Below, piece after piece: positions 1 to 64,000 of a DNA stretch of 64,000 bases; position 1 is the first letter of the stretch; each line of letters starts with the position of its first letter. Location of the stretch: NCBI GenBank assembly GCA_012799255.1, contig JAAZLQ010000321.1:62001-126000 (forward strand). The letters are read 5' to 3'. The notes under the pieces are model-generated. The model was not told the origin of the DNA and ran no database searches. It saw nothing but the letters and a program-made list of their open reading frames with translations. The DNA is from Bacillota bacterium (lineage in GTDB: Bacteria > Bacillota_G > Limnochordia > DTU010). Made by a program: the position numbers and the translations under genes.

Positions 1-1
1 G

Positions 2-454
2 AATGATTATCGGGATCAAGCCATGTATCAGAACTTTTTAAAGCAAATTAGTTTAGATGGTGACGAAAAGTACTTTGGTCAGTGGGGCCTCAACCATGTG
101 TACCAGAGCAGACAGGATGGGGTGGAGTGGCTTGCATCTTCGATTACCAAGACCCAGGGTTTTGAAGATTCTGTGTTCAGCATGGTGTTGGTGTATCAGG
201 ATAGTCACTACCGCAAGAACTACAGTTATGAGGTTCTACCCTTTGATAACTATTTGACAGGAACGAATGCCCTTGGAGAAATTGCTCAAGGTGAACCACT
301 TTTGGTCAAGCTCGATGGCGCCAACTCTCCCTTTACCCAAGACCTTTTGTGGAAAATCAGGGGTGTTGAGCCCAGCGAAGGAACCACCACAGATTATTAC
401 CAGTACCTCTTGTTTGTTCCTGGAGCAGAAGCGTCTACACCATTGGCTTTGTAG
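2..454 (+). CDS. C-terminal part of an unrecognised protein (cut by window edge)
   Basis: The reading frame is open back to base 2, before the first ATG at 23, so this is almost certainly the 3' end of a longer gene. About 150 residues are visible. The stretch R-D-Q-A-M-Y-Q-N-F followed by KYFGQWGLNHVYQ vaguely recalls the erythromycin-esterase/TraB-like fold, in which a conserved Arg-rich helix precedes a strand ending in an active-site His. That resemblance is weak and no function is assigned. No signal peptide or membrane segment lies in the visible part. A strong hairpin follows the stop codon, so it is the last gene of its transcript. Confidence 0.7.
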   Translation, partial: NDYRDQAMYQNFLKQISLDGDEKYFGQWGLNHVYQSRQDGVEWLASSITKTQGFEDSVFSMVLVYQDSHYRKNYSYEVLPFDNYLTGTNALGEIAQGEPLLVKLDGANSPFTQDLLWKIRGVEPSEGTTTDYYQYLLFVPGAEASTPLAL

Positions 455-493
455 TAATGAGCACACTAATTGGAGCGACCTATCTTTTTGATC

Positions 494-539
494 GGCTGGA
501 ACAGAGGGTTTCTGCTTAGAAACCCACTAGTTTCCAGCC
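494..539. terminator. Two-part hairpin between convergent genes
   Basis: An outer stem GGCTGGAA/TTCCAGCC encloses an inner stem GGGTTTC/GAAACCC. It is followed on the plus strand by CTTGTTTCTTC. It lies between the convergent gene ending at 454 and the minus-strand gene ending at 562, so it probably terminates transcription from the left and perhaps from both sides. Confidence 0.7.
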
Positions 540-561
540 CTTGTTTCTTCTGGATCCGACA

Positions 562-840
562 TTAACGCTCTGTCCTTTGCAGGAACTTTCTGAGTTCGGG
601 GACTGCTTCGAAAAGTTGGCTGGCGAATTTTTCTCTGACAGCGTTGTCGATCTCAATCTCATTGAGAACTTGCGTTATTTTAGGCAGCACATGTGTTGCC
701 TCTACCAGGCTTTGTCTAAGGTTTTCTCTTAAGTCTTCCAGCAACGGAGAAACCACGGGGTAATTGGTGAACAGTAGCCCCACGATTTGCAGGAGTGATT
801 CCAGAACATTAGCGGATTCTTCCCGCATTTGATCAGTCAT
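562..840 (-). CDS. Small helical protein, family member A of a local three-gene paralog set
   Basis: A 92-residue acidic, leucine-rich, predicted all-helical protein without signal peptide or cysteines. The ATG at 840 is preferred to the upstream in-frame ATG at 900 because AGGAGG and AAGGA lie just before it. Its second half (LPKITQVLNE... QLFEAVPELRKFL) clearly matches the protein at 2222-2506 (LPKITQRLTE... QLFNFFPELESLL). Its first half (LESLLQIV... YPVVSPLLEDL) matches both that protein and the one at 2643-2867. The set surrounds a spore-coat-type ATP-grasp gene, so a role in the forespore or coat is plausible but unproven. I do not recognise a named family. Confidence 0.75.
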   Translation of the reverse strand: MTDQMREESANVLESLLQIVGLLFTNYPVVSPLLEDLRENLRQSLVEATHVLPKITQVLNEIEIDNAVREKFASQLFEAVPELRKFLQRTER

Positions 841-929
841 TTTCCTTGGTTCCCTCCTTTTTTGGAAATTCATGACTGACAATTCCCATTTGTAGTCCAT
901 AAGTCATATACATATACAAGGAGTGAGGG

Positions 930-954
930 GGGATGGAGGGCTACCCCCCATCCC
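930..954 (-). terminator. G/C-rich hairpin after the 26-residue peptide gene
   Basis: GGGATGG and CCATCCC can pair around an AGGG/CCCC core just past the stop of the minus-strand peptide gene at 963. No run of U follows on the minus strand, so this is only a possible terminator. Confidence 0.4.
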
Positions 955-962
955 AGTAAGGG

Positions 963-1043
963 CTATCCTAAGAGGATCACAGCCAACACGACGATGAGGA
1001 TTAACGCAACAAAGATGATGAAGGTTTCTTGTTCGTTATTCAT
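963..1043 (-). CDS. Tiny hydrophobic peptide (26 aa), single membrane segment
   Basis: The frame reads MNNEQETF followed by an unbroken hydrophobic helix of about 18 residues (I/V/L/A) and ends in G-stop. It starts with ATG, preceded by GGGAGGTG at good spacing. Short polar N-terminus plus one membrane span is the pattern of the small YjcZ/sporulation-membrane type peptides common in spore formers, but the conserved residues of YjcZ are not evident. It lies divergently from the ATP-grasp gene at 1166 and next to paralog A. It is below the usual gene-caller cut-off and easily missed. Confidence 0.6.
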   Translation of the reverse strand: MNNEQETFIIFVALILIVVLAVILLG

Positions 1044-1109
1044 GAAGTGCACCTCCCTCGGTTGAAGAATTAAGAAGTTGGCCTTCTTGCTCTTAAACTA
1101 TGAGATATT

Positions 1110-1140
1110 AACGGGACTGCTATAATTCTAGATTCCCGTT
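1110..1140 (+). promoter_or_regulatory. Extended -10 promoter inside an inverted repeat, upstream of the ATP-grasp gene
   Basis: TGCTATAAT at 1118-1126 is a textbook extended -10 element, 40 bases before the GTG start at 1166. It is flanked exactly by the perfect 7-base arms AACGGGA (1110-1116) and TCCCGTT (1134-1140), 24 bases centre to centre. A regulator binding both arms would occlude the promoter. No good -35 box is visible, which fits either an extended -10 promoter or activator dependence. Confidence 0.5.
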
Positions 1141-1165
1141 TTACTCTCATTGGGAGGTGCTTTTG

Positions 1166-2164
1166 GTGAGTCGAACGGTTGATCAGGCCTTATTAATGAA
1201 CAATGTGCAAAAGGTTCCCTATTACCGGGAACTCTGGCACGACAAGCGGATGGAGCTTTTGTTCTTTGACCCAGTGGGGATTGATTGGGAGGGCGAAATG
1301 ATAGTTGGCCTTCAACTTAAGGGTGGCAGGTGGAGAAAAGGTTACTTTGCTTTTCCACAAACTGTTTATAATCGTTGTTTTCCAGAGCCAACTCATGTAA
1401 TCAATGCTCTTAAGGAGGTTGTTGGCGCCAAGAATGTGTTCAACAGTTTAACTCATTTTGACAAATGGGAAGTATACCAGGCTCTTCGGGGGAGCGAAGT
1501 GGAACAGTATCTACCACCCACTTATCAGTATGATCAGCTCAGTTTGCCCAAGATTTTGGCGGAACATGGTTCCATCATTCTCAAACCCCGGTTAGGACAT
1601 GGCGGGTATGGAGTAACGAGAGTCACTCTAGTAATGCCTAATTTGGTTATTATTCAAGGGCAGGGGTTTCCGATTCCTGTGTGGGGAGAAGAGTCTTACC
1701 TCCCTTACCTGATTGCCATTGCTCCGCCGGAGAAGTTCATTGCGCAACAGTATATCGAGGGTGGTAAGGAAGGAAGTATCAAAGCTGATGTGCGTCTGTT
1801 GATGCAGAAAAACAAGTCTGGCAGCTGGGAGGTAGGTGGTCAATTGAGCAGGGTGACCACTGCTTCCACTTTGTTAACAAATCACTACCAAGCCATTGTA
1901 CCTCCTAGTGAAGTTGTTTCCGCTAAGCTCGTGTTTGACTTGCAGTCCATTAGTTACGTTGTGGCTACCACATTAGATGATAAACTGGCTACCTTAGGTG
2001 AACTGGGAGTGGATTTCCTCATTGATGAAACAGATTATCCTTGGATCTTAGAGGTCAATGGAAAACCAGATAAGAGCTTGTTTATGAAACTGGGTGACGA
2101 TGAGATGTTGAAGCGTGTGTATCTAAACCCTCTAGACTATCAGCAATACCTTTTGGGTAATTAA
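1166..2164 (+). CDS. YheC/YheD-type spore-coat-associated ATP-grasp protein
   Basis: A 332-residue protein of the YheC/YheD ATP-grasp family, associated in Bacillus with the endospore coat. The reaction is unknown; ATP-grasp enzymes join a carboxylate to an amine or thiol through an acyl phosphate. Visible ATP-grasp features are ILKPRLGHGGYGV (about residues 138-150, Lys and Gly-rich ATP loop), KADVRLLMQ (206-214) and the metal-binding DFLID...LEVNGKPD (283-302, Glu-x-Asn). GTG 1166 is chosen because GGGAGG ends eight bases before it; the GTG at 1157 overlaps that ribosome site. Small helical and membrane-peptide genes lie on both sides on the opposite strand. Confidence 0.85.
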   Translation: MSRTVDQALLMNNVQKVPYYRELWHDKRMELLFFDPVGIDWEGEMIVGLQLKGGRWRKGYFAFPQTVYNRCFPEPTHVINALKEVVGAKNVFNSLTHFDKWEVYQALRGSEVEQYLPPTYQYDQLSLPKILAEHGSIILKPRLGHGGYGVTRVTLVMPNLVIIQGQGFPIPVWGEESYLPYLIAIAPPEKFIAQQYIEGGKEGSIKADVRLLMQKNKSGSWEVGGQLSRVTTASTLLTNHYQAIVPPSEVVSAKLVFDLQSISYVVATTLDDKLATLGELGVDFLIDETDYPWILEVNGKPDKSLFMKLGDDEMLKRVYLNPLDYQQYLLGN

Positions 2165-2171
2165 GGCAAAT

Positions 2172-2197
2172 GCCCTAGGATCACTGGATCCTAGGGC
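2172..2197. terminator. Perfect 11-bp hairpin between convergent genes
   Basis: GCCCTAGGATC and GATCCTAGGGC pair perfectly around the loop ACTG, eight bases after the ATP-grasp stop codon and 25 bases past the stop of the opposing gene. There is no U-tract. The palindromic core makes a bidirectional transcription barrier likely. Confidence 0.65.
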
Positions 2198-2221
2198 GTC
2201 GGACGACTATCAAGGATGGGG

Positions 2222-2506
2222 TCATTTATTGTCTACCTTCTTTAGTAGGCTCTCCAACTCCGGAAAGAAGTTAAACAGCTGGTTCATAAGCTCTTCCTTC
2301 TTTTTCTGATCCATTTCGGTCAATCGTTGGGTTATCTTGGGTAATGCTTCCTGCAACTGCTCTGTGTTCGCCTGTGGTTCACCCGTTAACTGGCCAAGTA
2401 AGGAAGATATGCCTGGGTAGCTCAAGGCCAGTGTGGGTAGGAGTTTCAGAAGAGAATCGAGTGATGAGGATGATTCGGTGGATTTCCGTTTGTCTTTACC
2501 TTTCAA
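2222..2506 (-). CDS. Small helical protein, family member B of the paralog set
   Basis: A 94-residue protein with a basic, serine-rich N-terminus (MKGKDKRKSTESSSS) and a helical, leucine-rich body. It starts with TTG at 2506, with GGGGAGGTG seven bases upstream. It shares LPKITQ-x-L and QLF-x3-PEL-x2-L with the protein at 562-840. It shares LLP...YPGISSLLGQL with the protein at 2643-2867 (LLP...VPMLSSILGSL). It is the third gene of a tight minus-strand operon (2867 to 2222) with the membrane peptide at 2545-2637. Function unknown; the neighbourhood suggests sporulation. Confidence 0.75.
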   Translation of the reverse strand: MKGKDKRKSTESSSSLDSLLKLLPTLALSYPGISSLLGQLTGEPQANTEQLQEALPKITQRLTEMDQKKKEELMNQLFNFFPELESLLKKVDNK

Positions 2507-2544
2507 TAACTACACCTCCCCGGTTTAGCTTACGGCCTTACACG

Positions 2545-2637
2545 TTATAGGTTAAAGGCAATGATTAGAAGCACCGTTAGAAACAGAATGAAAATGGCCG
2601 TTACCGGGTCCATTCCGCAGCAGATAGGTCTGCCCAT
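2545..2637 (-). CDS. Tiny cysteine-containing membrane peptide (30 aa)
   Basis: The frame reads MGRPICCGMDPVTA followed by a hydrophobic helix (I/F/L/V/T/A, about 16 residues) ending in FNL-stop. It starts with ATG at 2637, with AAAGGAGTG upstream, only five bases after the stop of the gene at 2643, so it sits in the same operon. The vicinal cysteine pair just before a single membrane span is notable and may be a disulfide, metal or acylation site. The size and composition resemble short spore membrane or coat peptides. It is too short for standard gene callers. Confidence 0.6.
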   Translation of the reverse strand: MGRPICCGMDPVTAIFILFLTVLLIIAFNL

Positions 2638-2642
2638 GATCT

Positions 2643-2867
2643 TCACTCCTTTTTGGTTAGTAAGCCCTCTAACCCAGGTATCGCACCTGCCATATGCTGG
2701 GTGAGGGTTCTTAGAACATCAGTGTCCATTTGCTTGAGGCCACCGGTTTTGAGAGATCCCAGGATCGACGACAGCATCGGGACAGCTTCTATTACTCCTG
2801 GAAGTAGCTCCAAAACAGAGTCGGTTGACATGTTAAAATCGTTTTGTCTGAAAAAGGCATTCCCCAT
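2643..2867 (-). CDS. Small helical protein, family member C of the paralog set
   Basis: A 74-residue protein with no cysteines and no signal peptide, first gene of the minus-strand operon 2867-2222. ATG 2867 has AAGGGGG upstream. Residues 17-40 (VLELLPGVIEAVPMLSSILGSL) align with members A and B. The C-terminus (IPGLEGLLTKK) aligns with FPELESLLKKV of member B, while the LPKITQ block present in A and B is missing. It therefore looks like a shortened member of the same family. Its function is unknown. Confidence 0.7.
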   Translation of the reverse strand: MGNAFFRQNDFNMSTDSVLELLPGVIEAVPMLSSILGSLKTGGLKQMDTDVLRTLTQHMAGAIPGLEGLLTKKE

Positions 2868-2943
2868 TATACAGCCCCCTTTCTGTGATATGATATTCAG
2901 ACTAGGGAAAACGGAATTAGGCTTATGCTCCTATTTTGGACAT

Positions 2944-2977
2944 GAAAAAAAAGTGCTGAACGTTAGCGTCCAGCACT
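2944..2977 (-). terminator. Rho-independent terminator of sodA
   Basis: On the minus strand AGTGCTG/CAGCACT form a stem, extended by GACG/CGTT around CTAA, followed directly by eight U residues. It lies 25 bases past the sodA stop codon. Confidence 0.9.
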
Positions 2978-3002
2978 CTAAGCTGTCTATAAGACTATTT
3001 GA

Positions 3003-3623
3003 CTAATTAGCTGTCTCGTATAGTTTGCCTACCTTTTCCCAATCAATCACATTAAAAATGGCTTTCACATAGTCTGGGCGTACATTTTTATACTTCAGGT
3101 AATAAGCGTGCTCCCAAACATCAATTCCCAAAATGGGTGTCAATTGACCACCGTGGGTCATTAGGGGGTTATCTTGATTGGGAGTGGAAGTAACTAGTAA
3201 CTTGCCAGTTTTGTCTTTGGACAACCAGGCCCAGCCTGAGCCAAACACTGACGTGGCTGCTGTGGTTAGCTTTTGTACAAGCTCGTCAAAGGTTCCAAAG
3301 TCCTTTTCAATTTGAGAGCCCAAGTTTCCTTGTGGTGCTACCCCGCCCTGGGGACTAAGGATGTCAAAGAAGAGGTTGTGGTTGAAGAAACCACCGCCAT
3401 TATTGCGCACCGTTGTTTGCAGCGCTGCATCACTAATGGAATTGAGGTTAATCAGAATTTCTTCGATGGTTTTGCCTTGTAGGGCAGGGAGTTTTTCAAT
3501 GGCAGCATTTAAATTATTAGTATAGGCAGCATGATGTTTGCCATAGTGGATTTGCATGGTTAGCTCGTCAATATGGGGTTCCAAAGCATTAAAATCATAG
3601 TTTAGTTTTACCTGTTCAAACAT
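3003..3623 (-). CDS. sodA: Superoxide dismutase (Mn/Fe type)
   Basis: A 206-residue cytoplasmic superoxide dismutase converting superoxide to oxygen and hydrogen peroxide. The four metal ligands are present: His26 (MQIHYGKHHAAY), His82 (FFNHNLFF), Asp168 and His172 (DVWEHAYYLKY). Gln150 in TPNQDNPL is at the position typical of manganese-type enzymes, so Mn use is more likely than Fe, although cambialistic enzymes exist. Start ATG 3623 follows AAGGAGATG. It is transcribed alone, with its own promoter, a Fur-like operator and a strong terminator, as expected for an oxidative-stress gene in an anaerobe that meets oxygen. Confidence 0.95.
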   Translation of the reverse strand: MFEQVKLNYDFNALEPHIDELTMQIHYGKHHAAYTNNLNAAIEKLPALQGKTIEEILINLNSISDAALQTTVRNNGGGFFNHNLFFDILSPQGGVAPQGNLGSQIEKDFGTFDELVQKLTTAATSVFGSGWAWLSKDKTGKLLVTSTPNQDNPLMTHGGQLTPILGIDVWEHAYYLKYKNVRPDYVKAIFNVIDWEKVGKLYETAN

Positions 3624-3677
3624 GGAATCATCTCCTTAGGCAATCCTAATTACCATAGTTAGGATTTATTTGATTCC

Positions 3678-3706
3678 AGTATAGCACAGTATATATTCAA
3701 ATGCAA
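3678..3706 (-). promoter_or_regulatory. sodA promoter (-35 TTGCAT, -10 TATACT)
   Basis: On the minus strand TTGCAT (3701-3706) and TATACT (3678-3683) are separated by 17 bases. Transcription would start near 3670, giving a leader of about 45 bases before the sodA ATG. Confidence 0.7.
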
Positions 3707-3720
3707 ATGATTCTCATTCC
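3702..3720 (-). promoter_or_regulatory. Fur-family operator overlapping the sodA -35 box
   Basis: The minus strand reads GGAATGAGAATCATTTGCA, containing the near-palindrome AATGAGAATCATT that closely follows the classical Fur box (GATAATGATAATCATTATC). It overlaps the -35 hexamer, the expected place for repression. The Fur relatives PerR and MntR bind similar sites, so the exact regulator cannot be named. Confidence 0.6.
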
Positions 3721-3750
3721 CAAAAGAACGAACTGGAATCATTTCAAATT

Positions 3751-3966
3751 TTAGTGTAAGGGCCTTTGCTGTTTCCTCTTCACAGGTGTTTTTGATCCAT
3801 CAGGTTGCATAATTACCGTATTATCCAAGACAGCCTCGAAGTTTTGCCTGAAACGGGCCAAGTACTCCTGGCGCAAACGGGATTGTTCGTCCAGTTCTTG
3901 GGTGGATAAACCCTCGGTTTTTGCCTTTTTGGCCAACTCATTGATTCGTTTGATTAACTGTTCCAC
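3751..3966 (-). CDS. DUF896 (YnzC-type) small cytoplasmic protein
   Basis: A 71-residue protein with the DUF896 signature: INELAKKAKTEGLS, then E-Q-x-x-LRQEYLARFRQNF, then D-N-T. The family is widespread in Bacillota and forms a helical hairpin; its biochemical role is unsettled. GTG 3966 is chosen over an upstream start at 4017 because AGGAGT lies seven bases before it and the protein then matches the family's usual length of about 75. It lies between the tlp-like gene and sodA, on the same strand as both. Confidence 0.85.
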   Translation of the reverse strand: MEQLIKRINELAKKAKTEGLSTQELDEQSRLRQEYLARFRQNFEAVLDNTVIMQPDGSKTPVKRKQQRPLH

Positions 3967-4037
3967 ATATGTACTCCTCTCACTGATCTGAGCAATTGGT
4001 TTCGAGAAAGAATACACAAATCCTTTCTGAAAAGGAA

Positions 4038-4064
4038 AATAGCGAGCCTGAATGGCCCGCTATT
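4038..4064 (-). terminator. Terminator overlapping the stop codon of the tlp-like gene
   Basis: On the minus strand AATAGCGGGCC and GGCTCGCTATT pair with one mismatch, followed by TTCCTTTTC. The 5' arm includes the TAG stop codon of the gene at 4060. Confidence 0.65.
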
Positions 4065-4260
4065 CTTCCCGTAGTTCTTTGGTCTTTCCCCTAATATCTT
4101 CCCGTCTATTTCTATTCTTTTCTTCTAATTCCTTGCGACGTTCCAGAGACATCTTCTCGTGTTCCATGGCAAACTCTGCGTCTTGGATGCGGTCCTTGGT
4201 GTGCCTGATTTGCTGCTTGAGGTTCTTTTTGCTCTTTCCCTTTTCATCGAGTTTTGGCAT
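4060..4260 (-). CDS. tlp: Tlp-type small acid-soluble spore protein
   Basis: A 66-residue, very hydrophilic helical protein. The order of features matches the Tlp family of minor small acid-soluble spore proteins: an Asp/Lys-rich start, a helix with IRHTKDRIQDAE, then ERRKELEEKNRNRREDI near the C-terminus. This corresponds to the NTxENIxxAE and IKxKNxRRxExI blocks of Tlp. In Bacillus this gene is made in the forespore. Start ATG 4260 follows AGGAG. The composition is more basic than Bacillus Tlp, so the call is good but not certain. Confidence 0.7.
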   Translation of the reverse strand: MPKLDEKGKSKKNLKQQIRHTKDRIQDAEFAMEHEKMSLERRKELEEKNRNRREDIRGKTKELREE

Positions 4261-4408
4261 GGCTATCTCCTATCTCTGTTATTGTTTTGACTATCTATAT
4301 CATGGGTGATTTTCCCCCAAGTTATGCTCGAATAGGGAAGTAACCAGTATTTTTCAAGAAAACCCGCTTGTGGCAAAGCAACTAATTTGGGAAGGTATTC
4401 CATTATTT

Positions 4409-4486
4409 ATGAAGAATTACACGCAGTGGTATTATGAATTTAAGAAAGTTGATCGGCATTGGAAACGGGGGCAGGGGCAATGCTGA
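4409..4486 (+). CDS. Possible 25-residue leader peptide overlapping the next start codon
   Basis: ATG 4409 opens a short frame rich in aromatic and basic residues (MKNYTQWYYEF...RHWKRGQGQC). Its TGA (4484-4486) overlaps the ATG of the following gene (4480) in an ATGCTGA junction, the arrangement used for translational coupling. GGGAAGG lies about 12 bases upstream, which is far. The frame is also open upstream to about 4310 without a good start. Reality is uncertain. Confidence 0.3.
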   Translation: MKNYTQWYYEFKKVDRHWKRGQGQC

Positions 4487-4770
4487 TTTTTGTCTTGGTT
4501 TTGTTCATTATACTGGGTTTTGTGGGTGGCAAGCTTCTGGCTTTACGCAATGTGCACCAAGAAACTGTACGTCAAGTTGAGAAGAAAGCTGTTGAGGCTC
4601 AAAGGGCGGCGAGCATGTGTGAACTCTGCTCGCTATTCGTGATGCCGTTTTACTGGTTAACGTACAAGGTCAGGTTGAAATTCTCAATCGGGCAGCTGAA
4701 GAACTCCTGGGGTGGAGTCGGGAGGAGGCAGTTGGTCAGCTCTATAATGCAGTATACTGCACGGACCTAG
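4480..4770 (+). pseudogene. N-terminal fragment (membrane anchor) of a frameshifted signalling gene
   Basis: From ATG 4480 the protein begins with one transmembrane helix (MLIFVLVLFIILGFVGG) and a short coiled coil (RQVEKKAVEAQRAAS), then runs into nonsense sequence and stops at 4770. The sensible continuation, a PAS domain reading AIRDAVLLVNVQGQVEILN, lies one frame over and is open from 4623. The two halves would join if one base were added near 4600-4622. It is therefore the broken front of the gene completed at 4809-6017. No slippery heptamer for programmed shifting is seen. A sequencing error is equally possible. Confidence 0.65.
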
Positions 4771-4808
4771 CTTGCACCGCAGAACACGATAGCGATCCCA
4801 TCAGTGAG

Positions 4809-6017
4809 TTGCTGAATAAAAAAGGAATACTAGCATCTGCCTGTAGAAATCATACCGTTATCGTCTCCAAGTCAGGAGAAGAGCTGGATATCGTTGAGCA
4901 AGTAACTCCGCTACTCGACAACGATAATCAGTTATTGGCGGTGCTGGTGGTCTTTCGAGAATTAACGAACCTTGAGGCCCAACAGATGCGAATCGCCCAG
5001 CTTACGTACCGCGATTCCCTCACTGGGCTCTTCAATCGTGTCTTTTTTGATCAAGAACTGCCAAGATTAGATAATCCAGCTTATTGGCCTTTGTCTGTTA
5101 TCTTTGCCGACCTCAATGGTTTAAAACTAACCAATGATATTTTTGGACATTCAATGGGAGATGCACTTTTATTGGAGGTAGCTCAGGTTTTTCGGGAGAT
5201 CTTTAGGCCTGAAGATCGCGTCTGTCGGTGGGGTGGCGATGAGTTTATTGTGCTCATGCCTCGTACTGATGCTGTAACAGGCAATGAGATCCGCCAACGC
5301 TTACAAGAAGAGTTGGAAAGCCGAGTTGTCGGCACAATGAAGCTTAATGTTCCCATCGGCTTAAGCACAAAAGAACATGCCAGTCAGGACATTCGGAAAG
5401 TGGTGCAGCAGGCTGAGGAAGAAATGTACTGGAGGAAGGCGATTAGTCGGGGCAACTATCAGAGCGAGACCTTGCAGAGCATCATTAGTGAGCTCCATAG
5501 TAAAAGTGAAGGAGAGAGGGAGCATGCTGAGCGCGTTCAGGCGTTGGCAACTGAGTTTGGGGAATTTCTGGGATTAGCTCCCCATGAAATGCGGAAGCTT
5601 CAGCACGCTGCTATGTTACATGATATCGGTAAGGTTGTTCTTGAACCTGAACTATTGCGCAAACCTTTTCCTTTGGAACCAGCGGAAGATCATGAAATGA
5701 AACGCCACCCTTTGGTGGGGTTTAGACTACTCAATTTCTTTGAGGATACAATGGAGCTAGCTAGCGCGGTCTTAGCCCACCACGAGCACTGGGATGGAAA
5801 TGGTTATCCCAAGGGCCTGAAGGGAGAGGAGATTCCTGTCCTAGGAAGGATTTTAGCGATTGTAGAAACGTATGATCGAGCGCTTTATGAAGCGGTTTCC
5901 GAGGATTTTAGTTCACGCCAAGCTCTGGACATTATTGTGCAAGGATCTGGCAAGAAGTTTGATCCTCATCTGGCTAGCGCTTTTGTAGACATGATGGAAG
6001 CTAAAATGAAAGAATAA
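4809..6017 (+). CDS. PAS-GGDEF-HD-GYP cyclic-di-GMP protein (frameshifted 5' end)
   Basis: It combines a diguanylate cyclase and a cyclic-di-GMP phosphodiesterase. The frame is open from 4623 and encodes a PAS domain (AEELLGWSREEAVGQ). From TTG 4809 come the rest of PAS, then GGDEF (YRDSLTGLFNR; RWGGDEF at 5232-5246) with an inhibitory RxxD site (RPED) exactly five residues before GGDEF, then HD-GYP (LHDIGK, HHEHWDGNGYPKGL). All catalytic motifs of both domains are intact. The missing 5' part encodes the membrane anchor at 4480. Both activities may survive as a soluble fragment, or the gene is whole and the shift is an error. Confidence 0.85.
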   Translation: MLNKKGILASACRNHTVIVSKSGEELDIVEQVTPLLDNDNQLLAVLVVFRELTNLEAQQMRIAQLTYRDSLTGLFNRVFFDQELPRLDNPAYWPLSVIFADLNGLKLTNDIFGHSMGDALLLEVAQVFREIFRPEDRVCRWGGDEFIVLMPRTDAVTGNEIRQRLQEELESRVVGTMKLNVPIGLSTKEHASQDIRKVVQQAEEEMYWRKAISRGNYQSETLQSIISELHSKSEGEREHAERVQALATEFGEFLGLAPHEMRKLQHAAMLHDIGKVVLEPELLRKPFPLEPAEDHEMKRHPLVGFRLLNFFEDTMELASAVLAHHEHWDGNGYPKGLKGEEIPVLGRILAIVETYDRALYEAVSEDFSSRQALDIIVQGSGKKFDPHLASAFVDMMEAKMKE

Positions 6018-6042
6018 CGCCCAGCCACCGGCTGGGCGTTTT
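6016..6042 (+). terminator. Perfect 11-bp terminator after the GGDEF-HD-GYP gene
   Basis: AACGCCCAGCC and GGCTGGGCGTT pair around ACC, overlapping the TAA stop codon and followed by TTCACTT. Confidence 0.85.
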
Positions 6043-6153
6043 CACTTCGTTGACCTTAGTCTTCCAGGGGTTTGAGGAGGGAAATGGCTAGATGTGGAGA
6101 AAGATGAAATGCATGGGTAGTTGCGGAATTATTCTCCAGGGAGGGTATTGAAC

Positions 6154-7425
6154 ATGAAGTTAAACTATCGCAGGACATTCTTCATCGGTTTGGCCTTTAT
6201 GTCTATCTCGGCCTTTTGGCAAGTTTATGACAGCATTATTCCTTTGATTCTCAAGCATACCTTTGAAATTGGGGATACCTTGGCCGGGGTGGTTATGGCC
6301 CTGGATAATGTATTAGCCCTCTTTATGTTGCCCCTATTCGGTGCCCTGTCTGATCGGGTGGATACACAGATTGGAAAGCGGATGCCATTCATCCTTGGTG
6401 GAACGGCAGTAGCAGTCCTGTCCATGATCTTAGTTCCTGTGGCAGATAACATTGTGAGTTTACCGTTGTTTGTGATGGTTCTGTTGGTGGCGTTAGTGGC
6501 CATGAGTACCTATCGTTCGCCGGCAGTAGCACTCATGCCTGATGTGACTCCCAAGCCACTGCGCTCACAAGCAAATGGCATCATTAACCTTATGGGGGCA
6601 CTGGGAGCTGTGTTTTCTTTGGTCTTGATTTCGGCCTTGGTGCCGAAGAGTGGCAAGCCCGATTATCTTCCAGTTTTCGCCTTAGTTGCTGCTTTCATGG
6701 TGACTTCAGTAATCATCCTCTTCTTCACTATCAGGGAGAAGAAAATAGCTGCAGAAATGGAAGGATATGAAGAAACAGACGAAGAGGGTAAGGTTCAAGG
6801 GTCCGCGAAAATGGAACCAGAAGTGAGACGTAGTTTTTGGCTCATCTTAGCCTCGATTTTCTCCTGGTTCTTCGCCTACAATGCGGTAACCACAGCTTTT
6901 TCGAAATATGCCCAAGACTACCTAGGCATTGCCGGTGGCGGATTTGCTAATAGTTTAATGCTGGCGACAGTGGCGGCAGTCATCGCTTTTATTCCCGCGG
7001 GGATTATAGCTTCAAAAATCGGACGCAAAAGGACGATTATGGCGGGCATTAGCCTTTTGACTATCTGTTTTGCGATCGCGTCTCGCTTCACCAGCTTTTC
7101 ACCCTTACTTAATGTGCTCTTGGTGCTCATTGGTTTCGGATGGGCCGCGATCAATGTGAACTCCTATCCAATGGTGGTGGAAATGGCTAAAGGTTCGGAT
7201 GTGGGCAAGTTTACCGGCTATTACTATACTGCATCCATGTCCGCTCAAATTCTAACTCCTGTGTTATCTGGATTTTTTATGGAGTACGTTGGTTACCATA
7301 GTCTGTTTCCTTATGCTACTATTTTCATGATTGTCGCGTTTATCACAATGAGTCAAGTTAAACATGGCGATAGTAGAGGGGCCGCTCCCCAAAGTAAGTT
7401 GGAGTTCTTGGATGTGGAAGACTAA
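6154..7425 (+). CDS. MFS transporter, SLC45/sugar-carrier type
   Basis: A 423-residue integral membrane protein with about 12 hydrophobic segments. The loop after the second helix reads GALSDRVDTQIGKRMPF, the MFS motif A in the form found in SLC45-like and GPH-like sugar carriers. A charged central loop (about residues 195-225, EGYEETDEEGK) separates two six-helix halves. Substrate unknown; a disaccharide or glycoside symporter is the best guess. ATG 6154 follows GGGAGGG by nine bases; an in-frame start at 6121 lacks a ribosome site. It sits between a terminator and the chromate transporter pair and may be co-transcribed with it. Confidence 0.85.
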   Translation: MKLNYRRTFFIGLAFMSISAFWQVYDSIIPLILKHTFEIGDTLAGVVMALDNVLALFMLPLFGALSDRVDTQIGKRMPFILGGTAVAVLSMILVPVADNIVSLPLFVMVLLVALVAMSTYRSPAVALMPDVTPKPLRSQANGIINLMGALGAVFSLVLISALVPKSGKPDYLPVFALVAAFMVTSVIILFFTIREKKIAAEMEGYEETDEEGKVQGSAKMEPEVRRSFWLILASIFSWFFAYNAVTTAFSKYAQDYLGIAGGGFANSLMLATVAAVIAFIPAGIIASKIGRKRTIMAGISLLTICFAIASRFTSFSPLLNVLLVLIGFGWAAINVNSYPMVVEMAKGSDVGKFTGYYYTASMSAQILTPVLSGFFMEYVGYHSLFPYATIFMIVAFITMSQVKHGDSRGAAPQSKLEFLDVED

Positions 7426-7482
7426 ACATAACTACTCTGAGTAAGAGATGAACTAGTGTTTAAAAAGATGAGGAGGATCTTT

Positions 7483-8025
7483 TTGGCAATATATCTAGAA
7501 TTGGTGGCGACCTTTTTCGGGATAGGCTTGTTTAGGTTTGGTGGGGGCTATGCCATGCTCCCACTTTTACAGAGGGAAGTTGTGGAGAGCAAAGGCTGGG
7601 CAACCGAAGAAGATTTGATGGATTATTACGCGATCGGGCAAAGTACTCCTGGGATTATCGCGGTGAACACTGCGACCTTTATCGGTTATTATCAAGCTGG
7701 CATTGCTGGTGCCATTATGGCCACTATTGGTCTGGTGTTACCATCTTTGATCATCATTCTCAGCATTGCTTCAATCCTCAATAATTTGGCAGATATGCCC
7801 CTACTGGAGCATGCTTTTGCCGGCATTAGAGTAGCAGTATCAGCCCTAGTTTCATTTTCTGTGTATCGTTTAGCGAAAGCGGGTATTGTTGATAAGTTTG
7901 GTTTGGTGTGGGCAGTACTCACCTTCGTAGCCATTGCTTTTTTGAACATTTCACCCCTGTGGATTGTACTGACCTCGTTGGTCCTTGGAAACATTGTGCT
8001 CAAAGTAAGGGGTGAACGTTCATGA
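7483..8025 (+). CDS. chrA: Chromate transporter family, first half-protein (pair 1)
   Basis: About 180 residues with five to six membrane segments and the CHR hallmarks FGGGYAMLPLLQREVV (near the N-terminus) and GQSTPGIIAVNTATFIGY. It is the first partner of a split CHR transporter; the second starts in an ATGA overlap at 8022. TTG 7483 is chosen because AGGAGG (7471-7476) lies six bases before it; the alternative GTG 7456 has no ribosome site. Split CHR pairs are proposed to export chromate, but in anaerobic bacteria without chromate stress the physiological anion is unknown. A second pair lies at 33340-34430. Confidence 0.9.
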   Translation: MAIYLELVATFFGIGLFRFGGGYAMLPLLQREVVESKGWATEEDLMDYYAIGQSTPGIIAVNTATFIGYYQAGIAGAIMATIGLVLPSLIIILSIASILNNLADMPLLEHAFAGIRVAVSALVSFSVYRLAKAGIVDKFGLVWAVLTFVAIAFLNISPLWIVLTSLVLGNIVLKVRGERS

Positions 8026-8588
8026 CTTATCTAACTCTGATTTTTGAGTTTTTTAAGACGGGTCTGTTCGCTGTCGGTGGTGGTCTAGCGACGTTACCAT
8101 TTCTCAGAGACATGGCTCTGCGTTACCCTTGGTTTACTATGGAAGAACTGTTAAACATGATCGCTGTTTCAGAGAGTACTCCAGGACCGATTGGGATAAA
8201 TATGTCCACTTATTCAGGGGTTAAAGCAGGGAGTATTCTAGGAGGAATAATTGCTACACTGTCAATCATTGCTCCTTCGATTATTGTGATCGTGATCATC
8301 GCTTCAGTGAAGGAAAAATTCCAAAACTCGGTTGTGGTGCAGCGGGGCTTTTACTTACTACGGGCCGCCACAGCAGGTCTGATTGCGGGAGCGGTCTTTG
8401 AAGTGATAGTGGTTTCCCTCTTCAATTTGGGAGTGTACGCGGAGTCGGGGCAGCTATTATCGCTGGTGCGCTGGCCTTCGTTGATTCTCTTTGGAACTCT
8501 AGTTGTTTTAATTAAAAAGCTCCCCAAGGTGCATCCCGTCGTTTTTATTGTGGCTAGCGCGATTTTGGGCGTCATTTTTAAGCTGTAA
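8022..8588 (+). CDS. chrA: Chromate transporter family, second half-protein (pair 1)
   Basis: A 188-residue CHR-domain membrane protein with AVGGGLATLPFLRDMA near the N-terminus and SESTPGPIGINMSTYSG, the equivalents of the motifs in its upstream partner. Its ATG overlaps the partner's stop codon (ATGA), showing translational coupling and probably a heterodimer. It differs from the first half in the first motif (VGGGLATLP instead of FGGGYAMLP). The leucyl aminopeptidase gene starts 22 bases after its stop with its own strong ribosome site. Confidence 0.9.
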   Translation: MTYLTLIFEFFKTGLFAVGGGLATLPFLRDMALRYPWFTMEELLNMIAVSESTPGPIGINMSTYSGVKAGSILGGIIATLSIIAPSIIVIVIIASVKEKFQNSVVVQRGFYLLRAATAGLIAGAVFEVIVVSLFNLGVYAESGQLLSLVRWPSLILFGTLVVLIKKLPKVHPVVFIVASAILGVIFKL

Positions 8589-8610
8589 GTTGACTAAAGG
8601 AGGACTATTG

Positions 8611-10083
8611 ATGATGGATATTCGTGCTTTACCCTATAGTGCTGATTTGCAGGAAGATCTTTTAATGTTTGTGTGCGAAGATACTCTGGATGAATACAGT
8701 TGGCCTAGTGGCACAATTGCAGATCTGGTTAGAGCCCAAGGTTTCTCCGGAAAATCCGGTGAAGTTGCTTCAGTTGTGTATCTAGAAGAGGGAAGTGATC
8801 AACCTAGGAAAGTTCTAGTGGCTGGTTTAGGGAAGGACACAGAGCTTACCTTGGAAACGGTGCGTAAGGCCATAGGAGAATCCCTAAAAGAGGCAGAAAA
8901 GCTTAACATTGAACGTCTAGCTGTTGTACCTTGGACCTATCAAGCTCTTTCTGTAGCTGATGTAGCCCGGGTGGTAACAGAAACCAGCCTTTTGGCCAGC
9001 TATCGATTTGATCGCTATCTGTCCGAGAAAAAGGATCGCAAGCTAAACTCGATCCAAGTTTGCTATGAGCCGGAGCTGGAAGTTGAGGTAGTTCAAGCAA
9101 TTAAAGTAGGGCAGACTTTGGGCGAAACCACCAATTTGGCCAGGACTTTAGTGAATGAACCAGCTAATTTCATGACCCCAGAGCGGCTGGCGGAGCAAGC
9201 GGTCGAAGCTGGCGAAATGTATGGGTTTGCAGTTGACGTTCTTGAAATGGACGCAATTCGCGAGTTGGGCATGACCGCTTTTCTAGAAGTTGGCAAGGCA
9301 AGTGTGAACAAGCCCCGTCTGATCGTCATGCGTCATTTAGGGAATCCAGAACAAGCAGATTCAGTTATTGGGTTGGTGGGCAAGGGCTTAACCTTTGACA
9401 GTGGAGGTCTATCCCTTAAACAAGCACAGGGAATGGGGGATATGAAGTATGATATGGCAGGGGCAGCGGCGGTAATCGGTGCCATGGGTGCCATCGCCAG
9501 AGAAAACCTGCCTGTTAACGTGGTAGCGGTAGTTGCTGCTTGTGAAAACCTAATTTCTGGCGAAGGATATCGACCAGGTGATATACTAACCTCCATGTCT
9601 GGCAAGACCATTTTGATTGAGTCCACTGATGCGGAAGGTCGACTGACTTTAGCAGATGCAGTTCATTATGTGATTACGAAGGAAAACGCAAGTACTGTTG
9701 TGGATGTAGCCACCCTCACCGGAGCAGTAATAGTAGCCTTAGGTGATGTGGCTACAGGGGTAATCACCAATGATCAAAAACTGTACGAGCATTTGGAGCA
9801 GGCCTCAGAACAATCAGGTGAAAGAGTGTGGCAACTTCCCAGTTTCCCAGAGTATCGGGAGCAGAACAAGACCCCATTTGCGGATCTGAAAAATACTGGT
9901 GGGCGAGGTGCTGGTACAGTAACTGCAGGGCTCTTTGTCGAAGCTTTTGTGCAAGGAAAACCCTGGATGCATTTGGATATCGCAGGAACAGCCTTTGCCT
10001 CGAAAGACAAGGGTTATCTGACTCAAGGAGCCACAGGCGTAGGAGTCCGTTTGCTTTACCACTTTGTTGAAGCTTATCGTTAA
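8611..10083 (+). CDS. pepA: Leucyl aminopeptidase (M17 family)
   Basis: A 490-residue cytosolic aminopeptidase that removes N-terminal residues from peptides using two divalent metals. The metal-site residues are Lys258 and Asp263 (GKGLTFDSGG), Asp281 (MKYDMAG), and Asp340 and Glu342 in STDAEGRL, with catalytic Arg344. The signature normally reads NTDAEGRL; here Ser replaces Asn. ATG 8611 is chosen for AGGAGG seven bases upstream. The N-terminal macro-like domain occupies about residues 1-160. It ends in a bidirectional terminator shared with the opposing ROK gene. A role in peptide utilisation fits the other peptidases in the window. Confidence 0.95.
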   Translation: MMDIRALPYSADLQEDLLMFVCEDTLDEYSWPSGTIADLVRAQGFSGKSGEVASVVYLEEGSDQPRKVLVAGLGKDTELTLETVRKAIGESLKEAEKLNIERLAVVPWTYQALSVADVARVVTETSLLASYRFDRYLSEKKDRKLNSIQVCYEPELEVEVVQAIKVGQTLGETTNLARTLVNEPANFMTPERLAEQAVEAGEMYGFAVDVLEMDAIRELGMTAFLEVGKASVNKPRLIVMRHLGNPEQADSVIGLVGKGLTFDSGGLSLKQAQGMGDMKYDMAGAAAVIGAMGAIARENLPVNVVAVVAACENLISGEGYRPGDILTSMSGKTILIESTDAEGRLTLADAVHYVITKENASTVVDVATLTGAVIVALGDVATGVITNDQKLYEHLEQASEQSGERVWQLPSFPEYREQNKTPFADLKNTGGRGAGTVTAGLFVEAFVQGKPWMHLDIAGTAFASKDKGYLTQGATGVGVRLLYHFVEAYR

Positions 10084-10109
10084 AAAATGGGGCGTTAACG
10101 CCCCATTTT
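10084..10109. terminator. Bidirectional terminator, perfect palindrome
   Basis: AAAATGGGGCG-TTAA-CGCCCCATTTT is a perfect 11-bp stem with A/T ends, so it acts as a terminator read from either strand. It lies just after the pepA stop and contains the stop codon of the minus-strand ROK gene. Confidence 0.9.
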
Positions 10110-11000
10110 GTCCCAAGCATATAGTGCCGCTCCAATCACGCCACCACGTCCTTCTAACTCCGAACGGAGAATTGGTGTGTTTTTCAACCCTTTCATAACG
10201 TTCTGGGTGAAACTGTGTACTAACGTTTTTTCAAGCAAGGGATACCACTCCAAAATGCTACCACCCAGGATAAAGACCTCCGGATTGAGCATATTGGCCA
10301 TCGCGCCCAGGCCCCTGCCTAGCGCTATGGCCATTTCGTCTATTACCCCTAAACACACTTTATCGCCAAGACTCGCCCTTTTGAAGACTTCGGGCGAGGT
10401 AACTTCTTCTTGCAGGAGAGTTGTTGCCCTTTTTGCAACTGCAGTTCCCGAGGCATAGAGTTCTAGGCAACCGCGATTGCCGCAGGCGCAGAGGAGACCA
10501 CCCGGTTCGACGCTAATATGTCCCACATGGCCTGCAACTCCTTTTTCGCCATGAACGATCTCACCATTGGCTATAACTCCCCCCCCAATTCCGGTGCCGA
10601 TTGTCAAGGAAACAAAATCCTCTAGTCCTTGTCCTCGTCCGACTTTAAGCTCGGCATAGGCTGAAATCTTACAGTCATTGTCTACGACAGTAGGACGGTT
10701 AGTTGCTTGCTGGATAATCTCCTGCAAAGGTACGCCCGTCCAAGCAGCATCAGGATAAAGTCCAGGTAGGTAGGTTCCTGTTTTACGATCTAATTGACCA
10801 GCTGAACCTACACCTATAGCTCTTACGTCATGCTTGTTAGCAAGTTCTTTGGCTCGTTGACCTACATTTTCAAAAAAACTACGTCCAGCTGCCATGTGGG
10901 AGGGCAGATGAGAACTGGTTATGATGTTTCCGTGGGTATCTACCACTGCTATTCTGGTGTTTGTAGCTCCAATATCAATTCCCAGCAGATAGTCTGGCAT
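10095..11000 (-). CDS. ROK-family sugar kinase (glucokinase-like)
   Basis: A 301-residue ROK protein. The phosphate-binding start LGIDIGATNTRIAVVD, the acidic DND (residues 107-109), the glycine-rich TIGTGIGGGVI and the zinc-binding GHVGH...CACGNRGCLE (about 158-180) are all present. There is no DNA-binding N-terminus, so it is a kinase rather than a repressor; glucose is the commonest substrate. ATG 11000 follows GAAGGTG. The in-frame TTG at 11015 overlaps the upstream gene. It is the last gene of the operon cardiolipin synthase, EAL protein, ROK, and starts 15 bases after the EAL stop. Confidence 0.9.
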   Translation of the reverse strand: MPDYLLGIDIGATNTRIAVVDTHGNIITSSHLPSHMAAGRSFFENVGQRAKELANKHDVRAIGVGSAGQLDRKTGTYLPGLYPDAAWTGVPLQEIIQQATNRPTVVDNDCKISAYAELKVGRGQGLEDFVSLTIGTGIGGGVIANGEIVHGEKGVAGHVGHISVEPGGLLCACGNRGCLELYASGTAVAKRATTLLQEEVTSPEVFKRASLGDKVCLGVIDEMAIALGRGLGAMANMLNPEVFILGGSILEWYPLLEKTLVHSFTQNVMKGLKNTPILRSELEGRGGVIGAALYAWDKMGR

Positions 11001-11015
11001 GTGTTTCACCTTCAA

Positions 11016-13376
11016 CTAGCTTATTTTTACCTTAAATTCATTATTTCCCAAGCGCTCATTTAGCTCTGTAATTGCTTGTTTGTATCTGTTCCAAGGAATC
11101 GGACGACTAAACAAGTAACCTTGTGCTTCATCACAGCCCATGTCATCTAATAAGGATAGTTGTTCTTTACGCTCTACTCCTTCAGCCACAATTGTCATGG
11201 ACAGGTTTGCTCCCATACCCACCATGGATTTAACTAAGCCTTGGATTCTAGAGTCCTGATCCACTGCAGCTATAAAGGTTTGGTCAATTTTCAGTGTTTC
11301 CATTGGATAACGCACTAGATACTCGAGGGAAGAGTAAGCTGTGCCAAAGTCATCAATGGCCATGCGGATTCCCATTTGCCGAAGTTCTTGAAAGTTGTTC
11401 AATACATCAGTGGTTGGTGCTAGCATGGCATCTTCAGTAATCTCTAGACGCAGGATATTACTGGGAATTTCATAGCCATCAAGCACTGAGCGAATAAGCT
11501 CGGTAAAGCGCGGGGAACGGAAATGGTTGGCCGAGATGTTCACAGCTACCCAGCCAGGATCAAAACCTTGGTTGATCCACTCCTCATGTTGGGCACATAC
11601 TTGATCTAGGACAAACTCGCTCAACTCTTCCATGAACCCACCCTGTTCTACTGCTTGAAGAAACTGGTCTGGGGCTAAAATGCCTCGAGTGGGGTGTTTC
11701 CAGCGCACAAGGGCCTCTTTGCCTGCAATGCATTGGTTCTTGAGATCTACAACAGGCTGATAGTACACCACAAATTGATCTTGTTCTAAAGCGGAACGGA
11801 TTTCCGTTTGAAAGCGCAGCCTTTCTAATAGGGTATGGTGCATGGTAGGACTATACAGTTTCAAAGGCTCATCGGAGTTGTGTTCAGCTTCGTAAAGGGC
11901 AGTTTGGGCCTGTTGATAAAAGGTGTTGACGTTTACTTCTTGATCATCACTAATACTGATTCCACCAAAGAGGCGAACCGTTAGTTCATCATCGCGAAAC
12001 TCGATGGGGTGAGTTAGCAAGTCGTCCAGCCGATCGATAGCTCGAAATACGGCACTTGCCCCTGAAGGGATGATGATACCAAACTCAGCCTCAGAGAGGC
12101 GAGCGGTTACTAGACTCTGATCACTGATTTCTTGCAGTCGTTCTGCCACATGAATTAAGATACGATCTGTCACTTCTGGACCAAGAAAGGCCTTGATTTC
12201 AGAGAACTCTCTGATAGTAACCAACGCTAAAATGACTGTGGAATTATCTTTCAGTGCCGTTGTAAGTTGGTCCATAAAATGTTGGCGATTGGGCAATCCG
12301 GTCAGCGGGTCATAGTAGGTAATACTGCCAATTGTATCCATCATGCGATTAAACGCTTCCCTGGTTTCGCCGATCTCATCGGTACTTACCACTTCAGCCC
12401 GAACGGTCAGTTCGCCTGCGGCCCCACGTTTGAAAATCTGATTCAGTTCAACAATGGGCTCGGTAATTGTTGCAGAGAACCACGACCCTAACCATAAAAC
12501 GAGTCCAAAGCAGACAATACTTAAGCCAAAGAGATGCAAAATTAGCCGTTTCGCCGGTTGAGTAAAGTACGATTCGGGAACTTTGACTGCAACAGTCCAA
12601 CCACTTGGTCCTTGCAGTTTTTCATAAAAAGCTCGATAGGTAACTCCATCTTGGGTTAGCGAAAAAGACCCCGATTCGCGCGGTAAATCATCCCACTGAG
12701 GATAAACATCATGGATTCGCCTGTTCATGATCATTTCCGGTTGGTGATGGAGGATAAAGTATCCGTTTTCATCCAACAGATAAACGGAATCCTGGGAATC
12801 AAATATCATCAACTCATGGGAACTGTCAAATAGCTTCTCCAGATCAACGGAAAGGCCTAAAACACCCTTTACAGCAGAGTTATCCTCATTCCAAATAGGT
12901 GTAGCAATAATGAATACCCTTTGGTCTGTGGAACGGGATACCAAAGGTTCAGAAATTACAGTCTTGCCCGCAAGAGCATGGGGGAAGTACGACCGGTCCG
13001 CAATACTTCCAGCATTGCGCTGGGAGGTGGTATTGTAGCTGCCATCAGGAGTAGCTACAAAAAAGATTAGATAGTAATCGGGGGCTTCTAGAATCTGTCG
13101 TTGTAGGTAAGGCTCAATGCTATCCCAATCGAGGCTTTCGATTAAGGCGGAGTTGGCTAGTTGTTCTAGATCCGCGATCCGTTCCTGTTGCCAGAGGGCA
13201 ATCAGCCTGCTTTGATGACGCGCAAGGTTTAGCGCATTTTCCTCCACTAGATCGTTTACGAGGGTATTGGTTAACACACCTGTCATGATCATTACTGCCA
13301 GCGTCAGGACGAAGACCAAGGCGACAAATAACACTAAGACGCGGTCTCTAATTCTTCCAAATCTCCACTTGGGCAT
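11016..13376 (-). CDS. Membrane sensor Cache-HAMP-GGDEF(degenerate)-EAL, cyclic-di-GMP phosphodiesterase
   Basis: A 786-residue inner-membrane protein. It has a first membrane helix (about 11-35), an extracytoplasmic double-Cache sensor (about 40-280), a second helix (about 285-305), HAMP, GGDEF-like and EAL domains. The GGDEF motif reads SEAEF, so cyclase activity is not expected; GTP sensing is possible. The EAL domain keeps the catalytic set: KEALVRW, VNISANHF, LEITED, IDDFGTAYSS, LKID, AEGVE and the final QGYLFSRP. It should hydrolyse cyclic-di-GMP to pGpG under control of the sensor. ATG 13376 follows GTGAGG. Confidence 0.93.
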   Translation of the reverse strand: MPKWRFGRIRDRVLVLFVALVFVLTLAVMIMTGVLTNTLVNDLVEENALNLARHQSRLIALWQQERIADLEQLANSALIESLDWDSIEPYLQRQILEAPDYYLIFFVATPDGSYNTTSQRNAGSIADRSYFPHALAGKTVISEPLVSRSTDQRVFIIATPIWNEDNSAVKGVLGLSVDLEKLFDSSHELMIFDSQDSVYLLDENGYFILHHQPEMIMNRRIHDVYPQWDDLPRESGSFSLTQDGVTYRAFYEKLQGPSGWTVAVKVPESYFTQPAKRLILHLFGLSIVCFGLVLWLGSWFSATITEPIVELNQIFKRGAAGELTVRAEVVSTDEIGETREAFNRMMDTIGSITYYDPLTGLPNRQHFMDQLTTALKDNSTVILALVTIREFSEIKAFLGPEVTDRILIHVAERLQEISDQSLVTARLSEAEFGIIIPSGASAVFRAIDRLDDLLTHPIEFRDDELTVRLFGGISISDDQEVNVNTFYQQAQTALYEAEHNSDEPLKLYSPTMHHTLLERLRFQTEIRSALEQDQFVVYYQPVVDLKNQCIAGKEALVRWKHPTRGILAPDQFLQAVEQGGFMEELSEFVLDQVCAQHEEWINQGFDPGWVAVNISANHFRSPRFTELIRSVLDGYEIPSNILRLEITEDAMLAPTTDVLNNFQELRQMGIRMAIDDFGTAYSSLEYLVRYPMETLKIDQTFIAAVDQDSRIQGLVKSMVGMGANLSMTIVAEGVERKEQLSLLDDMGCDEAQGYLFSRPIPWNRYKQAITELNERLGNNEFKVKIS

Positions 13377-13446
13377 GACCTCACCCCCAGTTCTAGAAAC
13401 AGTTCCATGCTACTTCGACATAAACTGGCAAAACCCTTGTATGCTT

Positions 13447-14979
13447 CTACATAAGGGGAGCAACTAGTCTCAGGAGGGACCATTTTACCCTCTGAGACCA
13501 AGATGGGTTACCATATTCATCCAGGGAAACTTCTTGACAAACCGGCAAGGTATCCAAGAAGTCATCCCGAATTTGTAATACACTATCTGTTCCAAAAAGC
13601 CATACCCCATTTTCAAAGGCCATATAAAGACTGCGATAGTCAAGGTTGATGGAACCCACAACTGCAACTTCGTCGTCGGCCACTATTGCTTTGGAGTGCA
13701 TAAAACCAGGAGTATACTCATAAATGCGCACACCACTTTGTAAAAGGGTCGAGTAATAAGAACGGGTGACCGTATGCACAAGCGGTTTATCTGGGATATG
13801 GGGAGTGATGATGCGCACATCCACTCCGGATTTAGCGGCAGCTCCCAGTGCAGTAAGCATTTCGTTGTCTAGGATCAGATAGGGAGTGTTTATGTAGACA
13901 TAATCTTTAGCCCGGTTAATCAGGTTGAAGTAGATCGTTTCGCTAACTGCCTCGCTATCTAAGGGGTTATCTGCAAAGGGCTGGATGAAACCCTGGCTCT
14001 GCAGTTCAACCGCTGATTGAGGTGGGCGGAAACTATTTAGATCAACTGTTTCAGCCCTTAGGTATTCCCACATGGTTAGGAACATCACAGTTAAGGACCA
14101 GACGGACTCGCCTTTGATCAAGAAAGCAGAATCCTTCCAATGTCCGTATTTTTCGTAAGCATTGATGTACTCATCAGCCAGATTAATCCCGCCGGCGAAA
14201 CCGGTGTGCCCATCAATAATCATCATCTTGCGATGATCTCGATAGTTCAGTGTGACTGAAAGGGTGGGCGTTAAAGGATGGAAACGTTCTGTCTTGATTC
14301 CCATAGATTCTAGCTTTTGATCATAATTCCGGGGAAGCTTAAAGATACAGCCAACATCATCGTAGATTAAGCGAACATCCACTCCTTCTTGCGCCTTCCG
14401 TTTCAAGATATCGAGAATGCGGTTCCACATGATCCCTTCTTCAATAATGAAGTATTCTAGGAAGATGAAATGCTGGGCTTTGTCCAGTTCTTCCAACATC
14501 GATTCAAATGCAAGCTCTCCTAGGGGAAAGAACTTAGAGTAGCTGTGTTTATAGACTGGATGGGCCGCATAGTTTTGGATATAGCGGGCTTGGCTAGCGG
14601 CTCGAGCGTCGATCTGAGTTAGTTCGTCTAGCACTGATGAGCTGGCAGCCAAGGAGTGTTGTCCATGGAGTCGCAGTCTCTCCATTTTTCGTCGCATGCG
14701 AGGGCTGAGGCGTGCTTTCCCTAACACAAGATAAAAAAGCCCACCAAAAATGGGGAAAACCATGATGGGAATAATCCAAGCGATTTTATAAGCTGACTTA
14801 TCGTGACCAGTAGCGATAACGATAACGACAATAGCACTGAGGATAGAAAAAAATGCATAGAAAAGCGGGAAGAAGTTGCTAAAACGTCCAATCATCAAAA
14901 TAAGCGCTATTAGTTGCGCTAAAATGGCGATCGTTACTATGGTAACGCGATGGAAAAGTAGGGAGAGAAGTTTCTTCAT
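13447..14979 (-). CDS. cls: Cardiolipin synthase (phospholipase D family)
   Basis: A 510-residue membrane enzyme that joins two phosphatidylglycerols into cardiolipin. Two N-terminal membrane helices (about 10-65, PLD-nuclease N-terminal type) are followed by two HKD motifs, HRKMMIIDGHTGFAGG and HSKAIVADDEVAVVGS, both intact. The length is typical of bacterial Cls. ATG 14979 follows GAGGTGA by about eight bases. It is the first gene of the minus-strand group cls, EAL protein, ROK kinase, with a 70-base gap before the EAL gene. Confidence 0.93.
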   Translation of the reverse strand: MKKLLSLLFHRVTIVTIAILAQLIALILMIGRFSNFFPLFYAFFSILSAIVVIVIATGHDKSAYKIAWIIPIMVFPIFGGLFYLVLGKARLSPRMRRKMERLRLHGQHSLAASSSVLDELTQIDARAASQARYIQNYAAHPVYKHSYSKFFPLGELAFESMLEELDKAQHFIFLEYFIIEEGIMWNRILDILKRKAQEGVDVRLIYDDVGCIFKLPRNYDQKLESMGIKTERFHPLTPTLSVTLNYRDHRKMMIIDGHTGFAGGINLADEYINAYEKYGHWKDSAFLIKGESVWSLTVMFLTMWEYLRAETVDLNSFRPPQSAVELQSQGFIQPFADNPLDSEAVSETIYFNLINRAKDYVYINTPYLILDNEMLTALGAAAKSGVDVRIITPHIPDKPLVHTVTRSYYSTLLQSGVRIYEYTPGFMHSKAIVADDEVAVVGSINLDYRSLYMAFENGVWLFGTDSVLQIRDDFLDTLPVCQEVSLDEYGNPSWSQRVKWSLLRLVAPLM

Positions 14980-15124
14980 CTAGCCTAATCACCTCACCAG
15001 AGCATAATTTCCCCTGCTACATTGATTTTCGTTGAACTTTGGAGCTTTGTCAAGGATTACGGCAATTCACCACTTGCGCGCAGTACCCGCCTGGGGTATA
15101 TTGGATCAAAAGGAGGTTATGGTA

Positions 15125-15640
15125 GTGCGAAAATCAAAGCTGTTTGTACTGTTGTCCCTTAGTGCCCTATTAGTCTTGGGTTTGAGTGGATTCGTCCTTG
15201 CTACTGCAAGTAGCGAAAAAATCTTTGTGCCGGATTTTGCCCTTACTACCGCTGATAATGAAACTATTCGACTGAGTGATTATCGCGGGCAGGTTGTGGT
15301 ATTGAACTTTTGGGCCAGCTGGTGCCCGCCTTGTAGAGCTGAGATGCCTGAGTTTCAAAAGCTACACAATGAACTTGCAGAGTCGCAGGATGCAGTACTG
15401 TTGCTGTTGAATCAAATTGATGGTCGTACTGAAACTGTAACAAGTGGTACGAAATATTTGGCCGATAACAATTTTACCATGACGAATCTTTTCGATTATG
15501 GTACAGTAGGTACACAAATGTTTGGTATTCCTGGACTACCTACCACAGTTGTTATTGACGCGGAAGGGTATCTTTCTAGCTACGTGGTTGGCGCCACCGA
15601 CAAGGAAACGGTTTGGAAGATGATCGAGGGGGCAAAGTAA
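15125..15640 (+). CDS. TlpA/ResA-like thiol-disulfide oxidoreductase, exported
   Basis: A 171-residue protein with an N-terminal membrane anchor or signal (KLFVLLSLSALLVLGLSGFVLA) and an extracytoplasmic thioredoxin fold carrying WASWCPPCR, with the cis-proline region GIPGLPTTVVID. The CPPC active site is typical of reducing TlpA/ResA proteins. GTG 15125 is used: AGGAGG at 15111-15116 is too close to the ATG at 15119 and optimally spaced for the GTG. Its stop is immediately followed by ccdA, the membrane protein that supplies electrons to such thioredoxins. No lipobox cysteine is present. Confidence 0.92.
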   Translation: MRKSKLFVLLSLSALLVLGLSGFVLATASSEKIFVPDFALTTADNETIRLSDYRGQVVVLNFWASWCPPCRAEMPEFQKLHNELAESQDAVLLLLNQIDGRTETVTSGTKYLADNNFTMTNLFDYGTVGTQMFGIPGLPTTVVIDAEGYLSSYVVGATDKETVWKMIEGAK

Positions 15641-16351
15641 ATGCTTCAGCAGATGGCACCCGAGTTCACGTTTTCCCTTTTTGGACTCATTTTCGTCGAA
15701 GGGTTCTTGGCATTTTTGTCTCCATGCATTTTGCCCATGATCCCTATTTACCTCCTTTATCTAGGGGGGAGGGAAGGGAAGGAAGGGCAAAAAGGCGGGT
15801 GGCGGTTGGTGGTCAATACTTTAGGTTTTATTGCCGGATTTACTTTAGTATTTGTCAGCATGGGGGCAACTGCCTCTGCCCTTGGCAGTCTAGTTTCTGA
15901 AAACCGAATTCTACTGCAGCGTCTTGGCGGAGTCGTGGTAATCTTGTTTGGACTGAACTTTTTAGGGGTTCTGAAAGTCGGTTTCCTGAATAGAAGCCGG
16001 GTGGTGGGAGTGGAGACAAAGAACCTGAAGTTTTGGTCCAGTCTGTTTTTTGGTGCTGCCTTTTCCCTGGGGTGGACCCCTTGTCTAGGAGCGTTTTTGG
16101 GAACCGCTTTGATCCTGGCTTCAAACTTAAGCACGTTGTATCAGGGCATGGCTTTACTCATGACTTTCTCATTAGGTCTTGGAGTTCCATTCTTGTTGAC
16201 TGCGCTTTTATGGACTAGATTGCAGAATACTTTTGGCTGGATCAAACGAAACCTCCCCAAAGTTCAAGTTATTTCTGGAGTTTTATTAGTGATTGTTGGC
16301 CTGCTCATGCTTTTTGATCGTTTTGGATTTTACGCTAATCTATTTTTATAA
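15641..16351 (+). CDS. ccdA: CcdA-type thiol reductant transporter
   Basis: A 236-residue six-helix membrane protein passing reducing equivalents from cytoplasmic thioredoxin to extracytoplasmic thiol proteins. The redox-active cysteines are in LSPCILPMIP (about residue 29) and GWTPCLGAF (about 148). ATG 15641 abuts the stop of the TlpA-like gene; GAGGGGGC lies upstream. Partnered with the thioredoxin, it forms a CcdA-TlpA/ResA module. No cytochrome c maturation genes are in view, so the target could be a spore, envelope or other exported thiol protein. Confidence 0.93.
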   Translation: MLQQMAPEFTFSLFGLIFVEGFLAFLSPCILPMIPIYLLYLGGREGKEGQKGGWRLVVNTLGFIAGFTLVFVSMGATASALGSLVSENRILLQRLGGVVVILFGLNFLGVLKVGFLNRSRVVGVETKNLKFWSSLFFGAAFSLGWTPCLGAFLGTALILASNLSTLYQGMALLMTFSLGLGVPFLLTALLWTRLQNTFGWIKRNLPKVQVISGVLLVIVGLLMLFDRFGFYANLFL

Positions 16352-16364
16352 AGGCGGGTTTTCT

Positions 16365-17828
16365 ATGCAAGTGTATGATGTGGCTATTATTGGGGCAGGG
16401 ATCGTTGGTACAACCATCGCCCGCGAGCTTGCCAAATACCAACTGAGCATTCTATTGCTAGAAAAGGGTAGCGATGTGGCAATGGGGGCCACCAAGGCCA
16501 ACAGTGCCATCGTGCATGGTGGGTATGCGGAGCCCAACACGACGTTGAAAGGACGACTCTGTTTTGCGGGTCGCCAGGCTTTTGCGCAGCTTGATCGCGA
16601 ACTTAATTTTGGTTTTAAGGAGACCGGTTCGCTAGTTGTGTCCAGAGACGATGATCCGGGACCACTTGAGGAGCTACTTAGACAAGGTGAAGCCAATGGT
16701 TTAGCTGATTTGCGCATTGTGGCACAGGATGAACTACGCGAGTTGGAGCCTAATCTTAGCCCAGATTTAAAATGGGCTCTGTATTGTGCAGGGGCAGGTG
16801 TGTGTTCCCCGTACAAGATGGCCATTGCCATGGCAGAAAACGCCATAAAGAATGGTGTCACCCTCCAACTGGAAGCAGAAGTAACCGCTATTAGTAAGGA
16901 AGAAAATAGTTTTCGCATACACACTCAGGACGCTTCCTACAACGCCCGCTACGTGATCAACGCGGCCGGAGTATACGCTGACCGGATTGCGCAAATGGTT
17001 GGGGTAGATGATTTCGAAATCCTACCTAGAAGTGGACAGTACCTCCTTTTTGCTCGAGGAACCGGAAGAGCCATCAAGCATGTGGTTTTTGGTCTTCCCA
17101 CTGATAAGGGCAAAGGTATTTTACTCACCTCAACGCTCCACGAAAATCTCTTAATTGGACCAGATGCAGGCGATCAAACGGATCGGGAGGACACTTCAAC
17201 CGATCTTGAGCGGATAGCGACGATTTTTGATCAATGCAAGTCACTCTACTCTGGACTGGATGCTAAGCAGTTTTTGCGTAGCTTTACTGGGATTAGGGCC
17301 CGAAGTTCAACTAATGATTTTATTATTGAGCAGACAAAGGTGGCTGGCTTTATTAATGTAGCTGGGATCCAATCGCCTGGCTTAACCGCTTCCCCAGCAA
17401 TCGCTAAGATGGTTGAGGGGGTTTTGGAACAAGCGGGTTTAGTTTTAGAACCGAATCCGGATTTTGATCCTTATCGAGAGCCGATTCGAAAACACCGGGA
17501 ATTAAGACCCCTTAGCGAAATCAAGCCGTTAATTGACCTTCCTTCCTCGCCTGAAAAGATTATCTGTCGCTGCGAACAGGTAACGGAAGGAGAAATCATT
17601 GATGCTTGCCAGCGAGGCATCCCAATCAAAACGATTGACGCGATCAAAAGACGAACTAGGGCGTCCATGGGCTGGTGTCAGGGGGGTTTTTGTCGTCCCC
17701 GCATTGTTGAGGTATTGCAGAGAGTTTCCCCTGAACCTTTTGATGCCCGTTTTGACATTGAACATAGTGGCGTGAGCCGCGTTGAAAAGTCTGAGCTTGT
17801 AGACTTCCTCAAATCCAGGGAGGAATAG
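16365..17828 (+). CDS. FAD-dependent dehydrogenase with C-terminal BFD [2Fe-2S] domain (GlpA-like)
   Basis: A 487-residue flavoprotein. The DAO fold begins with VAIIGAGIVGTTIARELA (FAD-binding GxGxxG). The C-terminal BFD-like domain has four cysteines: CRC (about residues 399-401) and GWCQGGFC (about 434-441). The architecture matches the GlpA/LhgO-like group oxidising a 2-hydroxy or polyol-phosphate substrate such as glycerol-3-phosphate. The usual partners GlpB, GlpC or the second oxidoreductase with DUF1667 are missing here. It starts 13 bases after ccdA, so it is probably co-transcribed with the thiol relay. ATG 16365 follows AAGGCGGG. Confidence 0.88.
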   Translation: MQVYDVAIIGAGIVGTTIARELAKYQLSILLLEKGSDVAMGATKANSAIVHGGYAEPNTTLKGRLCFAGRQAFAQLDRELNFGFKETGSLVVSRDDDPGPLEELLRQGEANGLADLRIVAQDELRELEPNLSPDLKWALYCAGAGVCSPYKMAIAMAENAIKNGVTLQLEAEVTAISKEENSFRIHTQDASYNARYVINAAGVYADRIAQMVGVDDFEILPRSGQYLLFARGTGRAIKHVVFGLPTDKGKGILLTSTLHENLLIGPDAGDQTDREDTSTDLERIATIFDQCKSLYSGLDAKQFLRSFTGIRARSSTNDFIIEQTKVAGFINVAGIQSPGLTASPAIAKMVEGVLEQAGLVLEPNPDFDPYREPIRKHRELRPLSEIKPLIDLPSSPEKIICRCEQVTEGEIIDACQRGIPIKTIDAIKRRTRASMGWCQGGFCRPRIVEVLQRVSPEPFDARFDIEHSGVSRVEKSELVDFLKSREE

Positions 17829-17829
17829 A

Positions 17830-17851
17830 AAAAGCCCCGTTAGGGGCTTTT
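17830..17851. terminator. Bidirectional terminator between FAD dehydrogenase and tyrosine phenol-lyase genes
   Basis: AAAAGCCCC-GTTA-GGGGCTTTT is a perfect 9-bp stem with A and T tracts at its ends, so it can stop transcription from both convergent genes. Confidence 0.9.
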
Positions 17852-17862
17852 CGTTTTGCAAT

Positions 17863-19263
<1,401 letters not shown>

Positions 19264-19277
19264 TTAGCTTTATGTTA

Positions 19278-19306
19278 AGTATAACGTAAGGTTAAGGTAA
19301 AGTAAA
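19278..19306 (-). promoter_or_regulatory. Promoter of tyrosine phenol-lyase
   Basis: On the minus strand TTTACT (19301-19306) and TATACT (19278-19283) are 17 bases apart. The start would be near 19271, about 30 bases before the GTG. Confidence 0.6.
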
Positions 19307-19349
19307 ATAAATTTATGACCATATGGAGTATTTTCAGAATCGCTGGCGC

Positions 19350-20231
19350 CTATGGAGCTAGATTGGCCACATCCAGTTTGGAATTCACAAAAAAGGCGGC
19401 TACGCCACCAATTCCGATATGGCAACCGAGGACACTGCCAACCACATTCACCAGAAAGTTGTCATAACCTAGCTCGCTGTGTAGTAGAGTCTGCAGTTGC
19501 TCGGCCATACTTGGATCATCTGCATGAGAAATGGCAATCAGTTGCTTAGGATCGCCTAAAGAACGTTCCTTCACTAATTGGGTGATGCGTTTAATAGCTA
19601 CTTTCTTACCCCGAACCTTTTGAAAAGGAATCATTAACCCATCCTTCACATGCAAGATGGGTTTGACACTTAAGAGTCCGCCCAAAAACGCACTAGCGTA
19701 ACTGACTCGCCCGCCACGATAAAGATAGTTTAGGTCATCTACGGAGAACACATGCTCAACATTGTTCAGGGCTCGTTGCTTTACGCGTTCAATGACCTCC
19801 TCAGTAGTTGCTCCGGCCTGAACCATCTGGGCAGCCTCAAGTACAATCAATCCTTGACCGAGACTTCCACTGGCGGTATCTATGATGGTGATCTGGGCTT
19901 GGGGATATTTCTTTTTTACTTCTGTGGCTACTAGGCGTGCGGTGTTGCAGGTACCGGAGAGCTTAGAAGAAAAACTGAGGTAGAGGCAGGGCTGACTGGC
20001 TTGGGCATACTTGGTGAACAACGCAAGAATTTGCTCTATGGGTACTTGCCCGGTTGTCGGAACCTTGTTAGCCCGGATGGCATCGTAGACTTGATGCGGA
20101 GAAATGTCGATTCCGTCCACGTATTCTTGCTCGTCGATATAAACAAGAAATGGTAGTACGTCTATGTCATAGGCGTCAACTAGATTAGAAGGTAGGTCGC
20201 AGGCACTGTCTGTAATAATTTTCAAGGACAC
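19350..20231 (-). CDS. DegV-family fatty-acid-binding protein
   Basis: A 293-residue protein of the DegV/FakB family, which binds a fatty acid and presents it to a FakA-type kinase for phosphorylation. Visible signatures are IITDSACDLP at the N-terminus, PTTGQVP (about residue 59) and YLYRGGRVSYASAFLG (about 169). No fakA-like kinase is in the window. GTG 20231 has AAGGAG eight bases upstream. It lies upstream of tpl on the same strand with a 110-base gap that holds the tpl promoter. Confidence 0.92.
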   Translation of the reverse strand: MSLKIITDSACDLPSNLVDAYDIDVLPFLVYIDEQEYVDGIDISPHQVYDAIRANKVPTTGQVPIEQILALFTKYAQASQPCLYLSFSSKLSGTCNTARLVATEVKKKYPQAQITIIDTASGSLGQGLIVLEAAQMVQAGATTEEVIERVKQRALNNVEHVFSVDDLNYLYRGGRVSYASAFLGGLLSVKPILHVKDGLMIPFQKVRGKKVAIKRITQLVKERSLGDPKQLIAISHADDPSMAEQLQTLLHSELGYDNFLVNVVGSVLGCHIGIGGVAAFFVNSKLDVANLAP

Positions 20232-20366
20232 TATCAGCTCTCCTTTTTGATTTTTATTATGATCTTCGTGTTTACAAAGCCAATTCCTTCCTAGCGTTCA
20301 CTGTTGCGATCAGGTCTTGAATCAAGTAGAATAAATATACTCGCGGGGAAAGGGGTGTTACTTACC

Positions 20367-20537
20367 ATGAATTATGAAGTTCTAGCTGGGCAAATAAAGG
20401 CTCGGATTAACGAGTTAAAATCAGAGCAAATTGGTCTCAGACCGTTCATCCAATCGGATCAAAACCTTTGGGAGGCTCTAGAGCTTGCAATAAAGGAGCT
20501 GAATTGGGTCTTAAGTCAACTCGAAGAGGAGGAATAG
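20367..20537 (+). CDS. Small hypothetical protein upstream of the exported hydrolase
   Basis: A 56-residue acidic, helical protein (MNYEVLAGQIKARINEL ... LSQLEEEE) without cysteines or membrane segments. ATG 20367 follows AAGGGGTG by about ten bases; the in-frame extension to 20304 has no ribosome site. It ends one base before the hydrolase gene, whose ribosome site GAGGAGG lies within its last codons, so the two are coupled. I do not recognise the family. Confidence 0.6.
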   Translation: MNYEVLAGQIKARINELKSEQIGLRPFIQSDQNLWEALELAIKELNWVLSQLEEEE

Positions 20538-20538
20538 G

Positions 20539-22128
20539 ATGAGGCGTTTTGCAGTCGTCATTTTTTTCTTTATCAGTGTAGTTATGGTTGGTCAGGTAAA
20601 CGCCCAAACAAGCTCGTTCCTGTTATATCTCGGTGGTACTGAAGTCGGTGGTGAGGAGTATTGGCTGAGCGATAACGAGCTTAAAACAGAAGGCAATTTC
20701 TCTGTTGGTGGTCAAACACTACAGGTAGCTGCTTCGCTTAAGAACGCTGGAGACGTGGTTAAGTATCAGGCCAATCTTCTGTCTGGCGCAAGTTTCACAG
20801 CTACAATAAAAAATGAACAGGTCACGGTGGAAGTTGGACCGCTCAAGCGTAGTTTTCCACTTGAAAAGCCCTATATGGTTCTAGATAACAACGTTTTTGC
20901 TCATTATGAACAGGTTCTAGCGCTAATGGCCAAGAACGATGATGAGCAGACGATAAGCGTGATAGTACCAAGCCTAGTGCTAGCAAATCAAAATCCTGTG
21001 ATCACCGGACTTTTTAAACGCGTAGGCGAGGTTCAGTATCAAACCAAGGACGGAAATTTACTCATTTTAGAGGAGTATGTGCTCACGATGCCTGGCAACC
21101 TGCAAATGCGACTCCACGGTCAGGGAGAAAAGTTGATTCATCTAGATATTCCCATGCAGGCTGCCGAGGTTTTTAGAGAAGGCTATGTTGACATTACCCC
21201 TGCTGAAGATCGTAAGGAGCAATTCACTCATCTGCGAACCGAGGAGTTTGCTGTGAAAAACGGGCAGGTTACTTTAGCTGGAACTCTCTCTTTACCACAA
21301 GGGGAAGGACCGTTCCCAGCGATTGTGCTCAACTCTGGTTCAGGTCCCCAAGATCGTAACGGTAACACGCCTCCAGCGTTTATGACTAATATGTTTAGGA
21401 TTTTCGCGGAAGAGTTGACTAAGGTCGGAATTGCAGTGCTTGCCTACGATGAGCGGGGTGTGGGCGAGAGTACCGGTGATTATGATCTCGCTTCCGTTCA
21501 GGATTTGTTATCTGATATTGAGGTTTTACTAGATTTTTTGGAGGATCATCCTCAGGTCGTTAGTAATCGCATAGCTATGCTCGGTCACAGCGAAGGAGCC
21601 TATTTTGCGCCCGTCTTTGCCGACCGGCTCAGTGCCATTGTATTGTTGGCAGGGCCGTCAATTACGCTGGACAGACTGATGGAGGAGCAGTTAGACTATC
21701 AACTGTCCAAGCCCTGGCTGTCGGAGCAAGAAAAAGCGCTGCTTCAGGAGTACCAGCCTCTGATCAAACAGGTAATTGTTGAGGCTAGTGAGGGTAAGGA
21801 CGTAAGTGAAGTGATACCGCTGAACTTAGAGTGGTTGAGACAGCATATGGAATTAACTCCCCTTGACAACTTGGCGAACGTCACCAGTCCAGTGTTAATT
21901 GTGCAGGGGGAAGAGGACTTGAAAGTTATGCCCTACCACGCACAAGTGCTGGCTGATACTCTAAAGAGTAATGGAAACGAGGCGGTGACTGTACAGTACC
22001 TTGCAGGAACAACCCATGATTTTACCTTTTTCCCCTATGATAATGAAGACTTTGATCCCTTAGATCCATTTAAGCTCAATCCAGCGTTGGTGAAGATAGT
22101 AGTAGAATGGCTTGATCAGACTCTATAA
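20539..22128 (+). CDS. Exported alpha/beta hydrolase
   Basis: A 529-residue protein with a cleavable signal peptide (about residues 1-22, ending VNA-Q), an N-terminal beta-rich domain (about 25-230) and a C-terminal alpha/beta hydrolase. The domain contains LNSGSGPQDRNG (oxyanion side), YDERGVGEST, the nucleophile serine in GHSEGA, Asp in QGEEDLKV and His in TTHDF. The architecture is that of exported YqiA/dienelactone-hydrolase-like esterases. Substrate unknown. It is coupled to the small gene at 20367 and followed by a terminator facing the cold-shock gene. Confidence 0.9.
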   Translation: MRRFAVVIFFFISVVMVGQVNAQTSSFLLYLGGTEVGGEEYWLSDNELKTEGNFSVGGQTLQVAASLKNAGDVVKYQANLLSGASFTATIKNEQVTVEVGPLKRSFPLEKPYMVLDNNVFAHYEQVLALMAKNDDEQTISVIVPSLVLANQNPVITGLFKRVGEVQYQTKDGNLLILEEYVLTMPGNLQMRLHGQGEKLIHLDIPMQAAEVFREGYVDITPAEDRKEQFTHLRTEEFAVKNGQVTLAGTLSLPQGEGPFPAIVLNSGSGPQDRNGNTPPAFMTNMFRIFAEELTKVGIAVLAYDERGVGESTGDYDLASVQDLLSDIEVLLDFLEDHPQVVSNRIAMLGHSEGAYFAPVFADRLSAIVLLAGPSITLDRLMEEQLDYQLSKPWLSEQEKALLQEYQPLIKQVIVEASEGKDVSEVIPLNLEWLRQHMELTPLDNLANVTSPVLIVQGEEDLKVMPYHAQVLADTLKSNGNEAVTVQYLAGTTHDFTFFPYDNEDFDPLDPFKLNPALVKIVVEWLDQTL

Positions 22129-22135
22129 GTGCACG

Positions 22136-22164
22136 AAAAAAAGCCCCATCCGTGTGGATGGGGC
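22136..22164 (-). terminator. Terminator of the cold-shock gene
   Basis: GCCCCATCC-GTGT-GGATGGGGC; on the minus strand it is followed by seven U residues, so it serves mainly the csp gene. It may also stop transcripts of the hydrolase gene. Confidence 0.9.
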
Positions 22165-22181
22165 ATTCTTGTCAAGGAAAC

Positions 22182-22379
22182 TTAGATGCGAACTACGTTA
22201 GCAGCTTGTGGACCGCGGTCGCCGTCTACGATGTCAAAGCTAACTTGATCACCTTCGTTTAGGGATTTAAAACCAGAACCCTGGATAGCGGAGAAATGTA
22301 CGAATACGTCGTCTCCATCTTCCCGTTCGATAAATCCAAAACCTTTTTCTGCGTTAAACCATTTTACTGTACCAGTCAT
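22182..22379 (-). CDS. csp: Cold-shock domain protein
   Basis: A 65-residue OB-fold single-strand RNA/DNA-binding protein acting as an RNA chaperone. RNP1 (KGFGFIE) and RNP2 (VFVHFSAI) are intact, as is the N-terminal [12 protein letters not shown] 22379 follows TAGGAGGCC. The promoter mapped at 22512-22540 gives a leader of about 125 bases, the long untranslated leader typical of cold-inducible csp genes. Confidence 0.97.
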
Positions 22380-22511
22380 TCAATGGCCTCCTAAAATTTG
22401 TGTACTAGTCAAAATCCTAAACTACGCAAACAGTGTAAAACCCTTGCTCACTTCTTTAGCTGGAACTCGAGGCCATGTTTGTTCGCTTCATTTAAAGTCT
22501 TAACCACCTAC

Positions 22512-22540
22512 ACTTTACCACAGCTTAAAGTTACTGTCAA
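22512..22540 (-). promoter_or_regulatory. csp promoter with consensus -35
   Basis: On the minus strand TTGACA (22535-22540) and TAAAGT (22512-22517) are 17 bases apart. Transcription would start near 22505 and give a long 5' leader. Confidence 0.7.
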
Positions 22541-22640
22541 GAAAATCTTAATCAGTAAAATGGGGAAAGTTTTCCAGTGCTAAAGGATCTACATTACATG
22601 CCGATAAGAAGGGTGAAGACCTTAGGATGAGGTGACAATT

Positions 22641-24056
22641 ATGAGAATTTCCGGGTTGAATTCAGGAATAGATACCGAACAAATGATTAAGGATTTAATG
22701 ACGGCCCAGCGTATTCCCGTAGATCGGGTTTATCAGCAAAAGGTTAAAGTCGAGTGGAAACGTGATGCTTATCGGGAAATAAACACAAAACTTTTGCGTT
22801 TGAGAAACTTTACCTTTGATATGACTTTGCAAGGCACATTCGATAGAAATGTTGCCACTTCTTCGCATACAGACATTCTAACAGTCAATGCTACAGGTAA
22901 GGCCCAGGCTGGAACCTATGATTTGAAAGTAGAAAAGCTTGCTAAGGCAGCTCAGGTTGTGGCGACTGGAGTGACCTTGCCAAGTACCGGATCCTTCACA
23001 ATTGGTCTAGCAGTTGGAGGAGAGGTTAGTGAAGAAATTGAAATTGATTTTGCCGAAGGAAAAAGCCTTCAAGATATTGCAGCCGAGATCAATAAGAGCA
23101 AAGACCTGGGTATTCTCGCCTTTGCCAGTGGAGATAGTATTTCCTTTACTTCCAAGGCTACTGGTGAGGATGTTGAGATCGTGTTAGGTGGGGACTATGC
23201 TATCTTTGGCGATGACGTGCAAGCAAGAACTGCAGGTCAAAACGCTGAGGTAAGAGTAAATGGTGTAACCCTTTCTAATAGTAGCAACTCCTTTGATCTT
23301 AACGGTATTACTGTGAACTTGCTGAGCGCAAGCCCAGGTACTGATGTGCGTGTAGAAGTGCGCCATGATGTGGATGCTGTTGTAGACAAAATCAAAGAGT
23401 TCGTCAACCTGTACAATGAAATTGTGGATGAACTCAATTTGAGTACTCGGGAAGAAGTCTTTAGGGATTTCCTGCCGCTGACACCTGAGCAAAGGGAAGC
23501 ACTTTCGGATAAAGAGATTGAGCAATGGGAAGAAAAGGCGAAAAGCGGTCTACTACGCTCGGATCCAATGCTAAGCAGAGTGCTTAGTGAGATGCGGATG
23601 GCCCTGGCAGGAGCAGTAGGTATTGAAGGTGACCACAAAAGTCTTGCACAAATTGGTATTACCACAGGCTCTTGGTATGAGTATGGTCGCTTAAATATCA
23701 ATGAAGAGAAACTGCGCGTAGCAGTAGAAGCAAACCCCACTGGGGTTCGAGATATTTTTACTTTCGACTCAGCTGAGGAAGGTAAACAGGGCATAGCCCG
23801 GCGTTTAGATTCGGTTCTGAAAGGCGCCATGGAGCGGATTGAGAAAACAGCTGGAAAAGCCAGTACACCTTATGATACAAGCGCTTTAGGTGAGCAAATC
23901 CGTGATTTTGAGTCCCGCTTAAGTGTTATGGAAGAAAGACTTCTGCGCTTTGAGGAAGCTCAGTGGCGTAAGTTCACTGCCTTGGAAAAGGTATTGGGTC
24001 AGCTCTACGCCCAAAGTGACTGGCTTGTCCAACAAATAACGGCAATGCAAGGGTGA
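22641..24056 (+). CDS. fliD: Flagellar filament cap protein FliD
   Basis: A 471-residue flagellar hook-associated protein 2, which caps the filament and folds flagellin at the tip. The N-terminus RISGLNSGIDTEQMIKDLM is the family signature. The FliD C-terminal domain starts around DKIKEFVNLYNEIVDEL, and the tail (ESRLSVMEERLLRFEEAQWRKFTALEKVL) is the terminal coiled coil. ATG 22641 follows GAGGTGA. It is followed six bases later by a FlgN/FliT-like gene. No flagellin, fliS or other flagellar genes are within the window. Confidence 0.93.
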   Translation: MRISGLNSGIDTEQMIKDLMTAQRIPVDRVYQQKVKVEWKRDAYREINTKLLRLRNFTFDMTLQGTFDRNVATSSHTDILTVNATGKAQAGTYDLKVEKLAKAAQVVATGVTLPSTGSFTIGLAVGGEVSEEIEIDFAEGKSLQDIAAEINKSKDLGILAFASGDSISFTSKATGEDVEIVLGGDYAIFGDDVQARTAGQNAEVRVNGVTLSNSSNSFDLNGITVNLLSASPGTDVRVEVRHDVDAVVDKIKEFVNLYNEIVDELNLSTREEVFRDFLPLTPEQREALSDKEIEQWEEKAKSGLLRSDPMLSRVLSEMRMALAGAVGIEGDHKSLAQIGITTGSWYEYGRLNINEEKLRVAVEANPTGVRDIFTFDSAEEGKQGIARRLDSVLKGAMERIEKTAGKASTPYDTSALGEQIRDFESRLSVMEERLLRFEEAQWRKFTALEKVLGQLYAQSDWLVQQITAMQG

Positions 24057-24062
24057 TGAGCA

Positions 24063-24482
24063 GTGTCCGTTGATTTTTACCAACACAAGTTGGCCCTTGT
24101 CAAAAAACTGAGTGAACTGACTGATGCTATGCTGGAATGCACTTCCGACCAGCTTGTGAGCGATGACAACGCCCATGAACGCTTTCTAAGCCTGCTAGAG
24201 GAGCGCGAAACCATAATGGAGCAAATTGATGCACTGAATGCGACTCTAAGCGTTCAGGATAGCAATATGCCCGATGAGTCCGCAGCCGTTTTGCAGGAGA
24301 ATCTGCAGGCAGAAATAATCAGGATACAAGGGCAGAATGAGATTCTAGAAGAGATAGTTAGAGGCAGTTTAGGTCAGATCAAGGAAGAAGCAAAGAAAGT
24401 GCAAGAGGGAAAACAGTCGAATCGAGCCTACATTGGGCGCGTACCGAGTGCGGAAGGATCATTTATAGACAAACGTCGTTAG
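24063..24482 (+). CDS. FliT/FlgN-like flagellar export chaperone
   Basis: A 139-residue, predominantly helical acidic protein directly downstream of fliD, where fliT-type chaperones usually lie. It begins FYQHKLALVKKLSELTDAML, has a central ERETIMEQIDALNA helix, and ends with NRAYIGRVPSAEGSFIDKRR, a flexible tail like that of FlgN/FliT chaperones. The assignment rests on position, length and heptad character rather than a strict motif. GTG 24063 follows GGGTGATGAG. A hairpin follows the stop. Confidence 0.65.
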   Translation: MSVDFYQHKLALVKKLSELTDAMLECTSDQLVSDDNAHERFLSLLEERETIMEQIDALNATLSVQDSNMPDESAAVLQENLQAEIIRIQGQNEILEEIVRGSLGQIKEEAKKVQEGKQSNRAYIGRVPSAEGSFIDKRR

Positions 24483-24510
24483 GCCGCGGTGGTGACCACG
24501 GCCTCTTTTA
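24481..24510 (+). terminator. Terminator after the fliD pair
   Basis: AGGCCGCGGT-GGTG-ACCACGGCCT (one mismatch), then CTTTTA. The ribosome site of the next gene (GGAGGA) begins right after, so some read-through is possible. Confidence 0.7.
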
Positions 24511-24519
24511 GGAGGACTT

Positions 24520-25311
24520 ATGAGTGAATTTTTCGGTTTTGCCCAAGAATTGTTAATTAAGAAGCGGGCACAGGAAGGTGAACCCTATGCCGATGCTGAA
24601 TTATATGATCTCCTGAACCAACGTAGGGGAGACTCCGCGTTTTACGTGGAGTTCGCCAAACAGCAAGGGGGCAGGGTACTCGATTTGGCTTGCGGAACAG
24701 GACGCTTGGTTCCCGAGCTTGTGGATGCGGGACTTGAGATTGTGGCTCTGGATCTATCGCCAGACATGATCGCTAGAGCAAAAGCCAGATTAGGCATGGA
24801 TACCTCTCAGGTAGAGCTGGTAGTAGGGGACATGCGCACCTTTAGTTTCGATCGCCTCTTTAACACGATTATTATTCCCTATTGTTCTTTAATCTACATG
24901 CACAGTGATGCTGATCGCTTAGCCGTGTTCCAGAACTGTTACCAGCACCTTCTTTCAGGAGGCTACCTAGTTTTTGATTTTCTAGCCGGTGAGGTGGAAT
25001 TGACCGAGGGGTGGCCAAGCTTGGCACTCCAGGGTATTCATCCTTTTACCGACGAAGTTTTACTTAGTGTGGTTCAAATCAAGGGATTGGCAACCGATTT
25101 ACGCTTACTGAACCAGATAAACTATGTTTTCCCTCAGGAACCCAATCCTCCCAAGATAACCGTGTTTTCAAGCAAGGAAGCTGTTGTTACCCCTGCGCGC
25201 ATGGTTGCGCTCCTGGAGCAAGTGGGATTTAGTGTGGAAGGGGTCTTCAGCAATACCGCCTTGCAACCATATGATGGCGGGGAAGATTGTTTGATCATTT
25301 CCCGAAAGTGA
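24520..25311 (+). CDS. Class I SAM-dependent methyltransferase
   Basis: A 263-residue Rossmann methyltransferase. Motif I reads VLDLACGTGRLVPEL (about residues 52-66), motif II ALDLSPDMIARAK, then VVGDMRTF. An N-terminal helical cap (1-45, with YADAELYDLLNQRRGD) precedes it. Substrate unknown; the layout resembles small-molecule methyltransferases. ATG 24520 follows AGGAGGACTT. Its 3' end lies 14 bases before the ComFB-like gene, so the two share a transcript. Confidence 0.9.
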   Translation: MSEFFGFAQELLIKKRAQEGEPYADAELYDLLNQRRGDSAFYVEFAKQQGGRVLDLACGTGRLVPELVDAGLEIVALDLSPDMIARAKARLGMDTSQVELVVGDMRTFSFDRLFNTIIIPYCSLIYMHSDADRLAVFQNCYQHLLSGGYLVFDFLAGEVELTEGWPSLALQGIHPFTDEVLLSVVQIKGLATDLRLLNQINYVFPQEPNPPKITVFSSKEAVVTPARMVALLEQVGFSVEGVFSNTALQPYDGGEDCLIISRK

Positions 25312-25325
25312 GAAGGGGGATATCT

Positions 25326-25889
25326 GTGAAAAAGAGTTCAAATGACTACGAAATTTACAACATTATGGAACATGTGGCTGATCAGGCCATTGAACGGGTT
25401 CTTGCTGAGGATAGCCTTGCTTGTAGCTGCCAGCTCTGCAGGGACGATGCAAAATCCTGCATGCTTAACAACTTGCCCCCCCTCTATTCTCCCGTAATAG
25501 CGGGAGAAAAACTTAGAAAACCAGAACTAGAAGAGTTGGACACTCCATTGTTTAACAAGGTGATGGTGGAGTGCTTTAAGGCTGTGATGAAAGTCAAGAA
25601 CAGCCCGCGTCATGAGAATCACCGCTCAGGTGTACAGAATTCCACGGAGAGTATTGTCATTCACGCACTGCGTGATGTCCTCACTCGGGAAAAGATTCAC
25701 CTGGACCGGGATGAGTTGAGTATGGTTGTAGCTAATGTGTTAAATGACCTTAAGCCACAGTACACAACGACTCGCAAGGGTGACGTCTTTTGCCGGACTG
25801 CTGAAATGGATGCGGGGTATTTAGCTAAGGTGTACACAAGTATCTATAATGCCCTCAAGGAACTTCACCCGATTGAAAGTCATGGTTAG
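25326..25889 (+). CDS. ComFB-like protein with cysteine cluster
   Basis: A 187-residue protein whose first half follows the late-competence ComFB pattern: NIMEHVADQAIERVL, a cysteine cluster (CSCQLCRDDAKSCML, about residues 34-48) and NLPPLYSP. The pattern is C-x-C-x2-C-x6-C, suited to a metal. The second half (residues about 100-187) is helical and not recognised. Recent work on cyanobacterial ComFB proteins describes cyclic-di-GMP binding, which would fit the rich cyclic-di-GMP set here, but the link is inference. GTG 25326 follows AAGGGGG. Confidence 0.75.
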   Translation: MKKSSNDYEIYNIMEHVADQAIERVLAEDSLACSCQLCRDDAKSCMLNNLPPLYSPVIAGEKLRKPELEELDTPLFNKVMVECFKAVMKVKNSPRHENHRSGVQNSTESIVIHALRDVLTREKIHLDRDELSMVVANVLNDLKPQYTTTRKGDVFCRTAEMDAGYLAKVYTSIYNALKELHPIESHG

Positions 25890-25898
25890 GAAATAAAC

Positions 25899-25935
25899 AA
25901 GGCGTCCAAGGAACATAATGGACGCCTTTACTATT
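25899..25935. terminator. Terminator between the ComFB-like gene and the opposing small gene
   Basis: AAGGCGTCCA and TGGACGCCTT pair perfectly around a 10-base loop, followed by TACTATTTTT. It lies between convergent genes. Confidence 0.8.
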
Positions 25936-25945
25936 TTTCAACCCC

Positions 25946-26152
25946 TCAAGCTCTGGTTTTTTCCTTAATATCAGAGACAACTTGACTATCTGTTAAGGAC
26001 TCCACGGCATTCCAAAATTGCACTGCAGGATCAGGTCCTAGAAAATCACTAAATAATTTGTCACCTTTATTATCCCAGATGGTAATCTTTTGGTGGCCAC
26101 CTTTATTTTTAATTCTGACAAAGTAGTTTCCGCTTTCAAACATGATGTTCAT
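25946..26152 (-). CDS. Small hypothetical protein (68 aa)
   Basis: A beta-rich small protein: MNIMFESGNYFVRIKNKGGHQKI followed by TIWDNKGDKLFSDFLGPDP and a short acidic helix. No cysteines, no signal peptide. ATG 26152 has AGGAGG at good spacing, so it is probably translated. It is the only minus-strand gene between the ComFB-like gene and the germination operon. The family is not recognised. Confidence 0.65.
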   Translation of the reverse strand: MNIMFESGNYFVRIKNKGGHQKITIWDNKGDKLFSDFLGPDPAVQFWNAVESLTDSQVVSDIKEKTRA

Positions 26153-26268
26153 GAATACATCCTCCTTTCTTCTTGAATATGTTCCCCATATAGGTAGGAA
26201 ATCCTGCGCAAGTAAGGCTGAAAATGGGAGTGGTCGTAAACCACTGTAAATAATATGGGATGAGGGAT

Positions 26269-26297
26269 AAGTCGATCTTTAGGGTCGGCTTTTTTTA
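26269..26297 (+). terminator. Terminator-like hairpin upstream of the germination operon
   Basis: AAGTCGA and TCGGCTT pair (one G-U) around TCTTTAGGG, followed by a run of U (26290-26296). No plus-strand coding region ends here. It is therefore either a leader attenuator or the end of a small RNA starting within 26160-26260. Confidence 0.5.
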
Positions 26298-26347
26298 TAA
26301 TCAAAAACAATCTGGTTATACTAGGACAAAATGGGAGGGGGTAACAG

Positions 26348-27877
26348 ATGTTTTTCTGGAAACGCGTTAAGAAAGAAGAAAATAAGAAAGGCCTTTATAA
26401 CCTCAGTACCTCCCTGGAGATCAATGTTCATTGGTTTAAAACTGACATTTTGGGACACGACGATACGATAGTTTACCGAAACTTTAAGACCAAAGGCCCC
26501 AAAGAGCGTAACTGTGTTTTGATTTATGCTAGCAACATGGTTAAGCATGAGTTTTTGAGTGATTACATCGTAAAGCCCCTAATGAGTTGTACCCTGCCGA
26601 AGCATCTGACCGGTGAATCTCTCGCTACATTCCTAATGGAACGGGTTCTCCATTCTGATGGAGTAAACCTAGCGGATCAATATGTGAGGCTTGCTGAGAA
26701 AATCTTGAGCGGTTCGGGCGTTGTCCTGATAGATGGTTGCAATATGGGTATCGTTGTTCATGCTCCTGGTTATGAGACTAGACCTGTCGAGGAGCCACCT
26801 TCGGAAAACGTGGTTCGCGGACCGCGCCAAGGTTTTGCTGAAGACCTCGGCGTTAATATTAGTTTGGTACGACGGAGGATCATCAATCCGAAGTTCAAGA
26901 CAAAGTTTGTAACAGTGGGAGTTCAGACTCAAACCAAGGTAGCGATTTGCTACGTTGACGGCGTTGCCGCCCAATCTCTGGTGGATGAGGTACAGGATCG
27001 AATTGAAAAAATCGATATTGATGGTGTTTTAGACTCCGGCTATATTCAGGAGTTTATTCAAGATTCGCCATTCTCTCCCCTACCCACCATTGGGCAAACC
27101 GAACGTCCTGATATTGTTTCCGCACGGTTACTAGAGGGTAGGGTGGCAGTTTTAGTAGATGGCTCACCCTTTGCTCTCACCATGCCCTACTTACTGGTGG
27201 AGGCATTTCAAGCTAACGAGGACTACTACAATCACTGGATAGCTGCAACTTTTCACCGTATTATTCGTTATGTTAGTTTCTTTATTACCACGAGCACACC
27301 AGCTATTTATCTGGCTTTAGTAAGTTACCATCCACAGCTCATTCCTACTAACTTGGTGACTAGTATCGCCGCTGCCCGCCAAAATGTACCTTTCCCCGCC
27401 ATTGTAGAGGTGGTGGCCATGGGACTTGTCTTTGAAATACTCAGGGAAGGAGGTGTAAGACTACCCAGGCCCGTCGGTCAAGCGATCAGTATAGTTGGAG
27501 CGATTGTCCTTGGTGATGCAGCGGTAAGCGCTAGTTTAGTGAGCGCACCCATGATTATCGTGGTGGGAATTACCGGTGTTGCTGGTTTTGTGGTTTCTCT
27601 TCTTTATGATGTTGCTGTACTGATCCGGCTGTGGTTTGTATTGATGGCTTCAGTTATGGGGCTCTATGGTTACGTTTTGGCCCTAATGGCAGTGATCCTC
27701 TTACTAGCATCTATGGAGTCCTTTGGTGTTCCATATCTATCCACTATGACAACGTTTCAGCCACAAGATGTTAAAGATACCGTGATCAGAGTCCCTTGGT
27801 GGCAAATGGCATTAAGGCCCCGTTATTTGGCATCCCGTGATCGGGAACGTTTACAGAGTCAATCCAGGAGAAGGTAA
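26348..27877 (+). CDS. gerA: Spore germination protein GerA family (A subunit)
   Basis: A 509-residue A subunit of a nutrient germinant receptor in the spore inner membrane. The cytoplasmic N-terminal half (about 1-280) contains NVHWFKTDILGHDDTIVYRNF and VVRGPRQGFAEDLGVNISLVRRR. The C-terminal half has five to six membrane helices, including the conserved NVPFPAIVEVVAMGLVFEILREGG stretch in part. Length is typical. ATG 26348 follows GGAGGGGGT. First gene of the operon gerA, gerC, small ORF, gerB; such operons are expressed in the forespore by sigma-G, but no clear sigma-G promoter was identified. Confidence 0.95.
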   Translation: MFFWKRVKKEENKKGLYNLSTSLEINVHWFKTDILGHDDTIVYRNFKTKGPKERNCVLIYASNMVKHEFLSDYIVKPLMSCTLPKHLTGESLATFLMERVLHSDGVNLADQYVRLAEKILSGSGVVLIDGCNMGIVVHAPGYETRPVEEPPSENVVRGPRQGFAEDLGVNISLVRRRIINPKFKTKFVTVGVQTQTKVAICYVDGVAAQSLVDEVQDRIEKIDIDGVLDSGYIQEFIQDSPFSPLPTIGQTERPDIVSARLLEGRVAVLVDGSPFALTMPYLLVEAFQANEDYYNHWIAATFHRIIRYVSFFITTSTPAIYLALVSYHPQLIPTNLVTSIAAARQNVPFPAIVEVVAMGLVFEILREGGVRLPRPVGQAISIVGAIVLGDAAVSASLVSAPMIIVVGITGVAGFVVSLLYDVAVLIRLWFVLMASVMGLYGYVLALMAVILLLASMESFGVPYLSTMTTFQPQDVKDTVIRVPWWQMALRPRYLASRDRERLQSQSRRR

Positions 27878-27878
27878 A

Positions 27879-29030
27879 ATGAAGAAAAGTATACTGAAAG
27901 CGTTAGTTTTGCTCCTCACTACCCTCCTTTTAGCCGGTTGCTGGGATTATACTGAGATTGAATCACTTGGATTTGTCTTCGGAGCCGGGGTAGAACAGGT
28001 GGAACCAGATTTCGTGGTTTATCTGGAAATGATTGACTCGGTTGGTGGAGGCCAGGAAACACAGTTTACACCAAAAGTGCTTACTTCAAAAGGAAGGGGC
28101 TTTTCCAGTGCTGGAAGAGCACTTTCTAACGTAGCTGGTACATTCGTGTTCTGGCCACATACCAGTGTGTTTCTTGTATCGGAAGAAGTTGCTAGACAAG
28201 GCGCTCTTCCTGCCATTGAATACATACTTCGTAACAGACGCGCGCGTAGCACGATTTATATTCTTGTAACAAAGGATTGTACTGTTGAAGAGGTTTTTAA
28301 GAGTAAACCGCTATTAGCGAACTCGGTAAGCGATCACTTGGATGGCATTTTTGCCTTACAACCCATACTTGCCAAGTTTTACCCTGTGCAAATATGGGAG
28401 TTTGTGGGCAATCTCACCGCCAGGGGGATTTCGGTCACTGCACCCACAGTGCAACTAGTTCATGAATCTGGAGAATTAGTACCTATTGTCGAAGGAACTG
28501 CAGTGTTCAAGGAGGACCGCATGGTCGGCTGGCTTGATGCTGAGGAAAGTCAGCTCTTCTGTATACTTAAGGGGGAGTCTCAACGTCCATATGTGGTTAT
28601 GGACACGAAAACCAAAGAAGGCATTTTTCCCATTACTTATGAAATGATCGGCAGTAACGCGGAGATAAAGCCTACTACAAAGGATGGTGAGCCGACCATA
28701 GACATCAGTGTAGAGCTTCGATTTAATGTTACTGAGATTGGGGATGCTCAGATCAATTTCCAGGACCCCAAAGAGGTAGCTGCCATTGAGGATCAAGTGG
28801 CCCATACCTTTAATCGGCGCATTAAGGACTTTTTTAGGAAATTACAGGTTGAGTACAATAGTGATATTCTCGGTTTTGGCAGGTTGTTAAGACGCAAAGA
28901 ACCCCAAATATGGCGTCGCTACGAGGACGTTTGGGATAGCTATTATCCTCAGCTGGCCATAAATGTAGAGGTAAAGGTGTTCATTGAACTAACAGGTCTC
29001 TTTTCTAAATCAATTGTAGTGAGGGATTAA
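27879..29030 (+). CDS. gerC: Spore germination lipoprotein GerC family (Ger(x)C)
   Basis: A 383-residue lipoprotein subunit of the germinant receptor. The signal sequence (MKKSILKALVLLLTTLL) ends in the lipobox LAGC followed by WDYTEIE, the family's usual CWD start. The C-terminal region contains the QVEYNSDILGFG and W-R-R-Y-E motifs of Ger(x)C proteins. ATG 27879 follows AGGAGAAGG, one base after the gerA stop. Together with GerA and GerB it forms the receptor. Confidence 0.95.
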   Translation: MKKSILKALVLLLTTLLLAGCWDYTEIESLGFVFGAGVEQVEPDFVVYLEMIDSVGGGQETQFTPKVLTSKGRGFSSAGRALSNVAGTFVFWPHTSVFLVSEEVARQGALPAIEYILRNRRARSTIYILVTKDCTVEEVFKSKPLLANSVSDHLDGIFALQPILAKFYPVQIWEFVGNLTARGISVTAPTVQLVHESGELVPIVEGTAVFKEDRMVGWLDAEESQLFCILKGESQRPYVVMDTKTKEGIFPITYEMIGSNAEIKPTTKDGEPTIDISVELRFNVTEIGDAQINFQDPKEVAAIEDQVAHTFNRRIKDFFRKLQVEYNSDILGFGRLLRRKEPQIWRRYEDVWDSYYPQLAINVEVKVFIELTGLFSKSIVVRD

Positions 29031-29031
29031 C

Positions 29032-29241
29032 ATGGTCTTCGTAGTTGCCCTTGCCTACATTTTGGTGGGATCTATTGAAATCAGTCTGTGGTCAGAAAGA
29101 CCGTGGAAAAAGTTATTGGTCTATGTGTCTTTATTGACCTTTGCAGCTGTGTTTTCGCTGTTGATGATGACCACGAAACGCCTGCCTGTGCCGAGTCTTT
29201 TTGGAATCCTGGGAGAGTGGCTCAAAAAACTGTGGCCCTGA
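29032..29241 (+). CDS. Small two-helix membrane protein in the ger operon
   Basis: A 69-residue protein with two hydrophobic segments (about 1-20 and 28-47) and an amphipathic tail (LFGILGEWLKKLWP). It starts one base after the gerC stop, with GAGGGATTAAC overlapping, and ends 11 bases before gerB. Small membrane proteins between gerC and gerB are a recurrent but under-described feature of germination operons and may be an accessory D-type subunit. No homolog is recognised. Confidence 0.75.
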   Translation: MVFVVALAYILVGSIEISLWSERPWKKLLVYVSLLTFAAVFSLLMMTTKRLPVPSLFGILGEWLKKLWP

Positions 29242-29252
29242 GGAGGTAATCC

Positions 29253-30362
29253 ATGAAGGAGATTGTTCCTTGTACTGAAGGCATCAGCCTTGTTGTCCTG
29301 CTTGTAGTGGGAAATACTCTCGTTTTCGCCCTAGGAGGCTTGGCTGGAGCGGATATTTGGTTAGCGTTCATTGTGGCCACAGTATTGGCCTTGCCACTTG
29401 TAATTATTTATGCACGAATGCGATTTCTCATGGGGGATAGGAACTTAAGTGAGGGTCTCGCTTATCTTTTTGGAAAGTGGCCTTCCCGCTTTGTAGCGTT
29501 AGCATACAGTTTCTATGCCTGGCGTCTTAGTTGTCTGGTGGTTGGCGATGTCACTACTTTTATCCAAGCGGTTGCCCTACCAACTACGCCTCAGATTGTA
29601 CTGGCCCTGTGTTTCATCGCGCTAAGTATATGGGCAGTAAAAGAAGGTGTAGAAGTAATAGCCCGTTGGAGCATGGTGATGGGCAAGCTGTTTTTCTCAG
29701 TGCTTTTCTTTGCGTTCTTATTGCTCCTGACCGAGGTGGAGCTTGGAGAGTTTCTACCTGTTTTGTACAATGGGTTCAAACCGGTGATGTTAGGGGCCCT
29801 GCAAATTCTGGACTTTCCGTTCTTGGAAACAGTCCTCCTGTTTTGGACTTTTGAGCGTTTTTCGAAAAAAGACTCCCCCTACAGGGTGTTTATACCCGGT
29901 TTTCTGATTGCAGCTTTTATTATGCTCTTATTGACGAGTACCAGTATGTCTGTGCTTGGCGCGCATCGCTATTCAGTATATTATTTCCCTATCTACACTG
30001 CTGTTGCCCGAGTGGATGCAGGCGTCTTCTTAACCCGCTTAGAAGCGATCGTGGGTACCACCTTCGCTGTGGGTAGCTTCTTGAAGATCGCAGTCTGCAT
30101 TTTGGTCGCGAGTAGAGCGCTTGTCCATGGACTTGGTTTCAGCGACTATCGCTTTGTGGTTACTCCCTTGGCGTTAAGCACAATTCCAGGTGCGGAGTGG
30201 TTTGCCCCCAATCTAATGCAGATTGAACTTAGTGCAACAAAAGCGGTATCTCCTTCCGCTCTAACGTTCCAAGCAATTATACCCATAATTCTCTGGATTG
30301 TAGCTGAATTCAGAACGCGCAAACAGGGGAAAACCTCCTCTTCAGGCAGGAAGGCTTCTTAG
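29253..30362 (+). CDS. gerB: Spore germination protein GerB family (permease-like subunit)
   Basis: A 369-residue protein with ten predicted membrane helices, related to the APC amino-acid permeases. It is the germinant-binding B subunit of the receptor. Typical family features are the N-terminal EGISLVVLLVVGNTL helix, LPLVIIYARMRFLMGDRNLSE and FPLFLE-like FPFLETVLLFWTFE. ATG 29253 follows GAGGAGGTAATCC. Last gene of the operon; the ligand cannot be told from sequence. Confidence 0.94.
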   Translation: MKEIVPCTEGISLVVLLVVGNTLVFALGGLAGADIWLAFIVATVLALPLVIIYARMRFLMGDRNLSEGLAYLFGKWPSRFVALAYSFYAWRLSCLVVGDVTTFIQAVALPTTPQIVLALCFIALSIWAVKEGVEVIARWSMVMGKLFFSVLFFAFLLLLTEVELGEFLPVLYNGFKPVMLGALQILDFPFLETVLLFWTFERFSKKDSPYRVFIPGFLIAAFIMLLLTSTSMSVLGAHRYSVYYFPIYTAVARVDAGVFLTRLEAIVGTTFAVGSFLKIAVCILVASRALVHGLGFSDYRFVVTPLALSTIPGAEWFAPNLMQIELSATKAVSPSALTFQAIIPIILWIVAEFRTRKQGKTSSSGRKAS

Positions 30363-30406
30363 ACTCTAGAATATTATAGAAATGGTTTTATTGGAAGGGG
30401 ATGGCT

Positions 30407-32107
30407 ATGAACGCAGAAAGCCGTTATCAAGCTTGGCTAGAAGATCCATTAATCGATGCCAAGACCAAAAAAGAATTACAAGAATTAACCGATAATCAAG
30501 CTGAAATTGAGGATCGGTTTTTTAAATGGTTGGAGTTTGGTACAGGGGGATTACGTGGTACCATGGGAGCTGGCTCGAACCGTATGAACATCTACACGGT
30601 CCGCTTGGTAACTCAAGCTTTGGCCAATAATCTTAAGGCCAAGGGGAAGGAACGGGGAGGTGTAGCCATTGCCCATGATTCCCGCCATCTTTCCAAGGAG
30701 TTTACCAAGGCTGCAGCTGGTGTTTTGGTTGCCAATGGAATCCCGGTTTATGTTTTTCCAGATGTAGCGCCAACGCCACTGCTTTCCTTTGCAGTTCGTT
30801 ACTATCAGGCATCTGCGGGTATCGTTATCACCGCGAGTCACAACCCTCCTCAGTATAATGGCTATAAAGTATATAATGAGCACGGTAATCAAATCTTAAC
30901 GGATGAAGCATTGCAGATTAGTACTCTAATGACTAAACTGGGCCTGGAGAATGTGGAGGTTACTATCAATCCAGAGGATAGTCCTCTTTGGAACTGGCTA
31001 GATGATGAAGTGATCGAAGCTTACTATGATAGCTTGCTAAGAATCGTTCCGCCAGTTGGGGGGGCAGAGGGAGTTAGAATCTTGTATACACCCCTTCATG
31101 GCACGGGAGGACGTTTTGTACCTGAAATCTTGCAGCGAGCTAGTTTTACTCAAGTTTCCACAGTCAAAGAGCAAGTGGAACCTGATGGTAGTTTCCCGAC
31201 AGTGAGTTTTCCGAACCCGGAAGACCCGGCAGCGTTTGAACTAGCTTTTTTTCAGGCCAAAAGCGGGGAATTTGATCTAATTATCGCAACTGATCCGGAT
31301 GCGGATCGGATGGGAGTGGCTGTAAGGCAGGGGGACGAATGGGTCCTCTTGAATGGAAACCAAGTTGGTGTTTTACTTACTGACTTCCTTCTTTCCCAGT
31401 TAAATGCGGAGCAACTACAGCGTGCTACGATCATCAAGACGATAGTCACCACCGATATGGTAGAGCCGATTTGTAGGAAGTTCGGTGCTGAAGTAAAAAA
31501 CACACTCACCGGATTCAAGTATATCGGTGCCCTTATTGATCTGTTATCTCAAGAGAACAAGGAGTTTATCTTTGGTTTTGAGGAAAGTTTCGGTTTCCTT
31601 GCTGGAACCCACGTACGTGATAAAGATGCAGTTATAGCCAGTCTGTTAGTCGCCCAAGTGGCAGCCTTTTATAGACAGCAAGGTTTAAGTCTAGTTGATC
31701 GTTTAGAAGAGCTTTTTGTAGAACATGGTTACTATCTGCAGGATCTGGTTTCCTATTCCTTTGCCACAAGTCTAGAGGCAGAGCGATCCCAGATGTTTAT
31801 TGAGAAGCTTCAAAAAACGCCCATTACCCGAATTGGGCAAGAGCGCGTCGTGGAAGTATTGGATTACGAAAATAGTATTCATCTTGACTTAAGCACCAAC
31901 CAGACAACCGCGATTAGTCTGCCGAAGGAGGGGGTGCTGCAATGGGTGACCGAGGAGCAGAGCAAAGTCACACTGCGGCGCTCTGGTACAGAACCGAAAA
32001 TGAAACTCTATTTTGAAGTAGTTGATACCAGCCGTAATAGGGCAGAGGCCAGACTAGCCAATTTAAGAACCGCCTTTAATGAGCTGGTGGAGGCAGAGTT
32101 GCACTAA
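30407..32107 (+). CDS. pgcA: Alpha-phosphoglucomutase/phosphomannomutase
   Basis: A 566-residue alpha-D-phosphohexomutase interconverting glucose-1-phosphate and glucose-6-phosphate. The phosphoserine loop is TASHNPPQYNGYKVY (about residue 146). The metal loop reads ATDPDADRMGVAV, the sugar loop FGFEESFGFLAG, and the phosphate-binding loop RRSGTEPKMKLY. Length matches the PgcA group. ATG 30407 is preferred because GGAAGGGG lies six bases upstream; the ATG at 30401 has no spacing. Its stop overlaps that of the opposing HD gene by four bases. The product would feed cell-wall glycan and storage sugar pathways. Confidence 0.95.
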   Translation: MNAESRYQAWLEDPLIDAKTKKELQELTDNQAEIEDRFFKWLEFGTGGLRGTMGAGSNRMNIYTVRLVTQALANNLKAKGKERGGVAIAHDSRHLSKEFTKAAAGVLVANGIPVYVFPDVAPTPLLSFAVRYYQASAGIVITASHNPPQYNGYKVYNEHGNQILTDEALQISTLMTKLGLENVEVTINPEDSPLWNWLDDEVIEAYYDSLLRIVPPVGGAEGVRILYTPLHGTGGRFVPEILQRASFTQVSTVKEQVEPDGSFPTVSFPNPEDPAAFELAFFQAKSGEFDLIIATDPDADRMGVAVRQGDEWVLLNGNQVGVLLTDFLLSQLNAEQLQRATIIKTIVTTDMVEPICRKFGAEVKNTLTGFKYIGALIDLLSQENKEFIFGFEESFGFLAGTHVRDKDAVIASLLVAQVAAFYRQQGLSLVDRLEELFVEHGYYLQDLVSYSFATSLEAERSQMFIEKLQKTPITRIGQERVVEVLDYENSIHLDLSTNQTTAISLPKEGVLQWVTEEQSKVTLRRSGTEPKMKLYFEVVDTSRNRAEARLANLRTAFNELVEAELH

Positions 32108-33300
32108 CCTTGGTACTGTGCTAAAAGTTCGATAATATCATCTAAATGGGCGATGGCCAAATCGGTTAACTCCGGGTCTATATGCCCAGCCTGCACATTG
32201 TTGTAGAGGATGTTTGTTACTTTATCCTTGGACATGGCTTTGCGATAAGGTCTTTCTTCTAACAACGACTGAGAAATGTCCGCAACCGCCATCATGCGGG
32301 CTTCTGTATCCAGATCGGGAGCGGTAAGGGCAAAGGGATAACCGGTTCCGTTCAACCGTTCGTGGTGAAAGGCGGCCCAGCCAGCCAGTCTATTTGCACC
32401 TGGACCAATACTGTGTAGCAAATAGAAACTATGGTAGGTGTGCTGTTTCATCACATCCCGTTGCTCGCGGCTTAATGCTCCAGGATGCATAAGAATTTCA
32501 TCTGGAATGGCTAGCTTACCAATATCATGGGTTAAGCCTGCAACTTTAATTAGTCTTACCCGGCGTTCCGACATGTTCAGTTTTCTGGCCATAAAGTCAG
32601 CTACTGCTGTCACCCCTTGCGAGTGATCTCCAGTAAACGGTGATTTTGAATCAACTAGTTTCGCCATCATCCTGGCCAGTTCTTCCAGTTCATCTAAGGA
32701 AAGCAGGCGCGTTGGACTGTAACTACCGTCGGTGAAGTGATAATTGCCGTTTTCCAGATCTAGCCAAAAACTCGGAATGTGGGACAGACCACGGAGGGCG
32801 TCAACTACATCAGGCGAAAAAATAGAACCTGATTTGGAATTGAAATACTCCATGAGATCGTCCACTTGCCAGAGGACATAACGTTTCTTATCGAGAAGAA
32901 TGTCTATACGGTCTGCCAGATGGATAATGGCAGGAACAATTCGCAGCGTGGGCGAGTAATAATCATGATGCTCAAGCACGTTCTTCGCAAATGAACTAAA
33001 CAGCTTGGTGTGGGCCAAGAGATCATGTCCTCTCTGGCAATGGGCTGAGACCCTACCTCTGACCGGTTCCAGATCAGCGAGCAACAACTGTTCTACATCT
33101 GAAAAGATTCCGATGTCATGGAGTAGGGCACTTTGAACTAACTCATCTAGCTCTATAGGGCTCAACCCCAGCTGTTTACCTAAATGAAAACTGATATGGG
33201 CCACACGCTCCGCATGGGCTAAAAAGGTGAGGTTTTTGAGGTCTCCAGCTCGTGAAAAACTACGAATTGTGGAGAGTAAATCTGCTTCAATCTGCGGCAT
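32104..33300 (-). CDS. Double-HD signalling protein with C-terminal HD-GYP phosphodiesterase
   Basis: A 398-residue protein with two HD domains and no membrane segment. The N-terminal HD domain has H-A-E-R-V and LLHDIGI with HHDYYSP. The C-terminal domain has THDIGKLAIPDEIL, HHERLNGTGYPF and ADISQSLLEERPYR, so it carries the full HD-GYP set for cyclic-di-GMP hydrolysis. Both HD pairs are present; the first domain lacks GYP and may be a sensor or a partner. ATG 33300 follows GAGGTG by six bases. It is transcribed alone, divergent from the second chromate transporter pair. Confidence 0.92.
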   Translation of the reverse strand: MPQIEADLLSTIRSFSRAGDLKNLTFLAHAERVAHISFHLGKQLGLSPIELDELVQSALLHDIGIFSDVEQLLLADLEPVRGRVSAHCQRGHDLLAHTKLFSSFAKNVLEHHDYYSPTLRIVPAIIHLADRIDILLDKKRYVLWQVDDLMEYFNSKSGSIFSPDVVDALRGLSHIPSFWLDLENGNYHFTDGSYSPTRLLSLDELEELARMMAKLVDSKSPFTGDHSQGVTAVADFMARKLNMSERRVRLIKVAGLTHDIGKLAIPDEILMHPGALSREQRDVMKQHTYHSFYLLHSIGPGANRLAGWAAFHHERLNGTGYPFALTAPDLDTEARMMAVADISQSLLEERPYRKAMSKDKVTNILYNNVQAGHIDPELTDLAIAHLDDIIELLAQYQG

Positions 33301-33339
33301 TGCATTCACCTCTGTTTGAGAATAAAAGGAGGGGCTAAA

Positions 33340-33894
33340 ATGGTGGAAAACAGCAGCCTATGGAAGCTGTTTAGTGTTTTCTTTCGAATAGGGATGTTTA
33401 CTTTTGGCGGAGGATTTGCCATGTTGCCCCTAATCGAAAAAGAGGTAGTAGATATTCAGGGCTGGGTCTCTAAAGATGAAGTATTAGATATGTTCGCCCT
33501 TTCCCAGTCAGTACCCGGCGCAATTGGTGTGAATACTGCTGTCTTTATCGGTCTACGCCTGCGAGGAGTTGCCGGGGCAATTGCTGCCCTTTTGGGAGTA
33601 ATTACTCCTTCAATTTTGATCATTTTAATAATAGCACACTTCTTCATCCAGTTCCAATCTAATCCAGCTTTGATGAGTGCCTTTTCTGGAGTGAAGGCAG
33701 CGGTAATTGGTTTGATTGCCGCGGCAGCTGTCAGAGCAGGGAAGAACGCCATTGTCGATCGTTATGGCTTGCTGGTCGCGGGCGGTGCTTTGCTGCTCAG
33801 CGTTACTGGAATCATTCCCATTGTGTGGATCATCGTCTTGGGAGGATTAAGTGGAGTTGTGTACCACAGACAGAAAGGTGAGGACGAGCTATGA
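33340..33894 (+). CDS. chrA: Chromate transporter family, first half-protein (pair 2)
   Basis: A 184-residue CHR membrane protein with FGGGFAMLPLIEKEVVD and SQSVPGAIGVNTAVFIGL, paralogous to the protein at 7483. ATG 33340 follows AAAGGAGGGG. The gene overlaps its partner at 33891. The N-terminal motifs are closer to the first than to the second half-protein of pair 1, so the pair as a whole was duplicated rather than one gene. Transported anion unknown. Confidence 0.9.
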   Translation: MVENSSLWKLFSVFFRIGMFTFGGGFAMLPLIEKEVVDIQGWVSKDEVLDMFALSQSVPGAIGVNTAVFIGLRLRGVAGAIAALLGVITPSILIILIIAHFFIQFQSNPALMSAFSGVKAAVIGLIAAAAVRAGKNAIVDRYGLLVAGGALLLSVTGIIPIVWIIVLGGLSGVVYHRQKGEDEL

Positions 33895-34430
33895 TTTTCT
33901 GGCAATTGTTTACTTCTTTTCTTAAAATCGGCCTTTTCACCTTAGGTGGTGGTTATGCCATGTTGGCTTTGATCCAACAGGAAATCCTAAACCATGGTTG
34001 GATGACTGCTCAGGAATTTGTGGATGTGGTTGGTATTGCTGAAGTTACGCCGGGGCCTATTGCCATCAACTCAGCTACCTTTGTGGGTTTTCGTTCAGCA
34101 GGAATTCCAGGTGCTCTTGTGGCGAGTTTAGCGGTGGTGTTACCGTCTTTGATTAGTGTAGCTATAGTGAGCCGTGTGTGGGAGAAGTACAAAGATTCCC
34201 AAGCAGTGAAGTCCATGTTTTCCGGGGTTCGCCCTGTCGTAGTAGGCTTGGTGGCAGCCGCTGGGATTCTGCTAAGCAAGGCCACTTTGGAACATGCAGG
34301 TTCGCTGGGGAGCCAGATCTGGACTCTTATCATTGCTACTGGTGTCTTTTTGGGGGTTACTGTTAAGAAGTGGGATCCCATTAAGTTGATTATTGGTGCC
34401 GCTTTAGTGGGTTTTGCTATTTTTAGATAA
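33891..34430 (+). CDS. chrA: Chromate transporter family, second half-protein (pair 2)
   Basis: A 179-residue CHR membrane protein with LGGGYAMLALIQQEIL and AEVTPGPIAINSATFVGFR. It starts in an ATGA overlap with the first half, as in pair 1. The position after TPGPIAIN matches the second-half proteins of other split pairs. The downstream TetR gene has its own promoter, so the pair is a two-gene unit. Confidence 0.9.
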   Translation: MIFWQLFTSFLKIGLFTLGGGYAMLALIQQEILNHGWMTAQEFVDVVGIAEVTPGPIAINSATFVGFRSAGIPGALVASLAVVLPSLISVAIVSRVWEKYKDSQAVKSMFSGVRPVVVGLVAAAGILLSKATLEHAGSLGSQIWTLIIATGVFLGVTVKKWDPIKLIIGAALVGFAIFR

Positions 34431-34480
34431 GTGGAACAAGAAAATACCATGTAGCTCTGGCATAACTCGGATCAACGTGG

Positions 34481-34514
34481 TATACTATTTACACACGATA
34501 TGACTGGGTGGTCA
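34481..34514 (+). promoter_or_regulatory. Promoter -10 and putative TetR operator
   Basis: TATACT (34481-34486) is followed 14 bases later by the near-palindrome TGACT-GGGT-GGTCA (34501-34514), just before the TetR ribosome site. TGACY/RGTCA half-sites are common for TetR-family regulators, and the position suits autoregulation of the eight-gene unit. No good -35 box is visible. Confidence 0.5.
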
Positions 34515-34533
34515 CAAGTGGGAGGTTGGACTT

Positions 34534-35142
34534 ATGCCCAAGCAAACCTTCTTTAACTTAGAAGAAAGTAAACGGCAAGCTATTCTAGACGAAGCGGTTC
34601 GGGAGTTCGCGAAGCAGCCCTTTGAACAGGCATCGTTGACAAAGATTGTGGAGAACTGCGGAATAGCCAAGGGAAGTATGTATCAATACTTTGAAGACAA
34701 GAGGGATTTGTACCTCTATATTGTGGATTTGGCTTATGAGGAAAAGAGGAATTACCTGCGGAAGGCATTCGAAACGGGTGGCGATATATTTGAGGTGTTG
34801 GAGGAGTATTATCGCCAATCGTATCAATTTGCCCAGGAACACCCCCTTTTTCATCAGGTGGCCAATAAATTCTGGGATAGCAAGGCGGAAGCGCTCAGTG
34901 GTGAACTTGAAAAAGGTCGCTTAAATAGGGCTAAGGACTTTGAACAGTTTTTGAGTCAGGCCATGGAGTCAGGTGAGGTAAATGCAGATCTGGATCCTGA
35001 AGCTGTTTTCTTCGTTTATCATGCGGTGGGTAAAGAACTAATCGTTCATTTTGACCAAGGCTGTGACGATAGGTTTTGGAAACAGGTATTAGATGTGTTA
35101 AAGTATGGCATTGCCGTACGAGAGGGGGATAAATCATGTTAA
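34534..35142 (+). CDS. TetR-family regulator heading an ABC transport operon
   Basis: A 202-residue regulator with a TetR helix-turn-helix at residues about 26-46 (ASLTKIVENCGIAKGSMYQYF) and a helical ligand domain. ATG 34534 follows GGGAGG. It overlaps the next gene by seven bases, so regulator and transporter are co-transcribed. A likely operator lies in its own leader. The ligand is unknown; a substrate of the transporters it controls is the natural guess. Confidence 0.92.
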   Translation: MPKQTFFNLEESKRQAILDEAVREFAKQPFEQASLTKIVENCGIAKGSMYQYFEDKRDLYLYIVDLAYEEKRNYLRKAFETGGDIFEVLEEYYRQSYQFAQEHPLFHQVANKFWDSKAEALSGELEKGRLNRAKDFEQFLSQAMESGEVNADLDPEAVFFVYHAVGKELIVHFDQGCDDRFWKQVLDVLKYGIAVREGDKSC

Positions 35143-36614
35143 AACAGTTGAGATTTTTGGCAGTGGTAGCTCTTTTGCTTGTGCTTACTATAAATAGTCA
35201 GGGGGCGGCTCAGTCTTTGAATATTGCCATTCCCCAAGACCCAGATAGTTTTGATCCGGTTAGGACAGTGGCAGCTGCCACCGGTGAAGTGGCCTTTAAT
35301 ATCTACGAAGGATTGGTGAAGGCCACACCCCAAGGTGAGGTTGAGGGGGCCTTAGCAACTCATTGGGATGTGGACGAAACGAACACCAAGTATACATTTT
35401 TCCTAAGAGAAGCCCTTTTCCATGATGGTACGCCAGTTACAGTGGATGATGTGGTCAATGCTTTGAATCGAGCGAGGGATCCTGAAATTGCGGTCCGAGC
35501 TAATGAGCTCAGCATGATTAAGTCGGTTAAGGGGTTATCCAATGCAGTTCAGATAGAACTCCATGAACCCAATGGGGCCTTTATCTATGCTTTAACTGAA
35601 GTCTATGCTTCTATTTATCCACAAGGAGCCAGTGATTTGGCTCGCAATCCCATTGGCACAGGTCCGTACTACCTGGTAAATTGGAAACCTAACCAGCAAC
35701 TAGACTTACGACGTTTTGACCAACACTGGTCGAGCAATAAGCCCTACTTTGAGCAGGCTAGTTTTGTGATTATCCCAGATGAAAATAGTATGGTGCTTAA
35801 TCTCAAAGCGGGACGGGTTCAGTTGATACCCAGGTTGGAGGTATCTGTTTTGCACCAGGTTGAGAACAACAAAGGTATTAAAGTGCTGTCGTTTCCTATG
35901 AACTTGGTTCAAGTCTTTTCGATCAACAACAATCGAGCACCTTTCAACGATCTAAGGGTTCGTAAGGCGTTAGCCCTTGGTGTAAACAGGGAAGAAGTGC
36001 TTTTGGGAGCAGCTTGGGGCCATGGGACGTTACTCGATAGTGCCTTGAGTCCTAGCATGGCTAGTTTTTACAACAACGATCTTCAGGACGTTAACGCTTA
36101 TGATCCGCAGAGAGCGAAGGAGCTCCTGCAGGAGGCTGGACAGGAGAATTTGAGTTTCACCCTAGTTTTGCCTGCCAATTATCCGCTCCATCTACAAACG
36201 GGAGAGTTGGTGGCACAGCAGTGGCAACAACTTGGAGTTGATGTAAAACTGGAGATTGTGGAATGGGGTACTTGGTTGGAGAGGGTGTACACCCAGCGCG
36301 ACTATGATGTTTCCATTATTGGATTAGCGGGACGTTTAGATCCCCATGCCATTTTGGTTCGATATACGACCGGTAACAGTCGCAACTTTTTCAATTTTTC
36401 TAATGGGCGTTATGACGAGCTCATTAAGGAAGGCTTAAAGGCATCCGGTGACCGGCGTAGAGAACTCTACTTGGAAGCACAGGAGATCTTGGCCCAAGAG
36501 TTACCGGGCATTTTCATTATGGATCCGCCTCAGCTTGTAGCGATGGCCGAGGATCTTCAGGGGTGGCAGAATTATCCCACTTACGTTGTTGATGTAGCTA
36601 GTCTGCATAGGTAG
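35136..36614 (+). CDS. Peptide/nickel-type ABC substrate-binding protein (family 5)
   Basis: A 492-residue extracytoplasmic binding protein. A signal peptide (about residues 1-26, LLLVLTINSQGAAQS) is followed by LNIAIPQDPDSFDPVRTVAAATGEVAFNIYEGLV in two pieces, the SBP family 5 start. The domain continues with PIGTGPYYLVNWKP, FSINNNRAPFNDLRVRKALA and WYT-like regions. There is no lipobox cysteine, so the mature protein would be soluble, as in diderm periplasms rather than monoderm cell surfaces. Coupled with the TetR gene and 16 bases before the first permease. Confidence 0.92.
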   Translation: MLKQLRFLAVVALLLVLTINSQGAAQSLNIAIPQDPDSFDPVRTVAAATGEVAFNIYEGLVKATPQGEVEGALATHWDVDETNTKYTFFLREALFHDGTPVTVDDVVNALNRARDPEIAVRANELSMIKSVKGLSNAVQIELHEPNGAFIYALTEVYASIYPQGASDLARNPIGTGPYYLVNWKPNQQLDLRRFDQHWSSNKPYFEQASFVIIPDENSMVLNLKAGRVQLIPRLEVSVLHQVENNKGIKVLSFPMNLVQVFSINNNRAPFNDLRVRKALALGVNREEVLLGAAWGHGTLLDSALSPSMASFYNNDLQDVNAYDPQRAKELLQEAGQENLSFTLVLPANYPLHLQTGELVAQQWQQLGVDVKLEIVEWGTWLERVYTQRDYDVSIIGLAGRLDPHAILVRYTTGNSRNFFNFSNGRYDELIKEGLKASGDRRRELYLEAQEILAQELPGIFIMDPPQLVAMAEDLQGWQNYPTYVVDVASLHR

Positions 36615-36630
36615 AGAGGTTTTTAAGAGA

Positions 36631-37551
36631 ATGGGACGTTATGCGTGGCGAAAAATATGGGGAGTTGTGCTCACCGCAGTGCTGGTAAGCCTGTTGACCT
36701 TTTTCATTGTTCAGGTTTTGCCCGGTGATCCAGCTTTGTTGATGATCGGAATGGAAGGTAGTCCTGAGGCCTACGCTAGGCTCAGGCGTGAGTTGGATCT
36801 GGATAAACCTGCTTTTGAGCGTTATCTGCGCTGGGCTGCTAACTACATGCAGGGAGATTGGGGAGTATCGTGGCGCTACTCTTTGCCTGTCCGTGAGTTG
36901 GTTAGCCAGGCATTTCCCCTATCCTTAAGTTTAGCTATGATCGCTGTGGGGGTGGCCCTTGTTGTTGCCATCCCCACCGGCATCTATATGGCGGCTAAAC
37001 CAGAGAGCTGGGGAAGTAGAATGCTGTCTGTAGGAACCCAAGTCGGTTTGGGCCTTCCCCAATTTTGGGTAGGTCTTCTATTAATTCAGTTGTTTGCAGT
37101 TACCTTCAACATTTTTCCGGCAGGGGGTAGCTCTACCTGGGTGAGTCTGGTTCTCCCTACCATAACCTTGGCATTACCTCGGGCAGCAATCTTAAGTAGA
37201 TTTATGCGGGTAGGCATAGCCGAAGCTCTAAAGCAGGATTACATACGCACAGCCAAGGCTAAAGGGGTTAAGGCCTCCACAGTGTTTTTTAAGCACGCGC
37301 TCCGCAATGGCTCATTGGGGGTAGTGACCGTGGCAGGTTTGCAGTTCTCCCAGTTGTTAGCGGGAACCATTGTGGTTGAGCAAGTCTTTGGTCTACCGGG
37401 TCTAGGTCAGCTATTATTGACAGGCGTTTTTCAGCGGGACTTACCGTTGGTGCAGGCAGTCTGTATGCTGGTTGTGATCTTAATTTTGCTCTTTGACTTA
37501 GTCTTTGATCTTTTCCTTGGCGCGCTAGATCCAAGGATTCGTTACGAATAG
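36631..37551 (+). CDS. ABC transporter permease, DppB/NikB type
   Basis: A 306-residue permease with six membrane helices; it begins with the typical MGRYAWRKIW and VQVLPGDPALLM region of DppB-like proteins. The EAA loop reads AKAKGVKASTVFFKHALRNG (about 209-228). Probably pairs with the DppC-type gene four bases downstream and takes substrate from the binding protein upstream. No start ambiguity; AGAGG lies about 14 bases upstream and AAGAGA closer. Confidence 0.92.
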   Translation: MGRYAWRKIWGVVLTAVLVSLLTFFIVQVLPGDPALLMIGMEGSPEAYARLRRELDLDKPAFERYLRWAANYMQGDWGVSWRYSLPVRELVSQAFPLSLSLAMIAVGVALVVAIPTGIYMAAKPESWGSRMLSVGTQVGLGLPQFWVGLLLIQLFAVTFNIFPAGGSSTWVSLVLPTITLALPRAAILSRFMRVGIAEALKQDYIRTAKAKGVKASTVFFKHALRNGSLGVVTVAGLQFSQLLAGTIVVEQVFGLPGLGQLLLTGVFQRDLPLVQAVCMLVVILILLFDLVFDLFLGALDPRIRYE

Positions 37552-37555
37552 TTGG

Positions 37556-38371
37556 ATGGTGACGATGATGCATAAACGTAGATGGGGTCTTATTCTGGTG
37601 GTTTTCATTTTTGCTAGTACAGTATTAGGTTACTTTTATACCCCATATGATCCCAACCAAGTACAAATCCTTCGTAGGTTTACTCCCCCAGGTGCTGAAC
37701 ATCCCTTGGGTACAGATCATTTTGGTCGCGATGTACTAAGTCGTATCTTGGTTGGAGCTCGTGTGTCACTGGTAGTGGGGTTGGCTGCTGTTTTAATCGG
37801 TTCTGTAATTGGTATCTCCCTTGGGTTTGTCTCTGGGTACTTAGGTGGAGTGTGGGATGAGTTCTTTATGCGATTCAGCACTACTGTCCAGGCCCTGCCT
37901 AGCATCCTTTTGGCTTTGCTTTTTGCTACCATCTGGGAGCCGGGAGTACAGGTGGTGTTATGGGCAATCGGTGTGGGAAATATCCCGAGTTTTCTCAGGT
38001 TAACCAGGAATCAAGTACTGAGCATCAAGCAGCACCCCTATGTGGAAGCGGCCCGGGCTCTCGGCGCATCGGATTTGCGAATTATTCTTCGCCATATTCT
38101 CCCTAATTTGAGAAATGCTTTGCTGGTTCAGTTCACAGTGAACTTGGCAGGGGCGGTGTTGGTTGAAGCATCGCTAAGCTATTTAGGGGTAGGAATTCAG
38201 CCTCCTGCGCCAAGTTGGGGGCGTATGTTACGGGAAGCCCAATCCTATTCTTCCTTGGCACCTTGGCTTGTTTTAGTACCAGGTTCTTTTATTGCCTTAA
38301 CAGTTATTGGGCTTAACCTACTCGGGGATAACTGGATCTTCGGAAGGGAACAAATGCTCAAAGGAGAATAA
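37556..38371 (+). CDS. ABC transporter permease, DppC/NikC type
   Basis: A permease of up to 271 residues. The N-terminal helix is followed by HPLGTDHFGRDVLSRI, the DppC hallmark, and the EAA loop reads EAARALGASDLRIILRHILP (about 163-182). Three ATG codons (37556, 37565, 37568) are in frame; the first is annotated, but 37565 or 37568 may be used. The gene lies four bases after the DppB-type gene. The matching ATPases (DppD and DppF) are not in the window; the next gene is an ABC-2-type ATPase. Confidence 0.9.
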   Translation: MVTMMHKRRWGLILVVFIFASTVLGYFYTPYDPNQVQILRRFTPPGAEHPLGTDHFGRDVLSRILVGARVSLVVGLAAVLIGSVIGISLGFVSGYLGGVWDEFFMRFSTTVQALPSILLALLFATIWEPGVQVVLWAIGVGNIPSFLRLTRNQVLSIKQHPYVEAARALGASDLRIILRHILPNLRNALLVQFTVNLAGAVLVEASLSYLGVGIQPPAPSWGRMLREAQSYSSLAPWLVLVPGSFIALTVIGLNLLGDNWIFGREQMLKGE

Positions 38372-38409
38372 ATTAGGTACATGATCTTTAGCACAAAAGG
38401 GGTGGACAG

Positions 38410-39156
38410 ATGCTGAAACTGGAGGGTGTTTCTAAGCAGTACAAGGGAGCCGGTACATATGCAGTGAAGGACCTGGATCTGGAGGTGCGTCCAGGCGAGA
38501 TTTTTGGTTTTCTAGGTCCTAATGGAGCAGGTAAAACCACAACGATTAAGATGATTGTGGGGCTCTTGTCGGTGGAACAGGGAAAAATTAGTGTCAATGG
38601 TCATAACGTAGCTGTAGATCCAATGGCGGCTAAGCGTTCTATAGGCTATGTCCCTGATAAGCCCGATTTGTATCCGCGCTTGACAGGTCTTGAATACTTA
38701 AACCTGATCGGTGATGTTTATGGTGTTGATGGGCCAACCCGTACCAAAAGGTTGAAGCATTACCTAGAAATGTTTGAGCTTCAAGATGCAGTTGGCGATT
38801 TGGTCCAGAGTTTTTCCAGGGGTATGCAGCAAAAATTGGCCCTTACTGGAGCCTTGCTTCATTCACCCCCGTTGTTTATTTTAGATGAGCCGATGGTAGG
38901 TTTGGATCCCCGATCTGCTCATCTCTTTAAAGAAATCATGCGCGAACATGTTAAACAGGGTAATACGGTGTTTTTCTCCACCCATGTCCTTGAGGTAGCT
39001 GAACAGCTTTGTCACAGAGTGGGAATTATCAATAAAGGTGAGTTGATTGCCTGTGGCACTATGGATGAATTACGACAAACTTCCGGCCAAGTTGGTTCTA
39101 ACTTAGAAAAGCTCTTTTTGCAACTGACTGATGCAGGTGGCACCTATGAAGAATAG
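38410..39156 (+). CDS. ABC-2-type transporter ATP-binding protein
   Basis: A 248-residue ATPase. Walker A is GPNGAGKTTTIK (about 38-49), signature SFSRGMQQK, Walker B LFILDEP, followed by H-loop FFSTHVLE. The sequence belongs to the export (ABC-2, CcmA-like) group, not to the DppD/DppF group, so it most likely pairs with the membrane protein overlapping its end. ATG 38410 follows GGGGTGG. It is 38 bases downstream of the DppC-type gene on the same transcript. Confidence 0.93.
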   Translation: MLKLEGVSKQYKGAGTYAVKDLDLEVRPGEIFGFLGPNGAGKTTTIKMIVGLLSVEQGKISVNGHNVAVDPMAAKRSIGYVPDKPDLYPRLTGLEYLNLIGDVYGVDGPTRTKRLKHYLEMFELQDAVGDLVQSFSRGMQQKLALTGALLHSPPLFILDEPMVGLDPRSAHLFKEIMREHVKQGNTVFFSTHVLEVAEQLCHRVGIINKGELIACGTMDELRQTSGQVGSNLEKLFLQLTDAGGTYEE

Positions 39157-40819
39157 GCTATGGAGTTTGTACTGTGCTTTGCTCAATGATCATTATGGAT
39201 GGTCGGCCGGAAAATATTATTACCTAAAAAAAAGGCAGCGCATTTGGGAACCCATCTTGATAGCTGTGGCCTTCCTGCCCTTGGTGGTTTTGGCCGTGGT
39301 TTTCATCTGGAATTTAACAGAGAGTCTTTTCCTCGGAGGGCTTGCTTTTGGTCAACCCCATTTGGCGTTGATGAATGGCTCCCTTTTGGTCGCACTTGCT
39401 GGGCTGTTTTTTGGGTTCTTTTACGTTCTTTCAGCCTTTTATTTCAGTAATGACTTAGTGGTCCTGGTACCACTCCCTTTGCGTGCCTGGGAAATTTTGC
39501 TGGCTAAACTTGGAGTGGTACTTACCGGACAGTATGTGCTGAATGCCCTGATCTTGATCCCCCTCTGGTTACGCTACGGCCTTCTTGCTCAGGTAGGAAT
39601 AGGCTACATTGTCAGTGCGCTTGTTGTTTTTCTTGTTCTGCCTGTTCTCCCCTTAGTTATAGCTAGTCTGTTGACAGTTTTGCTGATGCGCTTTGTTAAC
39701 ATCAGTCGCCATAAAGATAAGCTCACTCTATTTGGGGGCATAGCGCTACTTGTTGTAGTGTTCGGTTTTCAGTTTTGGTTACAAAACAGTCTTGGCTCGG
39801 GTGATCCTGAGGTGATCATGCAACAACTCTTGAGCCAAGCCGATGGTATTATCAAGGCAATGGGCAGAATTTTCCCACCTAGTCTGTGGGCTGCTCAAGC
39901 CATGGCCTATGCCCATGCTGCTCAGGGATGGATCAACCTAACCTACTTAGTGCTGTCCAGTGTAGTTGGGATTGGGATTTTGTATCTGATAGGAAACAAA
40001 GTGTTTCTCCAAGGCCTAGTGGCAGGCTTGGAGGGTAGTAGAGGATCCAGTAGAAAACACAAAGTCAAGGTCGAACAAGAAGCAAAATCACCCCTTGTAA
40101 CCCTAGCTAGCATAGAGCGGAAGCTCTTTGTGCGCGATCCTGGTTTTGCTCTAAATGGTCTTGTTGGCTATGTTTTATTTCCTGTTATGGCGTTTTTGCC
40201 AATACTTGGCCAAAGTATGGAGGGCAACCCTTTTGAACAGTTCAACTTCCAAGGAGTTCCACCGCTTTTGGTGATGGGTGGAGTGGCTTTGTTTTTCATG
40301 GTAATGACGGCAATGTCCATGATTCCATCCACTACCTTCTCCCGGGAGGGTAGGTATCTGTGGATCATTCGAACGCTACCAGTGAGCATTAGTCAAATCA
40401 TTACCACTCGAGTTGTGGCAGCACAAGTGGTGAACACTATTGGGTGCTTGGTGGGAGTAATTCCATTGGCATATGTTTTTGGGTGGGGAGTACTAGAAGT
40501 AGTGCTGGGATCCATCTACGGAGTTTTGCTAGCCAGCGCTTTAGCCCATCTTCTGGTGCTACTAGATCTGAGGCGACCTATGGTAGATTGGGTGAATCCT
40601 GTTAAGGCTGTAAAGTCCAATCTCAACGCCGTACTTGGTTTTTTTGGTGCCTTCGCCCTTGCCTTTGCGCTAGGAGTGCTGTTTTATCTAAATACAACGA
40701 CCAATACTCAGTGGTTAATTCCTTTAGAGTTGCTGTTGGTTACTGTATTGTTAGGAGCCCTTAGTAGGTTCTTAATGAAACATTGGGCACAGAAGCTGTG
40801 GGCGCGGATAGGAGGGTAA
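39146..40819 (+). CDS. ABC-2-type exporter membrane subunit
   Basis: A 557-residue membrane protein with about 12 to 14 hydrophobic segments in two halves separated by a soluble stretch (about residues 300-340, GSSRKHKVKVEQEAKS). This size and the WEP...LPLVVLAVVF start fit the large ABC-2 permeases found in Bacillota beside a CcmA-like ATPase. ATG 39146 overlaps the ATPase end and has AGGTGG upstream. Substrate unknown. Ten bases overlap with the ATPase suggest equimolar synthesis. Confidence 0.85.
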   Translation: MKNRLWSLYCALLNDHYGWSAGKYYYLKKRQRIWEPILIAVAFLPLVVLAVVFIWNLTESLFLGGLAFGQPHLALMNGSLLVALAGLFFGFFYVLSAFYFSNDLVVLVPLPLRAWEILLAKLGVVLTGQYVLNALILIPLWLRYGLLAQVGIGYIVSALVVFLVLPVLPLVIASLLTVLLMRFVNISRHKDKLTLFGGIALLVVVFGFQFWLQNSLGSGDPEVIMQQLLSQADGIIKAMGRIFPPSLWAAQAMAYAHAAQGWINLTYLVLSSVVGIGILYLIGNKVFLQGLVAGLEGSRGSSRKHKVKVEQEAKSPLVTLASIERKLFVRDPGFALNGLVGYVLFPVMAFLPILGQSMEGNPFEQFNFQGVPPLLVMGGVALFFMVMTAMSMIPSTTFSREGRYLWIIRTLPVSISQIITTRVVAAQVVNTIGCLVGVIPLAYVFGWGVLEVVLGSIYGVLLASALAHLLVLLDLRRPMVDWVNPVKAVKSNLNAVLGFFGAFALAFALGVLFYLNTTTNTQWLIPLELLLVTVLLGALSRFLMKHWAQKLWARIGG

Positions 40820-40821
40820 TC

Positions 40822-42027
40822 GTGCAGTTTCTCCAGAATCCCCTGGTGCGAGACATTCTAATTTTGCTCTTCAGTGCAGGTCTTAGTGCTATCGCCTATT
40901 ATTTAGTCAAGCAGCATGTTTTGCGATGGCTGTATCGCTTGTTGCGCAAGACGCCTACTAAATGGGACGAGTTTCTTCTTGAACAACGAGTTTTCAACGT
41001 CTTCGCACTAGTGATCCCGGCCATCTTAATGTTTAGGGTGTTACCCTTTCTAGAGGTGCTTTCTGATGGGGTGGCACAGCTCCTCAGGGTTTTTGTTATT
41101 CTTGTAGTTGCTGTCTCTTTAGACCGATTGCTCAGGGCCGGGCTAGAGATCTATAACAGCTTTCCTATTGCCGTACGCATGCCGATTAAGGGATTTGTTC
41201 AAATCCTGCAAATCGGGCTATGGGTGTTTGCTGGCACGATTATCTTTTCGCTCTTACTGGGGCAGTCTCCCTGGATTTTGCTCAGCGGTTTAGGGGCGGT
41301 CAGTGCAGTCCTGTTGGTGGTGTTTCAAGACACTATTCTCTCCTTTTTTGCCGGAATCCAGCTCACCTTCAATGATCAGGTCAGGGTCGGTGATTGGATC
41401 GAAATGCCTAAATATGGGGCAGATGGAAATGTGGTCGAAGTGGCGCTCCATTATGTAAAAGTACGGAACTGGGATCGATCCATCACCACAATTCCCACTC
41501 ATAAGCTAGTGGGCGACTCTTTTGTCAACTGGCGGGGCATGTTTGAAGGGGGAGGACGGAGGATCAAAAGGTCTGTACTAATTGATCAGACTAGTATACG
41601 GTTCCTCGATGAAGAGCTTCTGGAACGTCTCAGTAAGATCCATCTTCTCAAGGATTATCTTGCAACCAAAACTGAAGAAATTAGGGAATACAACATAAAA
41701 CATCAAATTGATGATACCTCTGTAGTTAACGGTCGCCATTTGACGAACTTGGGTACCTTTCGGGCGTACCTGGTGGCGTATTTGCGGGCTCATCCGCAGA
41801 TTAATCAAGATTTGATTATGATTGTCCGCCAACTGCCGCCAACCACTAATGGTCTTCCCATGGAAATCTATGCATTCACCAAGGATGTGGGCTGGGTCAA
41901 TCACGAGAGTGTGGCAGCTGACATCTTTGATCATGTCTTGGCGATTATCTCTGAATTCGATCTCAGGGTGTTTCAAAATCCTAGCGGTAACGATTTGGCT
42001 CGTTTGGTAGCCGAAAGGGGGCTTTAA
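40822..42027 (+). CDS. Mechanosensitive channel of the MscS/YbdG family
   Basis: A 401-residue channel with several N-terminal membrane helices. The pore-lining helix is GLGAVSAVLLVVFQDTILSFFAGI and the beta domain starts FNDQVRVGDWIEMPKYGADGNVVEVAL. The TNWRG-like FVNWRGMFEGGGRRIKRS and extended C-terminus match the YbdG subgroup (miniature-conductance channels of osmotic shock). GTG 40822 follows AGGAGGGTAATC. It starts two bases after the ABC permease stop and is coupled to the nuclease gene, so it belongs to the TetR-headed unit. Confidence 0.9.
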   Translation: MQFLQNPLVRDILILLFSAGLSAIAYYLVKQHVLRWLYRLLRKTPTKWDEFLLEQRVFNVFALVIPAILMFRVLPFLEVLSDGVAQLLRVFVILVVAVSLDRLLRAGLEIYNSFPIAVRMPIKGFVQILQIGLWVFAGTIIFSLLLGQSPWILLSGLGAVSAVLLVVFQDTILSFFAGIQLTFNDQVRVGDWIEMPKYGADGNVVEVALHYVKVRNWDRSITTIPTHKLVGDSFVNWRGMFEGGGRRIKRSVLIDQTSIRFLDEELLERLSKIHLLKDYLATKTEEIREYNIKHQIDDTSVVNGRHLTNLGTFRAYLVAYLRAHPQINQDLIMIVRQLPPTTNGLPMEIYAFTKDVGWVNHESVAADIFDHVLAIISEFDLRVFQNPSGNDLARLVAERGL

Positions 42028-42028
42028 G

Positions 42029-42976
42029 ATGTCAGGTTATGTAAGAACAGAATATCCGCCCTGGTCTTGGTCCCACTCAAGACAGCAGACCTTTGCTAGT
42101 TGCCTCAGGCGGTATTATTACAATTACTACGGTTCTCATAATGGTTGGGAGTTTAATGCACCTGCCGAAGCGGCACTTGCTTATCGTCTAAAGAAACTAA
42201 GCAACTTGTATGTGGTGGTGGGGGATGCGGTACATAAGAGTGCCCAGAGCATGGCAGAACGAGTAATAGAAGGACGTCCATTGCCAGATGCTGATGCTGT
42301 AGAGGAAGAGATCCGCAGGCAATTGCGCCGGGTATGGAAGTCTTCCCGGGATGATCTAGAACAATTTCTGATCCGTCCCAATCGCGTCGATATGCTTCAT
42401 GAGTTCTATTATCGGCTGGGTGTGAGTCAGGGAGTGATAGATCGGATTAATTCCCGCATTAGTCAAGTGGCGAAGGCACTCGTGGAGTCCACTGTGTGGC
42501 AAGAGCTCGCTCGAGATGGAGTACAGCTAATTAGTTATGAGCAATTTGACACATTTCTTATTGAGGGGACACCGGTATATGCCGTTCCGGACTTGGTATT
42601 TAAGGATCCGGAGGGTAAGTGGATAATTGTAGATTGGAAGACTGGGGAGGAAGCGGAAGAAAATCGAGACCAAGTGGCCCTTTATGCGCTCTTTGTGCAT
42701 GAAAAATACGGAGTAGATGTGGAGCGTATCACAGCCCGCTTAGAGTATCTCAATTTGGAAACGTCAACAGAGGTGACCTTTACTTCACAAGATTTGCAGG
42801 CTGTGGAGGAGTTCGCCAGGGGGAGTATGGAGAAAATGCGGGAACTGCTCAGCGATCCTGGACAGAATATCCCGTTGCCCAAGGTGCAGTTTGCCTTAAC
42901 AGACTTTCGCGAACAATGCCCTTGGTGTAACTTTTATGAGCTCTGCCAGAAAGAACTGGAGCAAAGTGTCTCGTAG
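42029..42976 (+). CDS. Stand-alone PD-(D/E)XK nuclease with cysteine cluster (RecB/Cas4-like)
   Basis: A 315-residue protein of the RecB-nuclease/Cas4 superfamily. In order: SWSHSRQQTFASCLRRYYYNYY (first Cys), VGDAVHKSAQ (His), AVPDLVF...WIIVDWKTG (catalytic Asp and D-x-K), DQVALYALF (Gln), and C-x2-C-x5-C near the C-terminus (QCPWCNFYELC). The cysteines are arranged as in iron-sulfur nucleases such as Cas4 and AddB, with one near the N-terminus and three at the end. No CRISPR array or cas genes are in the window. It lies one base after the MscS gene, an odd partner. ATG 42029 follows AAAGGGGG. Confidence 0.87.
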   Translation: MSGYVRTEYPPWSWSHSRQQTFASCLRRYYYNYYGSHNGWEFNAPAEAALAYRLKKLSNLYVVVGDAVHKSAQSMAERVIEGRPLPDADAVEEEIRRQLRRVWKSSRDDLEQFLIRPNRVDMLHEFYYRLGVSQGVIDRINSRISQVAKALVESTVWQELARDGVQLISYEQFDTFLIEGTPVYAVPDLVFKDPEGKWIIVDWKTGEEAEENRDQVALYALFVHEKYGVDVERITARLEYLNLETSTEVTFTSQDLQAVEEFARGSMEKMRELLSDPGQNIPLPKVQFALTDFREQCPWCNFYELCQKELEQSVS

Positions 42977-42986
42977 AAAAGGCCGT

Positions 42987-43610
42987 CTAGGGCACTTGGC
43001 GCAGGCGTTGCCCACAGAAGAAATCAATGTGCTTTTGCACCTCTAACCAGCTTTTTACCAGCGGTAGGGAAGTTTGACGACCAACATTATGGGAGGCGTG
43101 GTAGAGCACGGTGTAAATACCTTTGCTAGCCACATCTTCTGCATTTTCTACTTTGTCGTCCACAAAAAACTCTACACCAAGCTCCTGACAGCGCTCACCT
43201 TTTGCGTAGGACTTGTTGGTCGGGCTCATGGTCAGACTGTGATAAGGCATGTTGTGTTTTCGAAGCCAGTTTTCAGTGATTTCCCTGTGTCGTTCATCCC
43301 GCGCAGTGATTAGATGGACAATGCAGCCCTGATTGGCTAAGCCGCGAAGTGTTTCTGCCGCATGTTCTCGGGCAGGCACGTTGTTAAAGATCGAATCGAT
43401 TCGGGCGTCAAAAAACCTTTGCACTTCAGCTCTAGTCTTGTTAAAAGCATCTTCAATATAGTAAGCATGTTTTAGAATCGGCTCGCCAAAATATTTACTT
43501 GCTTCTTCTAACCAAATACTAGATATACCATCATCGTCGTTGGTCAGTACTCCATCAATGTCAAAACCAAAAATAAACTGTGAGATAGTTTCCACCTTCT
43601 TTCTAGGCAC
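42987..43610 (-). CDS. HAD-superfamily 5'-nucleotidase (NT5C type)
   Basis: A 207-residue HAD phosphatase with DIDGVLTND (motif I nucleophile), LITARDE (motif II) and FVDDKVENAED (motif IV), matching the NT5C/YqfW-like nucleotidases that remove phosphate from nucleoside monophosphates. The start is uncertain: GTG 43610 lies inside the last codons of the upstream methyltransferase gene, giving an overlap of eight bases, and a second GTG occurs at 43595. Adjacent to the DNA-repair gene in the same minus-strand unit. Confidence 0.85.
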   Translation of the reverse strand: MPRKKVETISQFIFGFDIDGVLTNDDDGISSIWLEEASKYFGEPILKHAYYIEDAFNKTRAEVQRFFDARIDSIFNNVPAREHAAETLRGLANQGCIVHLITARDERHREITENWLRKHNMPYHSLTMSPTNKSYAKGERCQELGVEFFVDDKVENAEDVASKGIYTVLYHASHNVGRQTSLPLVKSWLEVQKHIDFFCGQRLRQVP

Positions 43611-44100
43611 GTAAGTTTGGAACTAGGGTAACATTTTCGAGTTCCAAAAGCAAGCGTTTCAAGTTTAATCCACCACTGTACCCACCAAGGGAATTGGTTC
43701 CTAAAACTCTGTGGCAGGGGACAATTACACTTGCGGGATTGGCGCCCACTGCCTGACCAATAGCCCGATAAGCTTTGGTTCGCAGGCTATCGCCAATCTT
43801 TTTGTACGTAGTAAAGCTTCCATGGGGTATTTTTGCGATTTCGTCCCATACCCGTTTCTGAAACCCTGTTCCCGCTAAGTTGAGGGGCCAGTCGAACTCT
43901 AGCTTCTCACCGCGAAAGTAGCGGTCTAAGTCCAAAACGAGGTTTTCTGATAAGGGGGCAAGTTCACAGGAAATTTTGGGGAAGTGTTTGGAAAGGTGTT
44001 TTTGTCCTTCCTCTTCTCGAAATGTTGCGTAAACGAGCTGATCTTGGTAAAACCAAAGAAAAAACGGTCCAAGTGGTGACTTGTAGATTGATTGTTGCAC
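43603..44100 (-). CDS. ogt: O6-alkylguanine-DNA methyltransferase
   Basis: A 165-residue suicidal DNA-repair protein that moves alkyl groups from O6-guanine to its own cysteine. The active site is VIVPCHRVLG, the DNA-binding Arg-containing helix RTKAYRAIGQAVGANP precedes it, and GGYSGGLNLKRLLLELE follows. GTG 44100 is chosen because GGAGGGG lies six to seven bases upstream; the longer frame has no ribosome site. It overlaps the nucleotidase gene by eight bases and is divergent from the MATE gene. Confidence 0.95.
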   Translation of the reverse strand: MQQSIYKSPLGPFFLWFYQDQLVYATFREEEGQKHLSKHFPKISCELAPLSENLVLDLDRYFRGEKLEFDWPLNLAGTGFQKRVWDEIAKIPHGSFTTYKKIGDSLRTKAYRAIGQAVGANPASVIVPCHRVLGTNSLGGYSGGLNLKRLLLELENVTLVPNLRA

Positions 44101-44120
44101 AAAAAACCCCTCCAGCGGTA

Positions 44121-44172
44121 TATAATAGAAGATGCATAAAAATACTTCGATTCGGGAGGACTGAATCCTCCC
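44121..44172 (+). promoter_or_regulatory. -10 box and leader hairpin upstream of the MATE gene
   Basis: TATAAT at 44121-44126 is a perfect -10 hexamer without a good -35. A perfect hairpin GGGAGGA-CTGAA-TCCTCCC (44154-44172) lies in the short leader, 23 bases before the TTG start. No U-tract follows, so it is not a terminator; it may be an operator or a translation-control hairpin. Confidence 0.45.
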
Positions 44173-44195
44173 AGTATATGAAAGGGGAGAGCTCT

Positions 44196-45557
44196 TTGGG
44201 ATTAGAGTCACAGGTCTTGACCAAGGAAGTGGATTTCCGTAATAGAATCATGCGCTTAGCTTGGCCAGCCATCGTCGAGAACTTGTTGCACACTATGGTC
44301 GGTATTGTGGATACCGCCATGGTGGGGCGTTTAGGTGCAGCGTCTTTAGCAGCTGTAGGTTTGGGAAATCAAATCAATCAACTTGGTCTTACTGTTTTTT
44401 CTGCGTTGGCTACGGGAAGTACCGCGCTAGTTGCACGTCATATTGGTGCAGAGGAACCGGACAAGGCTAGTGATGTAGCTCGTCAGTCTTTAGTGCTAGG
44501 TCTCTTTGTATCAGGTACTGCCATGCTTATCTTGCTCTTGACTGCAAGGAACATCTTGGGGCTACTCTTCGGTGCTTCTGAAGCGGCTGTTCTTGATATG
44601 TCTACTGGCTATGTGCGCATTATTTCTTTAGCAATGGTTTTGAACTTTTTTTTGATTGTGATTAACGCAGTCTTAAGGGGAGCAGGGGACACTCGAACCC
44701 CTATGCAGATTACCGGTTTGGTAAATGTGATCAACGTTATAGTTAATGTCCTCTTTATTTATGGTTTGGGACCATTTCCGGCGTTAGGTGTTGCTGGCGC
44801 GGCCATTGGCACAGCGGTATCACAAGTTTGTGGAGGGCTAGTGGCTCTGAGCGTTTTGCTTAGGAATCCCGTTCTAAGAGTCCGTTTAACAGATTCGTTT
44901 AAGCCTGATGGCAAGATCATTCGGCGCATTACTAACATTGGTGTTCCAGCAGGGGTAGAGCAGGGTTTTATGCGGATTGGTCAATTATTTTATACCATGA
45001 TTATCTCGTCACTAGGTACAATCCCCTATGCGGCTCATCAAGTGGCATTAAATGCCGAGTCCCTTTCATTTATGCCCGGGGCAGGATTTGCCACCGCATC
45101 TACTACACTAGTGGGGCAAAACCTGGGCGCGAATCGTCCTGAGGATGCGGAAGTCGCCGGAAAACTTACTCGCAATATGGGTATGATTGTAATGTCTGCC
45201 ATGGGTGTGCTGTTTTTCCTTTTTCCCGCCCAAATCGTGGGGATTTTCTCTCAGGATCCAGAAGTTATTGCCTTAGCAACCGTTTGTCTGCGCTTAGTTG
45301 CTGTTGCCCAACCTGCATTAGCCATATGGATGATCTTAGCAGGTGGTCTGCGCGGAGCAGGTGACACCCGGGCGATCATGAAGTTCGTTGCCATATCATT
45401 CATGGTGGTCAGAGTGGGTTTAGCCTATTTGTTGGCTATTCATCTGAACTATGGTTTGATCGGTGCTTGGATTGCCATGGTAGTGGATCTTTTCTTGCGG
45501 GGTTTTCTAATTCAAGTTCGCTTTAATCGAGGTCAATGGAAATCAGTAAGAGTCTAA
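44196..45557 (+). CDS. MATE-family multidrug/Na+ efflux protein
   Basis: A 453-residue protein with 12 membrane helices in two six-helix halves. The start region reads MRLAWPAIVENLLHTMVGIVDTAMVGRLGAASLAAVGLGNQ in pieces, the MATE signature, and the second half repeats it (GVPAGVEQGFMRIGQ). It probably expels cationic compounds in exchange for Na+ or H+. TTG 44196 follows AAGGGGAG by six bases and gives the usual MATE length; longer in-frame starts overlap ogt. It is 22 bases upstream of the alcohol dehydrogenase gene and likely co-transcribed. Confidence 0.93.
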   Translation: MGLESQVLTKEVDFRNRIMRLAWPAIVENLLHTMVGIVDTAMVGRLGAASLAAVGLGNQINQLGLTVFSALATGSTALVARHIGAEEPDKASDVARQSLVLGLFVSGTAMLILLLTARNILGLLFGASEAAVLDMSTGYVRIISLAMVLNFFLIVINAVLRGAGDTRTPMQITGLVNVINVIVNVLFIYGLGPFPALGVAGAAIGTAVSQVCGGLVALSVLLRNPVLRVRLTDSFKPDGKIIRRITNIGVPAGVEQGFMRIGQLFYTMIISSLGTIPYAAHQVALNAESLSFMPGAGFATASTTLVGQNLGANRPEDAEVAGKLTRNMGMIVMSAMGVLFFLFPAQIVGIFSQDPEVIALATVCLRLVAVAQPALAIWMILAGGLRGAGDTRAIMKFVAISFMVVRVGLAYLLAIHLNYGLIGAWIAMVVDLFLRGFLIQVRFNRGQWKSVRV

Positions 45558-45579
45558 GATAAGAAAGGAGTGCGTTAGT

Positions 45580-46680
45580 GTGCAGAACTTTAGCTTCTTT
45601 ATGCCTACTAAAATGGTCTTTGGACAAGGTGTCGTCAAGCAGGCGGGAAAGAGTCTAGCTTTAGGGAAAAAAGCTCTCATTGTAACCGGAGAGTCATCAG
45701 CCCGTCTTAGTGGTGCGTTAGATGATGTCCTGGCAGTGTTACCTGGTGAGTATGTCATTTTCGACCAGGTGGAAAATAACCCCACACTAGACACTGTGGC
45801 TAAGGGCGGTCAATTGGCTCGGTCAGAGAGGTGCGATTACGTGATCGCCATTGGCGGTGGCTCTCCCTTGGATGCTGCCAAAGTGATGGCCGTGCTAGCA
45901 GTGAACGAAAAGGAACCACTGGAGCTCTATGAATCTGGCTGGGAGAGGGAAGCTCTGCCTCTAGTCGCCATACCCACAACTGCTGGAACCGGCAGTGAAG
46001 TGACCCAGTATGCGGTTTTGACATTGGAAGAAGCGCAAACGAAGAAGAGTGTAGGTGGTCCTGACTTGTTCCCGCGGGTAGCGTACTTGGATCCCACTTA
46101 TACTGAAAGTCTATCTGTGCAAATAACTAATGATACTGCAGTTGATGCGTTAAGCCATTTGGTAGAGGGGTTTTTATCTAGGAGAGCAACGTCTGCCAGT
46201 GATTTTGTAGCCCTACAAGGTATCGCGATTTGGGGTACTGCCATTTCTGCACTGCGGAAAGGCGAGATCCCCCTGGAAACCCGGGAAGCCCTGCTCTTGG
46301 CTTCCAGTTTGGGTGGAATCACCATTGCCCAAACGGGCACAACCCTAGTACATGCTTTAGGCTATCCCTTAACGTTTTTCCATGACCTACCCCATGGACG
46401 AGCTAATGGCTTATTGATGAAGTCCTATCTGGAGTATATATCCAAAGTTGCCCCTGATCGGGTGGAAACAGTCTTGGAACTGTTAGATCTTCCCTCGATT
46501 GAAGCCTTTGGTGAGCTGATGGACGATCTGTTTGCTGATTATGTTGGAAAACTACATGTACCAGCTGAGCGAATCAAGTTCTATGCTGAACGTGCTATGC
46601 AAACCAATAATATTGCCAACTCCCTCGGTAATCCTTCTGTTGAGGAATTAACCAAAATCTTGGAGGCCAATATACTGTAG
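45580..46680 (+). CDS. Iron-containing alcohol dehydrogenase
   Basis: A 366-residue cytoplasmic NAD(P)-dependent dehydrogenase. The nucleotide-binding GGGSPLDAAKVMAVL (about 87-101) and PTTAGTGSEVT are present. The metal ligands are Asp and His in NDTAVDALSHLVEG, His in LVHALGYPL and His in DLPHGRANG. It reduces aldehydes or oxidises alcohols, plausibly as an electron sink during fermentation. GTG 45580 follows AAAGGAGTG; a GTG two bases upstream is out of frame. The adjacent transporter is the MATE protein. Confidence 0.94.
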   Translation: MQNFSFFMPTKMVFGQGVVKQAGKSLALGKKALIVTGESSARLSGALDDVLAVLPGEYVIFDQVENNPTLDTVAKGGQLARSERCDYVIAIGGGSPLDAAKVMAVLAVNEKEPLELYESGWEREALPLVAIPTTAGTGSEVTQYAVLTLEEAQTKKSVGGPDLFPRVAYLDPTYTESLSVQITNDTAVDALSHLVEGFLSRRATSASDFVALQGIAIWGTAISALRKGEIPLETREALLLASSLGGITIAQTGTTLVHALGYPLTFFHDLPHGRANGLLMKSYLEYISKVAPDRVETVLELLDLPSIEAFGELMDDLFADYVGKLHVPAERIKFYAERAMQTNNIANSLGNPSVEELTKILEANIL

Positions 46681-46688
46681 GGTAAAGC

Positions 46689-46726
46689 AAATCCCCATCC
46701 TGGGTTACTATCCAGGACGGGGATTT
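46689..46726. terminator. Hairpin between convergent dehydrogenase and peptidase genes
   Basis: AAATCCCCATCCTGG and CCAGGACGGGGATTT pair with one mismatch around an 8-base loop. No U-tract follows on either strand, but its place between convergent genes suggests a barrier. Confidence 0.6.
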
Positions 46727-46734
46727 CAGCCGTT

Positions 46735-47847
46735 CTAACTTTCCTTGATGATTGTCAATACAAGTTGTGCTGCAGCATTCAACTGGTCTACAGGTATTGC
46801 TTCTGATGTCGTATGAACATCAGTGTATCCCATACCCAAAACGACTGAAGGGATTCCGTAGCCATTTATTATGTTGGCATCGCTTCCGCCGCCGGTACTC
46901 TCAAGACGAGGTTCAAGCCCCATGGCTTTGGCAGCCTTGGTGGCTAGTTCCACTACATAATCCTCTGGAGTTAAAGCGAAGGCACTATAACTATGATCAA
47001 CCGTTATATCAGCTTTGGCGCCAAGTTCAGCGCAGGTGGTGTTGATCACTTCCACCATATGTTTGACCTGTTGTTCCAGTTTGTCGTTGTTTAAAGAGCG
47101 TGCTTCACCTTTGAAATCTACTCGGTCTGGAACAATGTTGGTAGCAACTCCACCTTGAATGACCCCAATATTTGCTGTAGTTTCTGAATCAATTCTACCC
47201 AGCTTCATTTTTGTAAAGGCTTGGGAGGCTACTAGGATGGCACTAAGACCATTTTCTGGGGCAACTCCAGCATGAGCAGCTTTTCCGTGAATGGTTGCCT
47301 TTATGCTTTTTTGGGCTGGAGCTTGCACCACTATGGTTCCAACTGGACCGCCAGCATCTAGAAAATAGCCGGCTTTGGCTTCTAGTTTTGAGGGATCTAG
47401 GGACTTGGCACCATAAAGTCCACCCTCCTCTGCTACTGTAAAGAGGATTTCAATCCGACCATGGGGAATTTGTTGTTCCCGGACTACTCGGATCGCTTCT
47501 AGAATAGCGGCAATTCCTGCCACATCATCGGCTGCTAAGATGGTGGTACCATCACTGGTGATTGTCCCGTCCTTGACCTGGGGTTTAATGCCTCGGCCTG
47601 GCTCCACCCGATCCATGTGGGCACAGAAAAGTAGGGCGGGGGCATCCTTTTGCCCTTCCAGGACAGCTATGATGTTGCCAGCGTTTCCTCCGATTTTGCT
47701 ACCGGCATCATCCTCAGTGACCTGCATTCCAAGTTCTTTTAGCTTGGGGATGAGTGCATCGGCAATCAGCCGTTCATCTTTCGGTGCACTGTCGATCTGA
47801 ATTAGTTCTAAGAATTCATCTAGTAAACGTTGTTGATTTATATCCAT
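46735..47847 (-). CDS. M20-family peptidase (PepT-like)
   Basis: A 370-residue zinc peptidase resembling the PepT-like group of the M20/M42 clan. The metal-site residues are in CAHMDRVEPG, LAADDVAGIAAIL, VAEEGGLYGAK (catalytic Glu and ligand) and DVHTTSEAIP. A dimerisation or lid domain lies between about residues 180 and 290. ATG 47847 follows AGGAGG by eight bases; the longer frame to 47904 has no ribosome site. Its leader diverges from the threonine/serine exporter gene, fitting peptide breakdown and amino-acid overflow. Confidence 0.92.
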   Translation of the reverse strand: MDINQQRLLDEFLELIQIDSAPKDERLIADALIPKLKELGMQVTEDDAGSKIGGNAGNIIAVLEGQKDAPALLFCAHMDRVEPGRGIKPQVKDGTITSDGTTILAADDVAGIAAILEAIRVVREQQIPHGRIEILFTVAEEGGLYGAKSLDPSKLEAKAGYFLDAGGPVGTIVVQAPAQKSIKATIHGKAAHAGVAPENGLSAILVASQAFTKMKLGRIDSETTANIGVIQGGVATNIVPDRVDFKGEARSLNNDKLEQQVKHMVEVINTTCAELGAKADITVDHSYSAFALTPEDYVVELATKAAKAMGLEPRLESTGGGSDANIINGYGIPSVVLGMGYTDVHTTSEAIPVDQLNAAAQLVLTIIKES

Positions 47848-47925
47848 ACAATCAACCTCCTCATAAGTCAGGTTTTTCAACATGGTTGTAATATTTCCTG
47901 CCATTCAAGTGTTATGTGAAATGGG

Positions 47926-48672
47926 ATGATTAAATTGGAGCATTTGGTGGGTTTAGTTTTGCTTGCAGGTGAGCTTTTGCTGACCTGCGGAGCTGAAATG
48001 TATAGAGTTGAAGAAACGATCGAGAGGATGGGCATGGCTGCCGGTTTTGTGCAGGTAGAGGGATTTGCCACGCCAACCGGTCTCTTTATCTCTTTGCATG
48101 CTCCTAATGGAAAGGTATACACCAGGGTCAGGCGTATTCGACATACCCACAATAACTTAGCTACCATTTCCGCTGTGAATGCATTAAGTCGCTCCTTTTC
48201 GTCAGGGCAGATGACAGTAGAGCAGGTCCAAAATGAGCTAGAACGCTTGCAGAAACAAGGAGCACCTGATAGTTTTAAACGTCAGCTCATCGGCGGGGGC
48301 GGTGCCTTGGCCTTTGCCATGATGAGTGGTGGCAGTTTGCTAGAAGGTATCATTGCCGGAGTAGTTGGTACTATTGTGCTCATGGTGCTCTCTAAGCTAG
48401 AAGGTCATTTCCCAGAAGTATTGCAGGCAGCCATTGGTTCAGTGGTTGCAGCAGGTTTGGTCTCGTTGGTTTCTCGTTATTTGGATTTTCATACGAATGT
48501 CACAATCCTGGGCTCGGTAATGGTTATGGCCCCTGGTGTGGTCATGACTACGGCGATTAGGGACCTCTTAGGTGGCGAGCTGCTTTCAGGATTAAGCCGG
48601 AGCGGAGAAGCCCTTGCTATCTCGGTCGCAATTGCAACAGGCGTCGCAGTTGTGTTAAGCTTGGGGGGGTAG
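47926..48672 (+). CDS. thrE: ThrE-family amino-acid exporter, N-terminal subunit
   Basis: A 248-residue membrane protein of the ThrE N-terminal type (PF06738-like): a soluble start with GAEMYRVEETIERMGMAAGF, then VRRIRHTHNNLATISAVNALSR, then five membrane helices. It forms a two-gene exporter of threonine and serine with the next gene, five bases downstream. ATG 47926 has only a weak ribosome site (AATGGG); TTG 47935 or 47944 are less natural. Confidence 0.9.
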   Translation: MIKLEHLVGLVLLAGELLLTCGAEMYRVEETIERMGMAAGFVQVEGFATPTGLFISLHAPNGKVYTRVRRIRHTHNNLATISAVNALSRSFSSGQMTVEQVQNELERLQKQGAPDSFKRQLIGGGGALAFAMMSGGSLLEGIIAGVVGTIVLMVLSKLEGHFPEVLQAAIGSVVAAGLVSLVSRYLDFHTNVTILGSVMVMAPGVVMTTAIRDLLGGELLSGLSRSGEALAISVAIATGVAVVLSLGG

Positions 48673-48677
48673 AATAC

Positions 48678-49109
48678 ATGGTGACACAGTTTTTTGTTGG
48701 CGGCCTTGCAGCCATAACTTTTGGATACATCTTCCGTGTTCCAGCCAGCCAGCGTTTACGGTGTGGCTTGGTGGGTGGCTTGGGCTGGATTATTTTTTTG
48801 GCTACCCGAGACAGTTGGGGCGAGATTGCCGGTATGTTTGTGGCGGCCACTTGTGTGGCTGTTTTAAGTGAACTTTTGGCCCGGAGGCATCACCAACCGG
48901 TTGTTGTCTTCTTAACCCCCGGAGTTATCCCACTGGTGCCAGGGGGCAAAGCGTATTTAACCATGTTAAGCTTTCTGCAAAACGACTATGCCGAAGGCGT
49001 GGTCTTGTTCATGACAACATTATTCTTGGCTGGTGCGGTAGCTGCCGGAATTATTCTTACTAGCTCGATTTTCCGGATTTACTCGCGAGCCAGGCATACG
49101 GGGAGGTAA
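48678..49109 (+). CDS. thrE: ThrE-family amino-acid exporter, C-terminal subunit
   Basis: A 143-residue protein with four membrane helices, of the ThrE_2 group: RVPASQRLRCGLVGGLGW, then ELLARRHHQPVVVFLTPGVIPLVPG. The PG-x-x-PLVPG motif is characteristic. It completes the split exporter begun at 47926. Start ATG 48678; the gap to the TGS-kinase gene is four bases. Confidence 0.9.
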   Translation: MVTQFFVGGLAAITFGYIFRVPASQRLRCGLVGGLGWIIFLATRDSWGEIAGMFVAATCVAVLSELLARRHHQPVVVFLTPGVIPLVPGGKAYLTMLSFLQNDYAEGVVLFMTTLFLAGAVAAGIILTSSIFRIYSRARHTGR

Positions 49110-49113
49110 TTTT

Positions 49114-50769
49114 GTGGCAGTACAGCAAGTTCTAGTTACGGTGGAAAACAGGGAGTTTCAGGTTCCTGTAGGAACTACGGTCGGTGAAGTGGCTAATCTA
49201 GTTCCCGAAAGTAAGGGGGCTGTGGTGGCCCGTGTGAACAATGATGTTTTCGGATTCCAATTTCCCCTCATGGAGGATTGCCAGCTCAAGTTTTTGCACA
49301 CTGATTCTGAAGACGGAATGCGTGCTTATCGAGCTAGTTTGGTTTTCCTCTTTGTACGCGCTGCTTTAGAGGTAATTCCAAACTGTACGGTGCACATCAA
49401 ACACTCCTTAGCTAATGGTCTGTATGGTGAGTTTGAACACACTCAACCGGTGATTGAAAAAGACATTCGGGCTATCGAAGAGCGTATGCGTGCCCTCGTG
49501 GAAGAAGATTTACCTTTTACTAGGTATATTGTTTCCATGGAAGAGGCAAAGAAAGTCTATGAAGAGCAGGGATTCGATGATAAGGTTCGGTTGCTTGAGC
49601 AAAACCCAACTGATGAAGTTGTGCTCTATAGCTGTGGTTGGTTCCATGATTCTTTACGCACGATTTTAGTGCCAAGCACTGGTTATCTAAAACATTTTAA
49701 ACTACGCTATTATCTGCCTGGCTTTATTTTAGAATATCCCCGGCGGGCCCATCCAACTGAGATACGCGAGTATGTGGAACAGGGGAAACTTTTTAACGAG
49801 TTTTTCAAGGCAGGTCGTTGGCAAGAGAATATTTCTATTCCTGATGTTCCTTCTCTCAATGACTGTATCAGAAGGGGAGGATTCGGCGATTTAGTGCGCA
49901 TTTCAGAAGCTTATCACGAAAATCAAATCCGCGACATTGCACAACAGATCTCCAAAGAGAGGGATCGTTTACGGATTATCCTCATCGCCGGACCATCCAG
50001 CTCTGGCAAGACTACCTTTGCCCATCGCCTCACCGTCCAGTTGAGGGTTGCAGGTTTGTGGCCAGTGGCTATAGGGTTAGATGACTATTTTGTGGATAGG
50101 CATTTAACGCCGCTGGATGAAGATGGCAATGCTGATTTTGAAGCGCTTGAAGCGATTGACATTGATTTGTTTAATGAACATCTCACCCAACTGATTCAAG
50201 GGGAGGAAGTACACATTCCCACCTTCCATTTTCCAACCGGAACCAGGCAATGGAACGGTACAAAGCTCAGAGTTAGACCGGATCAGCCCATTATCATTGA
50301 GGGAATCCATGGACTAAACGATAAGCTGACCGCTTCTATTCCTAAGGGCCGCAAGTTTAAGATCTACGTTTCGGCCTTAACCAATCTCAACTTAGATAAT
50401 CACACGAGGATTTCCACTAGGGACGTGCGATTACTACGCCGGATGATTCGTGACAATCAATTCCGTGGCCACGATGCCAGAGCTACTATTGATCGTTGGT
50501 CTTCGGTGAGTAGAGGCGAACATCGCCACATTTTCCCCTTCCAAGAGAGTGCGGATGTGATGTTCAATTCTACCCTGGTCTATGAGTTGGCAGTGTTAAA
50601 ACCTTTGGCTAAAGAACTTTTGGAAGATATTACGCCGGCAGATCCCCAATACTCTGAGGCCAGACGTATGCTGCGCTTCTTAGATCATTTTGTGGAGGTA
50701 GAGGATTGGTCCGAAATACCTTGTAACTCAATATTGCAGGAATTCATTGGGGGATCCTGTTTCTTTTAA
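49114..50769 (+). CDS. TGS-SAD-uridine kinase fusion protein
   Basis: A 551-residue cytoplasmic protein. It has an N-terminal TGS domain (1-65, VPVGTTVGEVANLVPE), a threonyl-tRNA-synthetase-like second domain (about 66-230, with HIKHSLANGLYGEFE) and a C-terminal uridine-kinase fold. The P-loop reads GPSSSGKTTFA (293-303), followed by GLDDYFVDR, PTFHF and IIIEGIHGLN. The fusion is conserved in many Bacillota and Thermotogae, but the substrate has been disputed. GTG 49114 follows GGGGAGG. It shares a transcript with the exporter genes. Confidence 0.93.
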   Translation: MAVQQVLVTVENREFQVPVGTTVGEVANLVPESKGAVVARVNNDVFGFQFPLMEDCQLKFLHTDSEDGMRAYRASLVFLFVRAALEVIPNCTVHIKHSLANGLYGEFEHTQPVIEKDIRAIEERMRALVEEDLPFTRYIVSMEEAKKVYEEQGFDDKVRLLEQNPTDEVVLYSCGWFHDSLRTILVPSTGYLKHFKLRYYLPGFILEYPRRAHPTEIREYVEQGKLFNEFFKAGRWQENISIPDVPSLNDCIRRGGFGDLVRISEAYHENQIRDIAQQISKERDRLRIILIAGPSSSGKTTFAHRLTVQLRVAGLWPVAIGLDDYFVDRHLTPLDEDGNADFEALEAIDIDLFNEHLTQLIQGEEVHIPTFHFPTGTRQWNGTKLRVRPDQPIIIEGIHGLNDKLTASIPKGRKFKIYVSALTNLNLDNHTRISTRDVRLLRRMIRDNQFRGHDARATIDRWSSVSRGEHRHIFPFQESADVMFNSTLVYELAVLKPLAKELLEDITPADPQYSEARRMLRFLDHFVEVEDWSEIPCNSILQEFIGGSCFF

Positions 50770-50781
50770 TGGAGGTAGTTT

Positions 50782-52467
50782 ATGAAGATTGTGTTGGTGG
50801 CAGTTAATGCCACTTACAGTCATTCAAGTTTAGCATTACGCTACTTGAAGCATTATTGTCAGCCCCACTTTGCCAATCTGGAAACGGTAGAGTTTAATAT
50901 TAACCAAAACCCTGATACCATGTTGGCTGAGTTGGCATTGAAACAACCCGATGTAATAGGTTTTTCCTGTTATATCTGGAACATTGAGCTCATTTTGCCC
51001 TTACTCAGTAACTTGCGGAAGGTTTGCCCTAGGACCACAATTATCCTGGGTGGCCCCGAGGTGTCTTTTGATACCGAACATTGGTTGACAAACTATGAAG
51101 CTATTGACTATCTAATAGCAGGGGAGGGCGAAGAAGCTCTCCTGAGCTTTTTACAGGCTCTGAAACGGGGCGGGGGCATGCTAGAGGATGAGAGCCTCAG
51201 GGCCATTCCTGGCCTTGTTTATCGCGGGGAGACTGGAGAGATAGTAGCCAACCCCCAAGTGCCACTGGACTTGGCCACTCTTCCGCCCATTTACACTGGT
51301 GATTTGAGCGAGTTGGAAAACAAGATTGTTTACTACGAAACTACTAGGGGTTGTCCCTACAAATGTGCTTATTGTCTCTCCTCGGTGATGGGACGGGTGC
51401 GAAAGTTCCCTGAGAAGCGATCCAAGGAAGAGTTGGCTAAACTGGCTCAAGCAGGGGTGCAGCAGGTCCGATTTGTTGATCGGACATTCAATTACGATGC
51501 CCAGCGAGCGTATGAGTTGCTTAAGTTTATGATTGATTTGGATACTACTACCCGTTTTCAATTGGAAGTGAGTGGAGATATTCTAACCGAGCCCATTCTA
51601 GAGTTGTTGCAGACAGCTCCAGAAAACCGTTTTCAGTTTGAAATCGGAGTACAGTCCACACATCTTGCCACGTTAGAGGCTGTTTCCCGCCGTACTGATT
51701 TAGATAAGCTGGCGGAAGTTGTACGCTTCCTAAAGGAAAAAACTACGGTGCGGGTACTCTTGGATTTGATTGCCGGTTTGCCTGAAGAGGGTTTTTGGCG
51801 CTTTGGTGAATCCTTTGATTATGTGTATAACCTCAAACCGGATCGCATTCACCTAGGTTTTTTGAAACTGCTGAGAGGTTCTCGCTTAAGGCAGGTGGCG
51901 GCTGATTTTGGTTGTGCTTATACCGAACGAGCTCCCTATGAAGTACTGTATACCAAGGATCTTTCTTTTGCCGAAATCCAGCGTTTGAAGACTATTGAGG
52001 ATTTGGTGGAAAAGTATGCGCTTCCACGTTTCGAAAAGTCCCTTGCGTACCTGCTCAGGGAGGGACGTTCACCCTTTGCGTTTTTTAACAAGTTTGCAGA
52101 AAAGTGGGAAGCAGCCAATTACCACTGGCTGAACCATTCATTGGTGGGCCGTTATCGAATTCTCTGGGAGTTCTTTGGCTCGGACAACCCAGACTTGCTC
52201 CCTTGGCTTACCTTTGATTTCCGCAGGTCGGAGTCTAGGCAAGTGACTCCAGAGTGGATGGGGGGACGGAGTGACCGCAGTTTGGAGAATGAGTTAATCC
52301 AATCTGGCGTGATTGTTGAGCTATTGCCTGAGCTAGCCTCCTTTGGACCGCGGGAAATTGGGCGTATGATCGCTGTGGAAGAGTTGCACTTTAAAGAAGG
52401 AACCCAGAAAATTCTCTTCTATTATCCCTCTACGGAAGAAAAGACGCGGACTTTGCGGTTAGGGTAA
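50782..52467 (+). CDS. B12-binding-domain radical SAM protein (DUF4080 type)
   Basis: A 561-residue enzyme. An N-terminal B12-binding Rossmann domain (about 1-140, VNATYSHSSLALRYLK and GPEVSFD) precedes the radical SAM core with the cluster motif GCPYKCAYC (Cys191, Cys195, Cys198). The DUF4080 C-terminus runs from about residue 370. Such proteins are related to methylthiotransferase-like and Mg-protoporphyrin cyclase-like families; the reaction is unknown. ATG 50782 follows GGAGGTAG. Its end overlaps the opposing gene by 46 bases. Confidence 0.93.
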   Translation: MKIVLVAVNATYSHSSLALRYLKHYCQPHFANLETVEFNINQNPDTMLAELALKQPDVIGFSCYIWNIELILPLLSNLRKVCPRTTIILGGPEVSFDTEHWLTNYEAIDYLIAGEGEEALLSFLQALKRGGGMLEDESLRAIPGLVYRGETGEIVANPQVPLDLATLPPIYTGDLSELENKIVYYETTRGCPYKCAYCLSSVMGRVRKFPEKRSKEELAKLAQAGVQQVRFVDRTFNYDAQRAYELLKFMIDLDTTTRFQLEVSGDILTEPILELLQTAPENRFQFEIGVQSTHLATLEAVSRRTDLDKLAEVVRFLKEKTTVRVLLDLIAGLPEEGFWRFGESFDYVYNLKPDRIHLGFLKLLRGSRLRQVAADFGCAYTERAPYEVLYTKDLSFAEIQRLKTIEDLVEKYALPRFEKSLAYLLREGRSPFAFFNKFAEKWEAANYHWLNHSLVGRYRILWEFFGSDNPDLLPWLTFDFRRSESRQVTPEWMGGRSDRSLENELIQSGVIVELLPELASFGPREIGRMIAVEELHFKEGTQKILFYYPSTEEKTRTLRLG

Positions 52468-53774
52468 GCGAGGGGGATGCCAGTAATCTTGCTGGTCACT
52501 TCATCTAGAGCGACCAAATCAGAACTATCTACTTGGTCGAGTGCGTGCTTGCCTAAAGCGCGCACTCCTTCTTTGATCTCCTCAGTACAGGAAATAAGGT
52601 AATTTGCCAAGTGTTTTCCACCCAGTTTCCAGTTATACTTTTTGCTCAGCTTGCCCCCCTTAACCGCAATTTGGGTAGGTGGTTCCCAGGGCAAGGTCTT
52701 TAGAGTTTGAGTGTGGCTGGCAGCATAAAGAGACATGGTCCCAAGATAAACCGCATTTGCTCCTAATGCCAAGGCTTTTAGACATTGTCCAGGTGAAAAG
52801 AAACCGCCTGAGACAATAAGACTGACTTTGTTGTGTACACCCCTTTGTTGGAGATGTTCTACAGCCCGGCATAGACCCATGATAGTGGGTAAACCAAAGT
52901 CGTCCTCTAAAATGGGAGCTGCTCCAACGGCTGCAGCCTGGGCTCCTTCTAATGCTAAGAAATCTACGCCCGCCTCAAGACAAAGATCAATTTCCCTCTC
53001 TAAGTTGTTGGTGAAAGAGAACTTTACGCCAACTGGTACACCTTGGCCCGCCTCTTTTAGAAAGCGCACCACTTTTGGTAGATCTTTAGTTTCTCTCAGT
53101 GCTGGTAACGCAGTGTGGACGAGATGAGGGAAGGGGGCCTGAGCTAATCCGGCACTCGCTCCTTGACCAATTTGCAATTCCACAGCGTCTGCCTGGGTCA
53201 ACATGTCCAAGTCACGATGGATCGGTATGCGGGGATACTGTACAATCAAAAGGTTGGCAAGTTCCCGCTCCTTTGGTAACCAGGGACCTTCACCCGTGTT
53301 GGTGGCTGTTTGCGCCAGCGAACTGCCAAGTGCAAAGGCATATTTCATTTTGGCGGAGAGGGCTTTTTTGTAAGCCATTCCTGAGACAATCAGGGGGGTT
53401 TTCACTCTTAATGGCCGCTTAGCTTGAGGACCGATGATCACGTCTGTCCCCACGGGAATGGTATGGGGGAGGGGCTGTCTGTCCAGGTGGCTAGAAACAA
53501 ACATCAAGCCATCAAAATCTATAAAGTTACGGTGGCTGCCTAGGGGGCGTTTTAGGAGTTCGGCCCTTTCCGCCCTAAGGTTAGTTTCCAATATGGTTTG
53601 AACTCCAGTCCGTTTGGTGGCAGTAAATAATTCTGCCAGGTTTTCTACATAGGGATCTGTCATGATAATCCTTAAACTTTGCCGGGTCACCTGAGTAAGT
53701 AAAAACCTCAGAGCGGTAAATCCGCCCACAACGCCTAATGTGCCAACGAACAACTTTGATGTACGGTTTGACAA
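52422..53774 (-). CDS. FMN-binding glutamate-synthase-like protein with N-terminal anchor
   Basis: A 450-residue protein of the stand-alone GltB-central-domain family. It has a short N-terminal hydrophobic stretch (about 6-24), KRPLRVKTPLIVSGMAYKKALS, TATNTGEGPWLPKE, DAVELQIGQGASAG, VGVKFSF, and the FMN-binding SGGFFSPGQCLKALALGANAV. No glutaminase domain and no separate Fe-S subunit are nearby, so it may be a specialised oxidoreductase rather than a true glutamate synthase. TTG 53774 follows GGAGGCG. Its 3' end overlaps the radical SAM gene by 46 bases, and it is divergent from a LacI regulator. Confidence 0.85.
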   Translation of the reverse strand: MSNRTSKLFVGTLGVVGGFTALRFLLTQVTRQSLRIIMTDPYVENLAELFTATKRTGVQTILETNLRAERAELLKRPLGSHRNFIDFDGLMFVSSHLDRQPLPHTIPVGTDVIIGPQAKRPLRVKTPLIVSGMAYKKALSAKMKYAFALGSSLAQTATNTGEGPWLPKERELANLLIVQYPRIPIHRDLDMLTQADAVELQIGQGASAGLAQAPFPHLVHTALPALRETKDLPKVVRFLKEAGQGVPVGVKFSFTNNLEREIDLCLEAGVDFLALEGAQAAAVGAAPILEDDFGLPTIMGLCRAVEHLQQRGVHNKVSLIVSGGFFSPGQCLKALALGANAVYLGTMSLYAASHTQTLKTLPWEPPTQIAVKGGKLSKKYNWKLGGKHLANYLISCTEEIKEGVRALGKHALDQVDSSDLVALDEVTSKITGIPLAYPNRKVRVFSSVEG

Positions 53775-53877
53775 AGAATCGCCTCCAGAACTAGAAGTGG
53801 GGAAGGGATCATCTTGGGTCTTGTAGTATAAGAACAGCGACGTTGTATACGAAGTATTTGATATGGAAGTGGTCTCG

Positions 53878-54888
53878 ATGGCAAATGTGACAATCAAGGA
53901 TGTGGCAAAGTTGGCCGGAGTGTCACCTTCCACTGTCAGCAGAGTAATTGCTGATCATCCCAGGATTAGTCCGGACACCAAGGAACGGGTGCGCGCGATC
54001 ATGGCCGAGTTGGGCTACTATCCCAACGCCATCGCCCGTAGTCTTGTGAACCAAACTAGCAACAGTATTGGGGTTATTCGTTCTCGCTTAACAGAAGAGA
54101 GTTTTGCTAACCCTTTTTTTCCGGCTGTTATCCAAGGAATTTCCTCGGTTGCTCACAAACACAGGCTTAACTTAGTATTATCTACTAGCAACTCCTTTGA
54201 GCAAGAAGATGAAGAGTGTTTAAGCCTGTTGAGACAACGACGAGTGGATGGCGTGATATTGTTAGCTTCTCATCGAAACGACCAACTTATACCACGGTTG
54301 ACTAAGGGTGGTTTTCCCTTTGTGTTAATCGGGCGATATGATGGTCCGGAAGAAATCAATTGGGTGAATAACGACAATGTGGATGATGCCAAGACCGCTG
54401 TGAGTTATCTATTGGAACAGGGTCATCGGCAAATTGCCTGTTTAGATGGGGATCCGCGTTATATAGTAAGTGTAGATCGCCTGCTAGGATATGAGCAGGC
54501 CCTCCGCGAGCATGGAGTAGAACCGGATGAAGGTTTGATAGAACATTCCGAGTTTTCGGTTGATGGTGGGTACCAGGCTACTTTGCGCCTCTTGGATCTA
54601 GGTAAGAGTTTTACTGCGATTTTTGCAGTGGATGACCTGGTTGCCATCGGTGCCATGCGGGCACTGCAGGAGCGCAACTTTGTAGTAGGGAAAGATGTGG
54701 CTGTAGTAGGTTTTAATAACACTATTCTGGGAGCCTACGTTCAGCCCGCCTTGACTTCAGTACAGGTGCCCATTTATGAGTTGGGGCAGATTTCGGTCCA
54801 AATGCTAACCGCCCAGATTTATGGTTCTGGAGTTTTCCCTGATCATCAGATGCTTCCGGCTCACTTGGTAGTGCGGGATTCTACGTAG
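53878..54888 (+). CDS. LacI-family transcriptional regulator
   Basis: A 336-residue repressor with the LacI helix-turn-helix (ITIKDVAKLAG-like VTIKDVAKLAGVSPSTVSRV, about residues 4-23), hinge YYPNAIARSLVN, and a sugar-binding-protein-like core (GVIRSRL, DGVILLAS, FVLIGRYD). ATG 53878 follows GGAAGTGG. It is the first gene of a unit with an exported protein, an M48 protease and a D-2-hydroxyacid dehydrogenase, none of them sugar enzymes, so its ligand is unclear. The intergenic region shared with the opposing gene is 103 bases. Confidence 0.93.
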   Translation: MANVTIKDVAKLAGVSPSTVSRVIADHPRISPDTKERVRAIMAELGYYPNAIARSLVNQTSNSIGVIRSRLTEESFANPFFPAVIQGISSVAHKHRLNLVLSTSNSFEQEDEECLSLLRQRRVDGVILLASHRNDQLIPRLTKGGFPFVLIGRYDGPEEINWVNNDNVDDAKTAVSYLLEQGHRQIACLDGDPRYIVSVDRLLGYEQALREHGVEPDEGLIEHSEFSVDGGYQATLRLLDLGKSFTAIFAVDDLVAIGAMRALQERNFVVGKDVAVVGFNNTILGAYVQPALTSVQVPIYELGQISVQMLTAQIYGSGVFPDHQMLPAHLVVRDST

Positions 54889-54899
54889 GAGGTGGATTT

Positions 54900-55418
54900 G
54901 TGGCCAAACGTGGAGCCTTATTGATCACATCGCTGGTAGTAATCGTGGGGTTCTGTGCAGGGGTGGAAGCGTTTGTTTTTTCAGATCCCACCGGATTTTA
55001 TAGCACGACCATCTCGGATCAATGGGTATACCAGGCTCACCAGAGTACATCGCTCCTTACAGTTTTTTATGGTGAAGGGGACTATGATCTTCTCTACTTT
55101 GAACGCTTAGGTACAGTTCTCGATGCTTCCTCTAGAGAATTGGCTGAACGATCTTTAGAACTCTATGGTGCACCTGGCGGACTAGAAGGGTTTCGGCTAG
55201 AAAGCGCGCTTTCAGAGGTGGATTTTGCAGGTGAGGATGGTGTGCTTTGTGCCTATTCTTACAAGGATGGCCATGGCAATAGACTTGTGGAGTTTCGAGT
55301 TTTCATCGTTCTCCCTGTTAACGAAGGATTTTCGGTAGCGATTAGTGGCACCGGAGATACGGTGAGTGAGCCTCCATTGCTTCAGGATATTTTGAGCCAT
55401 TGGCGGTGGTTGTTTTGA
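54900..55418 (+). CDS. Exported hypothetical protein
   Basis: A 172-residue protein with an N-terminal signal peptide (about 1-24, LLITSLVVIVGFCAGVEAF) and a beta-rich mature part beginning VFSDPTGFYSTTISDQWVY. It has no lipobox in frame. GTG 54900 follows AGGAGGTGG. It begins 11 bases after the LacI gene and overlaps the M48 protease gene, so it may be its accessory or target. The family is not recognised. Confidence 0.75.
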   Translation: MAKRGALLITSLVVIVGFCAGVEAFVFSDPTGFYSTTISDQWVYQAHQSTSLLTVFYGEGDYDLLYFERLGTVLDASSRELAERSLELYGAPGGLEGFRLESALSEVDFAGEDGVLCAYSYKDGHGNRLVEFRVFIVLPVNEGFSVAISGTGDTVSEPPLLQDILSHWRWLF

Positions 55419-56797
55419 AGAGCAACAAATATCGTAACTGGGTCGCTTTTCTCATTGTCTTTGTTTTGGTAGGTCTTTTCCCCGTCGCAACAGAGGCCAC
55501 AGCTCTTATAGGCGACAACTTTGAACGTACGTTGGGGTCTGGGGCCATTCCCGATCTAATCCAACGCTATGGGGGAGAGTACATTTTACCAATTCAACAA
55601 CGTATGTGGGTAGATGAGATCTTCGGACGTTTGGTCGCGGTCACTCAGAGAGATGGAATCGAGTACACTTTAACAGTGCTCAACTCCCACGAGGCTAATG
55701 CTTTTGCTCTCCCTGGGGGATATGTTTTCATTACCAGGGGTCTTTTGAGTGCCATCGGTTCTGATGAAGCAAAATTAGCAGCGGTTCTGGGGCATGAGCT
55801 TGCCCATGTGGAGAAGAAACATGGTGTTAATGCTGTGTTGCGGCAAATGGGTATGACTGTGCTATTTGAAGTAGGTGTCATGGCGATGGATTTCCTTTCT
55901 GCAGATGTCCTGAGGTTAGCTAGCGCCACACTAGTGCAATTAGTGCAATTGGGTCTTGGACGGGAGGCGGAGTATGAAGCGGACTTGTTAGGCCAAAGCT
56001 TAGCAGTGGCAGCAGGATTTGACCCCATCGGCGCCATCGCTCTCCTAGATGAGCTTGAGCAGGCTGATTCCGAAGACTTGCCTATAAAAGTATTTCGTAC
56101 CCATCCAGACATGATCGACCGGCGTAATCGTCTAGAAGCAAACCTGGTCAACTATTGGTCGGAACCACGGCTAGTTACAGATGAAGGGCTGATAGAAAGA
56201 TTAAATGCCAGAAGGAATTATGACCAGAATGGGCGAAGTGATCCTAAAGGTCGATACATAGTGGAAAACCTTACTATCTATGATCAGCAAACAGGACAGA
56301 ATGTAAATTGGATTAAAGATGTCCAGATTGTAGATTATGCCTGGTCTTCCACTGGAGATCATCTAGCGATGTTGGTGGACAACGAGGATGCGAGAATGCT
56401 GTGGATTTATGACCGCTTTGGGCATCTCGCAAGAACAGTGGATTCAAGTTCTATCCAAGGGCACATTACAGAGTTTAGCTGGTCATCTGGGGGCAAGATG
56501 TTGGCAGTAACTGTGTTAGCCTCTGGGGGCGAGAAGATTTTTGTGACTCATGTGGACACAGAAGCGTTTGCCTTAGTAAGCAGGGAGTTGAGTGGAAAGA
56601 ATAGCATTTGGATGGATCAAGGGCTTTACTTCATCCATGACGGTCAGTGGTATCATACTTTGCCTCCACAGGTTCAGCCAGTTAACGTGGCGAACCCTGT
56701 TCCTCAGGTACTACAGCGCAAAAGGATTCTATCCCCTACAGTGATCAAAGAAGGGAACACCATTCGCTTAACTAGACCAGCATTGACTTTACCATAA
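55415..56797 (+). CDS. M48-family metalloprotease with C-terminal beta-propeller-like region
   Basis: A 460-residue exported peptidase. A signal peptide (about 1-28) precedes an M48 domain with the zinc motif GHELAHVEKKHG (His127, His131) and third ligand Glu188 (REAEYEADLLG). This is a soluble BepA/LoiP-type enzyme, since no further membrane helices are seen. The C-terminal 190 residues show two propeller-like repeats (WSSTGDHLAMLVD and WSSGGKMLAVTVL). In diderms BepA-type proteases care for outer-membrane proteins. TTG 55415 follows GGCGGTGG and overlaps the upstream gene. Confidence 0.88.
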   Translation: MKSNKYRNWVAFLIVFVLVGLFPVATEATALIGDNFERTLGSGAIPDLIQRYGGEYILPIQQRMWVDEIFGRLVAVTQRDGIEYTLTVLNSHEANAFALPGGYVFITRGLLSAIGSDEAKLAAVLGHELAHVEKKHGVNAVLRQMGMTVLFEVGVMAMDFLSADVLRLASATLVQLVQLGLGREAEYEADLLGQSLAVAAGFDPIGAIALLDELEQADSEDLPIKVFRTHPDMIDRRNRLEANLVNYWSEPRLVTDEGLIERLNARRNYDQNGRSDPKGRYIVENLTIYDQQTGQNVNWIKDVQIVDYAWSSTGDHLAMLVDNEDARMLWIYDRFGHLARTVDSSSIQGHITEFSWSSGGKMLAVTVLASGGEKIFVTHVDTEAFALVSRELSGKNSIWMDQGLYFIHDGQWYHTLPPQVQPVNVANPVPQVLQRKRILSPTVIKEGNTIRLTRPALTLP

Positions 56798-56809
56798 AGG
56801 GGAATGTGC

Positions 56810-57760
56810 ATGCGCCTTTTGGTTGTATGGAAAGATCTCGATGATGCGGATCTGACTTTGATAAAAAAGAAGACAGGGGCTACTGTGCTGAAAGGTTTTA
56901 CGAAAGAAGAGGCACTAAAGTGGGCTCCAGACGCTGATGTTATTCTGGGCTGGGCTTCATCTGAAGTGCTGGCTGAAGCGGTGAAATGCAGATGGTTGCA
57001 GGCACCTTATGCCGGTGCAGAGAGAATCTTGGCAGCTCGCTGGGGCAATCCAGAGATGGTTTTTACTAATGGACGGGGAATTTTCGGTTCTAATATAGCC
57101 GAGCATGTATTGGGCTTTATCCTCAGCTTCAATCGTGGTTTGCATCTGGCTCGCGATCATCAAAATCAGAGGATTTGGGAACCTCGTTTGCCAATACCCT
57201 TTCGAGAACTGACCGGTGCTACTGTTGGCATCTTAGGCTTTGGTGATATTGGTAGGCAGGTAGCAAGAAGATTACAGGGATTTGACTGTAGGGTGCTAGC
57301 GTTTAGACAGCATCCACAAGGTGAAGAAGAATATGCTGAAGCGGTTTACGGCATGGATCGTTTCGAAGGATTTTTGGCTGAGTTTGATTATTTAGTATGT
57401 TCTGTTCCGGAAACTCCGAAGACAATTGGATTTTTGAATAGGAATCTCCTGCAGAGATTGCCTGCCCATTGCTTGGTAGTTAACGTGGGTAGGGGGAGTT
57501 TGATCCCTGGGGAGGATCTACTCTTGGCCTTACAAGAGGGCTGGATTGCTGGAGCGGCTTTAGATGTAACAGACCCGGAGCCATTGCCTGTGGATCATCC
57601 ACTTTGGACTATGCCGAATGTGATTATTACTCCGCATAATAGTGGACTAACTGTATTCCATAAAGAACGGGCTTTGAACATCTTTTTTGAGAATTGGCAT
57701 CACTTTGTCGCAGAAGGAAGTCCCAAAATTAACGTGGTTAATAGGTCGCTAGGCTATTAA
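56810..57760 (+). CDS. D-isomer-specific 2-hydroxyacid dehydrogenase
   Basis: A 316-residue NAD(P)-dependent dehydrogenase reducing a 2-keto acid to the D-hydroxyacid or the reverse. The nucleotide fold is GILGFGDIGRQVARRL; the catalytic Arg lies in NVGRGSLIPGEDL, Glu in DVTDPEPLPVDHPLW and His in TPHNSG. Substrate not predictable. ATG 56810 is favoured because AAGGGG is eight bases upstream; ATG 56804 is too close. Last gene of the LacI unit, closed by a hairpin. Confidence 0.92.
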   Translation: MRLLVVWKDLDDADLTLIKKKTGATVLKGFTKEEALKWAPDADVILGWASSEVLAEAVKCRWLQAPYAGAERILAARWGNPEMVFTNGRGIFGSNIAEHVLGFILSFNRGLHLARDHQNQRIWEPRLPIPFRELTGATVGILGFGDIGRQVARRLQGFDCRVLAFRQHPQGEEEYAEAVYGMDRFEGFLAEFDYLVCSVPETPKTIGFLNRNLLQRLPAHCLVVNVGRGSLIPGEDLLLALQEGWIAGAALDVTDPEPLPVDHPLWTMPNVIITPHNSGLTVFHKERALNIFFENWHHFVAEGSPKINVVNRSLGY

Positions 57761-57768
57761 AAAGAATA

Positions 57769-57788
57769 GCACCTTCAAATGAAGGTGC
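57769..57788. terminator. Bidirectional terminator between dehydrogenase and zinc-ribbon genes
   Basis: GCACCTTC-AAAT-GAAGGTGC is a perfect 8-bp stem. On the minus strand it is followed by TATTCTTTTT, on the plus strand by AGTTT. Confidence 0.8.
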
Positions 57789-57805
57789 AGTTTAAAATCT
57801 TTCGC

Positions 57806-58012
57806 TTATGATGCGGAGCTTTCTCCTTTAGAGTCGCTCTTACTGTCATTGATGTAGAAGCCAGATCCTTTAAAGATAATGCCAACATTTTTTCCGATCA
57901 GACGTTGAACTTGAGCGTCGCAGGTGGGACAATTGGTAAGGGGATTGTCCTTTATGCTTTGCTTGAGTTCAAAGGTACCACAGTTGGAACATTTATATTC
58001 ATAGATGGGCAT
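57806..58012 (-). CDS. FmdB-type zinc-ribbon regulatory protein
   Basis: A 68-residue protein with the FmdB signature: MPIYEYKCSNCGTFEL, then CPTCDAQVQRL. Four cysteines (CSNC, CPTC) bind zinc. The acidic C-terminal tail (GFYINDSKSDSKGESSAS) is usual for the family. FmdB proteins are small DNA-associated or accessory factors; no target is known here. ATG 58012 follows AGGAGGG, transcribed alone and convergent with the D-2-hydroxyacid dehydrogenase gene. Confidence 0.92.
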   Translation of the reverse strand: MPIYEYKCSNCGTFELKQSIKDNPLTNCPTCDAQVQRLIGKNVGIIFKGSGFYINDSKSDSKGESSAS

Positions 58013-58137
58013 AGGGCATCCCTCCTTTCAAACATCTAATCACCATTGTACAACTTGTTGAATTTATGTGCAACTGGGTTAAGGGGCAATTTGGGGGTAA
58101 GAGGGGTAACTACGAATTGAATGAGGAGTCGTTTAGA

Positions 58138-58947
58138 ATGAAACACTATTTAAAACCATGCATTGCACTTATTTTTATTTCTGTTTTAATCATCTCCGGT
58201 TTTTCATCACTAACTTTTGCTGAGACTGCGCCGAAAACGATTCAGTTGAACTTGAATCAACCCCCTCAAAAGCAAGACGAGCAGGAGAAGGAGGAAGATC
58301 TTTTCACTGAGAAGTATCAAGAAGTGATGAGTGAAATCTCTATCTCTGAAGAAGCTGCCATGGTGGTTGACCAAATTAAGCTGGCAGTAGAAGATGTCAG
58401 GGACTTAAGCTTAGAAGCACAGGTAAGTGAAATAAGGGGACAAAGAAACGAAGTAGTAGTTTTTCATCTCCTAGGAAGTATTGAAGAGAAGATTGCTCGT
58501 TTAGAGTTTAAAGAGCCAAGTGCCCTAAGGGGTATGATTATGGTGGCTGACCAAGGCAAGATGGAACTACGGATCTTTCAGCCGGTGGTCAATATGATTA
58601 CCGTACAGACCCTTGAGGATGCGAGTAAAGAGGCACTCTCCGCTTTAAACATAGCACAGCTCACCACTGAGCTGACAACGTACTTTGACTTTTCGCAATA
58701 CAATGTTGAGGTTCTAGAAGTGGTCACGACGGATGGTGTCAGTGACTATTTGCTCGAAGTTGACGCACCAGATGAGCAAGTCTGGCAGGTGCGCGTCAAA
58801 GATGACAGTTGGGTTCCTTACGAAATAACAGTGTTTGAAGGAGAGACTCTTTTAGGGAAAATGAGTATGTCCAATATCGAACTTAATCCGGAACTTACTA
58901 CGGAGCAGCTAATGGAACTGCCAAAGGTGAAGGAAGAAAGGATTTAA
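58138..58947 (+). CDS. LolA-like exported lipoprotein-carrier-fold protein
   Basis: A 269-residue protein with an N-terminal signal peptide (about residues 1-28, FISVLIISGFSSLTFA-E), a charged linker (QKQDEQEKEED) and a beta-sheet domain. The domain contains LSLEAQVSEIRGQRNEVV, ARLEFKEPSALRGMIMVADQ and the terminal MSMSNIELNPEL. The pattern of repeated strands with a conserved FKEPSALR-like motif is that of the LolA-like superfamily, whose members carry lipoproteins or lipids. ATG 58138 follows GGAG. It lies 12 bases upstream of a beta-barrel candidate, supporting an envelope role. Confidence 0.75.
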   Translation: MKHYLKPCIALIFISVLIISGFSSLTFAETAPKTIQLNLNQPPQKQDEQEKEEDLFTEKYQEVMSEISISEEAAMVVDQIKLAVEDVRDLSLEAQVSEIRGQRNEVVVFHLLGSIEEKIARLEFKEPSALRGMIMVADQGKMELRIFQPVVNMITVQTLEDASKEALSALNIAQLTTELTTYFDFSQYNVEVLEVVTTDGVSDYLLEVDAPDEQVWQVRVKDDSWVPYEITVFEGETLLGKMSMSNIELNPELTTEQLMELPKVKEERI

Positions 58948-58959
58948 GGAGGGCCGCCA

Positions 58960-59664
58960 TTGGATGCTTGGTTTCGCAGTCTTATTATTATCAGCCTAAT
59001 TGGGATCGTATCCCTGGTGTGTTCCCAAAGCGCCATGGCCTTTGAAGCAGAAGATTTGCCCTTTGGTTTCGGACCCCAGGGTTGGCAAACGGGTCTTGGC
59101 TTGAGCCAAGAGAACATTAAACGCCTGGGTCTATTTGGTATCGAAAAGACGGGTGTTGGAGGTTTCCTCAGCCATTCGGAAGGCGATGAACCTCCTGCCA
59201 GTTGGTTCAGTGGTCACAAGCAAGTGGTCATGGGCAATATTGGCTACACCCTAGAATTGTTTGTGGCCAATACAAGGCGTCCCATTCTGTCAACCTTTTT
59301 GACCACTATGGAGCCCCACGTGGGGGCCTATGGAGAGTTTACTCGTAGTTACGGTGATGTTGGTAGTGGGTTGGCAGGAACTGCCCAGTTGTTCGTTTCT
59401 GAACTCGGTGAATTTGAGTACAGCATCAGCCCATATATTCAGTTTACTAGGCAAGGCGTCTGGCGGTTTTCGTTGTCTCTCGGAAGCTCTTTTGGGATCG
59501 GGATGTCATACTTAGAGCCTGGGGAGAAAGTGAAACTAGATGTCACTCTTGTGAATGAAGGACTCAGTTTGCATGTTCTTTTATCAATGTCAGAACTGCC
59601 CCTGACTCTGGGTGCCGGGTTCACCCAAGAGCAAACCCAAGTCTTTATCCGCTATTCTTTTTAA
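58960..59664 (+). CDS. Candidate outer-membrane beta-barrel protein
   Basis: A 234-residue protein with a signal peptide (about 1-28, ending SAMA-F) and about ten alternating amphipathic strands (for example ISPYIQFTRQGVWRFSLSLG, ending in ...QVFIRYSF). The last residue is Phe, preceded by hydrophobic residues at alternate positions, the C-terminal signature recognised by BamA-type insertases. No cytoplasmic membrane helix is present in the mature part. TTG 58960 follows AGGAGG. No homolog is recognised, but the features indicate an outer membrane. Confidence 0.65.
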   Translation: MDAWFRSLIIISLIGIVSLVCSQSAMAFEAEDLPFGFGPQGWQTGLGLSQENIKRLGLFGIEKTGVGGFLSHSEGDEPPASWFSGHKQVVMGNIGYTLELFVANTRRPILSTFLTTMEPHVGAYGEFTRSYGDVGSGLAGTAQLFVSELGEFEYSISPYIQFTRQGVWRFSLSLGSSFGIGMSYLEPGEKVKLDVTLVNEGLSLHVLLSMSELPLTLGAGFTQEQTQVFIRYSF

Positions 59665-59679
59665 ATTTCTCCAATTCAG

Positions 59680-59706
59680 TGAGGGCTGCGGGTCAGCCCT
59701 CATTTA
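59680..59706 (+). terminator. Terminator of the LolA-like/barrel pair
   Basis: TGAGGGCTG and CAGCCCTCA pair perfectly around CGGGT and are followed by TTTATC. Confidence 0.8.
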
Positions 59707-59723
59707 TCATGTAAGGGGTTGAT

Positions 59724-60191
59724 ATGGTGCACATTGTCTTAGTTGAGCCAGAGATTCCTGCGAATACTGGCAATATAGCTCGGCTCTGTGTTGGTGTAGG
59801 AGCCAAGCTTCATTTAGTAAGACCACTAGGTTTTTTTCTCAGCGATCCCAAGCTGAAGAGGGCTGGATTGGATTATTGGCAGTACTTGGACCTCAAAGTC
59901 CATGATTCGTTTGCCGACTTTCTGGCGTCAGAAGAGCCAGCCAGATTGTACATGGTGGAAACGGGAGGTAGCCGGCTTTACTCAGAAGTGGAGTACCAGG
60001 TCGGTGATTACTTCCTATTCGGTAGTGAAACTAAGGGGCTTCCAGTTAGTCTCCTTGAGAATTACAAGGAAAATATCATTACTTTGCCCCAACTAAACGT
60101 TCGATCCTTAAACTTATCGAACACTGTTTCTATAGTGGTCTACGAGGCCTGGCGCCAATTGGGTTTCATAGATATGAAAAATTTGTTTTAG
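59724..60191 (+). CDS. trmL: tRNA (cytidine/uridine-34-2'-O)-methyltransferase TrmL
   Basis: A 155-residue SPOUT methyltransferase that 2'-O-methylates the wobble base of leucine tRNAs. Signature motifs are VEPEIPANTGNIARL (motif 1), LFGSETKGLP (motif 2) and RSLNLSNTVSIVVYEAWRQ (motif 3, SAM knot). ATG 59724 follows AAGGGG. It is separated by a terminator from the barrel gene and by 107 bases from rnfC. Confidence 0.95.
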   Translation: MVHIVLVEPEIPANTGNIARLCVGVGAKLHLVRPLGFFLSDPKLKRAGLDYWQYLDLKVHDSFADFLASEEPARLYMVETGGSRLYSEVEYQVGDYFLFGSETKGLPVSLLENYKENIITLPQLNVRSLNLSNTVSIVVYEAWRQLGFIDMKNLF

Positions 60192-60298
60192 GCAGGATTA
60201 ACAACTGCCGAACCCGAATATGTAGCCGGGGATGGTGCGCGTGGATTTTTCCCGCGCTATCATACATATTACATAAAGAGTGTGAGGTGATTTGATAC

Positions 60299-61615
60299 AT
60301 GCGACGAGTAAAATCGTTCTTCGGAGGTATTTTTCCGAATGACGGGAAACAGAGTACTAGCGGCACTCCTATCAGGATTTTATCAGCACCTGAACAACTA
60401 GTAGTGCCTCTTTTGCAGCATGTGGGTGTTGAAGCGAAACCTCTAGTTGCAAAAGGGGATGAAGTTCTAAAGGGACAGCTAATTGCTGAAGCCGGTGGAA
60501 CTGTCAGTGCACCTGTACACTCGCCAGTATCAGGAAAAGTAGTAGCTATCGAGCCAAGGAGAAATGCGTCAGGACGCACTATTACATCAATTGTAATTGA
60601 GAATGATGGAGAAGAAAGATGGGCAGACAAAGAGACCCATCATGATCCAATTCAGCTCGATGCTAAGACAATTCTGGAACGCGTGAGAAAAGCCGGCATA
60701 GTTGGTATGGGTGGCGCAGGTTTTCCTACCGCCCTCAAGCTTACTCCTCCCAAGGGAGTCACTGTTGATTATTTAATTATTAACGGTTGTGAATGCGAGC
60801 CCTATCTCACCGCCGATCACCGATTAATGGTGGAGTGTCCCGAGGATATTATTCTCGGTGCTAAACTAATGGCTAAAGTGGCAGGAGCAAGGAACATCAT
60901 TATTGGAGTTGAGGATAATAAACCTGATGCCATTGCTGCTTTGAAAGCCAAAGCTGGTGCCATTAAGGTTGTTTCCTTGTCCACGAAGTATCCCCAAGGC
61001 GGGGAGAAGCAAGTCATTCAGGCCCTTACTGGGCGCGAGGTTCCTAGTCTCGGACTTCCGTTTCAAGCGGGTGTCATTGTTCAAAACGTGGGTACCGCTT
61101 GGGCGGTTGCTAAAGCATTGCGCGACGGCGAGCCATTGATTTCCAGGGTTGTGACTGTAACAGGAACGCCGATTAAAGAACCACAGAATTTTTTGGTCCC
61201 CATCGGTACCACCTTAGGTGACCTGGTGGAGGCCGCCGGAGGTTTTAGTCAAACTCCAGAAAAAATCGTTGTTGGTGGCCCCATGATGGGGGGGGCCCAG
61301 TTTGATTTAGATACTCCCATCTCCAAGACATCCAGTGGTGTGTTGGCGTTTGCAGAAGGTGAGAGCCGTACTCCAGATTCTATGCCTTGCATTAAGTGTG
61401 CGCGGTGCGTTGATGTTTGTCCAGCCAACCTCCTGCCCCTCAAGCTAGAGGCATTTGGCATGAATGAACAATGGGATAACGCTCGCGAATATGGTGCCTT
61501 AGATTGCATTGAATGCGGATGTTGCACATACATCTGTCCTTCCAAGAGACCACTGTTGCATTACATCCGATTTGCCAAATCAGAAATCGTTGCTAAAGAG
61601 ACGAAATCGAGATAA
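60299..61615 (+). CDS. rnfC: Rnf complex subunit RnfC
   Basis: A 438-residue peripheral subunit of the ferredoxin:NAD+ oxidoreductase, the NADH and FMN-binding entry point. The N-terminal FGG and NQR1-like region, the GMGGAGFPTALKL NADH-binding segment and SLBB-like part are followed by two [4Fe-4S] motifs: CIKCARCVDVCP (Cys364 on) and CIECGCCTYICP (Cys403 on). ATG 60299 follows GTGAGGTG. First gene of rnfCDGEA; the leader of about 107 bases is unexplained. The complex couples reduced ferredoxin and NAD+ to ion pumping. Confidence 0.96.
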   Translation: MRRVKSFFGGIFPNDGKQSTSGTPIRILSAPEQLVVPLLQHVGVEAKPLVAKGDEVLKGQLIAEAGGTVSAPVHSPVSGKVVAIEPRRNASGRTITSIVIENDGEERWADKETHHDPIQLDAKTILERVRKAGIVGMGGAGFPTALKLTPPKGVTVDYLIINGCECEPYLTADHRLMVECPEDIILGAKLMAKVAGARNIIIGVEDNKPDAIAALKAKAGAIKVVSLSTKYPQGGEKQVIQALTGREVPSLGLPFQAGVIVQNVGTAWAVAKALRDGEPLISRVVTVTGTPIKEPQNFLVPIGTTLGDLVEAAGGFSQTPEKIVVGGPMMGGAQFDLDTPISKTSSGVLAFAEGESRTPDSMPCIKCARCVDVCPANLLPLKLEAFGMNEQWDNAREYGALDCIECGCCTYICPSKRPLLHYIRFAKSEIVAKETKSR

Positions 61616-61629
61616 AAGGAGGGTGGGCA

Positions 61630-62550
61630 ATGGATGACAGAAAACTGTTAGTTTCTCCATCTCCCCATATTAGAGATGCAGATACAACAGAGAAAATTAT
61701 GTTCACGGTACTGATCGGCTTATTGCCGGTTATTGCAGCTTCTATCTACTTTTTCAGATTTGATGCAGTACGAATTCTGCTTTTGTCTTCTGCAGCTGCC
61801 ATAGCTACAGAAGCCATCTTCCAGCGGATACGTAAACAACCGATTAGAGTTGCAGATGGAAGTGCCCTTGTTACTGGGGTTCTTTTAGGCTTAATTCTGC
61901 CCCCTACTTTGCCTAGCTGGATGGTCATTCTAGGCTCGGCCTTTGCTATTGCCATAGGTAAACAGGTCTTTGGAGGATTAGGTCAGAATCCTTTTAATCC
62001 TGCCTTGGTGGGAAGAGCGTTCTTAACAGCGTCGTTTGCGGTGGCTATGACTACCTGGACCACTCCTTTTGATGCGGTTACAACCGCAACGCCCCTAGTA
62101 ACGGGTGCTGCAGCAACTAATATTCGCGATTTGTTCTTCGGATCAGTGGCAGGATCTTTAGGTGAGACTTCCGCTCTTGCCATTTTATTGGGTGGAATCT
62201 ATATGTTCTACAAGGGAGTTGTCGATTACCGTATTCCGGTTGCAATTTTGGCCTCTGTTGCAGTGATCGCTGTCTTTGCAGGGCAAGATCCCGTTTTCCA
62301 CCTCCTGTCTGGAAGTGTATTGTTTGGTGCGGTGTTTATGGCCACAGATATGGTCACCTCTCCTGTGACCAAAGCGGGGCGCTGGATCTTTGGCCTGTTT
62401 ATTGGTTTTATCATAATGTTGATTCGTTTATTCGGAGGATTTCCAGAAGGGGTTACTTTTGCGATCTTGCTGGGGAATGCCATAACTCCACTGTTGAATC
62501 GCTGGACGCGCCCTCGAATTTATGGACATGGGGTGAAGACTAGTGAATGA
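61630..62550 (+). CDS. rnfD: Rnf complex subunit RnfD
   Basis: A 306-residue membrane subunit with about nine helices. The family motif GLGQNPFNPALVGRAF (about 116-131) is present. DAVTTATPL (about 148-156) lies in the region where homologs carry the covalently bound FMN on threonine. ATG 61630 follows AAAGGAGGG. It ends in overlap with rnfG. With RnfE and RnfA it forms the ion-translocating membrane domain. Confidence 0.95.
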   Translation: MDDRKLLVSPSPHIRDADTTEKIMFTVLIGLLPVIAASIYFFRFDAVRILLLSSAAAIATEAIFQRIRKQPIRVADGSALVTGVLLGLILPPTLPSWMVILGSAFAIAIGKQVFGGLGQNPFNPALVGRAFLTASFAVAMTTWTTPFDAVTTATPLVTGAAATNIRDLFFGSVAGSLGETSALAILLGGIYMFYKGVVDYRIPVAILASVAVIAVFAGQDPVFHLLSGSVLFGAVFMATDMVTSPVTKAGRWIFGLFIGFIIMLIRLFGGFPEGVTFAILLGNAITPLLNRWTRPRIYGHGVKTSE

Positions 62551-63136
62551 GTCCGTTCGTATGGTAGTTGTTCTTGCAGTTATTGCCATGGTCTCCGCCG
62601 GAGTTTTATCTGTAGTGTATCAGAACACAAGTGTTATAATAGAAGAGAATCTGGCTCGTGCTTTGGAAAGCTCAGTTCTTGAGGTTCTACCAGGGACTAG
62701 CACGGTAAATATTGTCCGGCTGACCCCTGATGTGACCGAGAGGCATGAGGACCAAAGGACTGAGAAAGAACGGGAACAATCCACAACATTGGTTTATCAA
62801 GGAGTTGACCAGCAGGGTAAGATCGTAGGTTATGCCTTTGTAGGAGAAGGTAATGGCTATGGTGGTGTAGTTAGGGTTCTTGTGGGAGTCAATGAGGCTT
62901 CCGATGAGATTGTGAAGATTAAAGTCCTCGAGCATTCTGAAACTCCCGGTTTAGGCAGTAGGGTTGAAGGAGAAGATTTCCGCAACCGCTTTGTAGGTAA
63001 AACCGTGGAGGATCCCATTCAAGTTAACCAAGACATTGACAATCTCTCTGGGGCCACAGTGTCTGCCCGTGCGGTAGCTCAAGCGGTACGGGAAGGTCTG
63101 AGAGATACAGTAGCTCTGTATAGGGGAGGGAAGTAG
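62543..63136 (+). CDS. rnfG: Rnf complex subunit RnfG
   Basis: A 197-residue subunit anchored by an N-terminal helix (about 5-26) with an extracytoplasmic FMN domain. The flavinylation motif is LSGATVSA (SGAT at 169-172, Thr172), and HSETPGLGSR (131-140) is the other conserved block. GTG 62543 overlaps the rnfD stop codon. It has a charged insertion (TERHEDQRTEKEREQ) after the anchor. One-base gap to rnfE. Confidence 0.95.
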   Translation: MNESVRMVVVLAVIAMVSAGVLSVVYQNTSVIIEENLARALESSVLEVLPGTSTVNIVRLTPDVTERHEDQRTEKEREQSTTLVYQGVDQQGKIVGYAFVGEGNGYGGVVRVLVGVNEASDEIVKIKVLEHSETPGLGSRVEGEDFRNRFVGKTVEDPIQVNQDIDNLSGATVSARAVAQAVREGLRDTVALYRGGK

Positions 63137-63137
63137 A

Positions 63138-63743
63138 ATGGTTCGTATTTGGAAGGACTTTGTAAACGGGCTATGGAAAGAAAACCCTACGTTTAGGTTA
63201 ATGATTGGTCTTTGCCCGACTCTAGCGGTGACCACTAGTGCCATAAATGGGCTATCTATGGGCTTGGCAACAGCTTTTGTTTTGGTTTGCTCTAGCGCTC
63301 TGATTAGTCTATTAAAGAACGTAATTCCCGGTAAAGTCCGGATTCCAGCGTATATTATTGTTATCGCTACCTTTGTGACAATTGTGGATCTAACCATGAA
63401 TGCTTATCTGCCTGACTTGCACGGAGCACTGGGTTTGTTCTTGCCTCTGATTGTGGTGAACTGTATCGTCTTGGGACGGGCAGAGGCATATGCTTCTAAG
63501 AACTCTGTACTCGCATCAGCCTTCGACGGCTTGGGCATGGGTTTAGGATTTACCTGGGCCTTAACACTCTTAGGGATCATTCGGGAGGTTTTAGGGGCAG
63601 GGTCTATTTTTGGTCGAAATATTCTGGGTGACGGTGCAACCACTCTTGGGATTATGGGGTTACCACCTGGTGCCTTTATCACTCTAGGAATTCTGATCGC
63701 AGTGATGAACATGATTGCTGCAAAGCAGAAAAAGGCTAATTAG
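63138..63743 (+). CDS. rnfE: Rnf complex subunit RnfE
   Basis: A 201-residue membrane protein with six helices. [20 protein letters not shown] (about 113-132) and the N-terminal [18 protein letters not shown] are family signatures. The cysteine in GLCPTLA is the conserved ligand-type residue shared with RnfA. ATG 63138 lies one base after the rnfG stop. Confidence 0.95.
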
Positions 63744-63754
63744 GGGGGAAATCC

Positions 63755-64000
63755 ATGAATCTACTGTTACTTTTTATTAGTGCGTTTGTTGTCAACAATT
63801 TTGTGCTAGTACGGTTCTTAGGAATCTGTCCCTTCATGGGTGTATCCAAGCAGATCAACTCTGCCATTGGGATGGGGTTAGCTACTACTTTTGTAATGGT
63901 GGTTGCTGCTGCTGCCACTTGGTTGATCGAAACGTTTATTTTGGTCCCGTTCGGATTACCATTTTTGCAGAACGTAGCCTTTATCCTGGTCATTGCATCC
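63755..64000 (+). CDS. rnfA: Rnf complex subunit RnfA (cut by window edge)
   Basis: ATG 63755 follows GGGGGGAAATCC and the frame is open to the end of the window. The visible 82 residues ([32 protein letters not shown]) are the RnfA start, with the conserved GICPF cysteine. The order C-D-G-E-A predicts rnfB next. Incomplete. Confidence 0.94.

Follow-up and report, generated by a model that had tools for sequence, protein, structure and literature searches.

The window analysed here, a 64,000-nucleotide stretch of a contig from a Bacillota bacterium, carries near its beginning a block in which two minus-strand operons (m26-A and C-m30-B) lie on either side of a plus-strand ATP-grasp gene (Table 1). 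This layout agrees with the first-pass annotation, which had placed three related small proteins (A, B and C) on both sides of a YheC/YheD-type ATP-grasp gene, with a 26- and a 30-residue peptide interleaved: the positions of the open reading frames were confirmed, the enzyme belongs to PF14398, and both tiny genes have a ribosome-binding site and signs of purifying selection. The neighbouring genes for SodA, DUF896 and Tlp were excluded from the block, since a terminator-like hairpin lies between sodA and C and all three were unmatched in loci L013, L014 and L017.

Table 1. Features of the ATP-grasp block, with positions in the window.
Feature	Position	Strand	Description
protein A	562..840	-	ATG start; 92-aa helical 'LLP' family protein; gene 2 of the m26-A operon
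m26	963..1043	-	26-aa membrane peptide with a single helix (judged from sequence); ribosome-binding site, conservation, pS/pN, genome-wide searches
-10-like box CATAGTTTA	1094..1102	-	first base 59 nt ahead of the m26 start codon
ATP-grasp, YheC/D type, short subfamily	1166..2164	+	332 aa from GTG 1166; PF14398
protein B	2222..2506	-	TTG start; 94-aa helical 'LLP' family protein
m30	2545..2637	-	30-aa Met-Gly-Arg-Pro-x-Cys-Cys membrane peptide (helix judged from sequence)
protein C	2643..2867	-	ATG start; 74-aa shortened LLP paralog; Met-Gly-Asn start, Glu end
conserved upstream region of the C-m30-B operon	2889..2937	-	12-locus alignment
-10-like box AATATCATA	2889..2897	-	first base 30 nt ahead of the C-m30-B operon start codon
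upstream element CCTAATTCC	2913..2921	-	ahead of C-m30-B
upstream element AAAATAGGA	2929..2937	-	ahead of C-m30-B

The enzyme matched PF14398 (ATPgrasp_YheCD) with an E-value of 1.7e-42 and 145.9 bits, against a curated cut-off of 26.8; matches over this cut-off were found in 111 of the 398 sampled genomes of the phylum. Its frame had been listed from a GTG at 1157, which sits within the ribosome-binding site (GGGAGGTG, 1152-1159), and the in-frame GTG at 1166 gives a product of the same length as the database protein P0012. Residues D211, R213, D286, E299 and N301, which we take to be the expected ATP-grasp catalytic residues, are invariant among 28 aligned ATP-grasp sequences. Concerning the fold, the nearest matches were the amino-acid ligases LysX, ArgX and RimK, at only 15-18% identity. 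In a tree built by a quick method, from rows that did not include B. subtilis YheC and YheD, the window enzyme falls in a short (~335 aa) subfamily, with 32 longer PF14398 rows across a branch of SH-aLRT 97. It differs from the longer proteins in size and by this split, while sharing with the YheC/YheD spore-coat ATP-grasps the same domain and an origin in a spore former. The longer type has open frames of 376-520 aa (30 fetched), often in tandem.

By sequence comparison, A, B and C are paralogs whose likeness goes beyond chance. The motifs quoted when the family was first noticed are present in the alignment, A and B match by BLASTP (E 4e-11, against the open reading frames of 81 records), and the profile-profile comparisons gave 98.2% for A-B (E 4e-14), 96.5% for B-C (E 9e-10) and 94.2% for A-C (E 1e-7). 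The family had been described as one that could not be named, and it has kept that status: in a profile scan, the window copies of A, B and C fell below every Pfam and NCBIfam cut-off, and for these three no homology to an unrelated known family emerged. Protein searches returned eleven B relatives including the query, the sole named one being a hypothetical protein, and four unnamed relatives for one deep LLP protein. The predicted structure of B is not confident (pLDDT 67), and Foldseek with this model gave nothing significant (two matches, E 6 and 8). A sequence search of the PDB with the A/B profile gave 35 matches at E up to 1 (best 0.02), in which helical and coiled-coil proteins were prominent. 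In the phylum search, the LLP profile A5 failed to detect the deep LLP proteins of genomes G012, G014 and G076; its reach is thus limited. A homolog of A stands at the same place in 11 of the 12 closest loci (L001-L012), none being found in L002. Modification at the C-termini of the helical proteins was considered and dropped; the ends of A and B vary. The C-terminal Glu of C, present in 10 of 12 loci, is a weaker lead as a modified site.

As for the microproteins, the identity to the window copy is 76-96% for m26 in all 12 of these loci and 77-93% for m30 in 11 of them, the contig of L003 stopping before m30; a ribosome-binding site precedes both genes in the relatives as in the window. For m26, pS was 0.55 vs. 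a pN of 0.06 (13 sequences), and for m30 0.54 vs. 0.10 (12 sequences), pN being biased downwards as the sequences were chosen with patterns from observed peptides. By this measure, both peptides are under strong purifying selection. Among 72 genomes examined of one class, m26 was found in 22, with 25 copies (copy numbers were taken from the relatives' genomes, not from the window's own). All 25 adjoin this type of ATP-grasp and a helical relative, and the 19 m26-linked ATP-grasps placed on a tree form one clade. The block is a module with clade-specific linkage: proteins of the A/B/C type accompany one ATP-grasp clade in every sampled case. Their absence from all YheC/YheD neighbourhoods, which would have spoken against the first-pass annotation, was thus not observed. 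A weak m26 match in genome G136 lies within a 553-aa frame without an ATP-grasp and was rejected. Close ATP-grasps also occur in five genomes without m26 (G331, G339, G332, G342 and G345), where nothing in the 1.5-kb flanks matched m26, m30 or the LLP proteins at E up to 1; in three of them (G331, G342 and G345), Cys proteins of an ~85-aa family stand beside the enzyme.

An association of the short subfamily with tagged neighbours was shown: in 77 of 87 loci, with patterns picked after examples had been seen, a nearby gene product begins Met-Gly-…Cys-Cys or Met-Gly-…PPGPP. A Gly in second position is in itself common (98 of 991 long open reading frames). The tagged partner is a 30-aa peptide (m30) here and an ~85-aa Cys protein in a sister group; in Paenibacillus and others it is collagen-like, such proteins being the divergent neighbour of the related enzyme in 48 loci, mostly of Paenibacillus. 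The ten untagged loci comprise two at a contig edge, two with a single-Cys m30, two with a different MG/VG protein and four plain misses. Beside the longer type, no partner of the described kinds was seen in 30 loci, a contrast weaker than it appears because these controls had 1.5-kb flanks, often inside tandem arrays.

Upstream of the small-gene operons, sigma-K/E-type -10 boxes occupy a fixed position, pointing to late mother-cell expression of both operons. The box [CA]ATANNNTA is found in 18 of 20 m26 upstream regions, where a Markov model expects 1.1, and the box ahead of C-m30-B in 12 of 12 loci, where 0.7 are expected; these counts are not independent, as the loci have the boxes by common descent. 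Ahead of the collagen-like genes the box shows no enrichment (11 of 48 vs. 8.4 expected), and for the ~85-aa Cys genes there is no clear one (2 of 11 vs. 1.0). A GerE-like inverted AAATAGG/CCTAATT element precedes C in no more than 6 of the 12 loci.

The first-pass annotation had suggested that the ATP-grasp modifies a small protein, or that all are coat or cortex components. A role of the block in the spore envelope is probable, supported indirectly by the promoter boxes, the spore genes of the window, the collagen-like partners of the relatives and the coat location of YheD, described in passages of PMC7911427 on this protein as coat-associated and placed in a coat shell. It is plausible that the enzyme modifies a small protein of the block, given the RimK/LysX-like fold and the Met-Gly/Cys-starting neighbour in several partner types; as a substrate, the tagged m30 seems a better candidate than any of the helical proteins. 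Our preferred reading, held tentatively and at somewhat less than even confidence, is a mother-cell module that would be expressed late in sporulation and would build part of the spore envelope; timing, coat location, membrane site, substrate and chemistry are what we infer here. Both microproteins would be inserted in a membrane, most likely the outer forespore membrane, and A, B and C, with their helices broken by prolines, would be packed against it as peripheral partners in a scaffold. At the expense of ATP, the enzyme would link a Met-Gly/Cys-tagged protein of the envelope to an amino acid or to a carboxyl group of another coat protein; the tagged protein would be m30 (perhaps also C) in this clade and the ~85-aa Cys protein or the collagen-like protein in relatives.

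A serious competitor, held with only slightly less confidence than the preferred reading, is that the small proteins are purely structural in the coat or membrane, the enzyme acting on a wall or glycan precursor or self-polymerising as a coat protein, as proposed for YheD. The coat shell and the two-hybrid screen showing self-interaction only, both in the YheD passages of PMC7911427, agree with it, as do a match below cut-off to PF14397 (sugar-transfer-associated ATP-grasp, E 4e-5) and the wide differences in partner proteins between enzyme groups; the invariance of the expected catalytic residues argues against it, and so does the similar N-terminus that recurs in partners beside three separate short-type groups, with none seen beside the longer type. 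Improbable, in our judgement, is that m26 and m30 are regulatory or curvature-sensing peptides of coat or cortex assembly like SpoVM or CmpA, with the ATP-grasp merely co-regulated. Their size (the one feature shared with SpoVM, for which a scan of Pfam, where a model may be lacking, gave no match), membrane helix and promoter boxes fit such peptides, and an LLP gene follows m26 in most loci, the pair being duplicated in L014-type loci; the strict clade-specific linkage to the enzyme does not fit.

The combination of an ATP-grasp with tiny genes also recalls graspetides and other RiPPs, where a small peptide would be the precursor, crosslinked or extended by the enzyme and released as a signal or antimicrobial. 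The fold matches include the RiPP ligase PsnB and an ATP-grasp associated with RiPPs, and an MFS-like frame (6121-7425, judged by eye) and an M17 aminopeptidase (8548-10083) lie 4-6 kb away; yet the conserved block itself has no exporter or protease, no cleavable leader is obvious in m26 or m30, whose sequences, in contrast to those of most precursors, hardly vary, and the promoter boxes are of sporulation type, which leaves this pathway with a small chance. We give very little weight to the idea that the LLP proteins are related to phage tail assembly chaperones (PF21822) and were domesticated for use in the spore. PF21822 matches occur in 5 of 31 A/B members at E up to 0.01, and one of nine B-type relatives re-scanned (P0007) passes the cut-off of 22 bits with 23.5; window B has 16.0 bits, the other eight are under the cut-off or unmatched, the A/B members match unrelated helical families comparably weakly, and phage genes were not noticed by eye beside the block. 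The P0007 match probably reflects helix similarity. Least credible is a chance presence of type I toxin or small respiratory-subunit peptides, suggested by the single membrane helix and a weak CydS-like score of m26 (E 0.3): it is disfavoured by the ATP-grasp gene that accompanies m26 at each of its 25 sites, and no oxidase domain was found in the nine frames scanned in the first 4.3 kb (the remaining window was scanned in part), nor any PADLOC match beyond B at E 0.006.

Returning to the spore-envelope ligase, RimK and LysX act on C-termini, and the N-terminal position of the tag shared by the partners counts against this reading. The pheganomycin ligase PGM1, a possible parallel, joins at an N-terminal amine; it differs in belonging to a natural-product pathway. 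The YjcZ type is a tiny transmembrane sporulation family, made of single-helix proteins of spore formers, as m26 and m30 would be; neither matched such a family in Pfam or NCBIfam at E up to 1. The collagen-like neighbours in the 48 loci recall the BclA-type spore filaments, and are presumably on the spore as well; no collagen-like gene stands beside the window enzyme, the link being the Met-Gly-starting N-terminus, often with Cys.

A broader reading, which we regard as unlikely though worth stating, is that the short YheC/D ATP-grasps are dedicated spore-surface protein ligases recognising an N-terminal Met-Gly-(Lys/Arg)-...-Cys-like tag, in a sortase-like, ATP-driven ligation: after removal of Met, an amino acid or another coat protein would be attached through the exposed amine of Gly or through the Cys thiols. 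If true, one enzyme type would anchor a membrane microprotein here, small proteins rich in Cys in a sister group and the collagen-like filaments of Paenibacillus. For the question of YheC/D function, stated as undetermined for YheD of B. subtilis in those passages of PMC7911427, the shared N-terminal signature makes it possible to name a candidate substrate for each lineage, the culturable Paenibacillus among them. The likely sporulation genes also gain two microproteins that are extremely conserved and a helical family that has no name.

The small helical proteins A, B and C (the LLP family), the putative membrane peptides m26 (26 aa) and m30 (30 aa) and a short YheC/D-type ATP-grasp enzyme (PF14398) form a module, hereafter the block, in which the ATP-grasp gene sits between two small-gene groups of the opposite strand. 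Because of their spacing and strand, m26-A and C-m30-B would each be a single operon. In the class, m26 is present in 22 of the 72 genomes searched, at 25 places, all of which adjoin an ATP-grasp gene and at least one LLP protein; the first-pass annotation, which placed the small proteins with a YheC/YheD gene, is borne out. Against 299 phylum genomes, the m26 profile gave seven matches at E up to 0.001, six being strong and at such loci; the remaining one, which falls within a 553-aa frame, was rejected as a chance hit. The LLP profile matched in three of these 299 genomes, with all five matches at such loci, and overlooked three genomes with deep LLP proteins. The deeper relatives (L013, L014, L017, L109-L111) keep the ATP-grasp, m26, m30 and one or two LLP proteins, while A and C were not found in them; the m26-LLP pair is duplicated at L014-type loci.

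Features of the window and of related loci
Feature	Location	Strand or orientation	Remark
Open frame	23-454		enters from window start; no Pfam match
m26-A group	1043 to 562	minus	
ATP-grasp gene	1166-2164	plus	
C-m30-B group	2867 to 2222	minus	
Superoxide dismutase-like gene	3003-3623		named from sequence
Tlp-like small acid-soluble spore protein (SASP) gene	4060-4260		divergent in sequence
GerA gene	26348-27877		
Spore_permease gene	29253-30362		
Split sigma-K gene (example)	G001:C65:145874-150535		alike in G002-G011 and G013
~85-aa family, MGxRxxCCxCPEAW...	L035:9570-9824; L038:9080-9343; L184:858-1377; L018:3995-4327		adjoins sister-group ATP-grasp
Flank protein of the ~150-185-aa type	L178:860-1411		no Pfam match

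The superoxide dismutase-like gene adjoins the block in 11 of the 12 close relatives (L001-L012), the contig of the twelfth stopping before its position. As to the frame at 23-454, L001, L007, L009, L010 and L011 have an open frame of ~530-590 aa upstream of the block, and L004 has one at a greater distance.

Concerning the tiny genes, the 12 close relatives, taken from GTDB genomes, carry m26 at the corresponding position behind a ribosome-binding site in every case, and m30 likewise in 11, the L003 contig stopping short of it. Codon comparison gave pS 0.55 and pN 0.06 for m26 (13 sequences), and pS 0.54 and pN 0.10 for m30 (12 sequences); with pS far above pN, both peptides are constrained, and m26 and m30 are real genes. 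The proposed paralogy of A, B and C was confirmed by pairwise and profile comparison. In the window, none of the three reached a Pfam or NCBIfam cut-off; PF21822 (phage tail assembly chaperone) was matched by 5 of 31 A/B members at E up to 0.01, and its cut-off (22 bits) was passed by one of nine re-scanned relatives, at 23.5 bits. B is predicted to be all-helical with modest confidence (pLDDT 67), and no convincing relative was found for it among solved structures.

The block is tied to a single ATP-grasp clade: all 19 enzymes with these neighbours form one group in an 87-sequence tree (SH-aLRT 98), with a support of 95 in a 123-row tree including longer-type and other sequences. At least two PF14398 matches occur in 12 of the 14 genomes with such loci. 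At 12 sister-group loci (L018, L020, L024, L028, L032, L035, L038, L041, L055, L082, L083 and L091), none of the m26, m30 and LLP profiles gave an E-value below 0.02.

Concerning candidate substrates, the flanks of related enzymes hold unrelated proteins with similar N-terminal starts: m30 starts MGRPICC, a ~85-aa protein has an MGxRNxCCRCP-like start, and collagen-like proteins start either MG(K/R)xxCPPGPPGP or, where Cys is lacking, in a MGRIPGPPGPPGP-like way. Counted regardless of shared descent and with post hoc patterns, the first tag pattern found an ORF at most 1.5 kb from the enzyme at 57 of 87 loci (0.235 per kb within 1.5 kb vs. 0.003 per kb, or three ORFs, beyond), and both patterns, with a margin of ~2.2 kb, a tagged ORF at 77 loci and one elsewhere. 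These 77 partners comprise 48 collagen-like proteins, 16 m30 and 13 small Cys proteins, two of which (L021, L096) belong to another family; partner and enzyme are oppositely transcribed in 76 cases. Ten loci lack a tagged partner: L003 and L072 stop at contig edges, L017 and L109 carry an m30 variant outside the patterns (MGKRRFCW), the MG/VG protein at L015 and L107 is of another kind, and the remaining four (L016, L034, L083 and L095) simply have none. No such partner was found at 30 longer-type PF14398 loci, which were viewed with flanks of only 1.5 kb and of which many lie in tandem arrays. A second-position Gly is common enough, with 98 of 991 ORFs carrying it, and the weight of the pattern rests on its recurrence across three or more unrelated protein families; the four labelled groups fit the tree with three changes, the fewest possible, 11 unlabelled rows excluded.

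The collagen-like MG(K/R)... genes run divergently from the short ATP-grasp gene at L019 and 47 further loci, mostly in Paenibacillus, and also in Alkaliphilus, Alicyclobacillus and Brevibacillus. Four scanned members of the ~85-aa family had no Pfam match. Proteins of ~150-185 aa starting MG(L/F)... or VGLC... adjoin further short ATP-grasps (L015, L107, L178); the scanned one, at L178, had no Pfam match.

Of 20 regions upstream of m26, 18 have a [CA]ATANNNTA box 57-63 nt before the start codon, against 1.1 expected under a Markov model; all 12 regions upstream of C have it at 30-31 nt, against 0.7 expected. In B. subtilis, sigma-K promoters have CATANNNTA as their -10 box. The sigma-K gene is intact and above cut-off in two of 14 relatives (G012 and G014); in the other 12 it is split into two halves 1.6-4.2 kb apart, resembling the skin element, and would therefore need excision to function. 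Stand-alone LuxR-type ORFs, candidate GerE by size, occur in 8 of 8 relatives. The Tlp-like SASP is barely above the Pfam cut-off and under that of NCBIfam.

Under the main rival reading, the enzyme would have another target or a structural role, and the small proteins would be ordinary components of the coat. Concerning B. subtilis YheD, PMC7911427 describes a protein that encircles the spore and self-interacts strongly in two-hybrid assays, and gives its function as not determined; YheD is among the SpoIVA interactors listed in PMC3533761, whereas direct YheD-SpoIVA binding was not found in PMC7911427. Among the titles and abstracts found in the open literature, none paired these ATP-grasps with partners of the present kinds. 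An amidoligase paper reportedly touches on such enzymes.

We read the block as a late mother-cell module making part of the spore envelope, in which the enzyme would be a ligase acting on the Met-Gly-tagged partner. The module, its conservation, the linkage and the promoter-like boxes were observed; the substrate and reaction, the timing, the membrane topology and the envelope location are inferred.
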